Shown in pieces: positions 1 to 64,000 of a stretch of 64,000 nt of DNA. Positions within the stretch are counted from its first letter, which is position 1, and each line of letters starts with the position of its first letter. Origin of the DNA: Thalassospiraceae bacterium LMO-SO8. Lineage in GTDB: Bacteria; Pseudomonadota; Alphaproteobacteria; Rhodospirillales; Casp-alpha2. The notes beneath the pieces were generated by a model. That model saw only the letters and a list, made by a program, of their open reading frames with translations, was not told the DNA's origin and did not search any database. Position numbers and translations under genes: made by a program. Location: assembly GCA_031655335.1 (NCBI GenBank), contig CP134226.1:1-64000 (forward strand). Direction: 5' to 3'.

Positions 1-1614
1 TTCGGCGGCACTGGCCACGGTCGAGGCCTGGGTATGGGCCGCCTGCGACAGGTCGGCCGCCGCCCGGGCCGAATTCTCGACCGTGCTGACCCGGTCCTTG
101 ACCAGATCGACGGCCTTGGCGACTTCTTCCTCCAACGCGGCATTGAGCGCCAGGACCTGACTGCGCAACCGCCGCCGGTTGCGCCGGTCCTCGGTCTCGC
201 GCTCCGCCGCCATGCGGTTCACTTCCTCGGCGTTTTCCTTGAACACCTGGACCGTCCCGGCCATGGCGGCGACCTCGTCCGCACCATGGGTGTCGACCGC
301 GACATTCAGATCGCCGTCAGCAAGCGCCACCATGGTGTCCGACAGGGTCACCAGACGGGCCACCAGTCGGCGGACGTACATCAGGTACACCCCCGCAGCG
401 ATCAGCAACGAGAACACGGCGAGGAACATGAGAACCTTCTTGTTCGCCGCAGCAGACGCTTCCGCGGCCGCGGCCTCTTCGGCCATCTGCGTTTCCGCCA
501 CATCGACCACGCCCGCGATGTCGTCGCTGAACTTCGCCGAAAGCTCACGGCTTTTCGCCATCAGGCCCTCGATGTCGTCCTGCGTCTTCAGTTCGGCGAT
601 GCGGTTGTCGAAGACATTGCCTTCGGCGGCACCAAAGGCAAGCAGCTTGCCGCCCTGTTCGGCCAACTTCTGGGCTGCGTCGGACTCGCTGATCAGCGAC
701 ATGGCGTCCAGGAATTGCGCCTTCGATGCGATGAACCGCTCACGCAGCGGCTGCAGGCTTTCACTTTGGGTTTCCGTCGCCGCATTGCCCAGAAGTCCAA
801 CGATCTGATTGGCTTCCGCCTTCACGTTCATGGCCGCCGACAGGGGTTCGATCCCGGACTCGACGAATTCCAGCAACGCGCCCGGTTGGGTCACATCAAC
901 AGCCTCGACACCGAGGGAAAGATTGAAGGTCACGTCGTCAATGATCCCGGCGGCGCCGACGGCGAGTTCCTTGTGCAGCGCCCGCAATTGCTCCATTGCC
1001 GTGATGCGGATGCCGGCCAGCCTGTTGCGTTCGGTAACCTTTGCCTCGATCTCACCAAGCAACGCCTTCAGTTGATCGGCGCCGGACTGCAAGTCGGTCA
1101 TGACTTTGGCGTCGATCTTCGCGCCGGCGACGATCTTTGCGAACTGCCCGAAGATAGTCTGCACCCGTGCCGCGATATCCTCGCGCTCAACATTCGTCTT
1201 GGCGGCCACCAAGGCCGGCGCCAGGGATGTGATCCGCGCGACGGTTTCCGACAGGCGAAGCGCATCCGCCACGGCCGGCGACTTCACATGCGTGATCTCG
1301 CCCAAGGTATTCGATGACGAGGTCATCGACACCCAACCGATGACGATGGCGACGGCGGTCGTCGCGAAAATCGCCAGTACGGACAACAGCAGCCGCCCGC
1401 CGATGCCCATTCCGCCACGCGCCATTCTGCCCGACTGGGGTGCGGCCCGGTCTTCGGGGGGTGTTTGGTCTTCCATGTGATCCGGCGTCGGCTCGTCACC
1501 GACAGCCACGTGATCCTCAACTTCCGTCATCTTAGACGCAACCTCCGGTCCCTCTTCATCCACGTAAGGGGCCTCCACCGCATCCTCGACGACGGGCTTT
1601 TCTTGGTCATTCAT
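1..1614 (-). CDS. Methyl-accepting chemotaxis protein, 3' part cut off by the window edge
   Basis: Reading the complement from the ATG at 1612-1614 gives about 538 residues before the window ends. The first ~65 residues are acidic and proline-rich (MNDQEKPVVEDAVEAP...), followed by a transmembrane helix near 70-92, a long helical periplasmic region of about 290 residues, a second membrane helix near 390-410 (VLMFLAVFSLLIAAGVYL) and a HAMP domain (VRRLVARLVTLSDTM then VAVDTHGADEVAAMAGTVQVF). The reading stops just inside the methyl-accepting signalling helices, so the conserved hairpin tip lies outside the window. Known role of the family: ligand sensing that controls CheA. The ligand is not predictable. 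The long acidic cytoplasmic N-tail ahead of TM1 is unusual for a chemoreceptor. The family call is firm; completeness is unknown. Confidence 0.88.
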   Translation of the reverse strand, partial: MNDQEKPVVEDAVEAPYVDEEGPEVASKMTEVEDHVAVGDEPTPDHMEDQTPPEDRAAPQSGRMARGGMGIGGRLLLSVLAIFATTAVAIVIGWVSMTSSSNTLGEITHVKSPAVADALRLSETVARITSLAPALVAAKTNVEREDIAARVQTIFGQFAKIVAGAKIDAKVMTDLQSGADQLKALLGEIEAKVTERNRLAGIRITAMEQLRALHKELAVGAAGIIDDVTFNLSLGVEAVDVTQPGALLEFVESGIEPLSAAMNVKAEANQIVGLLGNAATETQSESLQPLRERFIASKAQFLDAMSLISESDAAQKLAEQGGKLLAFGAAEGNVFDNRIAELKTQDDIEGLMAKSRELSAKFSDDIAGVVDVAETQMAEEAAAAEASAAANKKVLMFLAVFSLLIAAGVYLMYVRRLVARLVTLSDTMVALADGDLNVAVDTHGADEVAAMAGTVQVFKENAEEVNRMAAERETEDRRNRRRLRSQVLALNAALEEEVAKAVDLVKDRVSTVENSARAAADLSQAAHTQASTVASAAE

Positions 1615-2181
1615 CGTCCCAAACCCTTTTCTTGGTTATTTAATCATCCGTCCCACATTGTTTCCTGCAGGTACGGGTAGCTCTCCCCCTCAAGGGCCAC
1701 GCATCCTATGCGAAAATTCTAATTTCGTCAGTTTCGAAACGGACTTACTCCCTATTCGACCGAATAGCCGTCAGGAACACCTCACCCATGCCCCGGCTAT
1801 CGCCTGGGTCCCATTCAAAATTGACACCTCCCAAATCGAAGGCGGCAATCGCAACGCAAATCCCCAAGTGCTGCCGCAGGTGCGGCAAGACCGTGTGCCC
1901 AATGACATGAAAACAGCCCCCCAGTTCCCATCATGATTGAATGATAGCCATCAATCCTCAAGGATTTCTAGCTATACAAAAGTACTAGACATCAAATATA
2001 CAGTATTTTTTACAATCACAAATATTAATTAAATATACAAATATCAAATATGGTTAATTTTATTATGAAATAATTTTCAATATTAAATTATTGATAAAAA
2101 TAATTTATATATTTGTTTTAAATAATAAAATTATTATATTGCATACAGCAAAAACTGAACAACCACCCTCTCGTATTGCAT
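1615..2181. other. 567-base intergenic region with an extremely AT-rich core
   Basis: No credible gene is seen. From about 1950 to 2155 the sequence is almost entirely A and T in a genome that is otherwise strongly GC-rich, with many short TAAT/ATAT/AAATAT words and runs without coding potential in any frame. The part nearer the chemoreceptor (1620-1940) has ordinary composition and a short palindrome at 1752-1767. The flanking genes both run leftward, so the patch lies upstream of the chemoreceptor and downstream of the amidotransferase gene. It could be a binding region for an AT-preferring nucleoid protein (MucR/Ros or H-NS-like proteins are known in alphaproteobacteria) or a relic of acquired DNA; neither can be decided here. 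Confidence 0.8.
1752..1767. repeat. Perfect palindrome upstream of the chemoreceptor
   Basis: CTATTCG-AC-CGAATAG is a perfect 7+2+7 inverted repeat about 140 bases upstream of the chemoreceptor start. Its size and symmetry fit a dimeric regulator site, but no matching regulator is identified. Confidence 0.5.
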
Positions 2182-3060
2182 TCAACCTGATTTTTCACTT
2201 CGACAAAACTGCAACCAATTATCGATTTCCCGGCACCGCATCGCCGCATCCGTCACCGTTTCACTAAATCCCGGGTCCGCTGACGGCATCGCGGCATGCG
2301 CCTTGTCTCCCTCGACACGGGTGTCCAGGCGCAGCATGGCCTCGGTCTCCCGGTCCATGGCCGCTTGGTCGGGATAGATGCCCTGCGTCACCATGTCGGC
2401 GCCGTAGCGCCGGATCAGCCGCGCCATGTGAGGAAACGAGAATTCGGGGTGGTACTGGACGCCCCAGAACACCCCTTTTTCGAAGGTGAACGCCGCCGCC
2501 TGGATCGGGCTGTGGCCGTTGGCGGCAAGCACGGCGGCGCCGGTCGGCAGGCGGGTGACCTCATCGTAATGAATGGCGAGAGAGTCGAACGTCCGGGGCT
2601 TGCCCGCGAACATGGGAAACCCGACCCCCGCGTCGCTCAGCGTGATGGCGCGGCAGATACCGACCTCGCGGCCGTTGGGGCTCGGCGCCACGTCGCCCCC
2701 GGCCGCGACCGCCGCGACCTGTAGCCCCCAGCAACTTCCCAGCATCGGCACGCCGGCACCGAACAGGGCCCGCACCAGATCGACTTGACGTTGAACCTCG
2801 GGGGCATTGCCCTGGGCACGCACGAACAGGCCCGAGCCCCCCAGGATCGCGCCGTCGAAATCACTCAAGGCCGCTCCCGGCGGCAGGGCGTCGGTCCGGT
2901 CGGCGGGATGAGCGAAACGGATATCCGCATCGGGTTGGGTCCGCCGCACGGCAGCCGCGTACTGGTCCGCGTTGGTGCCCACGCCCGCGGCCGCCATGGC
3001 CGCGTTGCCCGCCGCCGTGTTGCCTTCGATGATGAGAATGCGAAGCTTCGGCGCGGTCAT
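2182..3060 (-). CDS. Class-I glutamine amidotransferase (GMP-synthase-like GATase domain)
   Basis: The 292-residue protein has the glutamine amidotransferase class-I fold: the nucleophile elbow GSCWGLQ near residue 109 and the YHPEF catalytic histidine/glutamate near 205. It is a stand-alone domain; no synthase domain follows. The best-known relatives are GuaA-like GATase-domain proteins that hydrolyse glutamine or gamma-glutamyl compounds, and the true substrate is unknown. The start has a strong ribosome site (GGGGGGTGAG directly before ATG). It lies 24 bases after the Sel1-repeat gene on the same strand and may be co-transcribed with it. The C-terminal ~60 residues (after TQGIYPDQ) extend beyond the catalytic domain and are helical. 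Confidence 0.85.
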   Translation of the reverse strand: MTAPKLRILIIEGNTAAGNAAMAAAGVGTNADQYAAAVRRTQPDADIRFAHPADRTDALPPGAALSDFDGAILGGSGLFVRAQGNAPEVQRQVDLVRALFGAGVPMLGSCWGLQVAAVAAGGDVAPSPNGREVGICRAITLSDAGVGFPMFAGKPRTFDSLAIHYDEVTRLPTGAAVLAANGHSPIQAAAFTFEKGVFWGVQYHPEFSFPHMARLIRRYGADMVTQGIYPDQAAMDRETEAMLRLDTRVEGDKAHAAMPSADPGFSETVTDAAMRCREIDNWLQFCRSEKSG

Positions 3061-3084
3061 CTCACCCCCCTCATGTCCTGTTCC

Positions 3085-3804
3085 TCATTTGCCTGCCGTC
3101 ATCTCACGGGCCATGCGCTCGGCCAGATTGATCTGGGTCCGGTTCAGCTTGACCATCAGGTGCTCGCGCTGGCCGCGGGGATCGAATTGGGGGTTATGGG
3201 CCTGGATGCGCGCCGCCTGGGGAGCGGCCAGGGTCAGCCACTTGTAGGCTTCGACCAGATCGCGTTTCACGCCCCAGCCTTCCTGGTACATGACCCCCAT
3301 CAGGTACTGGGCGACCGGATGGCCGCGCATCGCGGCGGCGCGGTACAGGTCGATCGCCCGGCCATAGTCGTTGGCCACGCCAAGGCCGCGAAAATAAAGC
3401 TCGCCCAGCGCGAACTGGGCATCGGCGTCGCCGCCCGCCGTCGCCGCCACACGATACCATTCCGCCGCCTGGGCATAATCGACGGGCACGCCGCGCCCCT
3501 GGGCATAGGCCCAACCGAGGGCGTATTGCGCCCGGGCGGCTCCCTTGCCGGCGGCCTCGCGGAACAGGGCGACGGCGCGCTCCGGATCGGGCAGGCGGGA
3601 CTCCTCGCGGATCAGAATCCATCCCAGGTCGATCCGGGCGTTCAAGTCGCCCTTCTGCACGGATTGCTCAAGCCGCGCCACGCGCTGCTTCAACGCGGTC
3701 AACGCGGGATCGTCGTCCTGGGCGGGCGCGCCGAAAAAGAACCAGGCGGCCCAGCCGGAACCCAGAAGCGTGGTCAGCAACAGTGTATAGGCAAGGAATC
3801 GCAT
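3085..3804 (-). CDS. Sel1-repeat protein with an N-terminal membrane anchor
   Basis: The 239-residue protein starts with a hydrophobic segment (residues 4-27, FLAYTLLLTTLLGSGWAAWF) that is either a membrane anchor or an uncleaved signal. Residues 55-200 hold about four Sel1-like repeats of 36 residues, recognisable by A..G...AQ..LG..Y..G.GV..D...A..WY. Sel1 repeats form alpha-solenoids used for protein-protein contacts, often in cell-envelope processes. The exported repeat domain probably lies in the periplasm. The ribosome site before the ATG is weak. It sits between a small lipoprotein gene and the amidotransferase gene, all leftward. Confidence 0.82.
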   Translation of the reverse strand: MRFLAYTLLLTTLLGSGWAAWFFFGAPAQDDDPALTALKQRVARLEQSVQKGDLNARIDLGWILIREESRLPDPERAVALFREAAGKGAARAQYALGWAYAQGRGVPVDYAQAAEWYRVAATAGGDADAQFALGELYFRGLGVANDYGRAIDLYRAAAMRGHPVAQYLMGVMYQEGWGVKRDLVEAYKWLTLAAPQAARIQAHNPQFDPRGQREHLMVKLNRTQINLAERMAREMTAGK

Positions 3805-3858
3805 GGAGCGGCCATTGAACGACGGCAGGCCCCTGAGGACAAGCGTCCGTTACGCGGA

Positions 3859-4170
3859 TCAGCGGGGTTTTTCGCCACCCTGGCGGACCTGCTCCTGCTT
3901 GCCGTCGTACACCGGCCGGTCGTAGCAGGTGATCTCGCCCAGCGTGCGGTAGCAGAACACGTTCATCTGCGGGACCTTCTCGTCTTCCTCGCAATAGGTC
4001 ATGCCCAGATCCTTGCGGATGGTCGAACAGTTCTTGCCGCTCGACAGCGAGATGACATGATCGACGACCGTCTTGTCCGTCGCCATGACGGATACACCCT
4101 CGGCGCCGACAATGCCGACGCAGCCGGTCATCAGCAGACAGACGGTGAAAATCGCAAGAAGTCGTTTCAT
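3859..4170 (-). CDS. Small predicted lipoprotein, unknown function
   Basis: The 103-residue protein starts MKRLLAIFTVCLLMTGC, a lipoprotein signal with lipobox LMTG-C17. The mature part carries four further cysteines (CST, YCE, FCY, TCYD), suggesting two periplasmic disulfides, and ends in a charged tail. I recognise no family. The sequence AAGGGA sits immediately upstream of the ATG, closer than usual for a ribosome site. It is the first gene of the leftward set with the Sel1 protein and is divergent from the YfgM-like gene, with about 185 bases between them that should hold both promoters. Confidence 0.7.
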   Translation of the reverse strand: MKRLLAIFTVCLLMTGCVGIVGAEGVSVMATDKTVVDHVISLSSGKNCSTIRKDLGMTYCEEDEKVPQMNVFCYRTLGEITCYDRPVYDGKQEQVRQGGEKPR

Positions 4171-4355
4171 TCCCTTGGGTCGCCCTTCGATACAGGTTAC
4201 GGCGCATTAGACCGCCACCACCGTGCATTGTCGCTCATCATCGTTAAGGAGCCGTAAATCCTTTCATAACCGTCCGCCGCCACCGCCAGTTGCTATCGCG
4301 GGAAAAGGCCACTATTTTCCCCGCCAATTCCAACCGTTACCGACGGGAGCCAAAA

Positions 4356-5015
4356 GTGGCCGATCATACCGAAGACAGCCTGATCCGTGAAATCGACGAC
4401 GAGCTGCGCCAGGAACAGTTCCACAAGGTCTGGAGCCGCTACGGCAAGCTCATTCTCGTCGCGGCGGGGCTGTGCGTGGCCGCCGCCGCCGGGTACCAGT
4501 TCTGGGTCAAATACGACCTGGAAACCCGCCAGGCCCTGGGTGATCGGTTCGCCGCCGCCCAGAAACTGGCCGAAACCGGCAGCACGGACGCGGCAGTCGG
4601 TGCGTTCAAGAACCTGTCGGGCGAAGGCGGCGGTTACGGCCTGCTTGCCCGCATTCAGGAAGCGGGGCTTCTCGCCAAGAACGGCGATACGGCCGGAGCC
4701 ATCGCAGCCTATAATGCCATCGCGGCCGACACGGGTGCCGGGAAACTGTATCAGGACTTGGCCGTGATCCTGGCCGCGGGACTGGAAGTAAACGACCCCG
4801 GCACCGACCCCAAAAAGGTTCAGGACCGCCTGGCGCCGCTCATGGCGGCCGGCAATCCGTGGCGGTTCAGCGCCCAGGAACTGGCGGCGGCGCTGGCGCT
4901 TCGCGCCGGGGACAAGGCCAAGGCAATGGAAATTTACGGCACCCTGTCCAAGGACGCGGAAACGCCGGCCCGCATGCGCCAACGCGCAACGGAATTGTTA
5001 ACGATATTGCGTTAG
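4356..5015 (+). CDS. YfgM-like tetratricopeptide membrane protein
   Basis: About 219 residues from a GTG start preceded by GGGAG. An upstream ATG at 4290 would add 22 residues that look non-coding, while family members begin with the D(D/T)S(L/F)IREI(D/N)(D/E)ELR pattern seen just after the GTG. One membrane helix (LILVAAGLCVAAAAGYQFWV, about residues 29-48) anchors a periplasmic domain of TPR-like helices (GLLARIQEAGLLAKNGDTAGA). The E. coli homologue YfgM is an ancillary SecYEG/periplasmic-chaperone factor encoded next to bamB, and the same order is kept here, which supports the call. The gene is followed after 53 bases by bamB. Confidence 0.85.
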   Translation: MADHTEDSLIREIDDELRQEQFHKVWSRYGKLILVAAGLCVAAAAGYQFWVKYDLETRQALGDRFAAAQKLAETGSTDAAVGAFKNLSGEGGGYGLLARIQEAGLLAKNGDTAGAIAAYNAIAADTGAGKLYQDLAVILAAGLEVNDPGTDPKKVQDRLAPLMAAGNPWRFSAQELAAALALRAGDKAKAMEIYGTLSKDAETPARMRQRATELLTILR

Positions 5016-5068
5016 AAGGACCCCTGAATTAATCAGGACGGGTCACGGGGAACAGGGGAACAATCGGT

Positions 5069-6466
5069 ATGGCTGCGCCGAATAGCGGAAATCGCCGGGA
5101 ACGGGGCCTGTGGGCCTGTCCGCGCGGCACAGCCCGAGGCATGGCCCTGTCCATCGCCATCGCCCTGGCGGCGCCCCTGAGCGTCGGCGGCTGCACTTAT
5201 TTCACCGACCTGTTCTCCAAGGAAGAGGTGCCCCTGCCGGGAACCCGCATCGCGATCCTGACCAATCAGCGGACCTTGGCGGCCGACGCCGAATTGAAGG
5301 ATCATCAGATCCTGCTGCCGGCCCCCTCGCCCAATCCGGAATGGCCGCAGCCGGGCGGCTACCCGAACCACGCCATGCATCACATCCTGGTGCCGGAGAA
5401 CATCACCAAGGCCTGGAGCACGAACGTCGGCAAGGGCGTCGATGACGAGTTGCGCATTCTCGGCTCCCCCGTCGCCGCGGGCGGGCGCATCTTCACCATG
5501 GATTCCGAGTCCGAGGTCTATGCCGTCGACATGAAGTCCGGCGACACCATCTGGGACGTCGAGCTGGCGCCCGATTCCGAGGCCGACGACGGCCTGTTGT
5601 CCGGCGGCGTCACCACCGACGGCGGGCGCGTCTATGCCGCGACCGGGTTCGGTCATGTCATCGCCCTGGACGCCGCGACGGGCAAGGAAATTTGGCGCAC
5701 GGTGCTGAGCGGCCCCATGCACGCCGCCCCCACGGTGCGCGGCGGGCGGGTCTTCGTCGTCACCCTGGACAACCGCACCTTCGCCCTGGACGCCAACACG
5801 GGCCAGCAGCTTTGGGATCATTCGGGCATCACCGAGTCCGCCTCTCTTCTCGGCAGCGGCAGTCCGGCCGTCGATCAGGGCGTGGTCGTCGTCCCCTATT
5901 CGTCCGGCGAACTGGTGGCGCTCAGGGCCGAGAACGGCCGCCTGCTGTGGTCGGATTCCCTGGCGTCCCTGAAGCGTTCGGACATCGTCTCCGCCCTGTC
6001 GCATATCCGGGGCCGCCCGATCATCGACCGAGGCCGGGTTATCGCGATCAGCCATTCCGGGATCATGGCGGCCTATGACCTGCGCACGGGCCGGCGCATC
6101 TGGGAACGGGATATCGGCGGCATTGAAAGCCCCTGGATCGCCGGTGATTACATCTTCGTGCTGACCAACGACGCCGAAGTCGCCGCGGTCAGCCGCGATA
6201 CCGGCGGCGTCTATTGGGTCCGCCCCCTGCCCCGCTTCGAAAACCCGGAAAAACAACGCGATCCCGTCGTCTGGACGGGCCCCATTCTGGCCTCCGACCG
6301 CCTGATCGTGGCCGGATCGCATGGTGTGGCCTGGGCTTTGTCGCCCTATTCGGGTAAGTTCATCGGCGAGGTCGAAATGCCCGACGGCATTTCCGTGCCG
6401 CCCATCGTCGCCGACGGCCGGGTCATCTTCCTGTCCGACGACGCGGAATTGATCGTTTATCAGTAA
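5069..6466 (+). CDS. bamB: Outer membrane protein assembly factor BamB
   Basis: The 465-residue lipoprotein has its lipobox at SVGG-C42, then a beta-propeller built from PQQ-like repeats (for example YAVDMKSGDTIWDVEL, IALDAATGKEIWRTVL, FALDANTGQQLWDHSG, AAYDLRTGRRIWERD). BamB is the outer-membrane-lipoprotein scaffold of the BAM complex that folds beta-barrel proteins. The first ATG is preceded by GGGGAAC; a second ATG at 5141 would give a conventional shorter signal peptide, so the first 24 residues are the uncertain part. Position between the YfgM-like gene and der matches the classical cluster, and the three are probably one operon. Confidence 0.95.
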   Translation: MAAPNSGNRRERGLWACPRGTARGMALSIAIALAAPLSVGGCTYFTDLFSKEEVPLPGTRIAILTNQRTLAADAELKDHQILLPAPSPNPEWPQPGGYPNHAMHHILVPENITKAWSTNVGKGVDDELRILGSPVAAGGRIFTMDSESEVYAVDMKSGDTIWDVELAPDSEADDGLLSGGVTTDGGRVYAATGFGHVIALDAATGKEIWRTVLSGPMHAAPTVRGGRVFVVTLDNRTFALDANTGQQLWDHSGITESASLLGSGSPAVDQGVVVVPYSSGELVALRAENGRLLWSDSLASLKRSDIVSALSHIRGRPIIDRGRVIAISHSGIMAAYDLRTGRRIWERDIGGIESPWIAGDYIFVLTNDAEVAAVSRDTGGVYWVRPLPRFENPEKQRDPVVWTGPILASDRLIVAGSHGVAWALSPYSGKFIGEVEMPDGISVPPIVADGRVIFLSDDAELIVYQ

Positions 6467-6524
6467 CCCAGTACCCGTAACCCAGTTTAGGTAATCAGGA
6501 TCGGACACGCGTCCGGCCAATGTC

Positions 6525-7934
6525 ATGCCCTTCACCATCGCCATCATCGGCCGCCCCAACGTCGGCAAATCGACCCTGTTCAACCGTCTGGTTGGGCGCA
6601 AGCTGGCCATCGTCGACGATACGCCGGGGGTGACCCGCGACCGCCGCGAAGGCGAAGGCAAGCTGGCCGATCTGAAATTCCGGCTGATCGACACCGCCGG
6701 GCTTGAGGACGTCACCGACGACAGCCTGGAAGCCCGCATGCGGCGCCAGACCGAACACGCCCTCGACGAAGCCGACGTGGCGCTGATGGTGATCGACGCG
6801 CGGGCCGGGGTGACGCCCATGGATCAGCATTTCGTGTCCTGGCTGCGGGCGCGCGGCACGCCGTCGATCCTGGTCGCCAACAAGTGCGAGGGCCGGGCTG
6901 GCGAGTCCGGGCTGTTCGACGCCTATTCCCTGGGCCTGAACGAGCCCGTCGCCTTTTCGGCGGAACATGGGCTTGGTCTGTCGGACCTGTACGACCGGCT
7001 TGTCCCCTTTGCCGAGGCCGCCGCCGCCGAGGGCACGCAAGCCTATGACAATGAAGACGAATTCGCCGACCTTGAGGAATTCAACGACGAAGGCGACGGC
7101 GATGACGCGGCGGAGCCCAAGGCCCTGCAACTTGCCATCGTCGGCCGGCCCAACGTCGGCAAGTCGACCATGATCAACCGCCTGCTCGGCGAGGACCGCA
7201 TGTTGACCGGGCCCGAGGCCGGGATCACCCGCGACGCAATCTCCATTTCCTGGCACCACGGCGGGCGCGACTACCGGCTGATCGACACCGCCGGCCTGCG
7301 CCGCAAGGCGCGGATCACGGACAAGCTGGAATCCCTCAGCACCCGCGACACCCTGCGCGCGGTGCGCTTCGCCCATGTCGTGGTGCTGGTGCTGGACGCC
7401 GACGCGGTCCTGGAAAAGCAGGACCTGACCATCGCCCGTCAGGTCATCGAGGAAGGCCGGGCGCTGATCATCGCGGTCAACAAGTGGGACGCCGCCAAGG
7501 ACCGGGGCGAGACGATCCAACGCCTCAGCGACCGTTTGCAGACCAGCCTGCCGCAGGTCCGGGGCATTCCCGTCATCACCTGCTCGGCCCTGACCGGCCA
7601 GGGGCTGGACAAGCTTCTGCCCACGGTCACCGCGACCTACGACCTGTGGAACACGCGCATCGGCACGGGCGACCTGAACCGCTGGCTGACCGACATGCAG
7701 GAAGCCCACCCCGCCCCCATGGGCAAGGGCGGCAAGCGCATTCGCCTGCGCTACGCGACCCAGGCCAAGGCCCGCCCGCCCACGTTCATCGTGTTCTGCA
7801 CGCGGGCGACCGAACTGCCGGACAGCTACACCCGCTTTCTGGTCAACGGGCTACGCGACCATTTCGGGCTGGACGGCGTGCCGATCCGCCTGATCTACCG
7901 CAAGGGTGACAACCCTTACGCGGATAGGAAATAA
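6525..7934 (+). CDS. der: Ribosome-assembly GTPase Der (EngA)
   Basis: The 469-residue protein has two tandem GTPase domains, each with GRPNVGKST (residues 9-17 and 207-215), DTAG (56-59 and in the second domain) and NK.D-type guanine motifs (ANKCE, VNKWD), followed by the C-terminal KH-like domain (RLRYATQAKARPPTF...). Between the G domains is an acidic linker (residues 175-198). Der binds the 50S subunit precursor and is essential. No Shine-Dalgarno sequence is evident before the ATG, and the gene follows bamB closely, so translation may depend on the upstream gene or be leaderless-like. Confidence 0.97.
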   Translation: MPFTIAIIGRPNVGKSTLFNRLVGRKLAIVDDTPGVTRDRREGEGKLADLKFRLIDTAGLEDVTDDSLEARMRRQTEHALDEADVALMVIDARAGVTPMDQHFVSWLRARGTPSILVANKCEGRAGESGLFDAYSLGLNEPVAFSAEHGLGLSDLYDRLVPFAEAAAAEGTQAYDNEDEFADLEEFNDEGDGDDAAEPKALQLAIVGRPNVGKSTMINRLLGEDRMLTGPEAGITRDAISISWHHGGRDYRLIDTAGLRRKARITDKLESLSTRDTLRAVRFAHVVVLVLDADAVLEKQDLTIARQVIEEGRALIIAVNKWDAAKDRGETIQRLSDRLQTSLPQVRGIPVITCSALTGQGLDKLLPTVTATYDLWNTRIGTGDLNRWLTDMQEAHPAPMGKGGKRIRLRYATQAKARPPTFIVFCTRATELPDSYTRFLVNGLRDHFGLDGVPIRLIYRKGDNPYADRK

Positions 7935-7943
7935 CGCCACCGT

Positions 7944-8609
7944 TCAATCGTTCAGCGGGACCTTCTTGCCTTTGGATTTCTGCGGTTTGTTCTGCTTCGG
8001 CACCGTCACCGTCAGGACACCCTTGTCGAACGATGCCTTGGCCTTGTCGCCGACAACCCCTTCCGGCAGTTTGAACGACCGGCGGAACGAGCCGAACCGG
8101 CGCTCACGCCGGCAATAGTCATTTTCCTTGTCCTCGGACGTTTCCGACTTGTGACCGGAAATGGTCAGCACGTCGCCGTCGACTGCGACCTCGACATCGC
8201 CTTCCGACAGCCCGGGCAGATCGGCCTTCAACACGAACTTGCCGTCGCCGTCACTGACGTCGACCTCGGGATTGAGGGCGACCCCGGCCGGAACGCCGAA
8301 CATCTCAAGCGGGCTGAGGCGGGCCAGATCGGCCCAGCGCCGGTTCATGTCCTCGAAATAACGGTCCGCCTGGGCCCGCCATTCCTCAAGGCCGGCCGCT
8401 GGAGGCACCGCCCCAGAGGGCAAGCCTCCGAACGGCTGCAGGCGGCCAAGCCCGCTCCAGGCGCTGAACCAATCGCTCATCAGACGTTCCATGTCGGTAC
8501 GCCACGCCTCCGCCGGTGTCGTGGCATCCTGCTTGACGGAAACTTCGCCACCCTCGGCGCGCTTTGCCTCCACCTTTTTTTCCGGTGTGGATTGTTGTGT
8601 AGTGCTCAT
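7944..8609 (-). CDS. Hsp20/alpha-crystallin family small heat-shock protein
   Basis: The 221-residue protein has a charged N-terminal arm, a central region with WFSAWSGLGRLQPFGG, and an alpha-crystallin domain from about residue 108 to 205 (NPEVDVSDGDGKFVLKADLPG, DVLTISGHKS, FRRSFKLPEGV, ASFDKGVLTVTVPK). It lacks the usual C-terminal I-X-I tail motif and ends in a basic stretch. It is an ATP-independent chaperone that holds unfolding proteins. The ATG has a strong AGGAGG site six bases upstream. An FNR/FixK-type palindrome lies about 77 bases upstream, suggesting low-oxygen control. It is convergent with der, only nine bases away. Confidence 0.93.
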   Translation of the reverse strand: MSTTQQSTPEKKVEAKRAEGGEVSVKQDATTPAEAWRTDMERLMSDWFSAWSGLGRLQPFGGLPSGAVPPAAGLEEWRAQADRYFEDMNRRWADLARLSPLEMFGVPAGVALNPEVDVSDGDGKFVLKADLPGLSEGDVEVAVDGDVLTISGHKSETSEDKENDYCRRERRFGSFRRSFKLPEGVVGDKAKASFDKGVLTVTVPKQNKPQKSKGKKVPLND

Positions 8610-8679
8610 CGGTATCCTCCTTCCTCACGCGATGGCCCGGTATATGCGGGAAAGATGATTTAAGGGGCGATGCCCCGCC

Positions 8680-8693
8680 ATGACCTAGGTCAA
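8680..8693 (-). promoter_or_regulatory. FNR/FixK-type box upstream of the Hsp20 gene
   Basis: Read on the minus strand the site is TTGAC-CTAG-GTCAT, containing the perfect 12-base palindrome TGACCTAGGTCA. It fits the FNR/FixK/NNR family pattern TTGA(T/C)-N4-(A/G)TCAA with one end mismatch. Its centre is 77 bases from the Hsp20 ATG; a class-II geometry (-41.5) would put the transcription start near 8645, with CATCTT near -10. The inverted repeat GGGGC-GAT-GCCCC at 8664-8676 lies between box and gene. Confidence 0.55.
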
Positions 8694-8706
8694 TTGCGGA
8701 CACGGA

Positions 8707-8737
8707 AAACCCCGCGCGCCGATGACGCGCGGGGCCT
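8707..8737 (-). terminator. Rho-independent terminator of the EncFtn gene
   Basis: Minus strand: CCCCGCGCG-tcatcggc-CGCGCGGGG followed by TTTT. The nine-base GC-rich stem lies about 30 bases after the EncFtn stop codon, making EncFtn monocistronic. Confidence 0.75.
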
Positions 8738-8768
8738 AAAGGCATCGAAGTTTTCAGGGAAGACCGGC

Positions 8769-9071
8769 CTAGTGATCGTCGCCGTGATGGCCGGTAATGG
8801 GGCCGTCCTTGAACAGGGTTTCGCGGAGTTCCTTGTCGAACTGCGGCATGCTGCGGCGCAGCCATTCCAGGACCATGGCCGCGTGTTCGATTTCCTCGTC
8901 CCGGTTATGGGCCAGAATGGCCTTCAGTTCCGGATCCTTGGTCGCATCAACGCGCTGCTGGTACCAGTCGACGGCCTCCAGCTCCTCCATCAGGGAGACG
9001 ATCGCGCGGTGGCGGTCCATGGTCTCTTCGGACAATTTCTCCAGGGGTTCGTGGAAACCTTCGCTCGACAT
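8769..9071 (-). CDS. Encapsulin-type ferritin (EncFtn) lacking a cargo tail
   Basis: The 100-residue protein strongly resembles the Rhodospirillum rubrum EncFtn domain: HEPLE.L.EET..RHRAIVS.MEELEAVDWY..RVDA..DPEL.AILAHNRDEE.EHAAM.LEWLRR. The iron-site residues are present (E29/E30/E32 region, W36-Y37, E60, H63). EncFtn forms an annular decamer with ferroxidase activity and normally rides inside an encapsulin nanocompartment. Here the protein ends ...GPITGHHGDDH, just where relatives continue into a linker and the encapsulin-targeting peptide, and no encapsulin gene follows; a terminator does. The start has AAGGAG six bases before the ATG. An Irr/ICE-like operator lies upstream. Confidence 0.9.
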   Translation of the reverse strand: MSSEGFHEPLEKLSEETMDRHRAIVSLMEELEAVDWYQQRVDATKDPELKAILAHNRDEEIEHAAMVLEWLRRSMPQFDKELRETLFKDGPITGHHGDDH

Positions 9072-9143
9072 GGGAACTCCTTAATACAGCTTGTTTGTGG
9101 ACTATAAAGATAGTGGATACACCAGCCGGATCAACGCTCAAAG

Positions 9144-9158
9144 TTAGAATGTTTCTAA
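9144..9158. promoter_or_regulatory. Irr/ICE-type iron-control box upstream of EncFtn
   Basis: TTAGAA-TGT-TTCTAA is a perfect 6+3+6 inverted repeat that matches the core of the alphaproteobacterial iron control element bound by Irr (TTTAGAA-N3-TTCTAAA). It is about 73 bases upstream of the EncFtn ATG and just upstream of a plausible minus-strand promoter (TTGATC, 16 bases, TATCTT). Irr is known to repress iron-storage genes when iron is scarce, which fits the gene it precedes. Confidence 0.7.
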
Positions 9159-9171
9159 TTTAATGGGTTGC

Positions 9172-9465
9172 TTACCCCCCGCCCCGTTGAAATGCCCTGT
9201 CGAATGCCGCGAGCGCCGCCGCCCGTTCCTCCTTGGAGTATCCCGAAAAAATCAGGGTCACGTCCATGGTCTCGATCTCCATGAGGGCGATCCGGCGGCG
9301 GCGTTCCGGGCCCAGGGTGATCTCCAGCCGCCGGCCGTCCCGGTCGAGAACGACGCCGTCCGCCGTTGCCACAAAACCGTCCGTGCCGAGCGCCTTGGCG
9401 ATGCCGCGAAAGAAGCCCGCCCGCGTCAGGGCCATTTCCTTGGTGATGACGACGGCCTCCGCCAA
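9172..9465 (-). CDS. Small unknown protein, last gene of the aldehyde oxidoreductase operon
   Basis: The frame can be read to 9582, but that overlaps the MoaD-like gene; the likely start is a TTG at 9463-9465 just after the MoaD stop (about 97 residues), with an ATG at 9433-9435 as the alternative (87 residues). The product contains TRAGFFRGIAKALGTDGF, LDRDGRRLEITLGPERRRRIALMEIETMDVTLIFSGYSKEE and a helical end, a compact alpha/beta domain with several arginines and no cysteines or membrane segments. I do not recognise the family. Tight spacing after the ferredoxin, AOR, FAD and MoaD-like genes suggests a role in maturation or assembly of the tungsten enzyme. Confidence 0.7.
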   Translation of the reverse strand: MAEAVVITKEMALTRAGFFRGIAKALGTDGFVATADGVVLDRDGRRLEITLGPERRRRIALMEIETMDVTLIFSGYSKEERAAALAAFDRAFQRGGG

Positions 9466-9470
9466 GGCCT

Positions 9471-9722
9471 CTATCCCCCGGCCACCGGCGGCCACATGGC
9501 CAGCGCGTCGCCGTCGCGAAAGGTCGTGGCCGCCCGCGCCGAGGGTTCCACATAGACGCCGTTCAGCAGCACCAGATGGCACATCTTTTCCGGCAGGCCG
9601 AGTTGGGCGATGACCGTGGCCGGGGTCGCGTCCTCGGCCACGTCCAGATCGGCTTCGTTGCCCTTGGTGCCCGCCGGCAGGTAATCGGCGAGCGTGGCGT
9701 ACAGCTTGATCCGGACCCTCAT
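9471..9722 (-). CDS. MoaD/ThiS-family sulfur-carrier-like protein
   Basis: The 83-residue protein has the beta-grasp ubiquitin-like pattern (MRVRIKLYATLADYLP...ATPATVIAQLGLP...LLNGVYVEPS...FRDGDALAMWPPVAGG) and ends exactly in the Gly-Gly needed for adenylation and thiocarboxylation. MoaD supplies sulfur for the dithiolene of molybdopterin, and MoaD-like proteins are often encoded beside tungsten-dependent aldehyde oxidoreductases, where they are thought to serve the dedicated metal-pterin cofactor. It begins 15 bases after the FAD subunit gene and is followed by the unknown small gene. Confidence 0.9.
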   Translation of the reverse strand: MRVRIKLYATLADYLPAGTKGNEADLDVAEDATPATVIAQLGLPEKMCHLVLLNGVYVEPSARAATTFRDGDALAMWPPVAGG

Positions 9723-9737
9723 CGACGGCCCCGCCCG

Positions 9738-10973
9738 TCAGGCATAGGCATGGGCGACATAGGCTTCCATGATGCGGTGCGGATCGTCCATCAGCTTGGC
9801 CTTCCAGGGCCCCAGGGGCGTGCGGTTCTGGATCAGGCCGCGCAGCACGCCCATGTGGTCCGTGCGCCCCAGTGACAGGGCGCCGACCAGCACGTCGTCC
9901 TTAAAGTTGAGGCGCAGGTACTTGAAACGCGCGCGGTCCAGGGCTTCGGCACTCTGCGTGCCCTCGCCTCCTTCCCAGTCGCCGAACGAGGTCGAGATCA
10001 GCCCCGCCGTATCCAGTACGTTCATCTGTAACGAGCCTTTGTAGGGCGTGACCTTGCCGGCCATGTTCAGGGCGGCGATGCGGCCATGCTCGGTCGAGGT
10101 CGGCTGAATGGCGTGGACGTTGAAACCGCCGCCGAAGTCGGGGCCCTGGGCGCAGTCGCCTGCGGCATAAATGCCGTCGACGGAGGTGCGCAGGAATTCA
10201 TCGACCAGGATGCCCTGTTCGGCCTTCATGCCGGTGCCGTCGATAAAGCCGATGTTGGACTTCACCCCGGCGGCGACCACGACCAGATCGGCGGGCGCCG
10301 TCTCGCCATTGTCCATGGCGACGGCCAGGCGGCCGTCCTTTTCGCCGACCTCGGTCACCTTGGTCGAGGTATGGACGGTGATGCCCTTCGCCTGACACCA
10401 ATCCTTGATCAGGGTGCCCGCCGTCTCGTTCATCATGCGCGGCACCATGCGGTCCAGCGCCTCGACCACCGTCAGGTTGACGCCCCGTTCAACCAGGGCC
10501 TCCAGGATGATGCAACCGATGAACCCGGCCCCCATGAGGACGACCTCTGATCCCTTTTGCGCCAGTTTTTCGATCTCGCGGCAATCGTCGAGGGTCCAGC
10601 AGTGATGCACGCCGGGCCGGTCCAGACCGGGGACAGGCGGCTTGATCGGGCTGGCCCCCGTGGCGATCAGAAGCTTGTCGTAAGGCTGCTCGCCGCCACC
10701 TTCCAGCAGGACCTTCCGGCCCTTGGCGTCGATCCCGGCGGCGCGTCCCTGGCGATAGGTGATGCCGAGCTTTTCGTAATGCCCGGCCGCCTTGCGCAGA
10801 TGCGTGCCGCCGTGGTCGATGATGCCGGTCAGGACATAGGGAATGGCCATGCGGGAATAGGGCGGATCGGCTTCCCCGCCCAGCAGAACGATGTCAGACC
10901 CCGGGTCCGTCTTGGCGAGCGTTTCCGCCGCGACGACCCCCGCCGGGCCGGCGCCGATGATGACGTAGGTCAT
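9738..10973 (-). CDS. FAD-dependent NAD(P)H oxidoreductase subunit of the aldehyde oxidoreductase
   Basis: The 411-residue protein is a two-dinucleotide-fold flavoprotein: GAGPAG at 7-12 for FAD, GAGFIG near 149-154 for NAD(P)H, and YAAGDCAQ near 270 for the FAD ribityl/phosphate end. It lacks the CxxC disulfide of thioredoxin-reductase-type enzymes and resembles nitrite-reductase/rubredoxin-reductase-like flavoproteins. In the known bacterial AorABC enzyme (Aromatoleum), a FAD subunit of this class passes electrons between AOR and NAD. Its ATG lies four bases after the AOR stop codon, so the two are translationally linked. Confidence 0.88.
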   Translation of the reverse strand: MTYVIIGAGPAGVVAAETLAKTDPGSDIVLLGGEADPPYSRMAIPYVLTGIIDHGGTHLRKAAGHYEKLGITYRQGRAAGIDAKGRKVLLEGGGEQPYDKLLIATGASPIKPPVPGLDRPGVHHCWTLDDCREIEKLAQKGSEVVLMGAGFIGCIILEALVERGVNLTVVEALDRMVPRMMNETAGTLIKDWCQAKGITVHTSTKVTEVGEKDGRLAVAMDNGETAPADLVVVAAGVKSNIGFIDGTGMKAEQGILVDEFLRTSVDGIYAAGDCAQGPDFGGGFNVHAIQPTSTEHGRIAALNMAGKVTPYKGSLQMNVLDTAGLISTSFGDWEGGEGTQSAEALDRARFKYLRLNFKDDVLVGALSLGRTDHMGVLRGLIQNRTPLGPWKAKLMDDPHRIMEAYVAHAYA

Positions 10974-10977
10974 CGCT

Positions 10978-12825
10978 CTACAGCCCCAGCCTGCTGACGG
11001 TCTCGTTGGTCGGCACGCCGTCCTTGGACCAGCCGCGCAGGTCGTAATATTCGGGCAGCATCTTGTCCAAGCCGTTGGTCAGCCCCTTGGCCGGGCCGGT
11101 CTTGGCCGCGTCCTTGGTCAGGCGCTTGGGCAGGTTGTCGTCCTTGCCCGTGAAACCGGCGGCCAGATTGAACCGGCGTTCCAGGTTCCACACCCGTTCT
11201 CCCAGTTCCAGCAGGCTATCGACCGACCACTCGCCCTCGCAGGCGGCGTCGATCTGGGGGGCGATGTCCTCCAGCGTCCAGGCGAAGGTCGTGAACACGC
11301 AGATGCCGGCGCTGTCGACCGCCGCCGTCGCATCCTGAAACGCCTTGACCAGGCCCGCCTTGCCTTCCGTGACGAGCGGATCGGTCTTTTCCGGAATGCC
11401 CAGGATTTCCGAGGCCACGGTATAGCTGCGCAGGTGGCATGCACCCCGGTTGGACGTGGCATAGGTCAGCCCCATGCCCTGGATACCGCGGCTGTCGTAG
11501 GCCGGGAATTCCTGGCCCTTCACGGACATGGACAGTTCCGGCTTGCCGTATTTTTCGCACAGCAGCTTGGAGCCCAGGCCGATCTCCGCCCCGAAGCCCT
11601 CGCCCCGGCCGCACAGTTCGGCCAGATCCGTCAGCGCCTTGGCCGATCCGAACTTGACCTCGATGCCGCCGGTTTCCTTGGTCGTGATGACGCCGTCCTC
11701 GAACATCTCCATCGCCGCGCCCACCGTGGCGCCGAACGAGATGGGGTCGATCCCCTGTTCGTTGCACACGAAGTTGGCGAAGGTCAGGGCGTCCAGGTCG
11801 TCGACCCCGGTCGCGGCGCCGAGCGCCCAGGCGGCCTCATATTCGAGCCCGCCCGACGCCTTCTGATACTGCGGCCGGTCGACCACCGTGTAATGGGTGC
11901 GGTCGATGGTCGACACGCGCCCGCAGGCGATGGTGCAGCCGAAACAGGCGGCATTGCGCACCAGGTTGGGTTTGCCGTCGGATTCCCGGGGTTCGGCCAT
12001 GGCCTCGGCGGAAATCTTCGACGCGCCCTCGAACTGGATGTCGCGGTGATTGCGGGTCGGCAGGGCACCGGTTTCGTTGATCACGTTCATCAGAACCTGG
12101 GTGCCGTAGGCCGGCAGCCCCTGCCCGGTCACCGCATTTTCCGCCAGCACCTTCTTGCCGGCGGCGGCGGCCTTGAGGAAGGCCGGCATGTCGTCGACGG
12201 AAACCCCCTTGGTGCCGCGGATGGCGACGGCCTTCAGGTTTTTCGATCCCATCACCGTGCCGACGCCGGAACGCCCGGCGGCGCGGTGCATGTCGTTGAC
12301 GACACAAGCGAACTTCACGCCCTTCTCGCCCGCCACGCCGATCGAGGCGACGCGGATCTGGGGATCGCCGTGCGCTTCCTTGATGCCTTCTTCGGTGTCC
12401 CAGACGGAGGTGCCCCAATAGACCGAGGCGTCGAGAAGCCGGCAGTCGTCGTTGTCGATGTACAGATAGACCGGCGCCTTGGCCCGGCCTTCGAAAATGA
12501 TCATGTCCAGTCCGGCGTTCTTCATCTCGTTGCCGAAGAAGCCGCCCGAGTTGGAACACGCGATGGCGCCCGTGAGCGCCCCCTTGGTGATCACGGAATA
12601 GCGCCCGGCGGTGGACGCGCAGGTGCCGGTCAGCGGCCCGGTCGCCATGATCAGCTTGTTTTCAGGCGCAAGAGGATCGACCTTGGGGTCGATCTCTTCC
12701 GTCAGGTATTTGGTCGCCAGACCGCGCTGCCCGAGGTAGCGCTTGGCCCAATCCATGTTGAGGGGTTCATGCGTGCAGGTGCCCTTGGTCAGGTTGACCC
12801 GCAAAATCCGTCGTGCCCATGCCAT
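10978..12825 (-). CDS. Tungsten-type aldehyde:ferredoxin oxidoreductase catalytic subunit
   Basis: The 615-residue protein is a full-length AOR-family enzyme. The N-terminal pterin-binding domain has RILRVNLTKG, YLGQRGLATKYL and TGPLTGT; residues 74-200 carry GRYSVITKGALTGAIACSNSGG and GRSGVGTVMGSKNLKA. The [4Fe-4S] ligands are C294, C297 and C301 (CFGCTIAC) with the fourth cysteine near 515 (ICVFTT). These enzymes oxidise aldehydes to acids, or reduce acids, with a W-bis-pterin cofactor. The adjacent polyferredoxin and FAD subunits indicate an AorABC-type complex rather than a stand-alone archaeal enzyme. Molybdenum cannot be excluded by sequence. It starts 16 bases after the ferredoxin gene. 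Confidence 0.93.
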   Translation of the reverse strand: MAWARRILRVNLTKGTCTHEPLNMDWAKRYLGQRGLATKYLTEEIDPKVDPLAPENKLIMATGPLTGTCASTAGRYSVITKGALTGAIACSNSGGFFGNEMKNAGLDMIIFEGRAKAPVYLYIDNDDCRLLDASVYWGTSVWDTEEGIKEAHGDPQIRVASIGVAGEKGVKFACVVNDMHRAAGRSGVGTVMGSKNLKAVAIRGTKGVSVDDMPAFLKAAAAGKKVLAENAVTGQGLPAYGTQVLMNVINETGALPTRNHRDIQFEGASKISAEAMAEPRESDGKPNLVRNAACFGCTIACGRVSTIDRTHYTVVDRPQYQKASGGLEYEAAWALGAATGVDDLDALTFANFVCNEQGIDPISFGATVGAAMEMFEDGVITTKETGGIEVKFGSAKALTDLAELCGRGEGFGAEIGLGSKLLCEKYGKPELSMSVKGQEFPAYDSRGIQGMGLTYATSNRGACHLRSYTVASEILGIPEKTDPLVTEGKAGLVKAFQDATAAVDSAGICVFTTFAWTLEDIAPQIDAACEGEWSVDSLLELGERVWNLERRFNLAAGFTGKDDNLPKRLTKDAAKTGPAKGLTNGLDKMLPEYYDLRGWSKDGVPTNETVSRLGL

Positions 12826-12841
12826 GACATCGTCCTCCCCG

Positions 12842-13321
12842 TCACTGCGTCGCTTGCTGGCCGGCGTCGGTCTTCGCCGCCCATTGGCGCATCTTGTCCA
12901 GGCCGGTCCAGTTGGCGTCCACGTAGGTGATGGCGTCCGTCGGACAGGCCTTGGCGCATTCAGGGTCGCCGCCGCACAGGTCGCACTTGATGACCTTGCC
13001 GGTGGCGGAATTGTAATTCACCGTGCCGAAGGGACAGGCGATGGTGCAGACCTTGCATCCGACACAGAGGTTGTCGTTGACCTCTTTCGCCCCGGTCAGC
13101 TTGTTCAGGGATATGGCGTCGACCGGACAGGCATGCATGCACCAGGCCTCGTCGCATTGCGTGCAGGTATAGGGAACGAAGCGGCCCTGGTCGTGGAAGT
13201 TGAAGACTTTGATTCGGGACTTGGACGGATTGAACACGCCCTCGTTCTCGAAAGAGCAGGCAAGCTCGCACTGTAGGCAGCCCGTGCATTTGCCTGGGTC
13301 GATATTCAAGGCTTTCAGCAT
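12842..13321 (-). CDS. Polyferredoxin subunit with four 4Fe-4S cluster motifs
   Basis: The 159-residue protein is of the DmsB/HycB type. Cysteine groups: CTGCLQCELAC (12-22), CTQCDEAWCMHACP (53-66), CVGCKVCTIACP (85-96) and CDLCGGDPECAKACP (113-127), enough for four [4Fe-4S] clusters. It would wire electrons between the AOR catalytic subunit and the FAD subunit, as AorA does in the Aromatoleum enzyme. It is the first gene of the five-gene operon; the promoter should lie in the 191 bases between it and the divergent P-loop gene. Confidence 0.92.
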   Translation of the reverse strand: MLKALNIDPGKCTGCLQCELACSFENEGVFNPSKSRIKVFNFHDQGRFVPYTCTQCDEAWCMHACPVDAISLNKLTGAKEVNDNLCVGCKVCTIACPFGTVNYNSATGKVIKCDLCGGDPECAKACPTDAITYVDANWTGLDKMRQWAAKTDAGQQATQ

Positions 13322-13512
13322 GAAATCCTCCCGTTCGGTGTTTGCTGGTGGGGACGTCCCGGTCGTTTTCCCGCGTTTTCGCGGTGCCGGGCGCCGTTTA
13401 TCGATGAATTCAAGTTTAGCACCCGATCCCGGAGGGCTTGGAATGAATTTTTGTCGGCCGGAGGTGAATCAAAGCTCTTTACAAGCGAAACGACGCACGC
13501 CAAACCAAGGGC

Positions 13513-14484
13513 ATGAGCAGTGAAGCCTATCTCAACGATTTCGAGGCGTTCCGCCGCCTGCCCCACGCGATCACGCTGTTGGGCATGTCCGGCGTGGGCA
13601 AGACCATGCTGTCCACCAGCCTGCGCCGCCGCGCCGACTGGTACCATTATTCGGCCGACTACCGCATCGGCACGCGCTATCTGGCCGAACACATCCTGGA
13701 CAACATCAAGTACAAGATCATGCACATGCAGGACACCTTCGTGGCCAACCTGCTGCGCTCGGATTCGATCTATATCAACCACAACATCAGCGTCGACAAC
13801 CTGGACCCGGTATCGACGTTCCTGGGCATGTACGGCGACCCGGCCGAGGGCGGCCTGGACAAGGCGACCTTCCTGAAGCGCCAGGGGCTCTATCGCTGGG
13901 GCGAGCAGGAAGCCATGAAGGATACCGGCCACTTCATCGCCAAGGCCTGGGAAATCTACCGCTGCAAGGATTTCATCAACGACGCGTCGGGCAGCCTGTG
14001 CGAAATCGTCGATCTGGACGACCCGAACGACCCGGTGATCACCGCACTTCGCGCCGATACCCTGATCCTCTACATCCGCGCCGGCAAAACCGACGAGGAC
14101 GCGCTGAAGGAACGCGCCGAGAGCGATCCCAAACCCCTGTTCTATTTCCCGTCCTTCATCGAGAAGCACCTGGCCGGACAGCCCGACGACGGCCGGGGTG
14201 TGGGCCCCAAGGATTTCGCCCGCGCCCTGTTCCCCGCCCTGGTCCAGGACCGCAAGCCGCGCTATGCCCGGATGGCGGAAAAATACGGCTTCACCATCGA
14301 CGTCGCCGACCTGTTCGCCGACCCGCCCCAGGGCCAGTTCGTGCCCGACGCCGACAAGATCTTGTGGCGGGTGCTGGAAACCATGCGCGCCCAATCCGCC
14401 GACAACGAGGTTGCCGCGGCCAATGCCACGCACTATGTGAACGCATGCCTCGCCCGGGCCGAACGCCGGGCGCTGGATTTCTAA
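13513..14484 (+). CDS. P-loop NTPase/kinase-like protein of unknown function
   Basis: The 323-residue protein has a Walker A motif GMSGVGKT at about residues 24-31, followed by Tyr/His-rich YHYSADYRIGTRYLAEHI. Later parts include a possible Walker B-like hydrophobic strand ending in acid (LCEIVDLDDP) and a second strand (ALRADTLILYIRAGKT). No membrane segment or signal is visible. The layout resembles small-molecule kinases or ATPases, but no substrate motif is recognised. The ATG follows AAGGG very closely. It is divergent from the AOR operon and upstream of metA in the same direction, with a short GC hairpin (GCCGCG-TC-CGCGGC) in the 79-base gap. Confidence 0.75.
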   Translation: MSSEAYLNDFEAFRRLPHAITLLGMSGVGKTMLSTSLRRRADWYHYSADYRIGTRYLAEHILDNIKYKIMHMQDTFVANLLRSDSIYINHNISVDNLDPVSTFLGMYGDPAEGGLDKATFLKRQGLYRWGEQEAMKDTGHFIAKAWEIYRCKDFINDASGSLCEIVDLDDPNDPVITALRADTLILYIRAGKTDEDALKERAESDPKPLFYFPSFIEKHLAGQPDDGRGVGPKDFARALFPALVQDRKPRYARMAEKYGFTIDVADLFADPPQGQFVPDADKILWRVLETMRAQSADNEVAAANATHYVNACLARAERRALDF

Positions 14485-14563
14485 AGGTTCCTCCGCCGCG
14501 TCCGCGGCACCGCCATGAGGCCCATGACCATCAAAACCTGAAACCAACGCCGGACAGGCCGCC

Positions 14564-15484
14564 ATGCCCATCAAGATTCCGTCAGACCTTCCCGCCCGCG
14601 CCGTCCTGGAAAAGGAAGGCGTGCCGATTATCGGCGACGATCAAGCAATACTTCAGGACATTCGCCCGCTGCGCATCGCGGTGCTGAACCTGATGCCGCT
14701 GAAACAAAAGACGGAAACCCAGTTGGCCCGCGTGTTGGGCGCCACGCCGCTACAGATCGAGATGCATCTGCTGGCGCTGACGACGCACAAGCCGAAGACC
14801 GTCGACGAACAGCACATGATCGATTTCTACCATCCGTGGACCCAGGTCACGGACCAGAAGTTCGACGGCCTGATCGTCACGGGTGCCCCCATCGAACAAC
14901 TGCCGTTCGAAGCCGTCACCTATTGGGATGAACTGTGCCAGATCTTCGACTGGTCGCGGGGCAACGTGCACAGCCTGTTCAATCTGTGCTGGGGGGCTCA
15001 GGCGGCGCTCCATCATTTCTACGGCATTCCCAAGTACCAGCTGCCGCACAAGGCCTTCGGCGTGTTCGAACACCAGGTGCTCAACACCGCGTCGGAATTG
15101 TGCCGGGGGCTCAACGACACCCTGAACATTCCCGTGTCGCGCCATACGGAGAACCACGCCGAGGACCTCAGGCCCTTCCCGCAATTGGAAATCCTCATGG
15201 AGGGGGCCGCGACGGGGATCGCCCTGGTCCACGACCACAAGCTTAACCACGTCCACATGTTCAATCATCTGGAATACGATTCCGACACCCTGGACGCCGA
15301 ATACCGCCGCGATGCCGAAAAAGGTGCCGACATCCAGGTGCCCGCCAACTACTACCCCGGCAACGATCCGGCCAAGACGCCGGTCAACCGCTGGCGCGCC
15401 TATGCCCATATCCTGTTCGGCAACTGGATCAACATGGTCTACCAGTCGACGCCGTTCGATCCGCACAGGATCGGCGAGGATTGA
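14564..15484 (+). CDS. metA: Homoserine O-acyltransferase MetA, predicted acetyl-CoA-specific
   Basis: The 306-residue protein matches MetA throughout, with the catalytic C142 (NLCWGAQA), H235 and E237 (MFNHLEYD). MetA acylates homoserine as the first committed step of methionine synthesis. Residue 111 is glutamate (TGAPIEQLPFE): in studied MetA enzymes Glu111 goes with acetyl-CoA use and Gly111 with succinyl-CoA use, so a homoserine O-acetyltransferase is predicted. No SAM-II riboswitch is recognisable in the 79-base leader. The assignment of family is firm; acyl donor is inference. Confidence 0.95.
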   Translation: MPIKIPSDLPARAVLEKEGVPIIGDDQAILQDIRPLRIAVLNLMPLKQKTETQLARVLGATPLQIEMHLLALTTHKPKTVDEQHMIDFYHPWTQVTDQKFDGLIVTGAPIEQLPFEAVTYWDELCQIFDWSRGNVHSLFNLCWGAQAALHHFYGIPKYQLPHKAFGVFEHQVLNTASELCRGLNDTLNIPVSRHTENHAEDLRPFPQLEILMEGAATGIALVHDHKLNHVHMFNHLEYDSDTLDAEYRRDAEKGADIQVPANYYPGNDPAKTPVNRWRAYAHILFGNWINMVYQSTPFDPHRIGED

Positions 15485-15495
15485 CGCCGCCCTCT

Positions 15496-15519
15496 CCTTG
15501 ATATTGTATACAATCAAGG
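15496..15519. promoter_or_regulatory. Palindromic GntR(FCD)-like operator between metA and the MmgE/PrpD gene
   Basis: The stretch contains the perfect 12-base palindrome ATTGTATACAAT (15503-15514), fitting the FadR/FCD-subfamily pattern T-N-GT-N-AC-N-A, flanked by CCTTGAT and ATCAAGG, which pair with each other. It is 46 bases upstream of the MmgE/PrpD ATG. A weak metA terminator is the other reading, but there is no U-tract. Confidence 0.5.
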
Positions 15520-15564
15520 AAGACGCACGGGCCTAAAACCCGGCGGCAAAGGGATGAGGCAACC

Positions 15565-16965
15565 ATGAACAATATTTCCGCAACGGATCAGCGCGCTCTT
15601 TTGACGCGCCTGGCGGAGCGCATCGTCGGCTACGACCCCAAGGTGATTTCCGAAAGGGGCCTGTGGCTGGCCAAGCTGGGCATCACCGACACCGTCGGCG
15701 TGACCCTGGCGGGCCTGCCCGAGGACTGCACGCAGATCGCCCTGCGCACGCCCGGCGTCGCCACGGCGCCCGGATCGGCGTTGGTGTTCGGCACGGCGCG
15801 GCGGACCAGCGCCCTCGACGCCGCCTTCATCAACGGCATCGCGTCGCATGCCCTTGATTTCGACGACTTTTCGTCCGTGTTCGGCGGCCATCAGTCGGTG
15901 CCGCTGGTCGCCCCCCTGTTCGCGCTGGCCGAGGACCGGGGACTTTCGGGACAGAACCTGATCACCGCCTACGCCGTGGGGCTGGAGGCGGAAATGCGCC
16001 TTGCCCGCGCCGTTCACCCGCATCATTACGACAAGGGCTGGCATCCGACCGCGACGCTCGGCATTTTCGGCACCGTCGCGGGGTCGGCGCGGCTGATCGG
16101 CCTGTCCGCCGAGCAGACCGCCATGGCGCTGGCCATGGCGGCCTCCATGGCCAGCGGCCTGAAGGCCAACTTCGGGACCATGACCAAGCCGCTGCATGTC
16201 GGCCATTCCGCGCGATCCGGCGTGTTGGCCGTGCTGCTGGCCGAACAGGGCCATGACGCCAATCCGGGGGCCATGGAACATCATCAGGGCTTCTTCGCGG
16301 TGTTCAACGGCGCGGGGACCTACGCCGCCGAGCGCCTGTTGGATGGCTGGGACGACGGCCCCTGGGAAATCGAGGCCGAGGACCTGGCGATCAAGCAGTT
16401 CCCCTGTTGCGGATCGACCCATCAGTGCATCACCGCCATGCAGCGCCTGGCCGGCAAGCACGAGATTCCGGCCGAGGCCGTGGCGGGTATCGAGATCATG
16501 CCGCACCAGCGGCGCCTCAGGCACACCAACACACCTCTGCCCGACAGCGAACTGGAGGCCAAATTCTCGGTCCAATACGCGGTCGCCCGCACGCTGTTGG
16601 ACGGCACGGTGCGGCTGAAGGATTTCGAAGGCGACGCCTTCCGCGAGGATGCCGTCAGGCGCCTGCTCGCGGTCACCACCGCGCGGCCGCATCCCGACCT
16701 GGACGGCGATGACAAGGACAATTGGGGGGCGGAAGTGATCGTCACCCTGAAGGACGGGCGCAAGCTCGCGGAAACGGTGTCGAACCTTATCGGACGCAGC
16801 GGCGACAACACCATGACCCGGGACGAATTGTGGGAAAAATTCGAAGATTGCGCCGGTCGGGCCCTGCCGGCGGACCGACTGCGCCCGCTGTTCGACGGTC
16901 TGATGTCACTTGAGGGCGAGGAAAAAATCTCCGCCCTGGTCGCCTTGATGGACCCCGGCTCCTGA
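15565..16965 (+). CDS. MmgE/PrpD family protein (2-methylcitrate dehydratase-like)
   Basis: The 466-residue protein has the MmgE/PrpD signature features: an all-helical N-terminal domain with LAKLGITDTVGVTLAG and ASHALDFDDF, HPTATLGIFGTVAGSARLIGL and KPLHVGHSARSGVLAVLLAEQG, then a smaller C-terminal domain. Members include 2-methylcitrate dehydratase and cis-aconitate decarboxylase, but most, including those outside prp operons like this one, have no assigned substrate. There is no methylcitrate synthase or PrpB nearby, so a propionate role is not supported. A candidate GntR-type operator lies just upstream. The gene stands alone, followed by 240 non-coding bases. Confidence 0.88.
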   Translation: MNNISATDQRALLTRLAERIVGYDPKVISERGLWLAKLGITDTVGVTLAGLPEDCTQIALRTPGVATAPGSALVFGTARRTSALDAAFINGIASHALDFDDFSSVFGGHQSVPLVAPLFALAEDRGLSGQNLITAYAVGLEAEMRLARAVHPHHYDKGWHPTATLGIFGTVAGSARLIGLSAEQTAMALAMAASMASGLKANFGTMTKPLHVGHSARSGVLAVLLAEQGHDANPGAMEHHQGFFAVFNGAGTYAAERLLDGWDDGPWEIEAEDLAIKQFPCCGSTHQCITAMQRLAGKHEIPAEAVAGIEIMPHQRRLRHTNTPLPDSELEAKFSVQYAVARTLLDGTVRLKDFEGDAFREDAVRRLLAVTTARPHPDLDGDDKDNWGAEVIVTLKDGRKLAETVSNLIGRSGDNTMTRDELWEKFEDCAGRALPADRLRPLFDGLMSLEGEEKISALVALMDPGS

Positions 16966-17205
16966 GGTCTGCACCCAGGTCTGCCCAGCCATGACGAATT
17001 TATGAAACCTGCCCCTTGTTAGGGTGGAAAAACTAGCGCAATCTCTGCTCCGTGGTGACCCAATAGGCAGTGCGGCCATATCGCTCTTGCGCGAGGGTCG
17101 TGCGCCTTATTTATGCGCCAATTACGCGTTTTCCTACCCGTGCGGCCGGGTTGTGTCGCGTGTTGAGGCTTGGTCACGTTACCGCTCTTGGGTATCTGAA
17201 ATAAG

Positions 17206-19833
17206 ATGAAGAACGTTCTCGCGGCGGCCCTGGTCGCCGCCGTCCTGCATGGATTAGCCTGGGCCACGACCCTGGAAACGGCGGCACTGCCCGACGTGAC
17301 GGGCAAGGTGCATTCCATGTCCTTCAACATCGGCGCCCCTCGCGAAGTCTGGTTCGGGCGGTCGGCGACCCTGCGCGAACTGGCCAACGCCTTGGACGTC
17401 ATCAAACCCGTGTCCCGGTCCGTGCGCACCTATACGGTCAGCGGCATCCAGGCCCAGGTGCCCGCACTTGCCAAGGAACGCGGGATCGAGGTCATGCTGG
17501 GCATCTGGCTGGGCCGCGACGACGCCTCCAACCGGCGGGAGATCGAGACCGCGGTCGCCCTGGTGCGCAAGTATTCCAACATCCGCGCCGTGTTCGTCGG
17601 CAACGAAACGCTGCTGCGCGAAGACCTGACGCTGGAAGAGTTGATCGCCATCATCCGCGAGGTGCGCACCCGCGTGCCCGTGCCGGTGACCACCGGGGAA
17701 ACCTGGGACCGCTGGCTTTCCCATCCCGATCTGGTCGACGAGGTCGATTTCATGTCGATCCACGTGCTGCCTTACTGGGAAGCCGTCGGCGCACAGAACG
17801 CCGTTTCCTATGCGTTCGAACGCTACCGCGAGGTGCTCGACACGTTCCCCGGGAAGGACGCGATCATCGCCGAATTCGGCTGGCCGTCACGCGGCTACCG
17901 CAACCGCGATGCCGGCCCCGATCCCATGACCCAGGCCACCATCATCCGCAAGTTCGTGTCCGAGGCGTCGCGCCACGGCATCGGCTACAACCTGATGGAA
18001 GCCTTCGACCAGCCGTGGAAGACCATGGAAGGAAGCGTCGGCCCCTATTGGGGCGTGTTCGACCATGACGGCAACGCCAAGTTCTCCCTGGCCGGCGCGG
18101 TCGAACAGCCCGAACAATGGCGGCGCGGCATCCTGGCCCTGATCCTGGGACTGGTGATGACCGTGCTGTGGCTGATGACGCGGCGGCCGACCTTCGGCCA
18201 TGCCCTGGCCATGGCGATCGCCGCCAATGCGCTTGCCGCCGCCGTTGCGGTGGCGCTGCTCTATCCCTTCGAGAACTATCTGAACGTGGGGTCGGCCATC
18301 GCCTGGAGCCTGGGCATGGTGTTGATGCTGCCGCTGACCCTGGTGACCCTGGGCAAGCTGGATGAGGTCGCCGAAGTCACCCTGGGCCCTCGGCCCAAGC
18401 GCCTGTGGCGAACCGAAAACGCCCCGGCGGATGCCCCCCTGCCCAAGGTGTCGATCCAGATCCCCGCCTACCGGGAGAACCCGGAGATGCTGATCGAGAC
18501 CCTGAATTCCTGCGCGGCCCTCGACTATCCGGACTTCGAGGTCGTGGTCATCATCAACAACACGGCTGACGAAAGCCTGTGGCGGCCGGTACAGGCCCAT
18601 TGCGTGAAACTGGGCCCACGCTTCAAGTTCCTCAACTTCCCGAAGATCGACGGGTTCAAGGCGGGCGCGCTGACCGCCGCCATGGCCCATGTCGCCGAGG
18701 ACGCGGCCGTCCTTGCCCTCATCGACGCCGACTACGTGGTCGATCCGAACTGGCTCAAGGATCTCGTGCCCGCGTTCGCCGACCCCAAGGTGGCCATGGT
18801 GCAGGCCCCCCAGGATCACCGCGACGGCGAACGCTCGCTGCTGGCGCGCTGCATGAACGCCGAATACACGGGCTTCTTCGACATCGGCATGGTTCAGCGC
18901 AACGAGGCCGACGCGATCATCGCCCACGGCACCATGCTGCTGGTCCGCCGCGCCGCCTTCGACGCCGTCGGCGGCTGGTCGCCGGACACCATCACCGAGG
19001 ACACGGAACTGGGCCTGCGCCTGTTCGAGGCTGGATACCACGCCCATTACACGCGCCGGCGCTACGGCTGGGGCCTGCTGCCGGACACCTACCGCGCGTT
19101 CAAGACACAGCGCCACCGTTGGGCCTATGGCGCCGTGCAGATTTTTTTCAAGCACTGGCGCCACATGCTGCCGGGCGCCAAGACCCTGACCCGCGCGCAG
19201 AAAGTTCATTACGTGACCGGCTGGCTGCACTGGCTGTCGGATTCCGTGGGCGCGCTTGCCGCCGTGGTCAACCTGGCCTGGGTGCCGTTCATTCTGTTCG
19301 TCGGCGTGATGCTGCCGCCGATCCCCTTCACCTTGCCGATCCTGGCCGCCTTCGCGGCCGGGCTGCTGCACTGCGTGCTTCTGTACGCGGCGCGGGTCAA
19401 GATCGGCCCGGCGCGCATCGCCGGCGCCGCCCTGGCCGCCGCCAGCCTGCAATGGACCGTGGCGCGCGCCATCTATGACGGCATCAAGGTTCCCAACCTG
19501 CCGTTCCAGGTCACCCAGAAGGGCAAGGCCGAAAAGACCAATGCCCCGGCGGTCAAGGCCGCCCCGGCGTCGCCCGTGCGCACGGAGACCCGCATCGGCC
19601 TGGCATTGATGACCAGCTCGGCCGCCCTGTTCGCGGTCAACACAACGGGGATCGTCGAACTTTACCTGTTCGCGGGAACCTTGCTGGTGCAAAGCCTGCC
19701 GTTCCTGGCGGCGACCGCCATGTACGCCCTGGAACGCCGGGACGCCGCCCGCCTGACCCGCGGCAAGGCCGCCATCGGCACCCGCAATCCGGCCATGAAC
19801 GTCGGCGGAACCGCCGACCAGGCGGCGGCATAA
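17206..19833 (+). CDS. GH17-like domain fused to a GT2 beta-glucan synthase
   Basis: The 875-residue protein begins with a signal-like hydrophobic stretch and a glycoside-hydrolase-17-like domain (about 30-285) with FVGNETLLRED, whose NE fits the GH17 acid/base, and IIAEFGWPSRG, whose E fits the nucleophile. Membrane helices follow at about 305-325, 335-355 and 363-385, then a GT2 domain (about 415-650) with IDADY (DxD type), TEDTELGLRLFEAGY and QRHRWAYG, then further helices. This order is known from bacterial beta-1,3- or beta-1,6-glucan synthases of the NdvB/NdvC type that make periplasmic osmoregulated glucans. The hydrolase-like part probably acts as transglycosylase or branching domain. 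Nothing similar is adjacent. Confidence 0.9.
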   Translation: MKNVLAAALVAAVLHGLAWATTLETAALPDVTGKVHSMSFNIGAPREVWFGRSATLRELANALDVIKPVSRSVRTYTVSGIQAQVPALAKERGIEVMLGIWLGRDDASNRREIETAVALVRKYSNIRAVFVGNETLLREDLTLEELIAIIREVRTRVPVPVTTGETWDRWLSHPDLVDEVDFMSIHVLPYWEAVGAQNAVSYAFERYREVLDTFPGKDAIIAEFGWPSRGYRNRDAGPDPMTQATIIRKFVSEASRHGIGYNLMEAFDQPWKTMEGSVGPYWGVFDHDGNAKFSLAGAVEQPEQWRRGILALILGLVMTVLWLMTRRPTFGHALAMAIAANALAAAVAVALLYPFENYLNVGSAIAWSLGMVLMLPLTLVTLGKLDEVAEVTLGPRPKRLWRTENAPADAPLPKVSIQIPAYRENPEMLIETLNSCAALDYPDFEVVVIINNTADESLWRPVQAHCVKLGPRFKFLNFPKIDGFKAGALTAAMAHVAEDAAVLALIDADYVVDPNWLKDLVPAFADPKVAMVQAPQDHRDGERSLLARCMNAEYTGFFDIGMVQRNEADAIIAHGTMLLVRRAAFDAVGGWSPDTITEDTELGLRLFEAGYHAHYTRRRYGWGLLPDTYRAFKTQRHRWAYGAVQIFFKHWRHMLPGAKTLTRAQKVHYVTGWLHWLSDSVGALAAVVNLAWVPFILFVGVMLPPIPFTLPILAAFAAGLLHCVLLYAARVKIGPARIAGAALAAASLQWTVARAIYDGIKVPNLPFQVTQKGKAEKTNAPAVKAAPASPVRTETRIGLALMTSSAALFAVNTTGIVELYLFAGTLLVQSLPFLAATAMYALERRDAARLTRGKAAIGTRNPAMNVGGTADQAAA

Positions 19834-20318
19834 AACGTTCACATTCCCGCGCAAGGCCAGGTAATCCGGGCCCAGCCGCCTATCCGCCCCTTGCCCCGCC
19901 CGTATTTTCCGGGGGGTCCGGTTGATCTGCCCCACCCCGGCTGTTACCCTTGGGTCATTGCCCGTGGGCGGCACGCTGGCTTTTGCCTAAGAACGCGAAG
20001 GTCGGTTTGGGCATGAAAACCTGCTGTCCGGGCGGTGGACGCGTCGGGATCGTACTGGTCCCGCTACCCCTTCGGGGTGGGTAATGACAATTAGGAAAAC
20101 GCGTCTTTCGGATCACCCGTCGCAATCACGCGAACCGGGTTCTGGGTCCTTTTAACCGCCAAATAAAACCAGATCGCTTCGGCACGTCCGGGCCTTGTCG
20201 CCCCGAGTTGCGCCGTGCCGTCGACCATCCGAGCGAGCCCGTCCTGGGCCCGCTCGTTGCCGTGTGCCGCCGATTTTCCGGCGGCCGGGGATCAATCACG
20301 ACGCCTTGGAGGGCCGCA
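19834..20318. other. 485-base intergenic region upstream of the betaine-synthesis genes
   Basis: No convincing gene is seen; open frames running into it lack start signals and coding character. It contains a small hairpin ACCCC-TTC-GGGGT at 20066-20078 (also readable as a CUUCGG tetraloop), which could end the glucan synthase transcript though it has no U-tract. The rest probably holds the promoter and leader of the GSMT gene. No glycine riboswitch pattern was recognised. Confidence 0.6.
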
Positions 20319-21125
20319 ATGGACGACATCAATCAAGAACGACAGGATTTCGGCGACAATCCGCTGGAGACCCGAAAAACCGACCACTACCAGCGGGAAT
20401 ACGTCCAGTCGTTCGTGGAGAAATGGGATGAACTCATCGACTGGGACGCCCGCGCGGAAAGCGAAGGCCAGTTCTTCATCGACATGCTGAAGGCCCGCGA
20501 CAAGCACCGCGTGCTCGACGTCGCCACGGGCACGGGCTTCCATTCCGTGCAACTGCTGAAGGCCGGGTTCGACGTGACCAGCGCCGACGGCAACGCGGAA
20601 ATGCTGACCAAGGCATTCGAGAACGCGCGCGAACGCAACCTCGTGCTGCACACGGCTCATGCCGACTGGCGCTGGCTGAACAAGGATGTGCACGGCAAAT
20701 TCGACGCCATCATCTGCCTGGGCAATTCGTTCACCCACCTGTTCGACGAGAACGACCGGCGCCGCGCGCTGGCCGAATTCTACGCCGCCCTCAAATGGGA
20801 CGGCATCCTGATCCTGGATCAGCGCAACTACGACGGCATGCTCGATCACGGCTTTTCGTCGAAGCATAAATACTACTACTGCGGCGATCAGGTGACGGCC
20901 GAACCGGAACATATCGACGATGGCCTGGCCCGGTTCTGCTACTCGTTCCCCGACGGATCCCAGTTCCACCTGAACATGTTCCCCCTGCGCAAGTCCTATA
21001 CGCGCAAGCTTCTAAGCGACGTCGGGTTTCAGAAGATCAAGACCTACGGCGATTTCCAGGAAACCTACCAGGACAACGACCCGGACTTTTACATCCACGT
21101 CGCGGAGAAAAATTATCATGAGTAG
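20319..21125 (+). CDS. Glycine/sarcosine N-methyltransferase (GSMT)
   Basis: The 268-residue protein starts at the ATG with GGAGGG upstream; a longer frame to 20208 is non-coding in character. It is a class-I SAM methyltransferase with VLDVATGTGFHSVQLLKAGF (motif I), DGNAEML, and FDAIICLGNSFTHLFDE. The region LILDQRNYDGMLDHGF is typical of glycine N-methyltransferases. GSMT methylates glycine to sarcosine and dimethylglycine using SAM, in the de novo betaine route described in halophiles. The next gene is the partner enzyme SDMT and overlaps by eight bases, which strongly supports the assignment. Confidence 0.92.
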   Translation: MDDINQERQDFGDNPLETRKTDHYQREYVQSFVEKWDELIDWDARAESEGQFFIDMLKARDKHRVLDVATGTGFHSVQLLKAGFDVTSADGNAEMLTKAFENARERNLVLHTAHADWRWLNKDVHGKFDAIICLGNSFTHLFDENDRRRALAEFYAALKWDGILILDQRNYDGMLDHGFSSKHKYYYCGDQVTAEPEHIDDGLARFCYSFPDGSQFHLNMFPLRKSYTRKLLSDVGFQKIKTYGDFQETYQDNDPDFYIHVAEKNYHE

Positions 21126-21951
21126 GCGCTCGCAGGCAGTCCGCAAGGCCGAGGAATATTACGACTCGTCGGAAGCCGATGCCTTCTACAAGAACGTCTG
21201 GGGTGGCGAGGACATCCACATCGGCATCTACAACACCCCCGACGAAGACATCGCCCAGGCCAGCCGACGGACCGTGGAAACCATGGCCTTGCAGATCCCG
21301 GGACTGGGCAGGAAGACCCGCGTCATCGACCTGGGGGCCGGATACGGCGGCTCCGCCCGCCATCTTGCGGGCACCTACGGCTGCCGCGTGACCTGCCTGA
21401 ACCTGAGCGAGACCCAGAACGACCTGAACCGGGATAAGAACGCGGAAACCGATCTGGACGCCCTGATCGATGTCGTGCACGGCTCGTTCGAGGACATCCC
21501 GGCCGAGGACGCCTCCGTCGACCTTGTGTGGTCGCAGGACGCCATCCTCCATTCCGGGGATCGTCCCCGCGTGCTGGATGAAATTTCCCGGGTCCTGGCC
21601 CCGGGCGGGCATGTCATCTTCACCGACCCGATGCAGGCCGACGACGTGCCCGACGGCGTGTTGCAACCCATCCTGGACCGCATTCATCTGACGACCCTGG
21701 GCTCTTTCGCCTTTTATCGGGACGAATTCGCCAAGCGCGGTTTTTCAGAAGTGCGGTTGTCGCCCATGCTGAACCAGTTGCGGACCCATTACTTCCGCGT
21801 CGGCGAGGACCTGAAACGCCGGTATGACGAGATCGTCCGCCTGTCGGGAAAGACCTACGTCGACAACATGCTGCGCGGGCTGGATCATTGGGTCAACGGC
21901 GCCGACAAGGGGTATCTCGCCTGGGGTATCCTGCACTTCAAGAAGGGCTGA
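21118..21951 (+). CDS. Sarcosine/dimethylglycine N-methyltransferase (SDMT)
   Basis: The 277-residue SAM methyltransferase has YYDSSEADAFYKNVWGGEDIHIGIY at the start, a hallmark of this family, then VIDLGAGYGGSARHLA (motif I), LNLSETQND and VWSQDAILHS. It completes the methylation of sarcosine or dimethylglycine to glycine betaine. Its ATG lies inside the end of the GSMT gene with GGAG just upstream, so the pair should be co-translated. The product betaine is an osmoprotectant, so salt stress control is likely, but no operator was recognised. Confidence 0.93.
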   Translation: MSRRSQAVRKAEEYYDSSEADAFYKNVWGGEDIHIGIYNTPDEDIAQASRRTVETMALQIPGLGRKTRVIDLGAGYGGSARHLAGTYGCRVTCLNLSETQNDLNRDKNAETDLDALIDVVHGSFEDIPAEDASVDLVWSQDAILHSGDRPRVLDEISRVLAPGGHVIFTDPMQADDVPDGVLQPILDRIHLTTLGSFAFYRDEFAKRGFSEVRLSPMLNQLRTHYFRVGEDLKRRYDEIVRLSGKTYVDNMLRGLDHWVNGADKGYLAWGILHFKKG

Positions 21952-21982
21952 GCACGCCCCATACCGGCCCTATTCTGGCTGC

Positions 21983-24900
21983 CTAATTTTTCGTCCTCGG
22001 ACGCTTTCTTCGCTCGATGACGTCCCGCTGCTCGGTCACGGCCGTAAGGATTTCCTCAAGCTTGAAGGGCTTCGGCAGATATCTGTCGAAGCCCGCGTCC
22101 AGGCCGCGTTCGGCATCGCCGCTCATGGCATTGGCGGTCAATGCGATAACCGGCGTATACCTTAGTTCTGGGTCAGATCTGATCTCGGCGAGGACGTCGT
22201 ATCCGTTCATGTCCGGCAGGTCGATATCCAGGAAAATGACGTCCGGATGAACGTCCCGGGCGATGGCGAGCCCCGTGGCGCCGTCCTCCGCTTCCAGGTA
22301 TTCGACATCGTCGAGCATCTCCATGAAGTTTTCGAACAATGCCCGGTTTATGTCATTGTCCTCGACATAGAGAACCTTCATGTGGCCGGCGATACGCTGC
22401 GTTTTGGGAGCGTCCGCGTCCGCCGACTCCTGATGGTTATTGACGTTCTCGACATCCGCCGAATGCAGATCGACCCAGAACCGGCTGCCCTCGCCCTCGA
22501 CGCTTTCGAAGTCGATGCGCCCACCCATCAGCTCGACATAGTTCCTGACCAAGGCAAGGCCGATGCCGCTGCCTTCGATCTTTCCCTGTTCGGCGCCAAG
22601 GCGGTTGAACGGCTGAAAAACGCCGCTTTGCCGGTCCGCCGGAATGCCGCGGCCGTTGTCGGTCACGGTGATGCGAAACGTTTCCCGGGAAAGCGCCTCG
22701 CAGGAGAATTCCACCCAACCGCCCGCGCGATTGTACTTGATGGCGTTGGACCCGAGATTGATCATAACCTGCGTCAGGCGCGTCACGTCCGCCGTCACGA
22801 AACTGTCGTCCCTGCCCAGGTTCGGCGCGCGCATTTCAACCCCGAATTTTTCCGCCAGCGGTTCAAGAGTCGCCATGACGGATTTCACGATCGCGACGAC
22901 ATTGACGGGCTCGATCGATATCGTGATGCGGCCGGCCTCGATCTTGCTCAACTCCAGCACGCTGTCCATCAGGCTCAAAAGATGTTGGCCGCTTCTTTTA
23001 ATCAGGCTCGCATGTTCAAGCTGCTTGTCGTTGAGCGTGCCGAAATGCTGCGAGATCAGGATATCGGTGAACCCAAGGATCGAGTTCATGGGCGTGCGCA
23101 ATTCATGGCTCATCGAGGTCAGAAACGCCGATTTCGCGCGGGTCGCCGCCTCGGCGGCCTCCCGCGCCTGCTTTTGCGCAATTTCCGATGCCTTGATCGC
23201 CGTGACGTCGAAGACGAAGACATAAAACCCCTGAACCTTTTCGCCGGAAACGTCCGGCAGGTATTGCGCTTGGGTGAACCGCGGGACACCTTCGGCATCG
23301 ACAAGTTCTCGTTCGAACGCCTGCGGCTCCCCCCGCAGGGCTCCCTCGATATACACAAGGCTCTTTTGATATAGATCCTCGCCCATAAGTTCCTTGATGT
23401 GCCGGCCGGCCAGCCATTCCGGCGTCACACCGAACCATTCCTCATAGGCCTTGTTGGCGAAACGGTTGTGCTGATCGCTGTCCCAATAGGCGATCATCGA
23501 CGGCACGCTGTCCAATACGTTCCTCAGGTCGCGCAAGGCCGTGTTCAGTTCCACCGTGCGCGTGGCGACACGGTCTTCCATCTCCCGCAACAAGGCGCGA
23601 ACCTGCAGTTCCGCCTGGTGCCGGTCTTCGATATCCGTGTTGGAGCCGAGCCACCGCAGGACATTTCCGTCCGCATCCATGACCGGATCCGCCCGCGCGA
23701 AAAACAGCCGGTACGTCCCGTCATGCCCTCTGATGCGGAATTCGGTCGAGAACGGCACCTTGGTTTCAACCGATTTCCGCCAGACGGCCATCAGATGTTC
23801 CTGGTCGTCCGGATGGACCCAGTCCAGCCAGCCGTCGCCCAACAGCGGCCGAGAGGACGCGCCGGTGTAGTCGGCCCATTGCTGACTGAGAAAGTCGCAG
23901 ACACCGTTGGCGTCGCAGGTCCAGACAAGCTGCGGCAGGGAGTTGGCCACCTCTTGCCAGCGTTGTTCGCTGGCCGCCATGACCTTGACGGCTTCGCGTT
24001 CTGCCGAGATATCGGTGACGCCCGCGACGACCAGTTTCCTGTCGCCGATCGACAAGGGGGCGAGGCGCGCGGTAATGGGAAACCGCGTTCCGTCGGCCCT
24101 CACCGCCTCCAGGTCCTGGCCGCTGCCCATATTGCGGGGCTGATAATCGTAATTTTCGCGAAGTTCCTTGTGCGCGTCCCGCACGTTGGGCGGCACCAGA
24201 TCGTCGACGGGTTTTCCAAGCAGGTCGGACATGGACCAGCCGAAAACACGTTCGCAATAGGCATTCGCGCGAATGATGATCCCGGCCTGATTGACGACGA
24301 GCAGCGCCTGGGGCGTCGCGTCGATGATCTTGTAGGCCAATTCCTCTTCTTCCCACCGGGCCTGCTGGGCTTGTGCCCGGTTTCGCGAGAAATTGTACGC
24401 GGTCGCGGTGCCGAGAATTCCCAACAAGACAAGGGTTAGACTGAGAATGCCCGGGGTGATTCCGGCATATTGCTTGGCAAATGCGGGGCGCGGATGGAAG
24501 CTTAGGCGCCAACGGCGTCCGAACACCTCCACCTCGTCGCCGATGACCGCCTCGATCCTGGGATCAAACCCCGGCGAACGATAGAACTCGATCTCGTCAC
24601 TGACGTCTGTAATCGAAAAGGCGATTTCTTCCCGGCGCGGGCCCAGGTCCTTCAGGACCTCGCTGACGACAAGGGGCGAATAGCTCCACCCCACCGTTTG
24701 CTTCACACGTTCTTCCGGGTCGTCCGGCACATCGGCCCGCCAGTAGATCGGCATCAGAATAAGAAACCCGTGGTTCGTTTCACCCGACGCCTGAACCAGT
24801 GTGATCGGCGCGGTCAGCCGGGTTTCACCGCTTCGCGCCGCATTCAGCGCCGCGGTGCGCCGGTTGCTTTCCGACGCAATATCAAGGCCCGTCGCCCCTT

Positions 24901-25363
24901 CGTTACCCTTGAGGGGATAGATGTACTTGATGATGAAACGCTCGCCCGCGTTCGGGGCAAGTTCGCGCAGGTTGAACGAAGGAAATTCGTCCACACGCGC
25001 CGCCTCGATGAACCGCGCCGTTTGTTCGTTCGATATCTTGACGATGAACCCGAAACCACGTGCGCCGGGAAACTCCTGAAACCGTTCACGCGACGAGAAG
25101 TATTCCTCGAAGGTGTTTCGAGGGATGTTTATCCGGCCACCGGCGATGATCGCGCCGCGCGTCCCGCGCAGGCCATACTGATACAGCTGAAAGCGTTCCT
25201 CGACGAGCGTCGTGAACTCCCGCGTGAGCGCGGAAAACCGCTCGTGAGCGGTGTTCTTGTTGTCGATATGCTGAAATATGCCCGCAGACGCCGCCACCAC
25301 CGCCGTCAGGGCGATGCCGAATACGGCGACAGCAGGCGGGCGGATGGCACGGTCGGCCGCCAT
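21983..25363 (-). CDS. Membrane hybrid sensor histidine kinase: CHASE, PAS repeats, HisKA, HATPase, receiver
   Basis: About 1126 residues from an ATG with AAAGGA ten bases upstream; an in-frame ATG 40 residues earlier looks spurious. Layout: TM1 near 10-30; periplasmic CHASE-type domain (ARGFGFIVKISNEQTARF); TM2 near 305-325; three PAS/PAC units (about 350-720, with GIIIRANAYCERVFGWS and RVATRTVELN coiled linker); HisKA with phospho-His in MSHELRTPMNS; HATPase with NLGSNAIKYNRAGG, TDNGRGIP and GSGIGLALV; and a C-terminal receiver with phospho-Asp in IFLDIDLPDMNGYD. It phosphorelays to an unknown partner; no separate response regulator or Hpt gene is adjacent. CHASE ligands are small extracellular molecules. 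Confidence 0.95.
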   Translation of the reverse strand: MAADRAIRPPAVAVFGIALTAVVAASAGIFQHIDNKNTAHERFSALTREFTTLVEERFQLYQYGLRGTRGAIIAGGRINIPRNTFEEYFSSRERFQEFPGARGFGFIVKISNEQTARFIEAARVDEFPSFNLRELAPNAGERFIIKYIYPLKGNEGATGLDIASESNRRTAALNAARSGETRLTAPITLVQASGETNHGFLILMPIYWRADVPDDPEERVKQTVGWSYSPLVVSEVLKDLGPRREEIAFSITDVSDEIEFYRSPGFDPRIEAVIGDEVEVFGRRWRLSFHPRPAFAKQYAGITPGILSLTLVLLGILGTATAYNFSRNRAQAQQARWEEEELAYKIIDATPQALLVVNQAGIIIRANAYCERVFGWSMSDLLGKPVDDLVPPNVRDAHKELRENYDYQPRNMGSGQDLEAVRADGTRFPITARLAPLSIGDRKLVVAGVTDISAEREAVKVMAASEQRWQEVANSLPQLVWTCDANGVCDFLSQQWADYTGASSRPLLGDGWLDWVHPDDQEHLMAVWRKSVETKVPFSTEFRIRGHDGTYRLFFARADPVMDADGNVLRWLGSNTDIEDRHQAELQVRALLREMEDRVATRTVELNTALRDLRNVLDSVPSMIAYWDSDQHNRFANKAYEEWFGVTPEWLAGRHIKELMGEDLYQKSLVYIEGALRGEPQAFERELVDAEGVPRFTQAQYLPDVSGEKVQGFYVFVFDVTAIKASEIAQKQAREAAEAATRAKSAFLTSMSHELRTPMNSILGFTDILISQHFGTLNDKQLEHASLIKRSGQHLLSLMDSVLELSKIEAGRITISIEPVNVVAIVKSVMATLEPLAEKFGVEMRAPNLGRDDSFVTADVTRLTQVMINLGSNAIKYNRAGGWVEFSCEALSRETFRITVTDNGRGIPADRQSGVFQPFNRLGAEQGKIEGSGIGLALVRNYVELMGGRIDFESVEGEGSRFWVDLHSADVENVNNHQESADADAPKTQRIAGHMKVLYVEDNDINRALFENFMEMLDDVEYLEAEDGATGLAIARDVHPDVIFLDIDLPDMNGYDVLAEIRSDPELRYTPVIALTANAMSGDAERGLDAGFDRYLPKPFKLEEILTAVTEQRDVIERRKRPRTKN

Positions 25364-25567
25364 ATGGCTTGGTCCTTTAGCTGCTCCCCCCACACAAGAA
25401 ATCCGGGAAGGCTTTGAACGTCGAAGCCTTCCCCTGAACTGACTTAAGGTATCCCTCGATGGAACCACCGCGCAACCGGACAATCGCCAAACTCAGCATT
25501 GGCCACCCCGGTCTCCGTCAAGGCGCTTCCGACACACCGGAAAACCGGCACGGGATCCTCGGCGGGT

Positions 25568-25759
25568 TCAGATTGCCGCCTTGCGCCATTCGCTGCCGGC
25601 ATGGGGACCGCAGGCCTGGCGCGCCTTGGCCAGCATCTTGCGTTCCGAGGCCGCCATGCGTGGGGCGCCGTTCTTGTCCGCACCGCTGCCCTTGCCGCCA
25701 ACGGTTTCATGCAGCAGGGATTTGATTTGCTTGTGCAGGTCGTTGATATCGTCGCTCAT
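25568..25759 (-). CDS. Small hypothetical protein, 63 residues
   Basis: The frame from the ATG at 25757-25759 has a good ribosome site (GAGGTGACGGTG). The product is hydrophilic, with DDINDLHKQIKSLLHETVGG (helical), a glycine/lysine patch and MAASERKMLAKARQACG, and ends in basic residues. A start nine residues earlier is possible. No family is recognised and there is no partner gene; it lies between two leftward/rightward signalling genes. It could be a short regulatory or assembly protein, or a non-coding frame. Confidence 0.45.
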   Translation of the reverse strand: MSDDINDLHKQIKSLLHETVGGKGSGADKNGAPRMAASERKMLAKARQACGPHAGSEWRKAAI

Positions 25760-26072
25760 CACCGTCACCTCATTTTTTGCGGCCACTGTGCTTGTAACCT
25801 TTGTCGGGAGCGCGAGAAATTACACGGAAGTATGCGTTCGGCATTCTTCGGTATGGGATGTCGCCCGGGCGCTGAACCGTCATTCCCCGCCCGAACCGCC
25901 GCGAAGAACCCACGGCCGATCCATTTAAATTTCCACCATGCAACGATCAAGAACGCCCGGCTTGAGGGTAAGTCTTATGCCTATGACGATCGTCTAGCTG
26001 ATGCCACCCGTTAATGAGTGATAATGTATTCATTGGCGGAATTAATGCCGAAATATTCTCCTGGAGGAAATC
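25760..26072. other. 313-base intergenic region upstream of the secreted sensor-like protein
   Basis: No credible gene. The right end (about 26010-26072) is AT-richer and has GATAATGTAT, a promoter-like -10 region, before the AGGAGG-type ribosome site of the next gene. Nothing else is recognised. Confidence 0.55.
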
Positions 26073-26669
26073 ATGTCAAGTATCCTGAAACACGTCATGG
26101 CCGTGCTCGCCGTGTTTACCTTGCTGGCCGTCTCGCACCCGATTCAAGCGGACACCCCCCACGAGGCCCCGATGAAGGAACTCGCTGCCACGAAAGTGAA
26201 AGCCTGGATTTCGGACCCTGCGATTATCGGGGCAATCAAGGCGCAAAACACCGCCAACGCCGCCTTGACCGAAGACGCCATCCTCAAATTGGACAAGCAA
26301 TGGCGTGCCGAAACCAAAGCCGGCTCCGGCCCCCTTGTCGACAAGGTTCTGAACAATGCGCTGTCCGCGTTCCTGAAAAAGGTCAAAGCGGACGGCGGCG
26401 GGCTTTACACGGAAATCTTCGTCATGGATGCCAAGGGCCTGAACGTCGGGCAAAGCGACATCACGTCGGATTATTGGCAGGGCGATGAGGCCAAGTGGCA
26501 AAAAACCTACCCCGTCGGCCCCGGCGCCGTCCATATCGGCAAGGTCGCGCAGGATGAATCGACGCAGAAATTCCAGTCACAACTTAGTCTTCCCATCACC
26601 GATCCTGCGACCGGCAAGAATATCGGCGCGATAACCATCGGTGTCGATTTGGAAGCATTGGGAATTTAA
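26073..26669 (+). CDS. Secreted PDC/Cache-like sensor domain protein beside a chemoreceptor
   Basis: The 198-residue protein has a signal peptide (residues 1-26, [23 protein letters not shown]) and a mature part that looks like a PDC/Cache-type fold: helical N-half, then [41 protein letters not shown] and [25 protein letters not shown]. The ending [10 protein letters not shown] is typical of Cache domains just before a membrane helix, but here the protein simply ends. Start ATG has GGAGGAAATC upstream. The next gene on the strand is a chemoreceptor, so this may be a free periplasmic sensor. Ligand unknown. Confidence 0.75.
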
Positions 26670-26712
26670 CGCTTCCCTTTGGACAGCATACGCAGCGTGT
26701 CCCTACCCAGGC

Positions 26713-26747
26713 GTCTCCGGAAGATCGAAACCCGACCTTCCGGAGAC
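26713..26747 (+). repeat. Strong intercistronic hairpin between sensor-like gene and chemoreceptor
   Basis: GTCTCCGGAAG and CTTCCGGAGAC form a perfect 11-base stem with a 13-base loop that can pair further (TCG/CGA). There is no U-tract, so it could be an attenuator, an mRNA stability or processing element, or an operator rather than a full terminator. Confidence 0.75.
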
Positions 26748-26805
26748 CGCTTGGCGTATTTCGAGGGACACTCCGTTGCAGGTAGGAATTTCACGGAGGA
26801 GAACA

Positions 26806-28509
26806 ATGTCTGTGTCAAACACGGAAATTGGGTCCGCTCATACCGAAGTGGCCCAGGATTCGGCCGCGCCGGAGAAATCTAAATCCGGCTCGCTCGGCCG
26901 CCGCATCAGCCTGATCCTCGCGGCCGCCGTCCTCGTCGGCTTGGCCGCAATATTGATTCTTCAATCCCTGAGCCTAAAAAATGCCCTGATCGATTTGGCC
27001 CATGTGAAAAACCGCCAAGTTACCGAACTGTTGGCGTCTCAGGTTTCGGGCGGATTGCGGTGGAGCAAGAAAGAGGCCGTCGACCAGGCATACCAGCAAC
27101 TGGCGAGCAGCGCGGATTCAGATCTTGCCACGTTGGTTGCATTCGACAAAAAGGATCAAGCCCTGTCTTCTTTCCAGTCGGAGCGTTTCGCCAAGGCGGA
27201 TCTGAACGACGCAATCGCAAAAGGCGGAGACGCCTTGAAAGAAGGAAAAACCGTCACCTGGGAAGGCGACAAAAACTTCGTTGTCGCCACCCCCGTGCTT
27301 TCGGGAAAGAACAACGACCGGGTAGGAACCCTGGCCATCGCCTGGAGCACCGACCGCGAGGCGGCATCCATCACAAAAGCGACGACGACGGGCATGACCG
27401 TCGCCGTCGTGACGCTTGTGATTCTTGTCGGGCTGTTGCTGTTCATCATCAATCGTCAGGTTTCGGTGCCACTCCAAACCATTACCCGCGTCACCACCAG
27501 GCTTGTGGCAGGCGACCTGGGCATCGACGTGCCGTCACAGGAACGGAACGACGAGGTGGGGGCGCTCGCCAAGTGCATCCAGGTGTTCAAGGAAAAGAGC
27601 ACCGAAATGGAACGCATGAAGCTTGAGCGTGACGAGATGGAACGCCGGGCGTCGGAAGAAAAACGGTCGTCTATGGCGGAACTCGCGAACACCTTCGAAC
27701 GAAGCGTCGGCGAAGTGGTCAACGGACTTTCCGTCGCTGCGGACGAAATGACAAGCTCCGCCGACCTGATGACCGCCGCCGCCGACGAAACCGATCAACA
27801 GTCCAGCAATGTCGCCAATGCGTCCAGCATCGCGTCGAAAAACGTGCAGACCGTAGCCGCCGCAAGTGAAGAACTCTCAAGCTCCGTGTCCGAGATTAGT
27901 CGCCAGGTTTCGGAATCGGCCCGGATCGCCTCAAGCGCTGTGCAAGAAGCGGAGAATACTAACGCCATGATCCAAAACCTGGCGACCGCCGCCCAAAGCA
28001 TCGGCGAGGTCGTGTCGCTGATTACCGACATTGCCGAGCAGACGAACCTATTGGCGCTAAATGCGACGATTGAAGCCGCGCGCGCCGGAGATGCCGGCAA
28101 AGGCTTTGCCGTCGTGGCGTCCGAAGTCAAGAACCTGGCCAATCAGACCGCCAAGGCGACCGAGGAAATCAGCAAGCAGATCGGCGACATTCAGGCGGCG
28201 ACAGGAAACGCCGTCACCGCCAATGAAGAGATATCAAAAACGATCCGCCGCATCAGTGAAATCGCATCCGGCATCGCCGCCGCGGTCGAACAACAAGGTG
28301 CAGCGACGCAGGAGATTGCCCGCAATGTCGAACAGGCTGCATCCGGCACCAACGAGGTGACACAAAACATCACCACCGTGGCGGAAGCGGCGAAGCGGAC
28401 CGGCGAAGCCGCAAGCCAGATTCGAACGGTTTCGACGACCGTATCCGAGAAGGCGCAGATGTTGCGGGAAGAAGTCGATAGTTTCTTGACCAGCATCCGC
28501 AACGGCTGA
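26806..28509 (+). CDS. Methyl-accepting chemotaxis protein with a short periplasmic sensor domain
   Basis: About 567 residues from the ATG with AGGAGA upstream; an earlier in-frame start would include the hairpin region and is unlikely. TM1 at about 30-52, a single Cache-like periplasmic domain (55-185, [41 protein letters not shown]), TM2 at about 193-215 ([19 protein letters not shown]), HAMP ([24 protein letters not shown]), and the methyl-accepting domain with the hairpin tip [24 protein letters not shown]. It signals to CheA/CheW. It follows the secreted sensor-like gene and probably shares its transcript. Confidence 0.95.
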
Positions 28510-28529
28510 CGTCGTCCAAGCCCTTGTCC

Positions 28530-28568
28530 GGCCCGGCCGGCCCCTTGTATTCCGCACGGCCCGGCCGG
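28530..28568. repeat. GGCCCGGCCGG direct repeat between convergent genes
   Basis: GGCCCGGCCGG occurs at 28530-28540 and 28558-28568. Each contains the palindrome CCGGCCGG, so the copies can also fold on each other. It lies between the convergent chemoreceptor and histidine kinase genes and may act as a terminator, but it has no T-tract. Confidence 0.4.
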
Positions 28569-28638
28569 AGCGGATTTCCGCCCCTGCCCAATCCCGGCGC
28601 CTGCGAAACCTACCTCCGGCTTTTGCCGGGGAGCCCTC

Positions 28639-30174
28639 TCAAGACAGCGTACGTTCCGCCGGAAATCTGAGGATCACCGTCGTTCCCTTGCCGACCTCGC
28701 TTTGAATGGCAAGGTCGCCGCCGTGCAATTCAACGAGCTGCTTGGACAGGGTCAGACCCAGCCCCGTGCCTTCGTGGGTGACGGTATGGCTGGTGCGGAC
28801 CTGACCGAACGCTTCGAGGACCAGGGGAATATCCTCGGCGGCGATGCCGATGCCCGTGTCCGCGACCTCGATCCTGATGCCGCCCCGGTAATCGACGCCG
28901 GTCGACATCGTCAGGGCGCCGCCTTCGGGCGTGAACTTGTTGGCGTTGGCAAACAGGTTCATCAGGACCTGGCGGATGATACGGCCATCGCCCCGCAGTT
29001 TGGGCATGTTGTCGGGAATATTGATGGACAGAACCTGACTTTTCGCGCTGATGCGCGGCGACATCAGGCGCCGAACCGCGGCAGCAAGGTCGCGCAGGTC
29101 CAAATCCTCTTCTTCCAGCTTGGCTTCACCGGCCTCGACCTTGGAGATGTCCAGGATATCGTTGATCACGTCCAATAGATGGCGCGCCGAATGCTGAATA
29201 TCACCAGCATATTCAAGATACTGGGCATTGCCCATACGGCCCATGATTTCATCGACCATGAACTGCGAAAACCCGAGGATCGAATTCAGCGGCGTGCGCA
29301 ATTCGTGGCTCATCATGGCGAGAAAGCGCGATTTAGCGATGCTGGCCTCTTCGGCGCGGCGCCGCGCCCCGTCCAACTGCCGGGTCCGCTCGGCCACCGC
29401 GTCTTCAAGCTGCGCGCGCGCGCCGATCAATTCCTCCTCATAGGCGGCGCGTTGCGCATGGGCGGATTCCAGGCGGTTGAGAAGACGGTTGAAGGCATCC
29501 TGCAAGTGCTTGAGCTCGCCGTCATTCGGCCCCACCGCCTGAATGTCCGAGTAGGGACGGAAGCCCGGATCGATGCGGTCGACCGCGTCGGACAGACGGG
29601 ACAGCGGGCGCACCAATTGGCGTTGGGCGAAATAGCTGAACAGAATCCAGATAAGCAAAAGCTTCACCATGGCGGCGCTGAGAATCAACATGATCGACAG
29701 CCACGATCGGGTAAGCGCCAGGTTCGCCGGCACCAGCAGACTGACACGCCCGAGATGCCGGGCCTTGTCCGCCCCCTGGGCGACATAGTGAATATCGAAC
29801 GAGTGAACCGCCATGCCCGAACCGTCACCGCTGCTGATGATGCCGTGGGCCCCTAGGCGGCGGCCGCTGAACGGATCTTCGACAATCACCCCCTGGGCCA
29901 CGGACAGCCGCACCAGGGCCGTCAGCACCGCCCCCAGTTCCTTCTCGTCATAGGCCCAAAGCTGATCCGCGATGGGATCATGGAAGGCGCTTTTGACGAT
30001 GCGGATTTCGCGCTCGATCTCTTCGTCCGCGCGGCGCAGGACATCCCAGATCAAAACGGCGGTGATCAAAACACCGATGCCCAGAAACGCCAGGAAGATC
30101 GATGAAAACAGGCGCCCGGCAAGGGTGCGGCGGCCCAAGTTCGGCGTACCGCTGGTCCTAACGGTATCTTCCAA
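28639..30174 (-). CDS. Membrane sensor histidine kinase overlapping a solute-binding protein gene
   Basis: The reading frame extends to 30339, but the part beyond about 30174 overlaps the upstream gene. The likely start is a TTG at 30172-30174 (SLEDTVRTSG...), with an ATG at 30231 as alternative; neither has a good ribosome site, consistent with coupling. From the TTG: TM1 at about 22-45, periplasmic loop with the AYDEKELGAVLTALVRL region, TM2 near 155-180, HAMP-like linker, coiled coil, HisKA with MSHELRTPLNS, and HATPase (LMNLFANANKFTPEGG, VADTGIGI, GTGLGLTLS). No receiver domain is attached and no response regulator is adjacent. The overlapping solute-binding protein probably supplies the signal. 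Confidence 0.9.
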   Translation of the reverse strand: MEDTVRTSGTPNLGRRTLAGRLFSSIFLAFLGIGVLITAVLIWDVLRRADEEIEREIRIVKSAFHDPIADQLWAYDEKELGAVLTALVRLSVAQGVIVEDPFSGRRLGAHGIISSGDGSGMAVHSFDIHYVAQGADKARHLGRVSLLVPANLALTRSWLSIMLILSAAMVKLLLIWILFSYFAQRQLVRPLSRLSDAVDRIDPGFRPYSDIQAVGPNDGELKHLQDAFNRLLNRLESAHAQRAAYEEELIGARAQLEDAVAERTRQLDGARRRAEEASIAKSRFLAMMSHELRTPLNSILGFSQFMVDEIMGRMGNAQYLEYAGDIQHSARHLLDVINDILDISKVEAGEAKLEEEDLDLRDLAAAVRRLMSPRISAKSQVLSINIPDNMPKLRGDGRIIRQVLMNLFANANKFTPEGGALTMSTGVDYRGGIRIEVADTGIGIAAEDIPLVLEAFGQVRTSHTVTHEGTGLGLTLSKQLVELHGGDLAIQSEVGKGTTVILRFPAERTLS

Positions 30175-30943
30175 TGATCTCGCCGATAAGGGGCGAGCGG
30201 TTGATGTTGCGGATTTCGTTCCAGAAGGCATCAGCGAGTTTTGTGTTGTTCTTATGGAAGGGCTTTGAAAACAGAAGGTAGTAGGCCTTCTCCGAAATCG
30301 CGGGCCGCAACATGGCGATTCCGGTGAAGGGCCCGCCATTGTCCGCCAGATAAGGCGCGATCATGTTATCAAGTTCCGCGTAGGCCGCAACGCGCCCGTT
30401 GTCCAATTTCGCAAGATTCAATGTTTGCGTGCGTTCTTCCTCGAAAGGAATACCAAGGGCTTTAAGTTCGGTGATGACGGAATACCCCCGCGTCACCGCC
30501 ACCGCGCGGCCTTGCGTGCCGCGCAGCCTGCGCCCGTCAAAGGATACGCCGGCCTCGCGGCGCACATAAAAGGAATAGGATTGAAAGAAGACGGCCCGGG
30601 ACTCGTCCGGCGTCCTGCCGTCGGCAAGCGTCGGATAGACGCCGAATTCCGCTCTTTCCGGCTTGTAGCTGGCGTGGAAAATACCATCGACTTCGCCGGT
30701 TTCGACCATGAACAGCCCCCTGTTCCAGGGCACACGTTCGAAATCGAGCGAGACATTCAGGCGGCGCGCAACCTCGCGGAAGACCTCGATGGTGACCCCG
30801 GGCCTGTCTTTCGGAACCTTGGCCGTGGTGCCGTAATAACGCGGTGGGTTTTCGACAGGCTCATAGACCAGACGGATGGTTTCCGCCTGTGCCGGACAGG
30901 CAAGCAGCAGCGCCACGACGGCCAAACCGCAGAACCGAAGCAT
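30158..30943 (-). CDS. Periplasmic solute-binding protein (SBP family 3-like), likely sensor subunit
   Basis: About 261 residues starting at the ATG with GAGAGGAAGAA upstream. Signal peptide: MLRFCGLAVVALLLACPAQA. The mature part has the family-3 amino-acid-binding layout: VTIEVFREVARRLNVSLDFERVPWNRGLFMVETGEVDGIF, then YSFYVRREAG, GRAVAVTRGYS, LDNGRVAAYAELDN and SEKAYYLLFSKPF. There are no ABC permease or ATPase genes nearby. Its 3' end overlaps the start of the histidine kinase gene, so ligand-loaded binding protein probably signals to the kinase rather than serving transport. The ligand class is unknown. Confidence 0.87.
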   Translation of the reverse strand: MLRFCGLAVVALLLACPAQAETIRLVYEPVENPPRYYGTTAKVPKDRPGVTIEVFREVARRLNVSLDFERVPWNRGLFMVETGEVDGIFHASYKPERAEFGVYPTLADGRTPDESRAVFFQSYSFYVRREAGVSFDGRRLRGTQGRAVAVTRGYSVITELKALGIPFEEERTQTLNLAKLDNGRVAAYAELDNMIAPYLADNGGPFTGIAMLRPAISEKAYYLLFSKPFHKNNTKLADAFWNEIRNINRSPLIGEIIGRYR

Positions 30944-31063
30944 TTCTTCCTCTCGAACCAACGCAGGCAGCCCGCAACGCAGGCGTTCCGGCCAGCATAC
31001 AGAACAGAGGATATCGGCTGAACATTAAGCCTAAATGACAAAGGGCGGATTGAGCCGACCCGC

Positions 31064-32638
31064 TTAGAACTTCATCGCCTGGGCAACGACGACGTGCTCC
31101 AACCCCTGGATTTTCGCCAAAAGCTCGGATGGCGGCGCTTCGTCGATTTCCAGCAGCGCGATGGCGTCGCCGCCGGCCTGGGCGCGGCCCAGGTTGAAGG
31201 TCGCGATGTTGATGCCCGCATCGCCCAGCAACGACCCCAAGGCCCCGATCAGGCCCGGTTTGTCGTAGTTGGTGATGTAGAGCATGTTCCGGCCGAGCGT
31301 CGCGTCGATAGGGATGCCCTTGATTTCGACCAGGCGCGGCCGGTCGTGGAACAAGGTGCCGGCCAGCGAGCGGGTCTGGTTCGCGGTCGTTACCGTCACC
31401 TCGATGCGGGAATGGAACGCTCCCGCGTCGTCGGACCGCACCTCGCGCACGATGATGTCGCGATCCTTGGCGATGGTCGGCGCGTTGACCATGTTGATGC
31501 CTTCCATGGACGGCCCCAAAAGCCCCTGCAGGACGACGGCGGTCAGCGGCTTGCAGTTCAGCTCGCCGCACACCCCTTCGTAGGAGATCGTGACCTCGCG
31601 GATGGCCGAGCGCGTCGCCTGCCCGGCAAAGCTGCCGAGCTGCTGGGCGAGCGCCATATAGGGTTTCAGACGGGGCGCTTCCTCCGCCGTCACCGACGGC
31701 ATGTTGAGCGCGTTGGACACCGCCCCGTCCAAAAGGTAGTCGGCCATCTGTTCGGCGATCTGTACCGCAACCTTTTCCTGGGCCTCGGTGGTGGCCGCCC
31801 CCAGGTGCGGCGTCGCGACGACGTTCTCCATGCCGAACAGGGGACTTTCCGTCGCCGGTTCTTCCTCGAACACGTCGATCGCCGCCCCCGCCACATGGCC
31901 GCTGTCGAGCGCCGCCTTGAGCGCGACCTCGTCGACCAGCCCGCCGCGGGCGCAGTTCACCAGACGCACGCCCGGGCGCGTCTTGGCCAGGGCATCGGCA
32001 TCGATGATATGCCGCGTGGCATCCGTCAGCGGCGTGTGCAGGCTGATGAAATCGGCGCGGGCCAGAAGGTCGTCGAGGGAAACCTTCTCGACCCCCAGTT
32101 CCTTGGCCCGCTCCTCGCCCAGGTAGGGGTCGAAGGCGATAACCCGCATCTTCAAGCCTTGGGCCCGGTCGGCGACAACCGATCCGATGTTGCCGCAGCC
32201 GACGATGCCCAGCACCTTGCCCGTGATCTCGACCCCCATGAAGCGGGATTTCTCCCACTTTCCGGCATGGGTCGAGGCGTTGGCCGCGGGGATGTCGCGG
32301 GCCAGGGCCATCAACATGGCGATGGCGTGTTCGGCCGTGGTGATGGAATTGCCGAACGGCGTGTTCATCACCACGATGCCCTTGGCCGTGGCGGCGCTCA
32401 GGTCGACGTTGTCCACGCCGATCCCGGCCCGGCCGATGACCTTCAGGTTCTTCGCCGCTTCGATGATGGGGCCGCGCACCTTGGTCGACGAGCGCACGGC
32501 CAGGCCGTCATAGTCCCCGATGATCGCGGACAGGTCCTCGGGCGTGAGGCCCGTCTTCACGTCCACCTCGATCCCGCGGCGTTGGAAGACCTCAGCCGCG
32601 AGGCCCGACATCTTGTCGGAAATCAGCACTTTCGGCAT
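31064..32638 (-). CDS. serA: D-3-phosphoglycerate dehydrogenase
   Basis: The 524-residue protein is the long type of SerA: a NAD-binding domain (GIVGCGNIGSVVADRA) with the catalytic Arg (NCARGG), Glu (DVFEEEPA) and His (TPHLGAAT), an intervening domain (about 320-450) and a C-terminal ACT domain (YITNYDKPGLIGALGSLLGDAGINIATFNLGR) for serine feedback. It oxidises 3-phosphoglycerate to phosphohydroxypyruvate. It follows serC by 14 bases on the same strand, so the first two steps of serine synthesis form one operon, likely controlled by the leader upstream of serC. Confidence 0.97.
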   Translation of the reverse strand: MPKVLISDKMSGLAAEVFQRRGIEVDVKTGLTPEDLSAIIGDYDGLAVRSSTKVRGPIIEAAKNLKVIGRAGIGVDNVDLSAATAKGIVVMNTPFGNSITTAEHAIAMLMALARDIPAANASTHAGKWEKSRFMGVEITGKVLGIVGCGNIGSVVADRAQGLKMRVIAFDPYLGEERAKELGVEKVSLDDLLARADFISLHTPLTDATRHIIDADALAKTRPGVRLVNCARGGLVDEVALKAALDSGHVAGAAIDVFEEEPATESPLFGMENVVATPHLGAATTEAQEKVAVQIAEQMADYLLDGAVSNALNMPSVTAEEAPRLKPYMALAQQLGSFAGQATRSAIREVTISYEGVCGELNCKPLTAVVLQGLLGPSMEGINMVNAPTIAKDRDIIVREVRSDDAGAFHSRIEVTVTTANQTRSLAGTLFHDRPRLVEIKGIPIDATLGRNMLYITNYDKPGLIGALGSLLGDAGINIATFNLGRAQAGGDAIALLEIDEAPPSELLAKIQGLEHVVVAQAMKF

Positions 32639-32652
32639 GACGGTTCCCGCCC

Positions 32653-33834
32653 TTAGGCGGCTTCACCGGCAAGCTCGGCGCGGATCTGGTGGAACGACCA
32701 CTCGATCCAGGGGAACAAGGCCTCCAGGTCCGAGGTCTCCACCGTGGCGCCGCACCAGATGCGGAAGCCCGGGGGGGCCGACCGATGTTCCGAGAAGTCG
32801 TAACCCGCACCTTCGGCTTCGCACATCTTGGGGATGCGGCGCAGCGTCTTGCGCAGATCGTCCTCGTTGAGGTTCGCGAAGGCCGGATCGACGATCTTCA
32901 GGGTCACCGAGGTGCACGACCGCACCTTCGGATCGGACGCCAGGAAGTCGACCCAGGGGGTACGCTCCACCCAGCGCGACAGGGCCTCGAAGTTCGACTG
33001 CACGCGGCCCAGAAGGGTCGGCAGGCCGCCGATGTCCTCGGCCCAGCGCAGACCGTCCAGCGCGTCCTCGACACACAGCAAGGACGGCGTGTTGAGGGTC
33101 GCGCCCTCGAACGGCTCGGGATTGATCTTGCCGTTTTTCTTCAGGCGGAAGACCTTGGGGATCGCCCGGTCCGGGTGAAAGGTGTTAAGCCGCTCCACCG
33201 CGCGGGGGCTGAGCGCGAGCATGCCGTGCGCGGCCTCGCCGCCCATGACCTTCTGCCAGGACCAGGACACGGCATCCAGCTTGTCCCACGGCAGGTCGAC
33301 GCCGAAGATGCACGACGTCGCGTCGACCAATGTCAGGCCACCACGGTCGGCGGGAATCCAGGACCCGCGGTCCGGCACCATGACGCCCGAGGACGTGCCG
33401 TTCCAGGTGAACACCACGTCGTTGTCGAAATCGATCTGGGTAATGTCCGGCAGTTCACCGAAGGGTGCGGTGAAGGTGCGCAGGTTGTCCAGCTTCAATT
33501 CCTGCACGCCGTCCTTGGTCCATTCGTTGCCGAAGTTTTCCCAGGACAGGATATCGACGCCGCGCGCGCCCAGCAGGTTCCACATGGCGGCCTCGAAGGC
33601 GCCGGTGTCGGAACCGGGCAGGATGCCGACGTAATAGTCGTCGGGAATACCCAGGATCTTGCGGGAACGGGTGATGACCTCGTTCAGCTTCGCCTTGCCC
33701 GTGGCATGGCGGTGGGAACGGCCGAGAAAGGCGTCTTTGAGATTATCGAAGGACCATCCGGGGCGCTTGGCGCAGGGGCCGGAGGAAAAGCACGGATTGG
33801 CCGGGCGGGTGCTCGGCTTCTGAGGAACTGGCAT
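32653..33834 (-). CDS. serC: Phosphoserine aminotransferase
   Basis: The 393-residue PLP aminotransferase is of the alphaproteobacterial SerC type: KPSTRPANPCFSSGPCAKRPGW at the start, LGRSHRHATGKAKL, the PLP-binding lysine in SWSWQKVMGGE, and FRIWCGATVE near the end. It transfers the amino group of glutamate to phosphohydroxypyruvate. GAAGGGAG precedes the ATG by ten bases but is placed inside a hairpin in the leader, suggesting translational control. It is the first gene of the serC-serA operon. Confidence 0.96.
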   Translation of the reverse strand: MPVPQKPSTRPANPCFSSGPCAKRPGWSFDNLKDAFLGRSHRHATGKAKLNEVITRSRKILGIPDDYYVGILPGSDTGAFEAAMWNLLGARGVDILSWENFGNEWTKDGVQELKLDNLRTFTAPFGELPDITQIDFDNDVVFTWNGTSSGVMVPDRGSWIPADRGGLTLVDATSCIFGVDLPWDKLDAVSWSWQKVMGGEAAHGMLALSPRAVERLNTFHPDRAIPKVFRLKKNGKINPEPFEGATLNTPSLLCVEDALDGLRWAEDIGGLPTLLGRVQSNFEALSRWVERTPWVDFLASDPKVRSCTSVTLKIVDPAFANLNEDDLRKTLRRIPKMCEAEGAGYDFSEHRSAPPGFRIWCGATVETSDLEALFPWIEWSFHQIRAELAGEAA

Positions 33835-33893
33835 CGAATTTTACTCCCTTCGCTTCCAGAAGGGTCCGATCCCGTTGGGGGGACCTGGCCCAC
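33835..33893 (-). ncRNA. serC leader RNA candidate with a hairpin over the ribosome site
   Basis: On the minus strand the leader holds hairpin 1, GGTCC...GGACC (33863-33885, inner CCC/GGG), and hairpin 2, CCCTTC-tggaagc-GAAGGG (33846-33864), which covers the serC Shine-Dalgarno GAAGGGAG. The two stems share two bases, so they may compete. This agrees in position and layout with the serC motif, a conserved alphaproteobacterial leader whose function is unknown; I cannot run the covariance model. Confidence 0.5.
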
Positions 33894-33898
33894 GGCGG

Positions 33899-33927
33899 GT
33901 ATACGCCCGTTGCCCGGTTCCGGTCAA
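33899..33927 (-). promoter_or_regulatory. Predicted sigma70-type promoter of serC-serA
   Basis: Minus strand TTGACC, 17 bases, GTATAC (or TATACC at 18). Transcription would start near 33892, just at the foot of the leader hairpins. Confidence 0.6.
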
Positions 33928-33992
33928 TCACCACCGCACGGGAGGCAGAGTTTGGCCGCCGCGCGGCATTGTCTCGGCCAAGCCCAACGACT

Positions 33993-35144
33993 ATGGTCGA
34001 AAAAAACGAGGAAACGAGCATAGCCGCAATGGCGGACAGCATCACCAGCGCTTCAGGCGCCTCTCCCAGCCCGATTCAGGCCATGGTCGTCGGCGCGTCG
34101 GACGTCGTCGCCGAGCGCGTCAAGGCCGTGCTGCGCCGTCTGGGCGGGGTTGACCTCGTCGCCGAGGCCACGGACGGCGTCGACGCCGTCAGCCACCTGC
34201 GTCGCCGGGCCATCGACGTGATCTTCATCGACATCGGCGACCCCAAGGTCAAACTGACCACGGACCTGTCGCGTCTGCTGAAGGTCGACCGCGACGCCCA
34301 GATCGTGCTGGTCGCCACCCTGACCTTCGCCAACGTGAAGAACGCCATGGCCGGCCTGGTCGCCGGCGCCGCCGAATTCGTCCAGGCACCGGCCCGCCAC
34401 ACGCCGCATATCGCCGAACCCGAGTTCATCCGCCAGATCGCCGATCTGACCCTGGGCCTGGGCCGGGCGCGCCGCGACAAGGGCACCCGCGTGTTCGCCC
34501 CGCCGCCGGCCGCCAACCGCTTCGAACATCCGTCCCCCAAGGAGCTTCGCCAACGCCGCCCCCACATCCCGAAGGCGATCGCCATCGCCAGTTCGACCGG
34601 CGGCCCGCAGGCTCTGTTCACCCTGTTCACGGCCCTGCCCCGTGACGTGACCCAGCCGATCTTCCTGACCCAGCACATGCCGCCCGGGTTCACCACGGCC
34701 CTGGCCGATCACATCACCCGGCGCACGGGATGGCCCTGCGCCGAGGGCAAGGACGGCGAGCAGGTCAAGAACGGGCAGGTCTATATGGCGCCCGGCGGGT
34801 TCCACATGATCCCACGGCAGAGCGGAAACGGCGTGACGATCAAGATCGACGACGGCCCCGAGGAAAGCTTCTGCAAACCCTCGGCGGAACCCATGATGCG
34901 CGGCCTGATCGCCGCCTATGGCGCGGAAAACATCCTGTTCATCGTGCTGACCGGCATGGGATCGGACGGCAAGGCGGGGGCCAAGGCCGTCGCCGACGGC
35001 GGCGGTACCGTCGTCGTCCAGGACAAGGCCAGCAGCGTCGTCTGGGGCATGCCGGGGGCCGTGGCCGCCGCCGGGGACTGCCATGCGGTCCTGCCGCTGG
35101 GCGACCTGCCCAAGTTCATCGCCCAGGCGGCGGCGGGGAAGTAA
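33993..35144 (+). CDS. CheB-type methylesterase with a degenerate receiver domain
   Basis: About 383 residues from the ATG at 33993; an ATG at 34029 is an alternative and neither has a strong ribosome site. Residues 28-150 resemble a receiver domain (AMVVGASDVVAERVKAVLRR, IDVIFIDIGDP), but the acidic pair of normal CheB (VDDS) is replaced by VGASD and the conserved lysine (KP) by QAP, so phosphorylation looks lost. The catalytic domain (190-380) keeps the triad S201 (ASSTGGPQ), H228 (TQHMPPGFT) and D325 (GMGSDG). Normal CheB removes methyl groups from chemoreceptors. No cheR or che cluster is near; the gene is four bases from a phosphotransferase gene and linked to an enolase paralogue. Confidence 0.88.
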   Translation: MVEKNEETSIAAMADSITSASGASPSPIQAMVVGASDVVAERVKAVLRRLGGVDLVAEATDGVDAVSHLRRRAIDVIFIDIGDPKVKLTTDLSRLLKVDRDAQIVLVATLTFANVKNAMAGLVAGAAEFVQAPARHTPHIAEPEFIRQIADLTLGLGRARRDKGTRVFAPPPAANRFEHPSPKELRQRRPHIPKAIAIASSTGGPQALFTLFTALPRDVTQPIFLTQHMPPGFTTALADHITRRTGWPCAEGKDGEQVKNGQVYMAPGGFHMIPRQSGNGVTIKIDDGPEESFCKPSAEPMMRGLIAAYGAENILFIVLTGMGSDGKAGAKAVADGGGTVVVQDKASSVVWGMPGAVAAAGDCHAVLPLGDLPKFIAQAAAGK

Positions 35145-35148
35145 CACC

Positions 35149-36141
35149 ATGAACACCATCGACGCGGACGACTTCCTGACGGGCTTCCTGCGCCAAAACG
35201 GCCTGGCCGCCCCGGACGAAACCCCCGTCTACACGGCCCTGGCCGGCGGCGTGTCGTCGGATATCTGGCGCGCGGACCTGGCGCGCGGGCCGGTCTGCGT
35301 CAAGCGCGCCCTGGCCAAGCTGAAGGTCAAGGCCGACTGGTTCGCGCCGGTGGAACGCAACGCCTTCGAGGTCGCCTGGATGGAAACCGCCAACGGCCTG
35401 CAACCCGGCATCGCCCCCCGGGTGCTGGCCCATGACGCGGATCAGGGCGTGTTCGCCATGGCCTATCTGGACCCGGCCGGCCATCCGACCTGGAAGGACG
35501 AACTGCATGCCGGGCGGGCCGACCCCGCCTTCGCGCGCAGGGTCGGCGAATGCCTGAAACGGGTTCACGCCGGGACGGCGGGCGACGACGGCATGGCGCA
35601 GCGGTTCAGGACCGACGAAACGTTCTATTCCATCCGCCTGGAGCCCTATCTGATCGCCACCGGCCGCGCCCATGCCGACCTCGCCCCCCGCATGGAGGCT
35701 CTGGCCAAGACCACGGCGGCGCACCGCGAGGCCCTGGTCCACGGCGACGTCAGCCCCAAGAACATCCTGGTCGACGGCGCCGATCCCGTGTTCCTCGACG
35801 CCGAATGCGCGTGGTACGGCGACCCGGCCTTCGACCTGGCGTTCTGCCTCAACCATCTGTTGCTGAAATGCCTGTGGACGCCCGCCGCGACGGACGGGTT
35901 CCTCGCCTGCTTCGACGCCCTGGCCGCCGGATACGCCGCCGCGCCCGACGTCGAGGCCCGGGCCGCCGCGCTGCTTCCGGCCTTGTTCCTGGCCCGCGTG
36001 GACGGTAAGTCTCCCGTCGAATACATCACCGCCGACGCCGACCGCGACCGCGTGCGGCGCACGGCCCGACCATTGATCATGTCGCCGCCGCCGACCCTGT
36101 CCGGCGTCCGCCAAGCCTGGGAAAGGGAACTCCGCCGATGA
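35149..36141 (+). CDS. Aminoglycoside/choline-kinase-fold phosphotransferase, unknown substrate
   Basis: About 330 residues from the ATG with GGGGAAG upstream. It has the APH-fold signatures HGDVSPKNILVDG (Brenner motif) and FLDAECAWYGDPAFDLAF (metal-binding D), a nucleotide-binding lysine (VCVKRAL) and the hinge-like AMAYLDPAGHPTWKDEL. Family members phosphorylate hydroxyl groups of aminoglycosides, choline, ethanolamine, homoserine, methylthioribose or sugars; nothing here points to drug resistance. It starts four bases after the CheB-like gene and its stop overlaps the start of the enolase paralogue (ATGA), so a kinase-then-lyase sequence on one metabolite is a reasonable guess. Confidence 0.88.
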   Translation: MNTIDADDFLTGFLRQNGLAAPDETPVYTALAGGVSSDIWRADLARGPVCVKRALAKLKVKADWFAPVERNAFEVAWMETANGLQPGIAPRVLAHDADQGVFAMAYLDPAGHPTWKDELHAGRADPAFARRVGECLKRVHAGTAGDDGMAQRFRTDETFYSIRLEPYLIATGRAHADLAPRMEALAKTTAAHREALVHGDVSPKNILVDGADPVFLDAECAWYGDPAFDLAFCLNHLLLKCLWTPAATDGFLACFDALAAGYAAAPDVEARAAALLPALFLARVDGKSPVEYITADADRDRVRRTARPLIMSPPPTLSGVRQAWERELRR

Positions 36142-37445
36142 CGGCCTCCTCCGCCACCGCCACCACCATCACCGCCGTCAAGGCCCGCCGCGTCTGGGAT
36201 TCCCGGGGCCGCCCGACGGTCGAGGCCGACGTGACCCTGGCCGGCGGCGCGCTCGGCCGGGCCATCGCACCGGCGGGGGCGTCGCGCGGCAGCAATGAGG
36301 CCATCGACCTGCGTGACGGCGGTCCCCGGTTCGGCGGCTGGGACGTGACCGAGGCCCTGCGTCAGACCAACGGCGCCATCGCCCAGGCAATCGTCGGCAT
36401 GGATGCCGGCGACCAGGCCGCCGTGGACCAGGCCCTGATCGCCCTGGACGGCACACCCAACAAGGCCAACCTGGGCGGCAACGCGACCATCGCCGTGTCC
36501 ATGGCGGTGCTGCACGCCGCCGCCGCACAGGCAGGGCAGCCCCTGTGGAAATACCTATGGGACCGGGGCGGTCATTCCGGCACGCCGGTTCTGCCCCTGC
36601 CGGAAATCCAGATTTTCGGCGGCGGCGCCCATGCCGGGCGGCGCATCGACGTGCAGGATTTCATGGTCATCGCCACCGGGGCGGACGACTACGAACAGGC
36701 CCTGGCCTGGACCGCCGAGGTCTATATCGCCGCCGGCAAGATCATGGCCGAGCGCGGCCTGTTGCAGGGCGTCGCCGACGAGGGCGGCTTCTGGCCCGCC
36801 TTCGACGCCAACGAGGACGCCGCCGAAACCCTGGTCCAGGCCATCGAGAAGGCGGGGTTGAGGCCGGGCGAGCAGGTCTCCATCTCGCTCGACATCGCGG
36901 CGTCGGAATTCGGGAAGAACGGGCGCTATCGCCTGGCCCGCGAGGACCGGGAAATGGACAGCGGCGAACTCGCGGACATGCTGCTCGGCTGGGTCGGCCG
37001 CTATCCCATCGTGTCGGTCGAGGACCCCATGTCCGAGGACGACGCGGACGGCTTCCTGGCCTTCGCCAAGGCCGCGCCCAAGACCCTTCAGATCGTCGGC
37101 GACGACTTCCTGGTGACCAACGCCGGCCGGGTCCAGGCGGCGGCCCGCGACGGGGCGCTCAACTGCGCCCTGATCAAGCCGAACCAGGCCGGCACGGTGA
37201 CGGAAACCAAGGCCGCCTTCGACGCCGCGCGGGATGCCGGAATCGGCGCCATCGTATCCGCCCGCTCGGGCGAGACCGAGGACGTGACCATCGTCCATCT
37301 GGCCGTCGGCTGGGGCGCCAAGCAGTTGAAGGTGGGATCGTTCACCCGTTCGGAACGCATGGTGAAATGGAACGAGGGCCTGCGCGTCGCCGACGCCCTC
37401 GGCTCCGCCGCCCTGCCGCCCCGGTCGGCGTTTCCCTGGGGCTGA
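36138..37445 (+). CDS. Enolase paralogue with altered active site
   Basis: The 435-residue protein aligns with enolase along its length: RRVWDSRGRPTVEADVTL, RAIAPAGASRGSNEA, GGAHA (H165), DEGGF (E215), metal ligands D252, E295 and D322, K347 (KPNQ) and K398. Two positions that are nearly always fixed in enolase differ: the Glu of FQEFM is D174 (VQDFM), and the His of SHRSGETED is A375 (SARSGETED). Enolase interconverts 2-phosphoglycerate and PEP; these changes suggest another phosphorylated 2-hydroxyacid-type substrate or altered activity. The usual enolase neighbours (pyrG, ftsB, pdh) are absent. Start codon overlaps the kinase stop. Confidence 0.85.
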   Translation: MTASSATATTITAVKARRVWDSRGRPTVEADVTLAGGALGRAIAPAGASRGSNEAIDLRDGGPRFGGWDVTEALRQTNGAIAQAIVGMDAGDQAAVDQALIALDGTPNKANLGGNATIAVSMAVLHAAAAQAGQPLWKYLWDRGGHSGTPVLPLPEIQIFGGGAHAGRRIDVQDFMVIATGADDYEQALAWTAEVYIAAGKIMAERGLLQGVADEGGFWPAFDANEDAAETLVQAIEKAGLRPGEQVSISLDIAASEFGKNGRYRLAREDREMDSGELADMLLGWVGRYPIVSVEDPMSEDDADGFLAFAKAAPKTLQIVGDDFLVTNAGRVQAAARDGALNCALIKPNQAGTVTETKAAFDAARDAGIGAIVSARSGETEDVTIVHLAVGWGAKQLKVGSFTRSERMVKWNEGLRVADALGSAALPPRSAFPWG

Positions 37446-37451
37446 GCGGCC

Positions 37452-39401
37452 CTATTCCGCCGAACGGGCCATGCCGCGCAGGCGGTTGACCAGCACGCCC
37501 ATCAGCCGGTGCAGGACCTTGTCGGTCTGTTCCAGGCGTTGCAGGCGGGTCTTGAGCGATTCCTTGGACAGCACGATCAGCACCGAATTGTCGGCGGCGC
37601 GGGCCGAGGCGGCGCGCGGTTGATCGTCGATCAGCGACAGTTCCCCCAGCAATTCCCCCGGGCCGAGCGTGGCCAGGCTCTGCTCGATGGCGCCGCGCCG
37701 GTAGATTTCGATGGCGCCCGAGGAAATCAGGAACGCCTCGGTCCCGGCGTCGCCTTCCTCGAACAGGATCTGACCCTTGACCAGCTTGCGCTGTTCCGGC
37801 CCCTTGCCGCCGCCGTTGGTCGGGGTTGCCGCCGGTGCCGGCGCCGGCGCCGGGGCGGGTTTGGCGGCGGCCGGTGCCGGCTGCGCCGGTTTCTGGGCGC
37901 CGTCGTCCCAACGCTTTTCCTGGGGCGCCGCGCCGTTCGCCGCGGCCGCATTCGCCGGCGCATTGGCGAGGGCCTTGTCCAGGGTCGCGGCGGCCGTGCG
38001 TTTCAGTTCCTCGGGCAGGCCGGCGGCGGCGATCTTTTCCTTCAACACGCCCGCCACCCGTTTGGCCATCGCCGCGTCCTGACCGCCGCCGGTCAGGGCG
38101 TCGATGCCGCTCAGCCCCCGCATGGCCTGGGCCAGATTGCGGACCACGGCGGCCTGCTGCTTGGCGCCCGTATCCGTGGCCGACAGGTCGAGCACGAAGC
38201 CCGCCCGCGACGGCAGGGACGGCAGATAGGCGAGGATGCTGGCGACGGCATCCTCGGCGCTGAGATCCCCGTCCTCGCGGCCCAGGGCCATCTTGGCGCG
38301 CAGGGTCAGGGCCTCGGCCATCTGCGGGCCGCCGAGCAGCCCGGCATAGCCTTCGAGATTGCGGATCAGGGTGACCAGGGCCGTGCGCTCGCCTTCCTTG
38401 CCTTCGCGGGTCATCGGCTTGACCCCGCCGATGCCGCGGGCGACCCGGCCCAGAATGGCGTCCCGCGCGTTCTCCAACTCGTAGGCCGCCATGATCGTGT
38501 TCAGCTCGTTGATGCAGCTGAGCGGATTCTTCACCTCCGGCAGGCGCCCTTGGCACAGCTGAACCAGCATGCGGTGGGCGGATGCCGCGTCGGCGACGCC
38601 GCCCAATAGTTCCGTGATGGCGGCGGTGCCGTCGAGGATTTCCGCCAGCGCCTCGTCGACATAGGCCTGGACGACGACGCCCGCCTGCCCGTCGAGCAGC
38701 CTAGCCAGGGATTCGATCTTGCCGCTCCAATCGCCCTGCTCGCCCATATAGGCGGCGAGGCCGGCCAGAATCAGCATGTGGCGGTCTTCGGCCGGGGCCT
38801 CGGCGTTGACCTTGTCGATCAGGGCCTGCAACCCGCCCGCCTGGAGAGCCTCGTTCAGGTCCTCGCGCCGCATCATCTTCTGCGCGTTGGCCATGAGCTG
38901 GTTGTACAGGCGTTCCAGCTTGTTCTGACGGTCGATGGGCTTTTCGCCGCTATCCTTGTCGATCTGCAAAGTGGCCAGACGCGACAGGGCGCCGATGTAG
39001 AGCTTGTCGTCGCGCTCCAGCATCTTCAGGCGGCCGAAATCGAAGGCCAGTTCCATGGCCGTCATGCCGACGTCGTCCAGGTACTGGCGCAACAGACGCC
39101 CGATCGTGCGGCGGGCCTCCAGCTGATAGCAATCGGCCAGGGTCTCGCAAACCGGCGAGGAATCGATGGGCACGACGGTCAGGCCCTTGTCCGTGACCTC
39201 GGCCCGTTCGTTGAAGATGATTTCGTCGCCCTTGCGGTCGCTTTCGGCGATCACCTTGACGCCTGAATATTTATGGGAATCCAACAGCGCCTGCGCCTGC
39301 TGAATGGCCTGCGATTTTACGTTATGGGATGCGAAAAAAGTCCACTTACCGTCGGATTCGGTCTGGACCTCGTAGGTTTTCCCCGCAAGGTTCGTTTCCA
39401 T
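37452..39401 (-). CDS. Large protein with a C-terminal cyclic-nucleotide-binding domain
   Basis: About 649 residues from the ATG preceded by GGGGA (a start 19 residues earlier is unlikely). The C-terminal ~115 residues form a cNMP-binding domain (LVKGQILFEEGDAGTEAFLISSGAIEIYRRG, LATLGPGELLGELSLIDDQPRAASARA), with the phosphate-cassette GELLGELSLIDDQPRAAS. Before it lies a proline/alanine-rich linker (PAPAAAKPAPAPAP) and about 480 residues of mostly helical sequence that I cannot assign, with N-terminal YEVQTESDGKWTFFASHNVKSQAIQQAQALLDS resembling a small conserved start region. No kinase, helix-turn-helix or channel motif is visible. Convergent with the enolase paralogue by six bases. Confidence 0.85.
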   Translation of the reverse strand: METNLAGKTYEVQTESDGKWTFFASHNVKSQAIQQAQALLDSHKYSGVKVIAESDRKGDEIIFNERAEVTDKGLTVVPIDSSPVCETLADCYQLEARRTIGRLLRQYLDDVGMTAMELAFDFGRLKMLERDDKLYIGALSRLATLQIDKDSGEKPIDRQNKLERLYNQLMANAQKMMRREDLNEALQAGGLQALIDKVNAEAPAEDRHMLILAGLAAYMGEQGDWSGKIESLARLLDGQAGVVVQAYVDEALAEILDGTAAITELLGGVADAASAHRMLVQLCQGRLPEVKNPLSCINELNTIMAAYELENARDAILGRVARGIGGVKPMTREGKEGERTALVTLIRNLEGYAGLLGGPQMAEALTLRAKMALGREDGDLSAEDAVASILAYLPSLPSRAGFVLDLSATDTGAKQQAAVVRNLAQAMRGLSGIDALTGGGQDAAMAKRVAGVLKEKIAAAGLPEELKRTAAATLDKALANAPANAAAANGAAPQEKRWDDGAQKPAQPAPAAAKPAPAPAPAPAATPTNGGGKGPEQRKLVKGQILFEEGDAGTEAFLISSGAIEIYRRGAIEQSLATLGPGELLGELSLIDDQPRAASARAADNSVLIVLSKESLKTRLQRLEQTDKVLHRLMGVLVNRLRGMARSAE

Positions 39402-39760
39402 GTTGGTTGAGTCCCCAAGTGCCGATTTGCACGTCGTCCCCTGTAGACGACGCCACACTCCAATCGCACCCCCTCAAAGCGTGCCGCCGGTTGTTCCAAC
39501 GAGCGAGAATTATCGATAAGATGCCGTGTATGATTATTAGGCGCAAGCCCCTGGACAAATTCGGTATAAAAGGCTGCCATACGGGCGCGGCGTAAAATTT
39601 TCGCGGAGGATTAATCTGCGCGCACTATCGTGAAACGGGAACTCCTTCTAATTTCTAGACCTTTTTTTGCTCACGCTTACGATTGTAAAAGAATATACGG
39701 GTGGTGTTCCGCAAGGAATCCAGTGCATTAAAAGCAAAACCTTCGGGGGAGGGGGTCAGC
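39402..39760. other. 359-base divergent intergenic region
   Basis: It separates the leftward cNMP-domain gene from the rightward MarR-like gene and should hold both promoters. Besides the inverted repeat at 39432-39452, the part at 39600-39710 is AT-richer and includes ACCTTTTTTTGC and AAGAATATACGG, a possible -10 for the MarR-like gene. No gene or mobile element is seen. Confidence 0.6.
39432..39452. repeat. Inverted repeat in the leader of the cNMP-domain gene
   Basis: CGTCGTC-ccctgta-GACGACG is a perfect 7+7+7 inverted repeat about 31 bases upstream of the cNMP-domain gene's ATG; it can form a leader hairpin or a regulator site. Confidence 0.5.
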
Positions 39761-40144
39761 ATGGTGAACGCTCGAACTCAAGCAAGAGCGGAGTATACGA
39801 AATACCTCGAAAAGGTCCGCTGGGTGCAAAAATCCCGCGCGACCCAGAACGCCCTGTATCGTAATGCGGGGACCCAGAACCTGACCTGGGATGTTCTCTT
39901 CCTGATCGCCGAGGCCCAGTACGCCGGACAGAACCTCAACGTTTCCGACATCTGCGTGTCCGTGACGGCGTCCAAATCGACGACCCTGAAGCTGATCGCG
40001 CAATTGGCCACGGACAACGTGATCGACAAGCGGCAGAAGGAAAACGATTCCCGCACGCAGTTGGTGACCCTGAACGACGGCTTCCGCAAGAAGCTCGAAT
40101 ACTATTTGGACAATCTGACCGAGACCTATCCCTCGCTCAATTGA
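39761..40144 (+). CDS. MarR-like winged-helix DNA-binding protein, copy 1
   Basis: The 127-residue protein starts at the ATG after GGGGGAGGGGG. Residues 40-115 fit a winged helix: NLTWDVLFLIAEAQYAGQNLNVSDICVSVTASKSTTLKLIAQLATDNVIDKRQKENDSRTQLVTLNDGF, with recognition helix TASKSTTLKLIAQL and wing DSRTQLVTL. It matches the second MarR-like protein at 43.9 kb in the same places (D.R.(K/Q)L(L/V)TL..(D/G).RK(K/R)), so the two are paralogues. The family regulates transcription in response to small molecules or stress; target unknown. It is followed by the SMR exporter gene after 152 bases. Confidence 0.82.
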   Translation: MVNARTQARAEYTKYLEKVRWVQKSRATQNALYRNAGTQNLTWDVLFLIAEAQYAGQNLNVSDICVSVTASKSTTLKLIAQLATDNVIDKRQKENDSRTQLVTLNDGFRKKLEYYLDNLTETYPSLN

Positions 40145-40183
40145 CGGCGCCGATCGACAGCGCCGGTTGACGGCGCCGCATCC
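40140..40183. repeat. TTGACGGCGCCG direct repeat after the MarR-like gene
   Basis: TTGACGGCGCCG occurs twice, starting near 40141 and 40166, each containing the palindrome CGGCGCCG. The first copy overlaps the stop codon. A terminator or accidental GC repeat are both possible. Confidence 0.35.
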
Positions 40184-40296
40184 CGCATTCATGAATGCCC
40201 GTCCGGGCGGCGGCTCCTCCAGGTCATCGGGGCCGGGCCGTCATGCCTGGACCGTCATGTCCAATCGCCATCCAAAACCATCATGAAAGCGCGGCC

Positions 40297-40614
40297 ATGT
40301 CCTGGATCTACCTGTTTGTCGCGGGCCTGTTCGAAATCGCCTGGGTCATCGGCCTGAAATACACCGACGGCTTCACCCGCCCCCTGCCCAGCCTCGCCAC
40401 GGCGGCGGCGCTGATCGCCAGCATGCTCCTGCTGGGCCTGGCGGTGCGCGACCTGCCGCTCGGCACCGCCTATGCGGTGTGGACCGGGATCGGCACCCTG
40501 GGGGCCGCCGCCTTCGGCATCTTCCTGTTCCATGAGCCCGCGACCCTCATGCGCCTCGCCTGCATCGGCCTGATCGCGGCGGGCATCGTGGGCTTGAAGA
40601 TGACGTCGGCCTAG
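40297..40614 (+). CDS. Small multidrug resistance (SMR) family exporter, SugE/Gdx type
   Basis: The 105-residue protein has four membrane helices and the SMR signatures SWIYLFVAGLFEIAWVIGLKYTDGFTRPLPS (with the essential Glu13) and GTAYAVWTGIGTLGAAAFGIFLF. SugE/Gdx members export guanidinium or quaternary ammonium compounds as a dimer driven by protons. The first-helix pattern FEIAWVIGLKYTDGF is of the SugE type. No guanidine riboswitch is recognisable in the upstream 152 bases. The frame extends upstream, but the ATG with GCGGCC before it has no clear ribosome site, so the start is taken from homology. Confidence 0.92.
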   Translation: MSWIYLFVAGLFEIAWVIGLKYTDGFTRPLPSLATAAALIASMLLLGLAVRDLPLGTAYAVWTGIGTLGAAAFGIFLFHEPATLMRLACIGLIAAGIVGLKMTSA

Positions 40615-40626
40615 AACGGCCCGGGG

Positions 40627-41166
40627 CTACGCCCCGATCACGCCGAGCGCGCGCGCCATCTGGGCCAGGAACAACATGCCGATCGACCCGCCGGTCCAGT
40701 ACAGCGCGCGCAGGAAGCGCCTGCGCTTCTTCTCGCGGATGTCCGAGACCTTGATGATCTCGCAGGCCGTCTCGCGCACCCAGTCGGCGCCGCGCACGGC
40801 GCGCACATAGCTGTCGACATCGGCGACGTGGCGCGGCTCGAAATACATGGCCCCCGCGCAGGCCCCGAAATCGCGTTTCCGCGACACCTTGTCGGCGTGG
40901 GACGGATAGAGCACCAGGGCGAACATGATGACCGGCAGCACCAGGATGGCCCAGCCCGCGAACACATACAGCCCCGCATAGTCGATGGGCACCGGCACCT
41001 GGGCGCCGCTGCGCAGGACCACCTGCAAGGCCAGCACATAGCCGACGGCCATGATCTGGGCCTTGTTGTCGTAGCTGCGCACCGTGTTCTGCGCTTCCGT
41101 CAGAACCGACAGCAGGGCGTCGCCGCCCAGTTGTTCGTGAAAGTGGGCGGTCGGAGTCGCGGTCAT
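40627..41166 (-). CDS. Three-helix membrane protein resembling the Pycsar membrane effector (PycTM-like)
   Basis: About 179 residues from the ATG at 41164-41166; the longer frame runs through the tRNA and is spurious. N-terminal helix LLSVLTEAQNTVRSYDNKAQIMAVG leads into TM1 (37-54); TM2 is at 64-87 (LYVFAGWAILVLPVIMFALVLYPS); a cytosolic part has MYFEPRHVADVDSYVRAVRGADWVRETACEIIKVSDIREKKRRRFLRALYWTGG; TM3 is at 154-172. The pattern of FxP...Y...D, Y.E...I..S.I...K...L..A before the last helix matches my recollection of the Pycsar TM effector family (PF18967-like). No cyclase gene is adjacent, so a Pycsar system is not shown; an unrelated housekeeping role is equally possible. Confidence 0.6.
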   Translation of the reverse strand: MTATPTAHFHEQLGGDALLSVLTEAQNTVRSYDNKAQIMAVGYVLALQVVLRSGAQVPVPIDYAGLYVFAGWAILVLPVIMFALVLYPSHADKVSRKRDFGACAGAMYFEPRHVADVDSYVRAVRGADWVRETACEIIKVSDIREKKRRRFLRALYWTGGSIGMLFLAQMARALGVIGA

Positions 41167-41310
41167 GGATGGGATCCCCTCGTTAAGCCGATGAACGCCG
41201 GCGGCGCCGACAGTACGGCATCCTAGGGGACAACGGGGCGATCTTATGGCGGCGAGGTGGCGACTTCGTGCCGGGGGGCTCATTCGCGCCGTCGCGCCAG
41301 CGAAGGCGGG

Positions 41311-41397
41311 TGGTGCGGGCGGTCGGACTTGAACCGACAAGGCCGTAAGGCCGAGGGATTTTAAGTCCCTTGTGTTTACCAATTTCACCACGCCCGC
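41311..41397 (-). tRNA. tRNA-Leu (anticodon UAA)
   Basis: Minus-strand reading gives an acceptor stem GCGGGCG/CGCCCGC, a D arm with GGTGAAATTGGTAAACAC, an anticodon arm GGGACTTAAAATCCC with anticodon TAA, a long variable arm (CGGCCTTACGGCCT) as expected for leucine, and a T arm with GGTTCAAGTCC. The CCA tail is encoded (ACCA after the acceptor stem). Confidence 0.97.
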
Positions 41398-41501
41398 GCG
41401 CGGCCGCCGTTGCGGCCTGCCTCTGGTAATCCTACGGGCATTCGACCGCAAGGGCCAAGGACGGTTGCCCGCCCCCGCGCCAGGGGCTACACCTCGACCC
41501 C

Positions 41502-42170
41502 ATGAGCGACCGCCCTTCAGCAAACGGCGCGCCGACGCCGCCCGATTTCGACGCCGCGTTCCGCGACAAGCTGCGCGACCTGTTCCTGTGGCGGCGCGAC
41601 GTGCGGCGGTTCCTGGCCACCCCCCTGCCCGGCGGCCTGCTGGAGGGCCTGCTGGCCCAGGCGGCGCTGGCGCCCAGCGTCGGCAATTCCCAGCCCTGGC
41701 GGTTCGTCATCGTCGAGGACGCGGGCCGCCGCAAGGCGGTGCGCGACGATTTCGAGCAGGCCAACCAGGACGCCCTCAAGGGCTATTCCGGGGAGCGCGC
41801 CCAAACCTATGCGGGGCTGAAGCTGGCGGGGCTGGACAAGGCGCCCGTGCAGTTGGCCGTGTTCGCCGACCGGGCGACGGAGCGCGGCCACGGGCTCGGC
41901 CAGAACACCATGCCGGAAATGCTGCCTTATTCCGTGGTCGCGGCGGTCAATACCCTGTGGCTGGCGGCGCGGGCGGCGGGGGTCGGCGTCGGCTGGGTGT
42001 CGATCATCCATCCGGGGAGGGTCGCATCAATCCTCGACGTGCCCGAGGACTGGCACCTGGTCGCCTATCTGTGCCTGGGCCTGCCCGAGGAAGAGCACCT
42101 GGAGCCGGAACTGGTGCGCGCCGGCTGGCAGGACCGGGCCGACGTGTCCGAATTCATTCTCAAGCGCTGA
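41502..42170 (+). CDS. bluB: 5,6-dimethylbenzimidazole synthase
   Basis: The 222-residue protein is a nitroreductase-fold flavoenzyme with the BluB pattern: RRDVRRFLATPLPGG, LAPSVGNSQPWRFVIV, GQNTMPEMLPYSVVAAVNTLWLAARAAGVGVGWVS and WHLVAYLCLGLPEEE. BluB breaks down reduced FMN with oxygen to make 5,6-dimethylbenzimidazole, the lower ligand of cobalamin, so the organism probably makes B12. The gene is alone here, between tRNA-Leu and a CinA-type gene, rather than in a cob cluster. The ATG has no strong ribosome site. Confidence 0.93.
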   Translation: MSDRPSANGAPTPPDFDAAFRDKLRDLFLWRRDVRRFLATPLPGGLLEGLLAQAALAPSVGNSQPWRFVIVEDAGRRKAVRDDFEQANQDALKGYSGERAQTYAGLKLAGLDKAPVQLAVFADRATERGHGLGQNTMPEMLPYSVVAAVNTLWLAARAAGVGVGWVSIIHPGRVASILDVPEDWHLVAYLCLGLPEEEHLEPELVRAGWQDRADVSEFILKR

Positions 42171-42171
42171 T

Positions 42172-42927
42172 CTACAGATCCACTTCCTGGGGCTCGTTGC
42201 CGAGGTCGCGCATGATCGTGCGGAGCTTTTCCGCCGCCTCCGCGATGGCGGCCGCGTCCGTGCCGCGGATGACGATGGTCGAGCCGTGTTTGCCGTCGCG
42301 GGAAAACGGATAGCTGCCGATCTCAAGCGCTGGATAGGCGTCCTGCAACGCCGTCAGGCGGGCCGCGATCTTGCCCTCGGGCGTGTAGGACGCGATGGAT
42401 TTGGACAGCATTTCCGCCCCGCCCGTGAGCCGGTGTTTGAACAGGTCGAACATGGCCTGCATGATCCGGGGCACGCCCGGCAGCACGAACACGTTGTCGA
42501 CCTGGAACCCGGGGGCGCGGCTGACCGGATTGTCGAGCAGGATCGAGCCCTCGGGCACGTCGGCCATCTTCATGCGCGCCTCGGTCACGTCCTCGGGCTT
42601 GTAATGGGCGAGCAGCAGCTTTTCCGCGTCGGGATGGCGGATCAGCCTGCGCCCGAAGGCCTTGGCGACGCAGGCGGAGGTGATGTCGTCATGGGTCGGC
42701 CCGATGCCGCCCGTGGTGAACACGTAGTCGAAGCGGGCCCGTGCGTCGTTCACGTTGGCGATGATGGTGGCCTCGACATCGGGGATGACCCGGCCTTCCA
42801 TCAGGCGGATGCCCAGCGCGTTCAGGTTTTCGCCCAGGAATTGCAGATTGGCGTCGCGGGTGCGGCCCGACAAAATCTCGTTTCCGATGATGATCAGGCA
42901 GGCGGTGACGGTCTTGGGTTCGTTCAT
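42172..42927 (-). CDS. CinA/MoeA-type molybdopterin-binding-domain protein
   Basis: About 251 residues from an ATG preceded by GGAGGACAC. The MoaB/Mog fold is clear: ACLIIIGNEILSGRTRDANLQFLGENLNALGI, and FDYVFTTGGIGPTHDDITSACVAKAFGR, then LLDNPVSRAPGFQVDNVFVLPGVPRIMQAMF. This matches the stand-alone N-terminal domain of CinA-family proteins (competence/damage-inducible, with nicotinamide-nucleotide or ADP-ribose pyrophosphatase activity reported in some). The amidase domain of full CinA is absent. Two bases separate its stop from that of convergent bluB. Confidence 0.9.
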   Translation of the reverse strand: MNEPKTVTACLIIIGNEILSGRTRDANLQFLGENLNALGIRLMEGRVIPDVEATIIANVNDARARFDYVFTTGGIGPTHDDITSACVAKAFGRRLIRHPDAEKLLLAHYKPEDVTEARMKMADVPEGSILLDNPVSRAPGFQVDNVFVLPGVPRIMQAMFDLFKHRLTGGAEMLSKSIASYTPEGKIAARLTALQDAYPALEIGSYPFSRDGKHGSTIVIRGTDAAAIAEAAEKLRTIMRDLGNEPQEVDL

Positions 42928-42988
42928 GTGTCCTCCGAGGCGGCGGCATGTAGGTAGCCCGAACGGCGCCTCCAAGGCAACGGCCCTG

Positions 42989-43022
42989 AAAAAAGACCGC
43001 CCCGCTGAAAAGCGGGGCGGTC
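42989..43022 (-). terminator. Strong Rho-independent terminator of the glycine-zipper lipoprotein gene
   Basis: Minus strand: GACCGCCCCGCT-tttc-AGCGGGGCGGTC followed by six T. The 12-base GC-rich stem is about 60 bases downstream of the lipoprotein stop codon. Confidence 0.95.
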
Positions 43023-43082
43023 CGGGCTTGGACAGGGACAGGGAAGGAGGTCGAACCGTCCCTGTCGGGGGGCGTCCGCGTG

Positions 43083-43649
43083 TTAGCTGTTGGTCAGGCG
43101 CCAGTCGCCGTCGGCGGTGCGGCAGGCGGTGCCGTAGCCTTGTTCGACCCGGCCGCCGATGGTCACCGAGGTCTGGTATTCGCGGCACAGCTGGCCGGTG
43201 TTGGTGTTCTGGATGGTGCGGACCGGCGTGACGGTGCCGGAATTGCCGCTTTCCGGGTTGGACCAGGTGACGGGCTGCCAGTCGGCATTGTGCAGGGCCG
43301 TGTTCTGGGCGCGCTGCTGGTACATCTGGTCGGCGCGGTCGAGAGAGGCCCCGACCTCGTTGCCCATGAAGCCGCCGAGCAAGGCACCCGCCGCAACCGC
43401 CGCCAACTGGCCGCGGCCGCCGCCGAATTTAGAGCCGACCAGGCCACCCAGCCCGGCGCCGAGCAACGTGCCGGCCCCCTGCTTCATGCCGGTTGACCCT
43501 GTGCCGTTGGTGACACAGCCGCCCAGCATCACCACGCCCATCAGGGCGGCGACGGCGGCGAACACGGGCCCGCGGGCCGCGCGCCGAACCGTCCGGCGGG
43601 CGCCGGCGGGACCGGCCTGTTCAGTCGTCTGCATTTTGGTCGTGTTCAT
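43083..43649 (-). CDS. Glycine-zipper outer-membrane lipoprotein
   Basis: About 188 residues from the ATG preceded by AAGGAGGATGTT. A basic N-terminus and hydrophobic core lead to the lipobox LGGC. The mature part has a glycine-zipper pair, GAGTLLGAGLGGLVGSKFGGG and AAVAAGALLGGFMGNEVGASLD, like Rickettsia 17-kDa-antigen-type lipoproteins, then a C-terminal domain (WSNPESGNSGTVTPVRTIQ, CREYQTSVTIGGRVEQGYGTACRTADGDW) with two cysteines. Such proteins help outer-membrane structure or stress response. It has a near-ideal promoter and its own terminator, so it is a strongly expressed monocistron. Confidence 0.9.
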   Translation of the reverse strand: MNTTKMQTTEQAGPAGARRTVRRAARGPVFAAVAALMGVVMLGGCVTNGTGSTGMKQGAGTLLGAGLGGLVGSKFGGGRGQLAAVAAGALLGGFMGNEVGASLDRADQMYQQRAQNTALHNADWQPVTWSNPESGNSGTVTPVRTIQNTNTGQLCREYQTSVTIGGRVEQGYGTACRTADGDWRLTNS

Positions 43650-43716
43650 AACATCCTCCTTCAATGGTCCGCCGGAACCGGTACGTCCCCCGTCGGCGGA
43701 TTGATGAAACACCATA

Positions 43717-43745
43717 TGTATATTTGCATGTAATTTTGATGTCAA
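43717..43745 (-). promoter_or_regulatory. Near-consensus sigma70 promoter of the lipoprotein gene
   Basis: Minus strand TTGACA, 17 bases, TATACA. It is embedded in an AT-rich stretch shared with the divergent MarR-like gene, and TTTGCAT is repeated directly at 43723-43729 and 43760-43766, so the MarR-like protein could act on both genes. Confidence 0.75.
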
Positions 43746-43856
43746 TAACTAATTTCATTTTTGCATATAGTTTGCGATGCGATATAAGGAACGCGGGGAA
43801 TACGGCGGCCTTGGGGGGCCGGGACGCCGCAATTAAAATGCCGGGGAAAACAGACA

Positions 43857-44249
43857 ATGACGCTGACCTTCACCAACGACCAGCACCGCGCCTATATGGA
43901 GTTCAACGACACCCTTGGCCGCGAATGGGTTCAGGTGTTCGAGGGCGACACGGATTTCTACGATGCCGCCTATTGGGACCTGTTCAACAACATGTGGCGC
44001 GCCCGCACGCCCGTGCGCAAGACGGACGCGCTCAAGTTCATGACCAGCATCAAAAGCGCCCATACGGCGGGCAAATACCTGGACGTCGCCCTGAAAAAGG
44101 GCCTTCTGATCGAACAGGACAATCCCAAGGACGCGCGCTCCAAGCTGCTGACCCTGTCGGGCGACCTGCGCAAGCGCATGGATAGGTTCTATGACTGTTC
44201 GATCAGCGAAATGTACAAGACCTGCAAGCTGATCGACGGCATGAAGTGA
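43857..44249 (+). CDS. MarR-like winged-helix DNA-binding protein, copy 2
   Basis: The 130-residue protein contains WDLFNNMWRARTPVRKTDALKFMTSIKSAHTAGKYLDVALKKGLLIEQDNPKDARSKLLTLSGDLRKRMDRFYD, a winged helix with wing DARSKLLTLSGDLRKRM. It is a paralogue of copy 1, differing most in the N-terminal dimerisation half. There is no strong ribosome site (GGGGAAAACAGACA). It is divergent from the lipoprotein gene and its stop overlaps the start of a CPBP protease gene (TGATG), so it may control both. Role and ligand unknown. Confidence 0.8.
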   Translation: MTLTFTNDQHRAYMEFNDTLGREWVQVFEGDTDFYDAAYWDLFNNMWRARTPVRKTDALKFMTSIKSAHTAGKYLDVALKKGLLIEQDNPKDARSKLLTLSGDLRKRMDRFYDCSISEMYKTCKLIDGMK

Positions 44250-44866
44250 TGGCCGCGGCGGCCCGCCCGGGGGTCCGGCTTAGCCTTCTCGTCGTCCTGT
44301 TCTATGCCGGCTGGATCAAGTTCGCCGCCGGCGACACCGACGTCTATCTGATCGACTACGCCCAGCGCGCGCTGATCATCGCCCTCGGCTGGGCGGCGCT
44401 GACGGACAGCTTCCGCCGCCCCCTGCCGCCGATCACCGACCGGGTCTGGCTTTTGGCCCTGGGCGGGGCCGCCGCGATCATCGCGGTGGATACCTGGACC
44501 GGCGGCCAGGACCTGCGCGCGGCCTTCGACACGGCGCTGTTTCCCGAAGTCTCCTTCCCGCCCCTGGAAAACGAGGTCTGGCAGGCCGTGGACCTGACCT
44601 TCGGCCTCGTCCTGGTCGCGGTGTCGGAGGAACTGGTGTTCCGCCGCCTGTGGGCCGATTGGTGGAATGCCCGGGGCGGCGGCGTCACCGGGTTGTATGC
44701 CGGATCATCTCTGGTGTTCGGTCTGCTGCACCTGCCCCAGGGCCTGGCCGATACGGCCATCGCCATCGTCTGGGGTCTGCTGCTGATGTATCTCTTCCGG
44801 CGAGGCCGCAGCCTGGCGCTGGTCATCCTGGTCCATTTCGTCGTGGACCTCTGGTATTTCGCCTAG
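44249..44866 (+). CDS. CPBP-family intramembrane metalloprotease
   Basis: About 205 residues; ATG at 44249 overlaps the MarR-like stop, with a GTG three bases earlier as alternative. It has several membrane helices and the CPBP (CAAX-protease/bacteriocin-processing) motifs: motif 1 VSEELVFRR (EExxxR), motif 2 GLLHLPQG (FxxxH) and motif 3 HFVVDLW (HxxxN/D). Bacterial members include proteases in peptide-immunity and signalling. No bacteriocin gene is near. Coupling to the MarR-like regulator suggests stress-linked expression. Confidence 0.9.
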   Translation: MAAAARPGVRLSLLVVLFYAGWIKFAAGDTDVYLIDYAQRALIIALGWAALTDSFRRPLPPITDRVWLLALGGAAAIIAVDTWTGGQDLRAAFDTALFPEVSFPPLENEVWQAVDLTFGLVLVAVSEELVFRRLWADWWNARGGGVTGLYAGSSLVFGLLHLPQGLADTAIAIVWGLLLMYLFRRGRSLALVILVHFVVDLWYFA

Positions 44867-45327
44867 CCCAGGAAATCGCGGATCAGGGCGACCAGGGGTT
44901 CGTCCGCCGGCGGCATGGCCAGTTCGCGCAGTTTCACCGGCTGCACCCATTTAAGGGCCTGGCCGTCGAGCCCCCGGGGCTCGCCCTTCCATTGGCGCGC
45001 GACATAGACCGGCATCAACAGGTGAAAATCGTCATACAGGTGGCTGGCGAAGGTCAGCGGCGCCAGGCAGCTTTCCGTCAGATCGATGCCCAGTTCTTCC
45101 TTCAGTTCGCGGACCAGGGCGGTTTCCGGCAGTTCCCCCGGCTCCAGCTTGCCGCCGGGAAACTCCCACAGGCCGGCCATGGCCTTGCCTTCGGGCCTTT
45201 GCGCGACCAGCACCCGCCCGTCGATATCGACCAGCACGGCGGCGACCACGATGACCGTCCGCACGTCGCCCTGGGATTTGCGGAATTCCGCGTCCCAGCA
45301 GCCGCCTTCGGGCAAGCCGTCAGACAT
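44863..45327 (-). CDS. mutT: Nudix hydrolase, MutT-type 8-oxo-dGTP diphosphatase
   Basis: The 154-residue protein has a complete Nudix box, GGKLEPGELPETALVRELKEELGI (GX5EX7REUXEEXGU), and the MutT-type beginning VVAAVLVDIDGRVLVAQRPEGKAMAGLWEFPG. It hydrolyses oxidised nucleoside triphosphates and prevents mutation. Its ATG follows the argJ stop by two bases (TGATCATG), and it overlaps the end of the convergent CPBP gene. The first ~20 residues are an extension not seen in E. coli MutT. Confidence 0.88.
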   Translation of the reverse strand: MSDGLPEGGCWDAEFRKSQGDVRTVIVVAAVLVDIDGRVLVAQRPEGKAMAGLWEFPGGKLEPGELPETALVRELKEELGIDLTESCLAPLTFASHLYDDFHLLMPVYVARQWKGEPRGLDGQALKWVQPVKLRELAMPPADEPLVALIRDFLG

Positions 45328-45329
45328 GA

Positions 45330-46574
45330 TCAGGAACGGTAATCGGCGTTGATATCGATGTAGCCGTGGGTCAGGTCGCAGGTCCACACGGTGGCCCGCC
45401 CGTTGCCCACGCCGACATCGACGGCGATGTTGATTTCCGGGCTTTGCATATGGGCCGTCACCGGGGCTTCGTCGTAACCGTCCACGGCCAGGCCGTTGGC
45501 GGCGATGGTGATGCCGCCGATGGCGATGTTCAGGCGGTCGCGTTCGGCCTTCTCACCCGCCTTGCCGACGGCCATGACGATGCGGCCCCAGTTGGCGTCC
45601 TCGCCGGCGATGGCGGTCTTGACCAGGGGCGAATTGGCGATCGACAGGCCGATGCGCTTGGCGGCGGCGTCGCTGTCCGCCCCCGTGACGGTGATTTCGA
45701 TGAACTTGGAAGCCCCCTCGCCGTCGCGCACGATCTGATGGGCGAGGTCGAGCATGACAGCCTCCGCCTTGGCCCGGAAATCGGCCAGGGCCGGGTCGTC
45801 GGGGCCGGAGAACCGATCGGCGTTGCCGGCCGCCCCCGTGGCGAACAGCATCAGGGAATCGCTGGTCGAGGTGTCGCTGTCCACGGTGATCGAATTGAAC
45901 GTGCGCCCGCAGATCGGGGCCAGGATGCCTTGCAGCACGGGGGCCGGGATCTTGGCGTCCGTGAACACATAGGCCAGCATGGTCGCCATGTCGGGCGCGA
46001 TCATGCCGGACCCCTTGGCGATGCCGGCGATGGTGACCTTGGTGCCGTTGATCTGGGCTTCCTTCACCGCGCCCTTGGGGAAGGTGTCCGTGGTCATGAT
46101 CGCCTTGGCCGCCTCGTCCCACTTGCCAGGGGCAAGATCGGCGGCCAGGGCGTCCAGGTTGTCGGTGATGGCTGTGAAGTTGAGCGGCTCCCCGATCACG
46201 CCCGTGGACGCCGCGAATACCCGCGACGGCCGGCAGGCCAGGCGATCGGCTACGGCCTCGACCACCTGTTCCACCGCATCCTCGCCCAGCCGCCCGGTGA
46301 AGGCATTGGCGTTGCCGGAATTGACGACCAGACCGTTGGCGATGCCGCCGGGAAGGGACTTACGGCACCAATCGACGGGGGCCGAGGCGGTCAACGACTT
46401 GGTGAACACCCCCGCCGCCTGGGTCTCGTCCGCCAGTTCGACCAGCAGAACGTCCGTACGCCCCTTGTAGCGCACGCCGCAGGCGCGGGTGGCCACGCGC
46501 ACGCCGCCGATCGGCGGAATGGTCGGGAAGGCTTCGGGCGCCAGGGGGGAGACTTTGGGCTTGGTCTTGGCCAT
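45330..46574 (-). CDS. argJ: Bifunctional glutamate N-acetyltransferase / ornithine acetyltransferase
   Basis: The 414-residue protein starts at the ATG in MAKTKPKVSPLAPEAFPTIPP. It has the ArgJ pattern with SAPVDWCRKSL, NSGNANAFTG and the self-cleavage/nucleophile site KGSGMIAPDMATML, with T198 as nucleophile after A197. ArgJ transfers acetyl from N-acetylornithine to glutamate, recycling acetyl in arginine synthesis. It is followed by mutT and preceded by a terminator after the parvulin gene. Confidence 0.95.
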   Translation of the reverse strand: MAKTKPKVSPLAPEAFPTIPPIGGVRVATRACGVRYKGRTDVLLVELADETQAAGVFTKSLTASAPVDWCRKSLPGGIANGLVVNSGNANAFTGRLGEDAVEQVVEAVADRLACRPSRVFAASTGVIGEPLNFTAITDNLDALAADLAPGKWDEAAKAIMTTDTFPKGAVKEAQINGTKVTIAGIAKGSGMIAPDMATMLAYVFTDAKIPAPVLQGILAPICGRTFNSITVDSDTSTSDSLMLFATGAAGNADRFSGPDDPALADFRAKAEAVMLDLAHQIVRDGEGASKFIEITVTGADSDAAAKRIGLSIANSPLVKTAIAGEDANWGRIVMAVGKAGEKAERDRLNIAIGGITIAANGLAVDGYDEAPVTAHMQSPEINIAVDVGVGNGRATVWTCDLTHGYIDINADYRS

Positions 46575-46603
46575 GGTCGGACTCGCGTCTGCAAGGAGTT
46601 GAA

Positions 46604-46631
46604 AGGGCCTTCCCCAACCGAGGAAGGCCTT
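46604..46631 (-). terminator. Terminator between the parvulin gene and argJ
   Basis: Minus strand: GGCCTTCC-tcggttgg-GGAAGGCC stem with weak T-tract (CCCTTTC) after it. It lies just behind the parvulin stop codon. Confidence 0.6.
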
Positions 46632-46641
46632 GAGACGCCTC

Positions 46642-47484
46642 CTACTTAGCCGGAGTACCGTCCAAATTGAAGCGTTCGATTTTCGCCGTCTCACGCAGGC
46701 CCTTGGTCACGTCGGCGCCGATCTCCCGGCTCAGGCTCTCGCGAATCTGCGGCCCCATTTCCTCAAGCGAGGGGGCGGGCTGGGAACGCTTGTCCTCGAC
46801 CTTGATGACATGCCAGCCGAATTGGGTCTTCACCGGAGCCTTGGTCATCGCGCCCTTGTCGAGGGCGAAGGCCGCCTTTTCGAACTCGGGCACCATCTGG
46901 CCCTTGCCGAAATAGCCCAGGTCGCCGCCGTTGGGGCCGGACGGTCCGGTCGATTTTTTCTTCGCCGTCTCGGCGAAATCGGCGCCGCCGGCCAGTTCCT
47001 TGATCACCGCCTTGGCCTCGTCCTCGGTTTTCACAAGGATATGGCGGGCATGGACCTCGACCTGACCGCCCATGTCCTTGGTGACCTCGGCATAGCGCGC
47101 GGCGACGGCTTCATCCGTGACCTTGGCCTCGACCGCCCGCTGAATCAGGGTCGAGCCCAGCAGGCGTTCGGTAAACGCCGCCAGTTCCTCCTTGAACTCG
47201 GCCGTTTCATGGATCTTTTCCTTGCGCGCCTTGATCGCCGCCAGCTTGGTGTCGATCAGGCTGTTCAGCAACGCCGGATAGATCTGCTCCAGCGGCACCT
47301 GCTGGTATTCGGCCGGCAGGCGGCTGTAGGCCTCGGTGACCTCGGAGCGCATGATCTTGGCGCCGTCCACCGTGGCGGCCACGGTGTCGCCGGCGGCCAG
47401 AACCGGCGCCGATGCAAGGCTTAGGGGCGCCAGACCCATCAAGACCGCGACACCACCTGCGCGCAGGGCGTTTTGAAACGTCAT
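46642..47484 (-). CDS. Periplasmic parvulin-type peptidyl-prolyl isomerase
   Basis: About 280 residues from an ATG with AAGGATCT upstream. A signal peptide ([26 protein letters not shown]) is followed by a SurA/PrsA-like chaperone N-domain and one PpiC-type parvulin domain (about 145-235): [43 protein letters not shown] and [14 protein letters not shown]. It folds exported proteins and probably serves outer-membrane proteins, in keeping with secA and BamB elsewhere in the window. It is divergent from secA. Confidence 0.92.
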
Positions 47485-47730
47485 AAACAGATCCTTTTCG
47501 CTGAAAGACGGCCGAACCTTCGACCGCTGAATTGGGCCCCACCCTACCCGCCGACCGGCCGCCGTGACAATCATTTGAATATGAGGTGAATTTCAAGAAC
47601 CTCAAGGGGCGGCCCGCATTGACAGGACCGGGGAGCACCTCTATCTCTTCCCCAGCGATTCCGCCCAGGAACCGCCACAATCGCTTCATACTTGTCATAT
47701 TCATTTACCCATTCAAGGACGACCCCCCGA

Positions 47731-50454
47731 ATGTTCAGCGCCATCGCCAAGAGCCTGTTCGGTTCCGCCAATGACAGGTACCTGAACGGCCTGCAAAAGG
47801 ACGTCGATGCCATCAACGGCCTTGAGCCTGAACTCGAGAAACTCTCCGACGACGAGATCAAGGCCCGCACCACCGCCTTCCGTCAGCGGCTTGAGGCGGG
47901 GGAAAGCGTCGATGACATCATGGTCGAAGCCTTCGCCACCGTGCGCGAAGCCTCCAAACGCACCCTGGGCCTGCGCCATTTCGACGTGCAGATGCTGGGC
48001 GGCATCGTCCTGCATCGGGGCCAGATCGCCGAAATGAAGACCGGCGAAGGCAAGACCCTGGTCTCGACCCTGGCGGTCTACCTCAACGCCCTGTCCGGCG
48101 GTGGCGTCCATGTCGTCACGGTCAACGATTACCTGGCGTCGCGCGACGCGGACTGGATGCGGCCGGTCTACGATTTCCTGGGCCTCACCGTCGGCGTCAT
48201 CAAGCACGGGTTGGACGACGACGAACGGCGCGCCGCCTACGGCTGCGACATCACCTACGCGACCAACAACGAACTGGGCTTCGATTATCTGCGCGACAAC
48301 ATGAAGTTCTCGCTCGACGACATGGTGCAGCGGCCCTTCAACTACGCCATCGTCGATGAAGTCGACAGCATCCTGATCGACGAGGCGCGCACGCCGCTGA
48401 TCATCTCGGGCGCGACCGAGGACAATTCGGACCTTTACGTCGCCGTCGACAAGCTGTTGAAGAACGTCACCCCCGACGACTTCGAAAAGGATGAAAAGGC
48501 GCGCTCCGTCACCTTCACCGAAGCCGGCATGGAAAAGCTGGAAGAGATGATGCGCGAGCAGGGCCTGCTCGACGACGGATCGCTCTACGACATCAACAAC
48601 ATCGCGCTGGTCCATCACGCCAATTCGGCGCTGCGCGCGCACGTCCTGTTCCAGCGCGACACGGATTACATCGTGAAGGACGGCAAGGTCGTCATCATCG
48701 ACGAATTCACCGGCCGCATGATGGAAGGCCGGCGCTATTCCGAAGGCCTGCATCAGGCGCTGGAGGCCAAGGAAGGCGTGGAAATCCAGAACGAGAACCA
48801 GACCTTGGCCTCGATCACCTTCCAGAACTATTTCCGCCTGTATCCGAAGCTGGCCGGCATGACCGGCACGGCGATGACGGAAGCCGGCGAATTCCATCAG
48901 ATCTACGGCCTCGAAGTGATCGAAATTCCGACCAACGTGCCCTGCATCCGCAAGGACGAGGACGACATCGTGTTCCGCACGGGCAACGAGAAGTTCGAGG
49001 CCATCCTGGACCTGATCGAGGACTGCCATAAGAAGAAGCAGCCGGTCCTGGTCGGCACCGTGTCCATCGAGAAGTCCGAGGACCTGTCGGCCCGCCTGAA
49101 GAAGCGCAAGATCGAACACAACGTGCTGAACGCCCGCTTCCACGACCAGGAAGCCCAGATCATCGCCCAGGCCGGGCGCCCGGGCGGCGTCACCATCGCC
49201 ACCAACATGGCCGGCCGCGGCACCGACATCCAGTTGGGCGGCAACGTCGACATGCGGGCCCTCAACGAGATCAAGGCCGAGCCGGGCAGCCCGGAATACG
49301 AGGCCCATTACAAGCAGATCGCCGACGAGATCGCGGCCGACCGCGAGATCGTCAAGCAGGCCGGCGGGCTCTACGTCATCGCCACGGAGCGCCACGAAAG
49401 CCGGCGCATCGACAACCAGCTGCGCGGCCGTTCCGGCCGTCAGGGCGACCCCGGCGCATCAAGCTTCTTCCTGTCCTTGGAAGACGACCTGATGCGCATC
49501 TTCGGGTCCGAGCGCATCGACAGCATGCTCCAGAAGCTGGGCCTGCAGGAAGGCGAGGCCATCGTCCACCCCTGGGTCAACAAGGCCCTGGAAAAGGCGC
49601 AGCAGAAGGTGGAAGAGCGGAACTTCGAAATCCGCAAGAACCTGCTGAAATTCGACGACGTGATGAACGACCAGCGCAAGGTCATCTACGAACAGCGCAA
49701 GGAACTGATGGCGGCCGAGGACGTGTCCGAGGACGTCGCCGACATGCGTCATCAGGTGATCGACGACATGGTCGCCCTGACCATGCCGGAAAAGGCCTAT
49801 GCCGAACAATGGGCCATGGACACCCTGCACGAGGAAGTCCTGCGGGTGTTCGGGATCGATCTGCCGGTTCAGGAATGGGCCAAGGAAGAAGGCATCGCCG
49901 ACGCCGAAATCCGCGACCGCCTGGTCCAGGCCGTGGACGGGCAGATCGCCGCCAAGGCCGCCAACGCCGGACCGGAAGTCTTCCGCTCCGTGGAAAAGGC
50001 CGTGTTGCTGCAATTGCTCGATCAGTTGTGGAAGGACCATCTGCTGACCCTGGACCATCTGCGCCACGGCATCGGGCTGCGCGCCTATGGACAGCGCGAC
50101 CCCTTGAACGAGTACAAGCAGGAAGCCTTCGCCCTGTTCGAGGAAATGCTGGTCGGTCTGCGTGAGCGCACGACCATGATGCTGGCCCATGTGGAACTCA
50201 GCATGGACTTCTCGGAAGAGGAATACCTGGCGGCCCGCGCCGGCAGCGAGGGCGAGGCCCATCACGACAGCCCCGGATACCTGGGCGGCGAGGACGAGAG
50301 CCCCGAAGGAACCGCGACCATGACCGTGGTCAACCGCCAGGCCGCCCCCGAGGTCGATCCCAACGATCCCGCGACCTGGGGCAAGGTGCCGCGCAACGCC
50401 CCCTGCCCCTGTGGATCGGGCAACAAGTACAAGCACTGCCACGGCAAGGTTTAG
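47731..50454 (+). CDS. secA: Preprotein translocase ATPase SecA
   Basis: About 907 residues; the ATG in [18 protein letters not shown] is chosen by homology. It has the DEAD motor: [17 protein letters not shown] (Walker A), [13 protein letters not shown] (Walker B), the preprotein-binding domain, TGTAMTE and [11 protein letters not shown] in the second motor domain, and the C-terminal zinc tail [15 protein letters not shown]. It drives protein export through SecYEG. An essential single-copy housekeeping gene; neighbours (parvulin) fit export work. Confidence 0.98.
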
Positions 50455-50466
50455 TCCAAAACCCGA

Positions 50467-50482
50467 GCGGACATCAGTCCGC
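50467..50482. repeat. Hairpin after secA
   Basis: GCGGAC-ATCA-GTCCGC, a perfect six-base stem shortly after the secA stop. No U-tract. Confidence 0.4.
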
Positions 50483-50512
50483 GACGGTTGTCGTGTGTGA
50501 AATCAAAGGCAC

Positions 50513-50533
50513 CGGCTGACCGGCGGTCAGCCG
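50513..50533 (-). terminator. Hairpin overlapping the stop codon of the MAPEG gene
   Basis: CGGCTGACC-ggc-GGTCAGCCG, a perfect nine-base stem that includes the MAPEG stop codon. It probably ends the convergent secA and MAPEG transcripts, though no long T-tract follows. Confidence 0.55.
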
Positions 50534-51042
50534 AAAAACCGCGCGATCACGAAGCCCAGCATTCCGAGATTGATGAAGAACCCAGCCGCCATGCCCGGCG
50601 CGCGGCCCATGGGGCTGATGCGGTAGCCGACCCAGAACACGATGCGGGCCAGCACGAAGACGACCGGTAGCGCCGTCAGCCAGGCACTTTCATCGGCTTC
50701 GATGACCATTGCCGTGGCCAACAGTAGCGGCAGGAAAATCAACGTCTGCTCGACCGTGTTGGCAAGCACCCGCATGTCGACCCGCCGCCAGTTTGACGGC
50801 ACGTCGGTCAGGGGATCGATGGCGCCGGTCACCAGCCGCGTCAGGGCCACCGCCTGCACCACCACCAGAAGGAACCCTGCCGGCAGGACGGAGAGCTTCA
50901 GGGCCAGACCGATGCGCTCGCCCGGGTCCGGCATGGGGCCGGGATAGCCGTCGAGCAAGATCAATAATCCCCAGAGGACGGCCGCAAGCCCCACGGCACC
51001 GAATAGGCTCAGCAAGACGGTGCGTTTTTGAACGTCGGTCAT
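50527..51042 (-). CDS. MAPEG-family membrane protein
   Basis: The 171-residue protein has about four membrane helices and the MAPEG pattern NTVEQTLIFLPLLLATA followed by VFVLARIVFWVGYRISPMGRAPGMAAGFFIN. The family includes glutathione-dependent membrane transferases and peroxidases; the bacterial substrate is unknown. The start has AAAGGG well spaced from the ATG. Upstream is accA on the same strand (stop nine bases away), so it may be a downstream passenger of accA transcripts. Confidence 0.88.
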   Translation of the reverse strand: MTDVQKRTVLLSLFGAVGLAAVLWGLLILLDGYPGPMPDPGERIGLALKLSVLPAGFLLVVVQAVALTRLVTGAIDPLTDVPSNWRRVDMRVLANTVEQTLIFLPLLLATAMVIEADESAWLTALPVVFVLARIVFWVGYRISPMGRAPGMAAGFFINLGMLGFVIARFFG

Positions 51043-51051
51043 TGGTACCCT

Positions 51052-52008
51052 TTAGGCCAGACCGTTGGCGCCCATTTTCAGGAATTTCTCGCGCCGCGCG
51101 CTGCGCAGGGCGTCACCGGGCAGGGCCGCCAGTTCGGCGAGCTGCTTGTCTATTTCCCTGCCGACGCTCTGAATCGCCTGGTCCCGTTCCCGGTGCGCGC
51201 CGCCCAGCGGTTCCGCCACGATGGCGTCGATCACGCCGAGGTCGGCCAGATCCTGGGCCGTCAGCTTGAGCGCGCCGGCCGCCGTTTCGGCCATGTCGCC
51301 GTCGCGCCACAGGATCGACGCACAGCCTTCGGGCGAAATCACGGAATAGACCGAATGTTCCATCATCACCACCACGTTGGCGGCGGCGAGCGCGATGGCG
51401 CCGCCGGACCCACCCTCGCCGATCACGACGGAGACGAAGGGAACCTTGATGCCGAAGCAGACTTCGATCGACCGGGCGATGGCTTCCGCCTGACCGCGGG
51501 CCTCGGCCTCGACCCCCGGATAGGCGCCGGGCGTATCGACCAGGGTGATGACCGGCAGGTTGAAGCGGTCGGCCAGCTTCATCAGGCGCTGCGCCTTGCG
51601 GTAGCCCTCGGGCTTGGCCATGCCGAAGTTGTGGCGCACGCGGGCGACCGTGTCGGAGCCCTTTTCATTGCCGATGACCACCACCGACTGGCCGCGGAAC
51701 CGGCCCATGCCGCCGACCACGGCCGGGTCTTCGGCGAACTGCCGGTCGCCCGCCAGGGGCGTGAAGTCGTCGATCAGGGAATTGATGTAGTCCATGGCAT
51801 GGGGGCGGTCGTGATGGCGCGCCACCTGCGTTTTCTGCCAGGGCGTCAGCTTCTGGTAGGTCGTGACCAGAAGCTTGTCGACCTTGGCCTGCATCTTGCC
51901 GACCTCGTCGGCGATGTTCATCTGGCCGTCGGACGAGAGGTGCCGAAGCTCCTCGATCTTGCCCTCAAGCTCGGCGATGGGCTTTTCGAAATCCAGGTAA
52001 TTGTGCAT
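51052..52008 (-). CDS. accA: Acetyl-CoA carboxylase carboxyltransferase subunit alpha
   Basis: The 318-residue protein matches Acc[19 protein letters not shown] at the start, [26 protein letters not shown] (oxyanion region) and [13 protein letters not shown]. With AccD it forms the carboxyltransferase that moves CO2 from biotin to acetyl-CoA for fatty-acid synthesis. AccBCD are not here, as usual. The next gene downstream is the MAPEG gene. Confidence 0.97.
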
Positions 52009-52068
52009 GTGCGTTTTCTAGCACAGGGTCGCGGGCCTTGGCGACGTGGAAAATCGCCGAATTCGCCG

Positions 52069-52419
52069 CTAAAACCGCTCCGCACCCGTTTTCCGCACGG
52101 CGTCGGGAAAATCCCGGTACAGGGCGAATTTCACCTGTGAAACCAGCCGGTTAACGCAATGATGCAGGCCCTCCACCGGCTCGGCCCGCGTCGCCACATG
52201 GCCGAAGGCTTCGTCCAACTGCGCCAGTCCCGTGACCTCGACCATGATGTGGAATTCGGGCAGGTCTTGCGGCCCCAGGCCCAGCTTGCGCCGGGTCAAC
52301 CGCCATTCCGCGATCTGGCCCTGATCCTTCAGATGGCCGAGATATTTGCCGACATGACCGGCGAATTCCAGATCGCCGACGCCGTCCTTCAGCGTGCACC
52401 AGATGTGATAGATATCCAT
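52069..52419 (-). CDS. Conserved hypothetical protein, 116 residues
   Basis: The product begins MDIYHIWCTLKDGVGDLEFAGHVGKYLGHLKDQGQIAEWRLTRRKLGLG and continues with LPEFHIMVEVTGLAQLDEAF, a pattern that resembles a ferredoxin-like dimeric alpha/beta barrel (short beta strand, helix, strand with conserved W and R). There is no signal or membrane segment. AAGG precedes the ATG by eight bases. It lies between accA and the EAL protein with its own short spacing; function unknown. Confidence 0.7.
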   Translation of the reverse strand: MDIYHIWCTLKDGVGDLEFAGHVGKYLGHLKDQGQIAEWRLTRRKLGLGPQDLPEFHIMVEVTGLAQLDEAFGHVATRAEPVEGLHHCVNRLVSQVKFALYRDFPDAVRKTGAERF

Positions 52420-52443
52420 GGCCGGAACCTTACGACATGAGGC

Positions 52444-54237
52444 CTATGAAGAAGCGGGTTCCGGTGCCGGCGCCGCGGCCGGGGCCGCCGGTGCGGCGGA
52501 CGCGGACGACGATGCATGGCTTGAGGTCAGCGGCCCCGTGGCCTTGGCCCCCGGCGCGGTCGAGGCCGCCAGTTTTTCGCGGAAATCGCTGAACTCGGCC
52601 AGATCGAACTTGGGCGGGCCGAACAGGAAGCCCTGCACGAAATCGATGCCGCAGGCGTGGCAGAACGACACCGTTTCCGGCGTATCGACCATTTCGGCGA
52701 TGGTCTCGACCTTCAGTTCGCGGCAGAACGACGCCAGCGCCGTGAGAAACGCCCGGCCGCGCTCGATCGCTTCCGCGTTCTTGACCACGGGGCCGTCGAT
52801 CTTCACCACGTCGACATCGATCGCGGACAGATATTGGAAGCTGGCCGCCCCGGCGCCGAAATCGTCCAGGCACACGGGATAGCCCATGCCGCGCAGGTTC
52901 TGGATGAATTCGTTGGCGGTTTCCAGATCCTCGACACGCGACGATTCAGTCAGTTCGAAGATCAGCTTGCCCTGGGTCCAGGGATTGGCCTTGAGGCGGT
53001 CCTGCAGGCCGTCGATGTAGCGCTTGTCGACGATCGAATTGCCCGAGATGTTGACCGCCACCGAGGCGAACATGGGGGCATCCTTGTTCTCGTCGATCCA
53101 GGCCATGACCTTGTCGATGACCGACAGGTCGAAGGCGCCGATCAGGCCGGTTTCCTCGGCAAAGGTGATGTACTTGTAAGGGCTTTCGCCGTGCTTGCCC
53201 TGGAACCGGGCCAGCGCCTCGTAATGGTGGATGACCCCGTCCTTGATGCCGATGATCGGGTGCATGGCCATGCGGAAATCGGATTTATTGACCACCCGGT
53301 TGAAGGTTTCCGCCGTTTCCATGGCGTCCTTGACCAGGTCGTCCATACTGCCCGACAGGGCCTCGAGCGACACCGCCCCGCCCTTGGACTTGGAAAATTC
53401 GTTGAGCGCGTGGATCACGCCCTTGGTCAGGTTTTCTTCGGTCAACCCCGCCGCGTCGCCGGTGTCGATGGTCGCCGAACCGACGGAGATGCCCTCGGCA
53501 TCGGGCGCGATGTTCTGGATCAGGGACGTGATGCGCGCCTTCATGGCATCGACGTCGAGGCCCTGCCCATGGACAACGCCGTACTTGCCGTCTCCCAGCT
53601 TGGCCGCCGCGTCGCCGTTGATCGACGACATCTTGAGCACAGAGCCCACCGCGCCCATCAGGTTCTCGCGTTGGGCCTCGTCCATGTCTTCCTGGGCTTC
53701 GGCCAAGCCGTCGAGTTCGACCAGGGTCATCTTGTCGGCCCCGTCGACGCCTTCGGCGAGCATCTTGGACGCCATCTTGCCGAAGCTGTCGGCGTCGTAG
53801 AGTCCCTCCTTGCCGGACTTCTTCAAGGACCTGTCCGAGGTCAGGCCCCCGGCGATATGGAACGCCAGGAAAAAACGGTTCTCCAGTTCCGGATTGCGGT
53901 AGCCGCAGGTCACCAAGGGTTGGGAATTGCCGTTGCCCCCCTTGAAGCGCAGATGGATGTTGTCGAACCGGCCGGTGCGGGCGATGGCGTCGAGCATCTG
54001 TTCGGCGAGCGGGCGATCCTCGTCGGCGATGATGTCGAGGATGGGCATGCCCTTGAGCGTACGCGGGTCCTTGCCCGTTAAAAGCGGCAGGATGCCGCCG
54101 GCGAAGGTGATGGTGCGGTCGCTGTCCAGCTCGATGATGGCTTCGGCCCAGCAGAAGGAGAACGCAATGAACCGCTCCCGATCCGAATACCGGCGCGCTC
54201 CCTGCTCTTCTTGCGCGGACGTTTCCGCCATGTCCAT
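52444..54237 (-). CDS. Cytoplasmic c-di-GMP phosphodiesterase: PAS, degenerate GGDEF-like, EAL
   Basis: The 597-residue protein has an N-terminal PAS-like domain (IIELDSDRTITFAGG), a middle region that resembles a worn GGDEF domain without its signature (AAAKLGDGKYGVVHG), then an EAL domain (about 315-560): YEALARF, VAVNISGNSI, FELTESSRV, CLDDFGAGAASF, VVKIDGPVV, VETIAEMVD and FVQGFLFG. The metal/catalytic residues (E of EAL, N, E, the DD pair, K, E, Q) are present, so it probably hydrolyses c-di-GMP. The C-terminal 40 residues are Ala/Pro/Ser-rich. No membrane segments, so the signal is internal. Confidence 0.9.
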   Translation of the reverse strand: MDMAETSAQEEQGARRYSDRERFIAFSFCWAEAIIELDSDRTITFAGGILPLLTGKDPRTLKGMPILDIIADEDRPLAEQMLDAIARTGRFDNIHLRFKGGNGNSQPLVTCGYRNPELENRFFLAFHIAGGLTSDRSLKKSGKEGLYDADSFGKMASKMLAEGVDGADKMTLVELDGLAEAQEDMDEAQRENLMGAVGSVLKMSSINGDAAAKLGDGKYGVVHGQGLDVDAMKARITSLIQNIAPDAEGISVGSATIDTGDAAGLTEENLTKGVIHALNEFSKSKGGAVSLEALSGSMDDLVKDAMETAETFNRVVNKSDFRMAMHPIIGIKDGVIHHYEALARFQGKHGESPYKYITFAEETGLIGAFDLSVIDKVMAWIDENKDAPMFASVAVNISGNSIVDKRYIDGLQDRLKANPWTQGKLIFELTESSRVEDLETANEFIQNLRGMGYPVCLDDFGAGAASFQYLSAIDVDVVKIDGPVVKNAEAIERGRAFLTALASFCRELKVETIAEMVDTPETVSFCHACGIDFVQGFLFGPPKFDLAEFSDFREKLAASTAPGAKATGPLTSSHASSSASAAPAAPAAAPAPEPASS

Positions 54238-54334
54238 CCCTGCCCTGGTGTTTTGCGGGCATTATAGGAATCTTATGCGGACGATGAACATCCCTACTTT
54301 CGCCATAAGTTCGGCGTCCTGGGGACAGAAACGA

Positions 54335-54370
54335 AAACGGCGGGTCCCAAATCCTGGGAACCCGCCGTTT
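54335..54370 (-). terminator. Terminator of the malyl-CoA lyase gene
   Basis: AAACGGCGGGT...ACCCGCCGTTT with an inner CCCA/TGGG pair; on the minus strand it is followed by TTTTCGTTT. It lies about 30 bases after the lyase stop codon. Confidence 0.85.
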
Positions 54371-54397
54371 GTTGTTCGAAAACGCCGAACAGGCAGA

Positions 54398-55375
54398 TCA
54401 GGAACCTTTGATCTGCGCCGCCTTTTCCACCAGCACCTTGGCCTGGCGGATGGAGGCGAGATCGATCAGGCGACCATCGAGGGACACCGCCCCCTTGCCT
54501 TCCTTCTGCGCCTGTTCCATGGCGTCGAGGATGCGCTGGGCCTGGGTCACTTCCTTTTCCGACGGGCTGAACAGGTCGTTGGCCAGATCGATCTGCGACG
54601 GATGGATCGCCCACTTGCCTTCGCAGCCGAGGGTCGAGGCGCGCATGGCCTGGGCCTTGTAGCCGTCGGGATCGGAGAAATCGCCGAACGGGCCGTCGAT
54701 CGGGCGCAGGCCGTTGGCGCGCGCGACGACGACCATCTTGGCGATCGGGTAATGCCACATGTCGCCCCAGTGAACGTCGCGGTTTCCGGCGTCGTCGGGA
54801 TCGGTGAGGACAGCGTAATCCCGGTTCGGACCACCGATGACCGTGGTCCGCGCCTTGGTCGAGGCCGCGTAGTCGGCGACGCCGAAATGCAGGGATTCGT
54901 TACGCTTGGACGCCTGGGCGATTTCCGCCAGGTTCTGCATGCCGAGCGCCGTTTCGATGATCAGCTCGAAGCCGATGCGCTTGGACGCCTTGGTCGCGTC
55001 CTCAATCTGGGTCACCATCATGTCGATGGCATAGACGTCCGATGCCGTGCCGACCTTGGGGATCATGATCAGGTCCAGCTTGCCGGGCGCCCCTTCAAGA
55101 ATCTCGACCAGATCGCGGTACATGTAATGGGTGTCCAGGCCGTTGATGCGCATGGAAACCTGCTTGCCCGACCAATCCAGATCGTTCAGGGCGGCGATGA
55201 TGTTCTTGCGCGCAGGGGCCTTGTCGTCCGGCGCGACGGCGTCTTCCAGGTCCAGAAACACCACGTCGGCGTTGCTTTTGGCGGCCTTCTCCATGAACGT
55301 GGGGTTGGAGCCGGGAACGGCCAGTTCACTGCGGTTCAGGCGCCCCGGCGCCTGCTCGACGATATGAAAGCTCAT
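54398..55375 (-). CDS. mcl1: L-malyl-CoA / beta-methylmalyl-CoA lyase (HpcH/HpaI family)
   Basis: About 325 residues from the ATG with AGGAGATTCAG upstream. It closely matches Rhodobacter Mcl1: NRSELAVPGSNPTFMEKAAKS, ADVVFLDLEDAVAPDDKA, SMRINGLDTHYMYRDLVEILE, DLIMIPKVG, VIGGPNRDYA and GCEGKWAIHPSQI. It cleaves malyl-CoA or methylmalyl-CoA into glyoxylate and acyl-CoA, part of the ethylmalonyl-CoA and related pathways. The PLP/GntR cluster and the 2-hydroxyacid dehydrogenase (a candidate glyoxylate reductase) lie nearby, suggesting glyoxylate metabolism, though no other pathway genes are in the window. Confidence 0.93.
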   Translation of the reverse strand: MSFHIVEQAPGRLNRSELAVPGSNPTFMEKAAKSNADVVFLDLEDAVAPDDKAPARKNIIAALNDLDWSGKQVSMRINGLDTHYMYRDLVEILEGAPGKLDLIMIPKVGTASDVYAIDMMVTQIEDATKASKRIGFELIIETALGMQNLAEIAQASKRNESLHFGVADYAASTKARTTVIGGPNRDYAVLTDPDDAGNRDVHWGDMWHYPIAKMVVVARANGLRPIDGPFGDFSDPDGYKAQAMRASTLGCEGKWAIHPSQIDLANDLFSPSEKEVTQAQRILDAMEQAQKEGKGAVSLDGRLIDLASIRQAKVLVEKAAQIKGS

Positions 55376-55561
55376 CTGAATCTCCTGCGTCCGAATGGGC
55401 GGCGCCTCCTTGATTATGTGGAAGCCGGTCGGCACCGCCGCTTATGAATTGTTATTTCGCGGGCGCAACATAGCCAGCCCCCCCATCTGCCGCAAGGGCA
55501 AATCAGCCGGGAATGGAAGGCTTACCGCAATGCGGAAAACATGGCCTTGTCCTTGCGGAGC

Positions 55562-56848
55562 CTATTCGGCGGCGACGCGAGGCACCGACGCCTCCGCCCC
55601 CTTCAGCAGCCGGGCCAGGGCGTCCGTGTCGCCGATGATCTCGCCGAGCTTGCCGATCGACGCGTCGATGGCCCGGGCGAAGGCGTCCGCCCCGCCGACC
55701 GCCGCCAGCACCTGGGGCGAGATGAATTTCAGCATCAGCGCCGAGGTTCCCGGCGGAATGCCCGCGAAATGCACGGTCAGGATGCCGTAATCGCGGAGCA
55801 GCAGCATGGCGAGCGCCGCCGTCGCCTCGTAAGGCACGCAGGGTGCCTCGTTGATGCCGGACCGCGCCATGGCCATTTCAAGAATGTCCTCGGCCTTCAA
55901 TTGCGCCGTCACCGGCGTGACGTGCACGCGGTCGGCACCCAGGGCTGCCACCACCGCGTCGCGCACGGTCATGGTGCAGGCGACCAGGTCCCGGACCTTG
56001 TCGTCGCTGTAGTATTTCAGCGACCGCACGACCTGTGGATACAGCATGGCGCGGGCCTCGATCCCCATTTCATAGGCGCGGGCCCGCATGGCCGCGATGA
56101 CGGACGCCTCGCCGCCGATCAAGCCCAGGCGCGGGCCCAGGGTGCCGTACTTGTCCAGGCCCGTGCAGGCGACCGTGACGGGCAGTTCCAGGGTGCGCGA
56201 CTGGCCGAAACAGGCCGGGCCGACGCGGGCGCCGCCGGCATCATCGACGATCACCGGAATGCCCCGGCCATGGGCGATGTCCGCCGCCCGGCGCAGGTCG
56301 GCCTCGTCCAGAATCTGGTAGCTGACCGCAAGGCGCGTCAGGAACAGGGCCCCCGGCTTGGGGTCCGCGGTCAACGCGGCCTCGACGTCCTTGATATCCG
56401 TCAGGTCGGTGAAGGTCGCCCGCGCGTGCTTGACCGCGCGCTGCACCGCCGGGTGGCTGTAGGTCGGGGAATACCCGATGACGTGCGATCCTTCGGGCAC
56501 GACCACGTCGGCCGCGATCAGCAAACCGGCGGTCAGCCGGTTGGTCATCATGATGTCGTGGCGGTCGCCGTCGCCGCCGAACATCTTCAATCCCAAGTCA
56601 CGCAATTCGTCGGTCAGCAGCGCCGCCGCCAACTCGTCGTCGAGCAAACGCTCCTCACCGGGTTCCACCGACAAGCAGCGTTCCAGGCCCGAGGCGTTGA
56701 CCGTGTCCTGGCCCTTGGCCTCGCGCGCCCGGATGTGTTCCCAGGCGGCCCGCAGCTTGGCCAGATCGTCGGCGGTCGAGGATAGGATATCGCCGCGCGC
56801 ATAAGACAGGCCGGGCGCGAAATCATTGCCGAAACGGTCTTGGGTCAT
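55562..56848 (-). CDS. PLP-dependent enzyme of the SelA/DgaE-like fold
   Basis: About 428 residues from the ATG in MTQDRFGNDFAPG; a longer frame to 56905 overlaps the divergent promoter. It looks like a fold-type-I PLP enzyme: VIGYSPTYSHPAVQRAV, VIVDDAGGARVGP (D202/D203 for the pyridine ring) and the Schiff-base lysine K233 in CTGLDKYGTLGPRLG, the arrangement found in SelA and in D-glucosaminate-6-phosphate ammonia-lyase-like enzymes. Substrate unknown. It is divergent from the FCD-type GntR gene, which probably controls it. Confidence 0.85.
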   Translation of the reverse strand: MTQDRFGNDFAPGLSYARGDILSSTADDLAKLRAAWEHIRAREAKGQDTVNASGLERCLSVEPGEERLLDDELAAALLTDELRDLGLKMFGGDGDRHDIMMTNRLTAGLLIAADVVVPEGSHVIGYSPTYSHPAVQRAVKHARATFTDLTDIKDVEAALTADPKPGALFLTRLAVSYQILDEADLRRAADIAHGRGIPVIVDDAGGARVGPACFGQSRTLELPVTVACTGLDKYGTLGPRLGLIGGEASVIAAMRARAYEMGIEARAMLYPQVVRSLKYYSDDKVRDLVACTMTVRDAVVAALGADRVHVTPVTAQLKAEDILEMAMARSGINEAPCVPYEATAALAMLLLRDYGILTVHFAGIPPGTSALMLKFISPQVLAAVGGADAFARAIDASIGKLGEIIGDTDALARLLKGAEASVPRVAAE

Positions 56849-56865
56849 GGGGGTGGGTCCTGTGC

Positions 56866-56920
56866 TTGAAGGTGTTGGATCAATTGATATGTCTATACTG
56901 CACATCTGACATTGTTAAAA
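56866..56920. promoter_or_regulatory. Divergent promoter region of the PLP enzyme and GntR genes
   Basis: It includes TATACT at 56894-56899 (plus-strand -10-like) and a loose inverted repeat ATGT...ACAT around 56888-56905 that a GntR regulator could occupy. The gap between the two start codons is about 100 bases. Confidence 0.4.
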
Positions 56921-56947
56921 GATGAATCTGATGCTATCAAATTCTCC

Positions 56948-57652
56948 ATGGAAAAACCCAAGCTCAGCGATCTGGTCTACGGCCGCATCCGCTTCGACAT
57001 CATCCAAGGCGCCCTGCCACCCGGGCTGGACCTGACGGAACAGGAGTTCTGCCGGCGTTACGACGCGACGCTGGCCACCGTGCGGGTCGCCCTGATCCGC
57101 CTTGCCCACGACGGCCTGATCCTGGCCGCCCCGCGCAAGGGCTACACCGTGTCCCGCGTCACCGTCCGCGACATCCAGGAAGTGTTCGACTTTCGCCTGT
57201 TGATCGAGCTGGCGGCCGCGGGCATGGCGGCGGAGATGATCACCGCCGACGACCTTCGAACGCTGGACGCCATCGCCCGCGACGCGGCCAAGCCCGAGGT
57301 CAACCGCTCCCGCCCCGCCATGTTCGAGGCCGACCGCCGGTTCCGCCTGGCGGTGCTGGGCATCACCGGCAACCGGCGCGCGGCGGATGCCCTGGCGCCC
57401 ATGCTCGACTGGTCGGAACGCATCGTCTCTCTACTATGGTCCGACGACGTCATCATTCCCCGCCTGCGCGCCGGGGTCGAGGGCGCGCTGCGGGCGTTGC
57501 GCAGCGGCGAGAAGAAAAAGGCCGAAGCCCAGGCCTACGTCACCCTGACCGACATGCGCGACGAACTTCTGGGCCAAGTGATGGTGTCCGATCCCGTGCG
57601 CGACCTGGACATCTATCAGCCCGCCGTGGAGGCACCCCCTCGACAAGGCTAG
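56948..57652 (+). CDS. FCD-type GntR transcriptional regulator
   Basis: About 234 residues from the ATG; a TTG 12 codons earlier is the alternative. No Shine-Dalgarno is seen. The winged helix (DLVYGRIRFDIIQGALPPGLDLTEQEFCRRYDATLATVRVALIRLAHDGLILAAPRKGYTVS) is followed by an FCD ligand domain (DIQEVFDFRLLIELAAAGMAAEMITADDL). FCD regulators bind organic acids with a metal. It is divergent from the PLP enzyme gene and upstream of the 2-hydroxyacid dehydrogenase gene, so all three probably serve one pathway. The palindrome upstream of the MmgE/PrpD gene is of the type such proteins bind. Confidence 0.92.
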   Translation: MEKPKLSDLVYGRIRFDIIQGALPPGLDLTEQEFCRRYDATLATVRVALIRLAHDGLILAAPRKGYTVSRVTVRDIQEVFDFRLLIELAAAGMAAEMITADDLRTLDAIARDAAKPEVNRSRPAMFEADRRFRLAVLGITGNRRAADALAPMLDWSERIVSLLWSDDVIIPRLRAGVEGALRALRSGEKKKAEAQAYVTLTDMRDELLGQVMVSDPVRDLDIYQPAVEAPPRQG

Positions 57653-57698
57653 ACGCCGTGGTGTACCCCCAAAGCCGACAACCTGATGGGAGGAAACC

Positions 57699-58664
57699 AT
57701 GGCCGCCAAACCGACCGTACTCGTCACCCGCAAACTGCCGGACGCAGTGCACGCGCGGCTGTCGCGCGATTACGACGCGCGCCTGAACCCGGAAGACAAG
57801 CTTTATACAAAAGACGCACTGATCGAAGCAGCCCAGGACGTGGACGCCATCCTGCCCTGCCATACGGAACACTTCACGGAAGAGGTCTTCGCCAAGCTGC
57901 CCGAGCGCATGAAGATCATCGCCAATTTCTCCGTCGGCTATGACCATGTCGATGTCGAGGCGGCGAAGAAACACGGCGTCATCGTCACCAACACGCCCGA
58001 GGTTCTGTCCGACGCCACGGCGGAAACGACCATCCTGCTCATGCTCGGCGCGGCGCGGCGCGCCAGCGAGGGCGAACGGTTGGTGCGGTCCGGCGGTTGG
58101 AAGGACTGGTCGCCGGCCTTCATGGTCGGCCTGGGCGTCACCGGCAAGCGGCTGGGCATTCTCGGCATGGGCCGGGTCGGCCAGGCGGTCGCCGATCTGG
58201 CGCGCGCCTTCCGCATGGAAATCCATTACCACAACCGCTCGCGCCTCACCCCGGACAAGGAGAAGGGCGCGGTTTGGCACGACAGCCTGGACTCCATGCT
58301 GCCGCATTGCGATTTCCTCACGCTCCACTGCAACGTGACAGCGGAAACCCGCGGCATCATGAACGCCGCCCGCTTTGCCCTGCTGCCCGACGGCGCGGTG
58401 CTGGCCAACGCGGCCCGGGGGGCGGTGATCGACGACGACGCGCTGATCGACGCCCTGAAATCGGGCAAGCTGTTCGCGGCGGGAATCGATGCCTACAACA
58501 ACGAACCCAACGTCGATAAGCGGCTGATCGCCCTCGACAACACGTTCCTTTTGCCGCACATCGGCAGCGCCAATCGGGAAACCCGTGACGCCATGGGGTT
58601 CCGCGCACTCGATAATCTCGACGCCTATTTCGCCGGCCGCGCCCCCGGCGACCGGGTCGCCTGA
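57699..58664 (+). CDS. D-2-hydroxyacid dehydrogenase (glyoxylate/hydroxypyruvate reductase type)
   Basis: The 321-residue protein starts after GGGAGGAAACC. It has the NAD(P)-binding LGILGMGRVGQAVADLA, catalytic Arg in NAARGA, Glu in YNNEPN and His in LLPHIGSA. The sequence between (NFSVGYDHVDVEAAKKHGVIVTNTPEVLSDATAE) fits the GhrB/GyaR group. It would reduce glyoxylate or hydroxypyruvate, or act on another 2-keto acid. It follows the GntR gene after 46 bases on the same strand. Confidence 0.9.
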   Translation: MAAKPTVLVTRKLPDAVHARLSRDYDARLNPEDKLYTKDALIEAAQDVDAILPCHTEHFTEEVFAKLPERMKIIANFSVGYDHVDVEAAKKHGVIVTNTPEVLSDATAETTILLMLGAARRASEGERLVRSGGWKDWSPAFMVGLGVTGKRLGILGMGRVGQAVADLARAFRMEIHYHNRSRLTPDKEKGAVWHDSLDSMLPHCDFLTLHCNVTAETRGIMNAARFALLPDGAVLANAARGAVIDDDALIDALKSGKLFAAGIDAYNNEPNVDKRLIALDNTFLLPHIGSANRETRDAMGFRALDNLDAYFAGRAPGDRVA

Positions 58665-59076
58665 GACACTGTAATCAGCACGGTATTCCGTATCGTGAAA
58701 AACACCCGCGGCCCGGCAAGCGCGGCGACGGCGGTCGGGCTGGCCGTTCTGGACCACGAATTCCCGCCGTACGCGGCCCGGAATCTTGATCCCTCCCCCC
58801 TGTAACGCCCCCTCTACGAATCCGGGTCGCGTTGTCCGCAGGAAAAGTCCTACAGGGAAAAAGCCTTGCCTTCGCGTTGCGTATTGGGAAGATTCCCGAC
58901 AGGATATAACGGTTCCCCACCACTAATGGTTCGGGAGCGGTTGTAACCGGGCCCGGGGGATTGCAAAAAAAATCAACACGACGACTTGGGCTGTTCATTA
59001 AACGCGCGAACATCGCGCAAATTATACCCATCGGCGGATGGTGGTTGTCCGCTGATTATTAATTGGGAGGAAACAC
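58665..59076. other. 412-base intergenic region upstream of the TRAP operon
   Basis: No convincing gene; a leftward frame at 58675-59031 has no family and poor codon character. Features seen: the inverted repeat GCGCGA-ACA-TCGCGC at 59004-59018, TTATAC at 59022-59027, and the ribosome site GGGAGGAAACAC before the DctP gene. The rest (58700-58980) is plain. Confidence 0.6.
59004..59018 (+). promoter_or_regulatory. Inverted-repeat operator in the TRAP operon promoter
   Basis: GCGCGA-ACA-TCGCGC is a perfect 6+3+6 inverted repeat that falls between a weak -35 (TTAAAC, 58998-59003) and a -10 (TTATAC, 59022-59027) with an 18-base spacer. This is the classical place for a repressor. No regulator gene for it is adjacent. 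Confidence 0.6.
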
Positions 59077-60183
59077 ATGACGACCACGAAAGTGAACCGG
59101 CGTAAGTTCCTTAAAGGCGGCGCCGTTGCCGCCGGAGCGACTGCTGCTACTCTTGCCATGCCGAACATCGCGACGGCGGCCCCCACGGTTCTGAAAATTC
59201 AGGCCGCCTGGGGCGGTGGCATCTTCCTTGAAAACGCCAAAAGCTATGTCGAACGCGTCAACGCGATGGCCGGCAAGGGCCTGAAGCTCGACCTGCTGTC
59301 CGTCAACTCGGTCGTGAAGACCAGCCAGATGCAGGACGCCGTCCATCGTGGCGTTCTCGACGGCGCCCACTACGTGCCGGCCTACTGGTATTCCAAATCG
59401 AAAGCGGCGTCGCTGTTCGGCACCGGCCCCTGCTTCGGCTGGTCGGCGCAGGAAATGCTCGGCTGGATCCACTACGGCGGCGGTAAGGCCCTGTTCGAGG
59501 AACTGATGAAGAGCCTCGGCCTGAACCTGGTCAGCTTCTTCAACAGCCCGATGCCCGCACAGCCCTTCGGTTGGTTCAAGGAGGAAATGAAAGACGCCTC
59601 CCAGATGAAGGGCCTCAAGTACCGCACCGTCGGCCTGGCGGCCAACGTCTTGCAGGAAATGGGCATGTCGGTCGTTCAGTTGCCGGGCGGCGAAATTCAG
59701 CCCGCCATGAAGAGCGGCCTGATCGACGCGGCCGAGTTCAACAACCCGACCTCGGACAAAGACTTCGGGATGCAGGACGTTTCCAAGCACTACCATCTGG
59801 CCAGCTTCCACCAGTCGCAGGAATGCTTCGAAATCACCTTCAACAAGAAGAAGTTCGATGCCCTGTCGAAGGAACTTCAGGCGATCCTGGAATATGCTTC
59901 GGAAGCGGAAAACTCCAACTTCTACTGGAACAACACGCTCCGTTACGCCGATGACCTGATCGCGCTGAAGGAAAAGCACGGCGTCAATGTCTACCGGACG
60001 CCCGAATCCATCATGGCCGAACAATTGAAGGCCTGGGATGTGATCGTGAAGCAGATCTCCGACGAAGATCCGTTCTTCGCCAAGGTCGTTGCCTCGCAGA
60101 AGACCTATGCCAAGAAGGTCATGGGCTATCTGCTGCTGAACCAGCCCGATTACGAGCTGGCCTACAAGCACCACTTCGGTTGA
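59077..60183 (+). CDS. TRAP transporter solute-binding protein DctP family, Tat-type signal
   Basis: The 368-residue protein has a Tat signal with NRRKFLK at residues 7-13, then GGAVAAGATAATLAMPNIATAA. The mature domain has the DctP-type fold (KIQAAWGGGIFLENAKSYVERVNAMAGKGLKLDLLSVNSV, FGWSAQEMLGWIHYGGG, GLKYRTVGLAANVLQEMGMSVVQLPGGEIQPAMKSGLIDAAEFNNP). The LRWRA-like arginine is replaced by KYRTVG, typical of the group binding 2-oxo acids and related organic acids as dimers. The Tat route for a TRAP binding protein is known in this group. It is first in an operon with the two permeases. Confidence 0.93.
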   Translation: MTTTKVNRRKFLKGGAVAAGATAATLAMPNIATAAPTVLKIQAAWGGGIFLENAKSYVERVNAMAGKGLKLDLLSVNSVVKTSQMQDAVHRGVLDGAHYVPAYWYSKSKAASLFGTGPCFGWSAQEMLGWIHYGGGKALFEELMKSLGLNLVSFFNSPMPAQPFGWFKEEMKDASQMKGLKYRTVGLAANVLQEMGMSVVQLPGGEIQPAMKSGLIDAAEFNNPTSDKDFGMQDVSKHYHLASFHQSQECFEITFNKKKFDALSKELQAILEYASEAENSNFYWNNTLRYADDLIALKEKHGVNVYRTPESIMAEQLKAWDVIVKQISDEDPFFAKVVASQKTYAKKVMGYLLLNQPDYELAYKHHFG

Positions 60184-60289
60184 TCTGATCCTTTTTTCCA
60201 GGATCAATCCGGAAAAATTCGGTATTGAGGGGCAGCCTTAACCGGCTGTCCCTCACATATCTGAGCCATCAAGGGCGGGAAACCAAGCC

Positions 60290-60871
60290 GTGATAAAGAC
60301 CATCCATGCCATTGAAGAACTGAGCATCTGGGTCGGGCGCACCTTCGGTTGGTGCATCCTGATCCTCACCCTGTCCGTCGCCTACGAAGTCTTCGTCCGT
60401 TATGTCCTGAATGCCCCGACCGTCTGGGCCTTCGACATGATGGTGCAGATGTACGGCGCCCTGTTCCTGATGGCCGGGCCATATGCCCTTGCCCAGGACA
60501 CCCATGTGCGGGCGGATGTGGTCTATCGCCTGCTTTCGGTCCGCTGGCAGGCGCGCATCGATTTGATTTTGTACTTTTGCTTCTTTTTCCCGGGCATGCT
60601 GGCCCTGGCCTGGTACGGCGCGGAAATCGCCGCCGATTCATGGCGTTACAAGGAAGTCAGCTGGAACAGCCCGGCCCGCATTCAAATCTATTTCTTCAAG
60701 ACCCTGATCCCGCTGGCCGCCGGCCTGTTCATCATTCAGGGCATCGCCGAATGCATGCGCTGTTATCTTGCGATCAAGTCGGGCCGTTGGCTGCCGCGTC
60801 TCAAGGACGCCCAGGAAACCGAAGACATCTTGCTGCAACAGCAGGCCGCGGCCGCCAAGGCACAAGCCTGA
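60290..60871 (+). CDS. TRAP transporter small permease DctQ family
   Basis: The 193-residue protein has four membrane helices (for example WCILILTLSVAYEVFVRYVLNAPT, MMVQMYGALFLMAGPYAL, LILYFCFFFPGMLALAWYG, TLIPLAAGLFIIQG), with HVRADVVYRLLSVRWQARIDL between, the DctQ signature. The C-terminal 25 residues are a glutamine/alanine-rich tail. It partners the large permease and follows the DctP gene by 106 bases. Confidence 0.93.
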   Translation: MIKTIHAIEELSIWVGRTFGWCILILTLSVAYEVFVRYVLNAPTVWAFDMMVQMYGALFLMAGPYALAQDTHVRADVVYRLLSVRWQARIDLILYFCFFFPGMLALAWYGAEIAADSWRYKEVSWNSPARIQIYFFKTLIPLAAGLFIIQGIAECMRCYLAIKSGRWLPRLKDAQETEDILLQQQAAAAKAQA

Positions 60872-60920
60872 TTCTCATAATTACACACCGACGTTTTGGT
60901 GAGACGGAGCACGTTATAGA

Positions 60921-62288
60921 ATGACGAACCCCGAAGTAGCGATTTTGATGTTGTCGCTGTTCATCGTGATGGTCCTGCTCGGATTCCCGGTGGCCTTCAC
61001 CTTGCTCGCCATGGGCGTCGGCTTTGGTTATTTCGCCTACTACGAAGCTGGCAGCATCACGACCTTCAGCGACATCTTCAACAACAAGATCTTCTACCTT
61101 TTGAACCAGAACACCTATTCGGTGATGGAGAACGACACGCTGGTCGCCATCCCGCTGTTCCTGTTCATGGGCTACGTGGTCGAACGCGCCAACATCGTCA
61201 ACAAGCTGTTCTACGCGCTACAGATGGCGGCGCGGAACCTGCCGGGCTCCATGGCCATCGCGGCCCTGATCACCTGCGCCGTGTTCTCAACGGCCAGTGG
61301 GATTGTCGGCGCCGTCGTGACCCTGATGGGGCTGCTGGCGTTTCCGGCCATGGCCAAGGCGAATTATGACAAGAGCTTCGCATCCGGCGTGATCTGCGCC
61401 GGCGGCACGCTGGGGATTTTGATCCCGCCGTCGATCATGCTGATCGTCTATGCGGCGATCGCCGAACTGTCGCCGCTGCGTCTCTACGCCGCGGCGATTT
61501 TCCCCGGCTTCCTGCTCGCGGGATCCTACATTCTCTATGTCATCATCCGCGTGATGATCAATCCGTCCATCGCGCCGAAACCGCGGGCCGAAGACGTGCC
61601 GCCCCGGCATGTCGTCTATTGGCAGCTTTTGACGTCCTTCGTGCCGCTGACGGCGCTGATCCTGCTGGTCCTCGGATCGATCCTGGGCGGCTTGGCGACA
61701 CCGGCGGAAGCCGCCGCCATGGGGGCCTTCGGCGGCATTGTCCTGGCGGGCATATATCGCTCCCTAACGTGGCAGATGCTCAAGGAATCCGTCTACCTGA
61801 CCGCCAAGGCAACGGCCATGGTCTGCTGGTTGTTCGTCGGGTCCTGGACCTTCGCCTCGGTGTTCTCCTACCTCGGTGGGCACGAAATCATCGAACACTT
61901 CATCCTCGGCTTCAACCTGGAGCCCTGGCAGTTCCTGATTCTGGTCCAGGTGATCATCTTCCTGTTGGGCTGGCCCCTGGAATGGTCGGAAATCCTGATC
62001 ATCTTCGTGCCGATTTTCCTGCCCATGCTGAAGACCTTCGACGTCAATCCTTACTTCTTCGCCATGCTGGTTGCCCTCAACTTGCAGACGTCGTTCCTCA
62101 CCCCACCCATGGCGATGTCCGCCTATTATCTAAAAGGGGTGATGGGCAAGGCCGTCGAATTGATGGAAATTTTCAGAGGCATCATGCCGTACCTGGCCAT
62201 CGTCATTGCCGTCATGGTTTTGATGTATCAGTACCCGGGAATCGCGCTGTTCCTGCCTGATTACTTCTTCGGCAAGTACATCCCGTAA
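60921..62288 (+). CDS. TRAP transporter large permease DctM family
   Basis: The 455-residue protein has about 12 membrane helices and the DctM motifs: MENDTLVAIPLFLFMGYVVERA, GSMAIAALITCAVFSTASGIVGAVVTLMGLLAFPAM, GVICAGGTLGILIPPSIMLIVY and GGLATPAEAAAMGAFGG. It couples sodium to uptake of the bound solute. The start lies 49 bases after the DctQ gene without a strong ribosome site. Confidence 0.94.
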   Translation: MTNPEVAILMLSLFIVMVLLGFPVAFTLLAMGVGFGYFAYYEAGSITTFSDIFNNKIFYLLNQNTYSVMENDTLVAIPLFLFMGYVVERANIVNKLFYALQMAARNLPGSMAIAALITCAVFSTASGIVGAVVTLMGLLAFPAMAKANYDKSFASGVICAGGTLGILIPPSIMLIVYAAIAELSPLRLYAAAIFPGFLLAGSYILYVIIRVMINPSIAPKPRAEDVPPRHVVYWQLLTSFVPLTALILLVLGSILGGLATPAEAAAMGAFGGIVLAGIYRSLTWQMLKESVYLTAKATAMVCWLFVGSWTFASVFSYLGGHEIIEHFILGFNLEPWQFLILVQVIIFLLGWPLEWSEILIIFVPIFLPMLKTFDVNPYFFAMLVALNLQTSFLTPPMAMSAYYLKGVMGKAVELMEIFRGIMPYLAIVIAVMVLMYQYPGIALFLPDYFFGKYIP

Positions 62289-62351
62289 CGCCGGCATGAG
62301 CGAAACCAAAACAAGGACGATCCAAGCCAGGATTTCAGGAGTGAACCGATC

Positions 62352-62558
62352 ATGAGATCAAGGGTATTCGAACAATTTTGCGGCATCCTCGGCACCGCAA
62401 TGGTGGCGGCCTTCGTCCTCGGCCTCGCCTGGGGCATCTCCCACGGCTTCGCCGGGTTCTGGGGCGGGCTGCCGTTCTGGATCATCAGCCTCGGCGTCCT
62501 GGCCCTGGTCCTTTACGACCTTTGGGACTCCACCTTGAAGAAGACCACATCAGACTGA
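62352..62558 (+). CDS. Small membrane protein of the TRAP operon, 68 residues
   Basis: Two membrane helices: FCGILGTAMVAAFVLGLAWGIS and WGGLPFWIISLGVLALVLYDLW, with a short basic tail. AGGAGTGAACCGATC provides a ribosome site. It lies between the large permease and the amidase in the same direction, so it belongs to the operon. I do not recognise a family. It may be an accessory subunit of the transporter. Confidence 0.72.
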   Translation: MRSRVFEQFCGILGTAMVAAFVLGLAWGISHGFAGFWGGLPFWIISLGVLALVLYDLWDSTLKKTTSD

Positions 62559-62596
62559 ACCATCGCGGGTTTGGCATACCTTTAGGAACCGGCACC

Positions 62597-63928
62597 ATGG
62601 ATTTGGCGGATTTGGGCGCATCCCAATTGGTTGGGATGATCGAACGGGGCGAGATCACCTCCACGGAACTGGTTGAGGCCTGCCTCGCACGGATCGAGGC
62701 AAAAGAAGACGCCGTCGGCGCCTGGGCGCATCTCGACCCGGATTTCGCCCGCCGCCAGGCGGCCCATTGCGACGATGTGCATGCCAGTGGTGCTCCGACC
62801 GGACCGCTGCACGGCATTCCCGTCGGCATCAAGGACATCTTCGACACGGCCGACCTGCCCACGGAAAACGGCACCGTGCTGTCCAAGGGCCGCCTTCCCG
62901 ACGACGACAGCGCCGCCGTCCGCCTGTTGCGGGCCGCCGGCGCCGTGATCATGGGCAAGACCGTGACCACGGAACTGGCCGTCTATTCCCCGGGCAAGAC
63001 CCGCAACCCGCACGACCCGGAACGCACCCCGGGCGGGTCGTCCAGCGGTTCCGCCGCCGCCGTCGCGGCGGGCATGGTGCCCTTGGCGATCGGCTCGCAG
63101 ACCAACGGGTCCGTCATTCGCCCGGCGTCGTTCTGCGGTGTCGTCGGCTTCAAGCCGACGCACGGGCGGATTTCCCGCGCCGGCGCGTTGGCCCTGTCGC
63201 GAACCCTCGACCATGTCGGCGTGTTCGCCCGAACCCTGGAAGACGCCGCCCTGATCAGCGACTGCCTGATCGGCCACGATCCGGCCGACCCGGACACCAA
63301 GCCGGCCGCCGCCCCGCGCCTGTCGGAGATCACCCGCCAAGAGCCCCCCATCGAACCCCGGTTCGCCTTCGTCAAATCCCCCGTGTGGGACCGCGCGGAC
63401 CCGGATGCCCAGGAAGCGTTCGAAGAACTGCGTGAGTTCCTTGGCGATCAATGCGAAGAAGTCACCCTGCCCGATCCCTTCAATGGCGCCGTCGACAACC
63501 TGCGCAAGATCATGTGCGCCGATCTGGTGCGCTACCTATCCGGATACGTGGCCCGCGGCGAAGACAAGCTGAGCGATGTGCTGCGCGCCATGATCGAGGA
63601 AGGCAAGTCGGTGACGGCCGTGGATTTCAATGAATGCGTCGACATGCGGGTTCATCTGGCCGGCTGGGTGAAAAGCCTGGGCGAGGAATTCGACGCCATC
63701 CTGACCCCGGCGACCTGCGGCGAAGCCCCCAAGGGCCTGGATGCGACGGGCGACCCGGTGTTCTGCTCGACATGGTCCTATCTGGGTGTACCGGCGGTGA
63801 CCGTTCCCTTGATGCTGGGCGCCAACGGGATGCCCATCGGCGTTCAGTTGGTCAGCGCGCGAAACGATGACGGGCGCCTGCTGCGCACGGCGCGCTGGCT
63901 GGTCGAAAAGGTGGCGGCGGAAGGCTGA
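62597..63928 (+). CDS. Amidase-signature family hydrolase
   Basis: About 443 residues from the ATG following AGGAACC; the longer frame overlaps the small membrane gene. The amidase signature Ser-cisSer-Lys triad is present: K79 (GIPVGIKD), the cis-Ser in GGSSSGS (146-152) and nucleophile S172 (GSQTNGSVIRPA). Members include the Glu-tRNA amidotransferase subunit GatA, fatty-acid, nicotinamide and aryl-acyl amidases. The GatA-specific context is absent; operon position with a TRAP transporter suggests hydrolysis of an imported amide. The substrate is unknown. Seventy-two non-coding bases follow to the window end. Confidence 0.9.
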   Translation: MDLADLGASQLVGMIERGEITSTELVEACLARIEAKEDAVGAWAHLDPDFARRQAAHCDDVHASGAPTGPLHGIPVGIKDIFDTADLPTENGTVLSKGRLPDDDSAAVRLLRAAGAVIMGKTVTTELAVYSPGKTRNPHDPERTPGGSSSGSAAAVAAGMVPLAIGSQTNGSVIRPASFCGVVGFKPTHGRISRAGALALSRTLDHVGVFARTLEDAALISDCLIGHDPADPDTKPAAAPRLSEITRQEPPIEPRFAFVKSPVWDRADPDAQEAFEELREFLGDQCEEVTLPDPFNGAVDNLRKIMCADLVRYLSGYVARGEDKLSDVLRAMIEEGKSVTAVDFNECVDMRVHLAGWVKSLGEEFDAILTPATCGEAPKGLDATGDPVFCSTWSYLGVPAVTVPLMLGANGMPIGVQLVSARNDDGRLLRTARWLVEKVAAEG

Positions 63929-64000
63929 CGGGAACGCGCGTTCCCATACCTCTCTCCGCGCACCGCCCCACATCGATCCGAAATGTTTCGTTGGCGCGGG

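Follow-up and report, generated by a model that had tools for sequence, protein, structure and literature searches.

The window, by which we mean the whole 64,000-nucleotide stretch analysed, carries on its forward strand three genes running head to tail, which encode in order a CheB-like protein, a kinase and a paralogue of enolase (Table 1). The CheB-like gene ends in a TAA stop codon at 35142-35144 and is separated from the kinase gene by 4 bases (35145-35148), and the kinase and enolase genes overlap, as the initial annotation had described. The ATGA overlap suggests that the kinase and the enolase are translationally coupled.

Table 1. Features of the kinase-enolase locus in the window.
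Feature	Position	Strand	Basis or remark
CheB-type methylesterase, degenerate receiver	33993..35144	+	Pfam; local neighbour, judged to lie outside the module
APH/methylthioribose-kinase-fold small-molecule kinase, 330 aa	35149..36141	+	First gene of the conserved pair
Enolase paralogue, 435 aa	36138..37445	+	Enolase_N/Enolase_C; second gene of the conserved pair
ATGA stop/start overlap, kinase/enolase	36138..36141	+	Direct reading of the sequence

Like the CheB of chemotaxis, the first protein has a methylesterase domain (Pfam CheB_methylest, 180.3 bits), and the serine, histidine and aspartate that we take to be its active-site residues are invariant in all 8 aligned homologues, such that the active site of this domain appears intact. 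Unlike chemotaxis CheB its receiver is degenerate, with a Response_reg score of 29.0 bits falling below the cut-off of 30.2. Assuming the usual roles for the receiver residues, Asp80 is invariant in the 8 homologues, while the positions of the acidic pair are occupied by Gly-Ala or Gly-Thr in the window and in loci L003-L007, with one acidic residue retained in L008 and L015, and the lysine is absent from its usual position in all 8. The description of this protein as a CheB without an intact receiver is therefore borne out. A further CheB domain is found elsewhere in the genome, at 2696201-2696731.

The kinase contains an APH domain (Pfam, 64.9 bits), the only other match being a weak one to TCAD9 (E up to 0.001). 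The AlphaFold model has a pLDDT of 95.5 and the nearest folds in the PDB are methylthioribose kinases, with a TM-score of 0.82 to 2pyw, in keeping with the APH-fold phosphotransferase first proposed. Although this is the closest fold, the protein scores only 57.7 bits against the methylthioribose kinase model TIGR01767, for which the cut-off is 275, is 17% identical to 2pyw and has different gene partners. In an alignment of 41 sequences selected from the 89 loci with a kinase, the HGD..N motif and a C-terminal RxxGKSPxxY motif are invariant throughout, with His198, Gly199, Asp200, Asn205, Asp217 and Glu219 making up HGD(x)4N and a second acidic motif. No family-model match was obtained to the glycerate kinases of class I (PF02595) or class II (MOFRL, PF05161). 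We propose that the protein may be a 2-kinase of glycerate or of a close analogue.

The third protein resembles glycolytic enolase (EC 4.2.1.11) in its N- and C-terminal domains (Enolase_N, 159.3 bits; Enolase_C, 263.6 bits), its fold (pLDDT 92.5; TM-score 0.95 to E. coli enolase, 6bfz) and its score of 443.9 bits against TIGR01060, above the cut-off of 300. It is 46% identical to the other, canonical enolase of the same genome, so that the divergent enolase of the initial annotation is confirmed and is not the only enolase of the genome; the ground for refutation that a sole glycolytic enolase would have given does not apply. The catalytic residues are kept: Ser39, Glu211, Asp246, Glu295, Asp320, Lys345, Arg374, Ser375 and Lys396 (yeast numbering) are all retained, where we take Asp246, Glu295 and Asp320 to be the metal ligands, Lys345 the base and Glu211 the acid. 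Glu168, on the other hand, is replaced with aspartate (Asp174) and His373 with alanine (Ala375), both presumably beside the part of the active site that faces the leaving group. This combination is found in 91 of the 116 rows of an alignment built from the best tblastn piece per locus only, with the duplicates L001, L002 and L094-L105 omitted; 21 rows have the glutamate and histidine and 4 have neither combination. Fourteen further positions set the 91-row D/A group apart from the canonical rows, the split having been made on these very two columns, and the group forms a separate branch in the tree. Such strict retention of the two changes suggests an intermediate other than simply D-2-phosphoglycerate, which the glycolytic enzyme already converts. 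Judged by sequence, the D/A group is hidden under the name phosphopyruvate hydratase, and we found no tested reaction for any enzyme belonging to it.

By comparing 90 homologous loci we found a kinase match no more than 300 bases upstream of the enolase, on the same strand, in 84; a further 5 have it at a distance of 2.7-6.4 kb from the start of the enolase, and at one locus (L082) no kinase was found. The order of the pair is conserved across at least six phyla. Within the order to which the organism belongs, both genes occur in the identical 23 of 120 genomes, an all-or-none co-occurrence, and they are adjacent in 22 of these 23; in G058 the two are split between contigs, with the kinase match stopping 165 bases short of one contig end and the enolase match reaching the very end of the other contig, a pattern expected from a break in the assembly. 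The 20 plus 11 stretches taken from these genomes do not constitute independent evidence, since they overlap the homologous loci (overlapping pairs, as judged from the lengths of the contigs, being G018/L012, G046/L014, G104/L015, G116/L011, G084/L004 and G091/L006). For L159 (G162) the stretch taken contains no enolase. In Vibrio halioticoli (L066) the kinase and enolase are fused naturally into a single protein of 753 aa, encoded directly after a GntP-type permease gene. The kinase is also found fused to a reductase, as a PanE/ApbA-APH protein of 759 aa (L059); L153 was considered as a second such fusion and rejected, the two parts being in different frames. On these comparisons the pairing is clearly beyond chance, and the kinase and enolase paralogue are a two-gene pair that travels together across many bacterial groups.

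The neighbours of the pair give some indication of its metabolic context. At 43 of the 90 loci it is found with enzymes that could supply glycerate, glyceraldehyde or a 2-keto acid, or consume phosphoenolpyruvate (PEP); the other 47, partly because of short contigs, have none of the listed kinds, and we noticed none near the pair in the window itself. An FAH-type hydrolase is near the pair at 27 loci, a 2-hydroxyacid dehydrogenase (at least 48% identity) at 10, an aldehyde dehydrogenase (at least 51% identity) at 8, PEP carboxylase, an IlvD/EDD-type dehydratase and a fucose-isomerase-like protein at 4 each, ketohexokinase at 3 and PanE at 2. The dehydratase always accompanies FAH (L019, L040, L046 and L069, with L019 and L069 checked by Pfam). 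The aldehyde dehydrogenases score 241-287 bits against the D-glyceraldehyde dehydrogenase model NF040792 (cut-off 760), below their scores to other families, and so do not single out glyceraldehyde. Two fucose-isomerase-like proteins match only sulfoquinovose isomerase, and with low scores (98 and 159 bits; cut-off 700). Such matches would suggest a hexose altered at C6 and hence a 3-substituted acid. In L069 and L046 an epimerase-SDR-lactonase-IlvD set is similar to that of sulfoquinovose breakdown. Sulfolactate was thus considered and may be one of the close analogues, though the best scores of the two IlvD-type proteins are to models of sugar-acid and dihydroxy-acid dehydratases, and the neighbourhoods viewed carry no annotated sulfite-handling gene, nor was one found among ten further neighbours scanned, both of which count against it. 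Many alphaproteobacterial loci have FAH and SDR genes behind the pair, an arrangement like Route III, in which a 4-dehydrogenase and an FAH hydrolase yield pyruvate and lactate or glycolate (PMC6336799). By analogy a hexonate would give pyruvate and glycerate, although the routes set out in the part of that paper describing them have lactate or glycolate as their end products, and a kinase-enolase pair is not mentioned there. Neither a 4-dehydrogenase nor an FAH hydrolase was noticed by eye among the window's open reading frames at 28-44 kb, most of which lie outside the family-library scan.

From the shared order, the co-occurrence, the fusion and the residue changes we infer a reaction, a substrate and a stereochemistry for the pair. 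In the first step the APH-fold kinase would use ATP to phosphorylate a 2,3-dihydroxy acid of three carbons at its 2-hydroxyl, the likeliest substrate being one or other enantiomer of glycerate or a close 3-substituted analogue; in the second the paralogue would remove the C2 proton and expel the group on C3, giving PEP. We put the probability of this two-step route to PEP, with glycerate or a near analogue phosphorylated at its 2-hydroxyl and then acted on by the paralogue, at about 0.5. The phosphorylation and beta-elimination of the initial annotation gain support, as a predicted chemistry, from the order in at least six phyla, the co-occurrence and the one fusion. The ester hydrolysis that was to precede them is not needed. 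The net reaction would be that of class II (MOFRL) glycerate 2-kinase and enolase, which take glycerate to PEP in the non-phosphorylative Entner-Doudoroff branch (PMC2063504), but here the kinase has an APH domain and matches neither of the class I and II families, and the enolase residues are changed. Replacement of the MOFRL kinase by the APH kinase was considered and rejected, as the former is kept in 22 of the 23 pair-bearing genomes, compared with 110 of the 120 overall. A further enolase match is also present in 22 of the 23, two of them only partial, so plain use of D-glycerate would be redundant. A more tentative proposal is that the paralogue carries out a new enolase reaction on an intermediate that is no substrate of the glycolytic enzyme, for instance L-2-phosphoglycerate or a 3-substituted 2-phospholactate, which a hydroxyacid 2-kinase of a new kind would supply. 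The stereochemical cues appear to conflict: D-type 2-hydroxyacid dehydrogenases and PanE reductases make R-hydroxy acids, and would indicate the D (R) form, while the residue signature points away from ordinary D-2-phosphoglycerate.

The pair might instead be plainly redundant, a D-glycerate 2-kinase and an ordinary phosphopyruvate hydratase under local control, with the residue changes neutral or tuning the kinetics. The 2-hydroxyacid dehydrogenases and PanE, close to or fused with the kinase, fit this, as does the PEP carboxylase beside the pair in Rhizobiaceae, which we liken to the lower half of the serine cycle. We consider it rather unlikely, as no mixed residue patterns occur across the at least six phyla, and neither the need for a second enolase nor its fusion to the kinase would be explained. 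That the pair carries out a phosphorylative dehydration of a longer sugar acid, in which the kinase makes a 2-phospho-aldonate from which a paralogue with room at C3 would make a 2-phosphoenol-3-deoxy acid to feed the dehydrogenase and FAH hydrolase, seems more doubtful still. The changes are located at what we take to be the C3-group site, and several Roseobacter-type loci have FAH and SDR genes 3' of the enolase but lack an annotated dehydratase in the stretch concerned. However, four loci have an IlvD/EDD-type dehydratase in the same cluster, L061 and L062 have an MR_MLE-type protein 4.5-6.7 kb away, the fused pair after the permease has no sugar-acid enzyme among its scanned neighbours, and the carboxylase of Rhizobiaceae points to PEP.

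Loss of catalysis, leaving the paralogue to bind or regulate the kinase, would account for the change of two residues at which the 21 canonical rows show no variation. It is very improbable given that the proposed base, acid, metal ligands and phosphate-binding residues are kept, Lys345 being replaced (with asparagine) in one row only, L016. We give next to no credence to a three-step pathway with CheB as the esterase, or to a unit under CheB control. The short gap in the window would favour it, and CheB is directly 5' of the kinase in L003-L007, as it is in G077, G084 and G091, genomes from the same genus that in some cases are the same strains; these are, however, the only such cases. CheB is present at 7 of the 90 loci and was not found at 83, and in the remaining two, L008 and L015, the midpoints of CheB and the enolase are 4.4-4.5 kb apart and a gene on the opposite strand separates CheB from the kinase. 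In L008 this gene is a CitMHS/TrkA_C transporter; a chemoreceptor was considered and rejected, there being no real match to the window's presumed chemoreceptor, itself identified by eye. By gene order, CheB is outside the module, its adjacency to the pair being confined to the genus of the window and the closest relatives, a restriction that the initial annotation had itself named as grounds for giving up the trio. As a general system the trio is already refuted by these comparisons, and of the proposed coupling it is the kinase-enolase link that stands.

We found no description of the pair or its chemistry in the open-access full-text literature. Few metabolic enzymes are regarded as being as invariant as enolase, and a protein scoring above the family cut-off is named phosphopyruvate hydratase, as the paralogue would be. 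If a group separable by sequence has two altered active-site residues and a conserved kinase partner of its own, some of the 'second enolases' in annotations would have a different function and, if the paralogue does carry out a new reaction, a two-enzyme route into PEP would have been annotated as ordinary glycolysis. The pair would also offer a simple two-gene assay target for a missing step in the breakdown of sugars, sugar acids and possibly aromatic compounds.

The coordinates bear out the head-to-tail arrangement described in the initial annotation, in which a CheB-type gene, a kinase and an enolase follow one another with a gap of four bases and then an ATGA overlap, and Pfam and NCBIfam concur in the naming of all three. 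The receiver of the CheB is degenerate, in line with the claim that it is not intact, and a second CheB domain is present in the genome. A canonical enolase with 46% identity to the paralogue is encoded elsewhere, so that the paralogue is not the sole enolase of the genome. At 10 loci the pair is followed by an opposite-strand ORF (cluster 7); from their position and size these ORFs are taken to be homologues of the 668-residue protein of the window. The two small proteins resemble each other by eye.

Genes in the window around the kinase–enolase pair
Feature	Position	Strand	Basis or remarks
CheB-type gene	33993-35144	+	Pfam/NCBIfam
APH-fold kinase	35149-36141	+	Pfam/NCBIfam
Enolase paralogue	36138-37445	+	Pfam/NCBIfam
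668-aa protein	37452-39458	-	Convergent with enolase gene; cyclic-nucleotide-binding domain, residues 557-640
Small protein	39701-40144	+	Sub-threshold SarA/Rot (26.5 of 27 bits) and MarR (19.6 of 24.6)
Small protein	43857-44249	+	No Pfam match

The kinase and the paralogue travel together. Scanning a species-genome collection for the enolase gave 163 encoding stretches, and a kinase homologue is present in 79 of the best 80. Adding ten plasmid loci to these 80 made a set of 90. In 84 of these the kinase match precedes the enolase on its own strand, no more than 300 bases away; in five (L083, L086, L087, L089 and L090) it is 2.7–6.4 kb from the enolase start and in one, L082, there is no kinase match. 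Pairwise distances for the two proteins correlate at 0.89 over 89 loci, or 0.76 when restricted to pairs more than 30% apart, part of which can be explained by shared ancestry alone. Among 120 genomes of the window's order, the kinase (E up to 1e-20) and the paralogue (E up to 1e-115, set against the best canonical copy at 2e-109) are found in the identical 23, which fall in 13 of 62 genera; phylum-wide the kinase is in 9 of 299 genomes. The locus titles, which can be wrong for MAGs, cover Pseudomonadota, Verrucomicrobiota, Planctomycetota, Acidobacteriota, Bacteroidota and Balneolota, and four of these six phyla include named isolates (Vibrio halioticoli and many Roseobacters, Pelagicoccus mobilis, Aporhodopirellula aestuarii and, on a plasmid, Persicobacter). 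The Aliagarivorans marinus paralogue (L079:8001-9239) has a stop codon inside the matched stretch.

The proposed three-gene unit did not hold up, as CheB is matched at only 7 of the 90 loci. It is immediately 5′ of the kinase in L003-L007, while in L008 and L015 it is more distant with an opposite-strand gene intervening. Elsewhere in the order, where stretches around the pair had flanks of up to about 4 kb, some ended by contig ends, CheB adjoins the pair in three genomes that belong to the window's genus (G077, G084 and G091) and lies 4.5 kb away in G104. On the other side, serC is found at 9 of the 90 loci. Two fusions were seen, each a single case. In V. halioticoli the kinase and paralogue form a single 753-residue frame, directly 3′ of a GntP-type permease gene, and in a betaproteobacterial MAG (L059) a PanE/ApbA reductase and the kinase share a 759-residue frame whose start codon is uncertain. 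A possible PanE–kinase fusion in L153 was ruled out by a frame check.

Glu168 and His373 of yeast enolase, which face the leaving group in the active site, are replaced by Asp and Ala in 91 of 116 aligned rows and kept in 21; since the two groups are defined on these columns, the finding is that there are no mixed rows. Four rows fit neither pattern: two (L123 and L124, 34% and 30% identical) are unaligned at these columns and two (L121 and L122) are a third enolase-like type. At 14 further positions each group is at least 90% uniform and the groups differ, among them W219 for Ala, Q158 and G161 for Asn and V399 for Thr. The proton-transfer, metal and phosphate residues are retained. A maximum-likelihood tree built from 60 selected rows unites 42 of the 43 rows of the paralogue group on a single branch (97/99) and sets 15 canonical rows on a separate one (100/99), with a Sphingobium row (L091) unplaced.

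The third type, from G091 and G084 of the window's genus, shares about 35% identity with the window paralogue and has Asn for His373 and Asp for Glu211; the window genome has no match to it at E up to 1e-20. In the enolase of a Magnetovibrio MAG (L016) Asn replaces yeast Lys345, the proposed base, which the other rows of that alignment keep. One genome of the order, G010, has two canonical-type enolases besides the paralogue.

Annotated records call the kinase a phosphotransferase or aminoglycoside phosphotransferase family protein and the paralogue phosphopyruvate hydratase. Among open-access full texts, no paper listed describes the pair by its title or the start of its abstract. Three classes of glycerate kinase are named in PMC2063504, and 'aminoglycoside' occurs nowhere in its text.

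Since the query proteins were drawn from the same 90 loci, the neighbour counts are descriptive rather than a test: SDR (28), LacI-type regulator (27), FAH hydrolase (27), sugar ABC binding protein (11), close 2-hydroxyacid dehydrogenase (10, from a raw 19 with nine SerA cross-matches at 36–37%), close aldehyde dehydrogenase (8, from a raw 11 with three at 31–34%), extradiol-dioxygenase-like VOC protein (6), PEP carboxylase, IlvD/EDD-type dehydratase, fucose-isomerase-like protein and an aldolase-like protein, so called by eye and without Pfam or NCBIfam match (4 each), MR_MLE-type protein and ketohexokinase (3 each), PanE (2) and methylisocitrate-lyase-type protein (1). At least one enzyme relevant to a route through a glycerate-like acid (FAH, dehydrogenases, PEP carboxylase, IlvD, isomerase, ketohexokinase, aldolase-like, PanE or lyase) is present at 43 loci and none at 47. 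A further 31 stretches, from strains partly overlapping the 90 loci, have a dehydrogenase in 8, FAH in 4, lyase in 2 and PanE in 1, leaving out a weak 26% match. The clearest clusters are on annotated plasmids, with LacI, kinase, enolase, FAH, SDR and sugar ABC transporter. Those of Rhizobium have LacI, ABC, cupin, enolase, VOC and alcohol dehydrogenase genes on one strand, followed on the opposite strand by genes for the kinase, a 2-hydroxyacid dehydrogenase and PEP carboxylase. On a Cupriavidus taiwanensis plasmid (L125) a canonical-type enolase gene is directly 3′ of one for PEP carboxylase.

Names confirmed with Pfam are those of the IlvD/EDD proteins in L019 and L069, the lactonases in L064 and L069, the L064 aldehyde dehydrogenase, the L069 aldose epimerase and the L063 ketohexokinase. 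The aldehyde dehydrogenases fall below the cut-off of all 25 listed NCBIfam models, including glyceraldehyde dehydrogenase, and the fucose-isomerase-like proteins upstream of the pair (L063:103-1617 and L092:974-2473) match only sulfoquinovose isomerase, far under its cut-off. A C6-altered hexose would fit this resemblance; L sugars would fit the FAH hydrolase of L084, whose closest match is the L-rhamnonate-route enzyme, at 342 bits against a cut-off of 500.

Retention of a second, residue-changed enolase is puzzling because, of the order's 23 pair-bearing genomes, 22 encode a MOFRL (class II) glycerate kinase and 22 show a further enolase match (two partial; none in G039). Either the intermediate is other than D-2-phosphoglycerate or the second set is a duplicate under local control; the D form is favoured by the R-specific reductases that adjoin the kinase. 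The varied surroundings could each end in glycerate, glyceraldehyde, hydroxypyruvate or a C3-altered analogue, through a hexonate split by the FAH hydrolase on analogy with the Route III sugar-acid pathway, a ketohexose phosphate cleaved and passed to an aldehyde dehydrogenase, or reduction of a 2-keto acid. The pair, acting as a 2-kinase and an enolase, would then convert the resulting acid into PEP, a substrate that PEP carboxylase would carry further.
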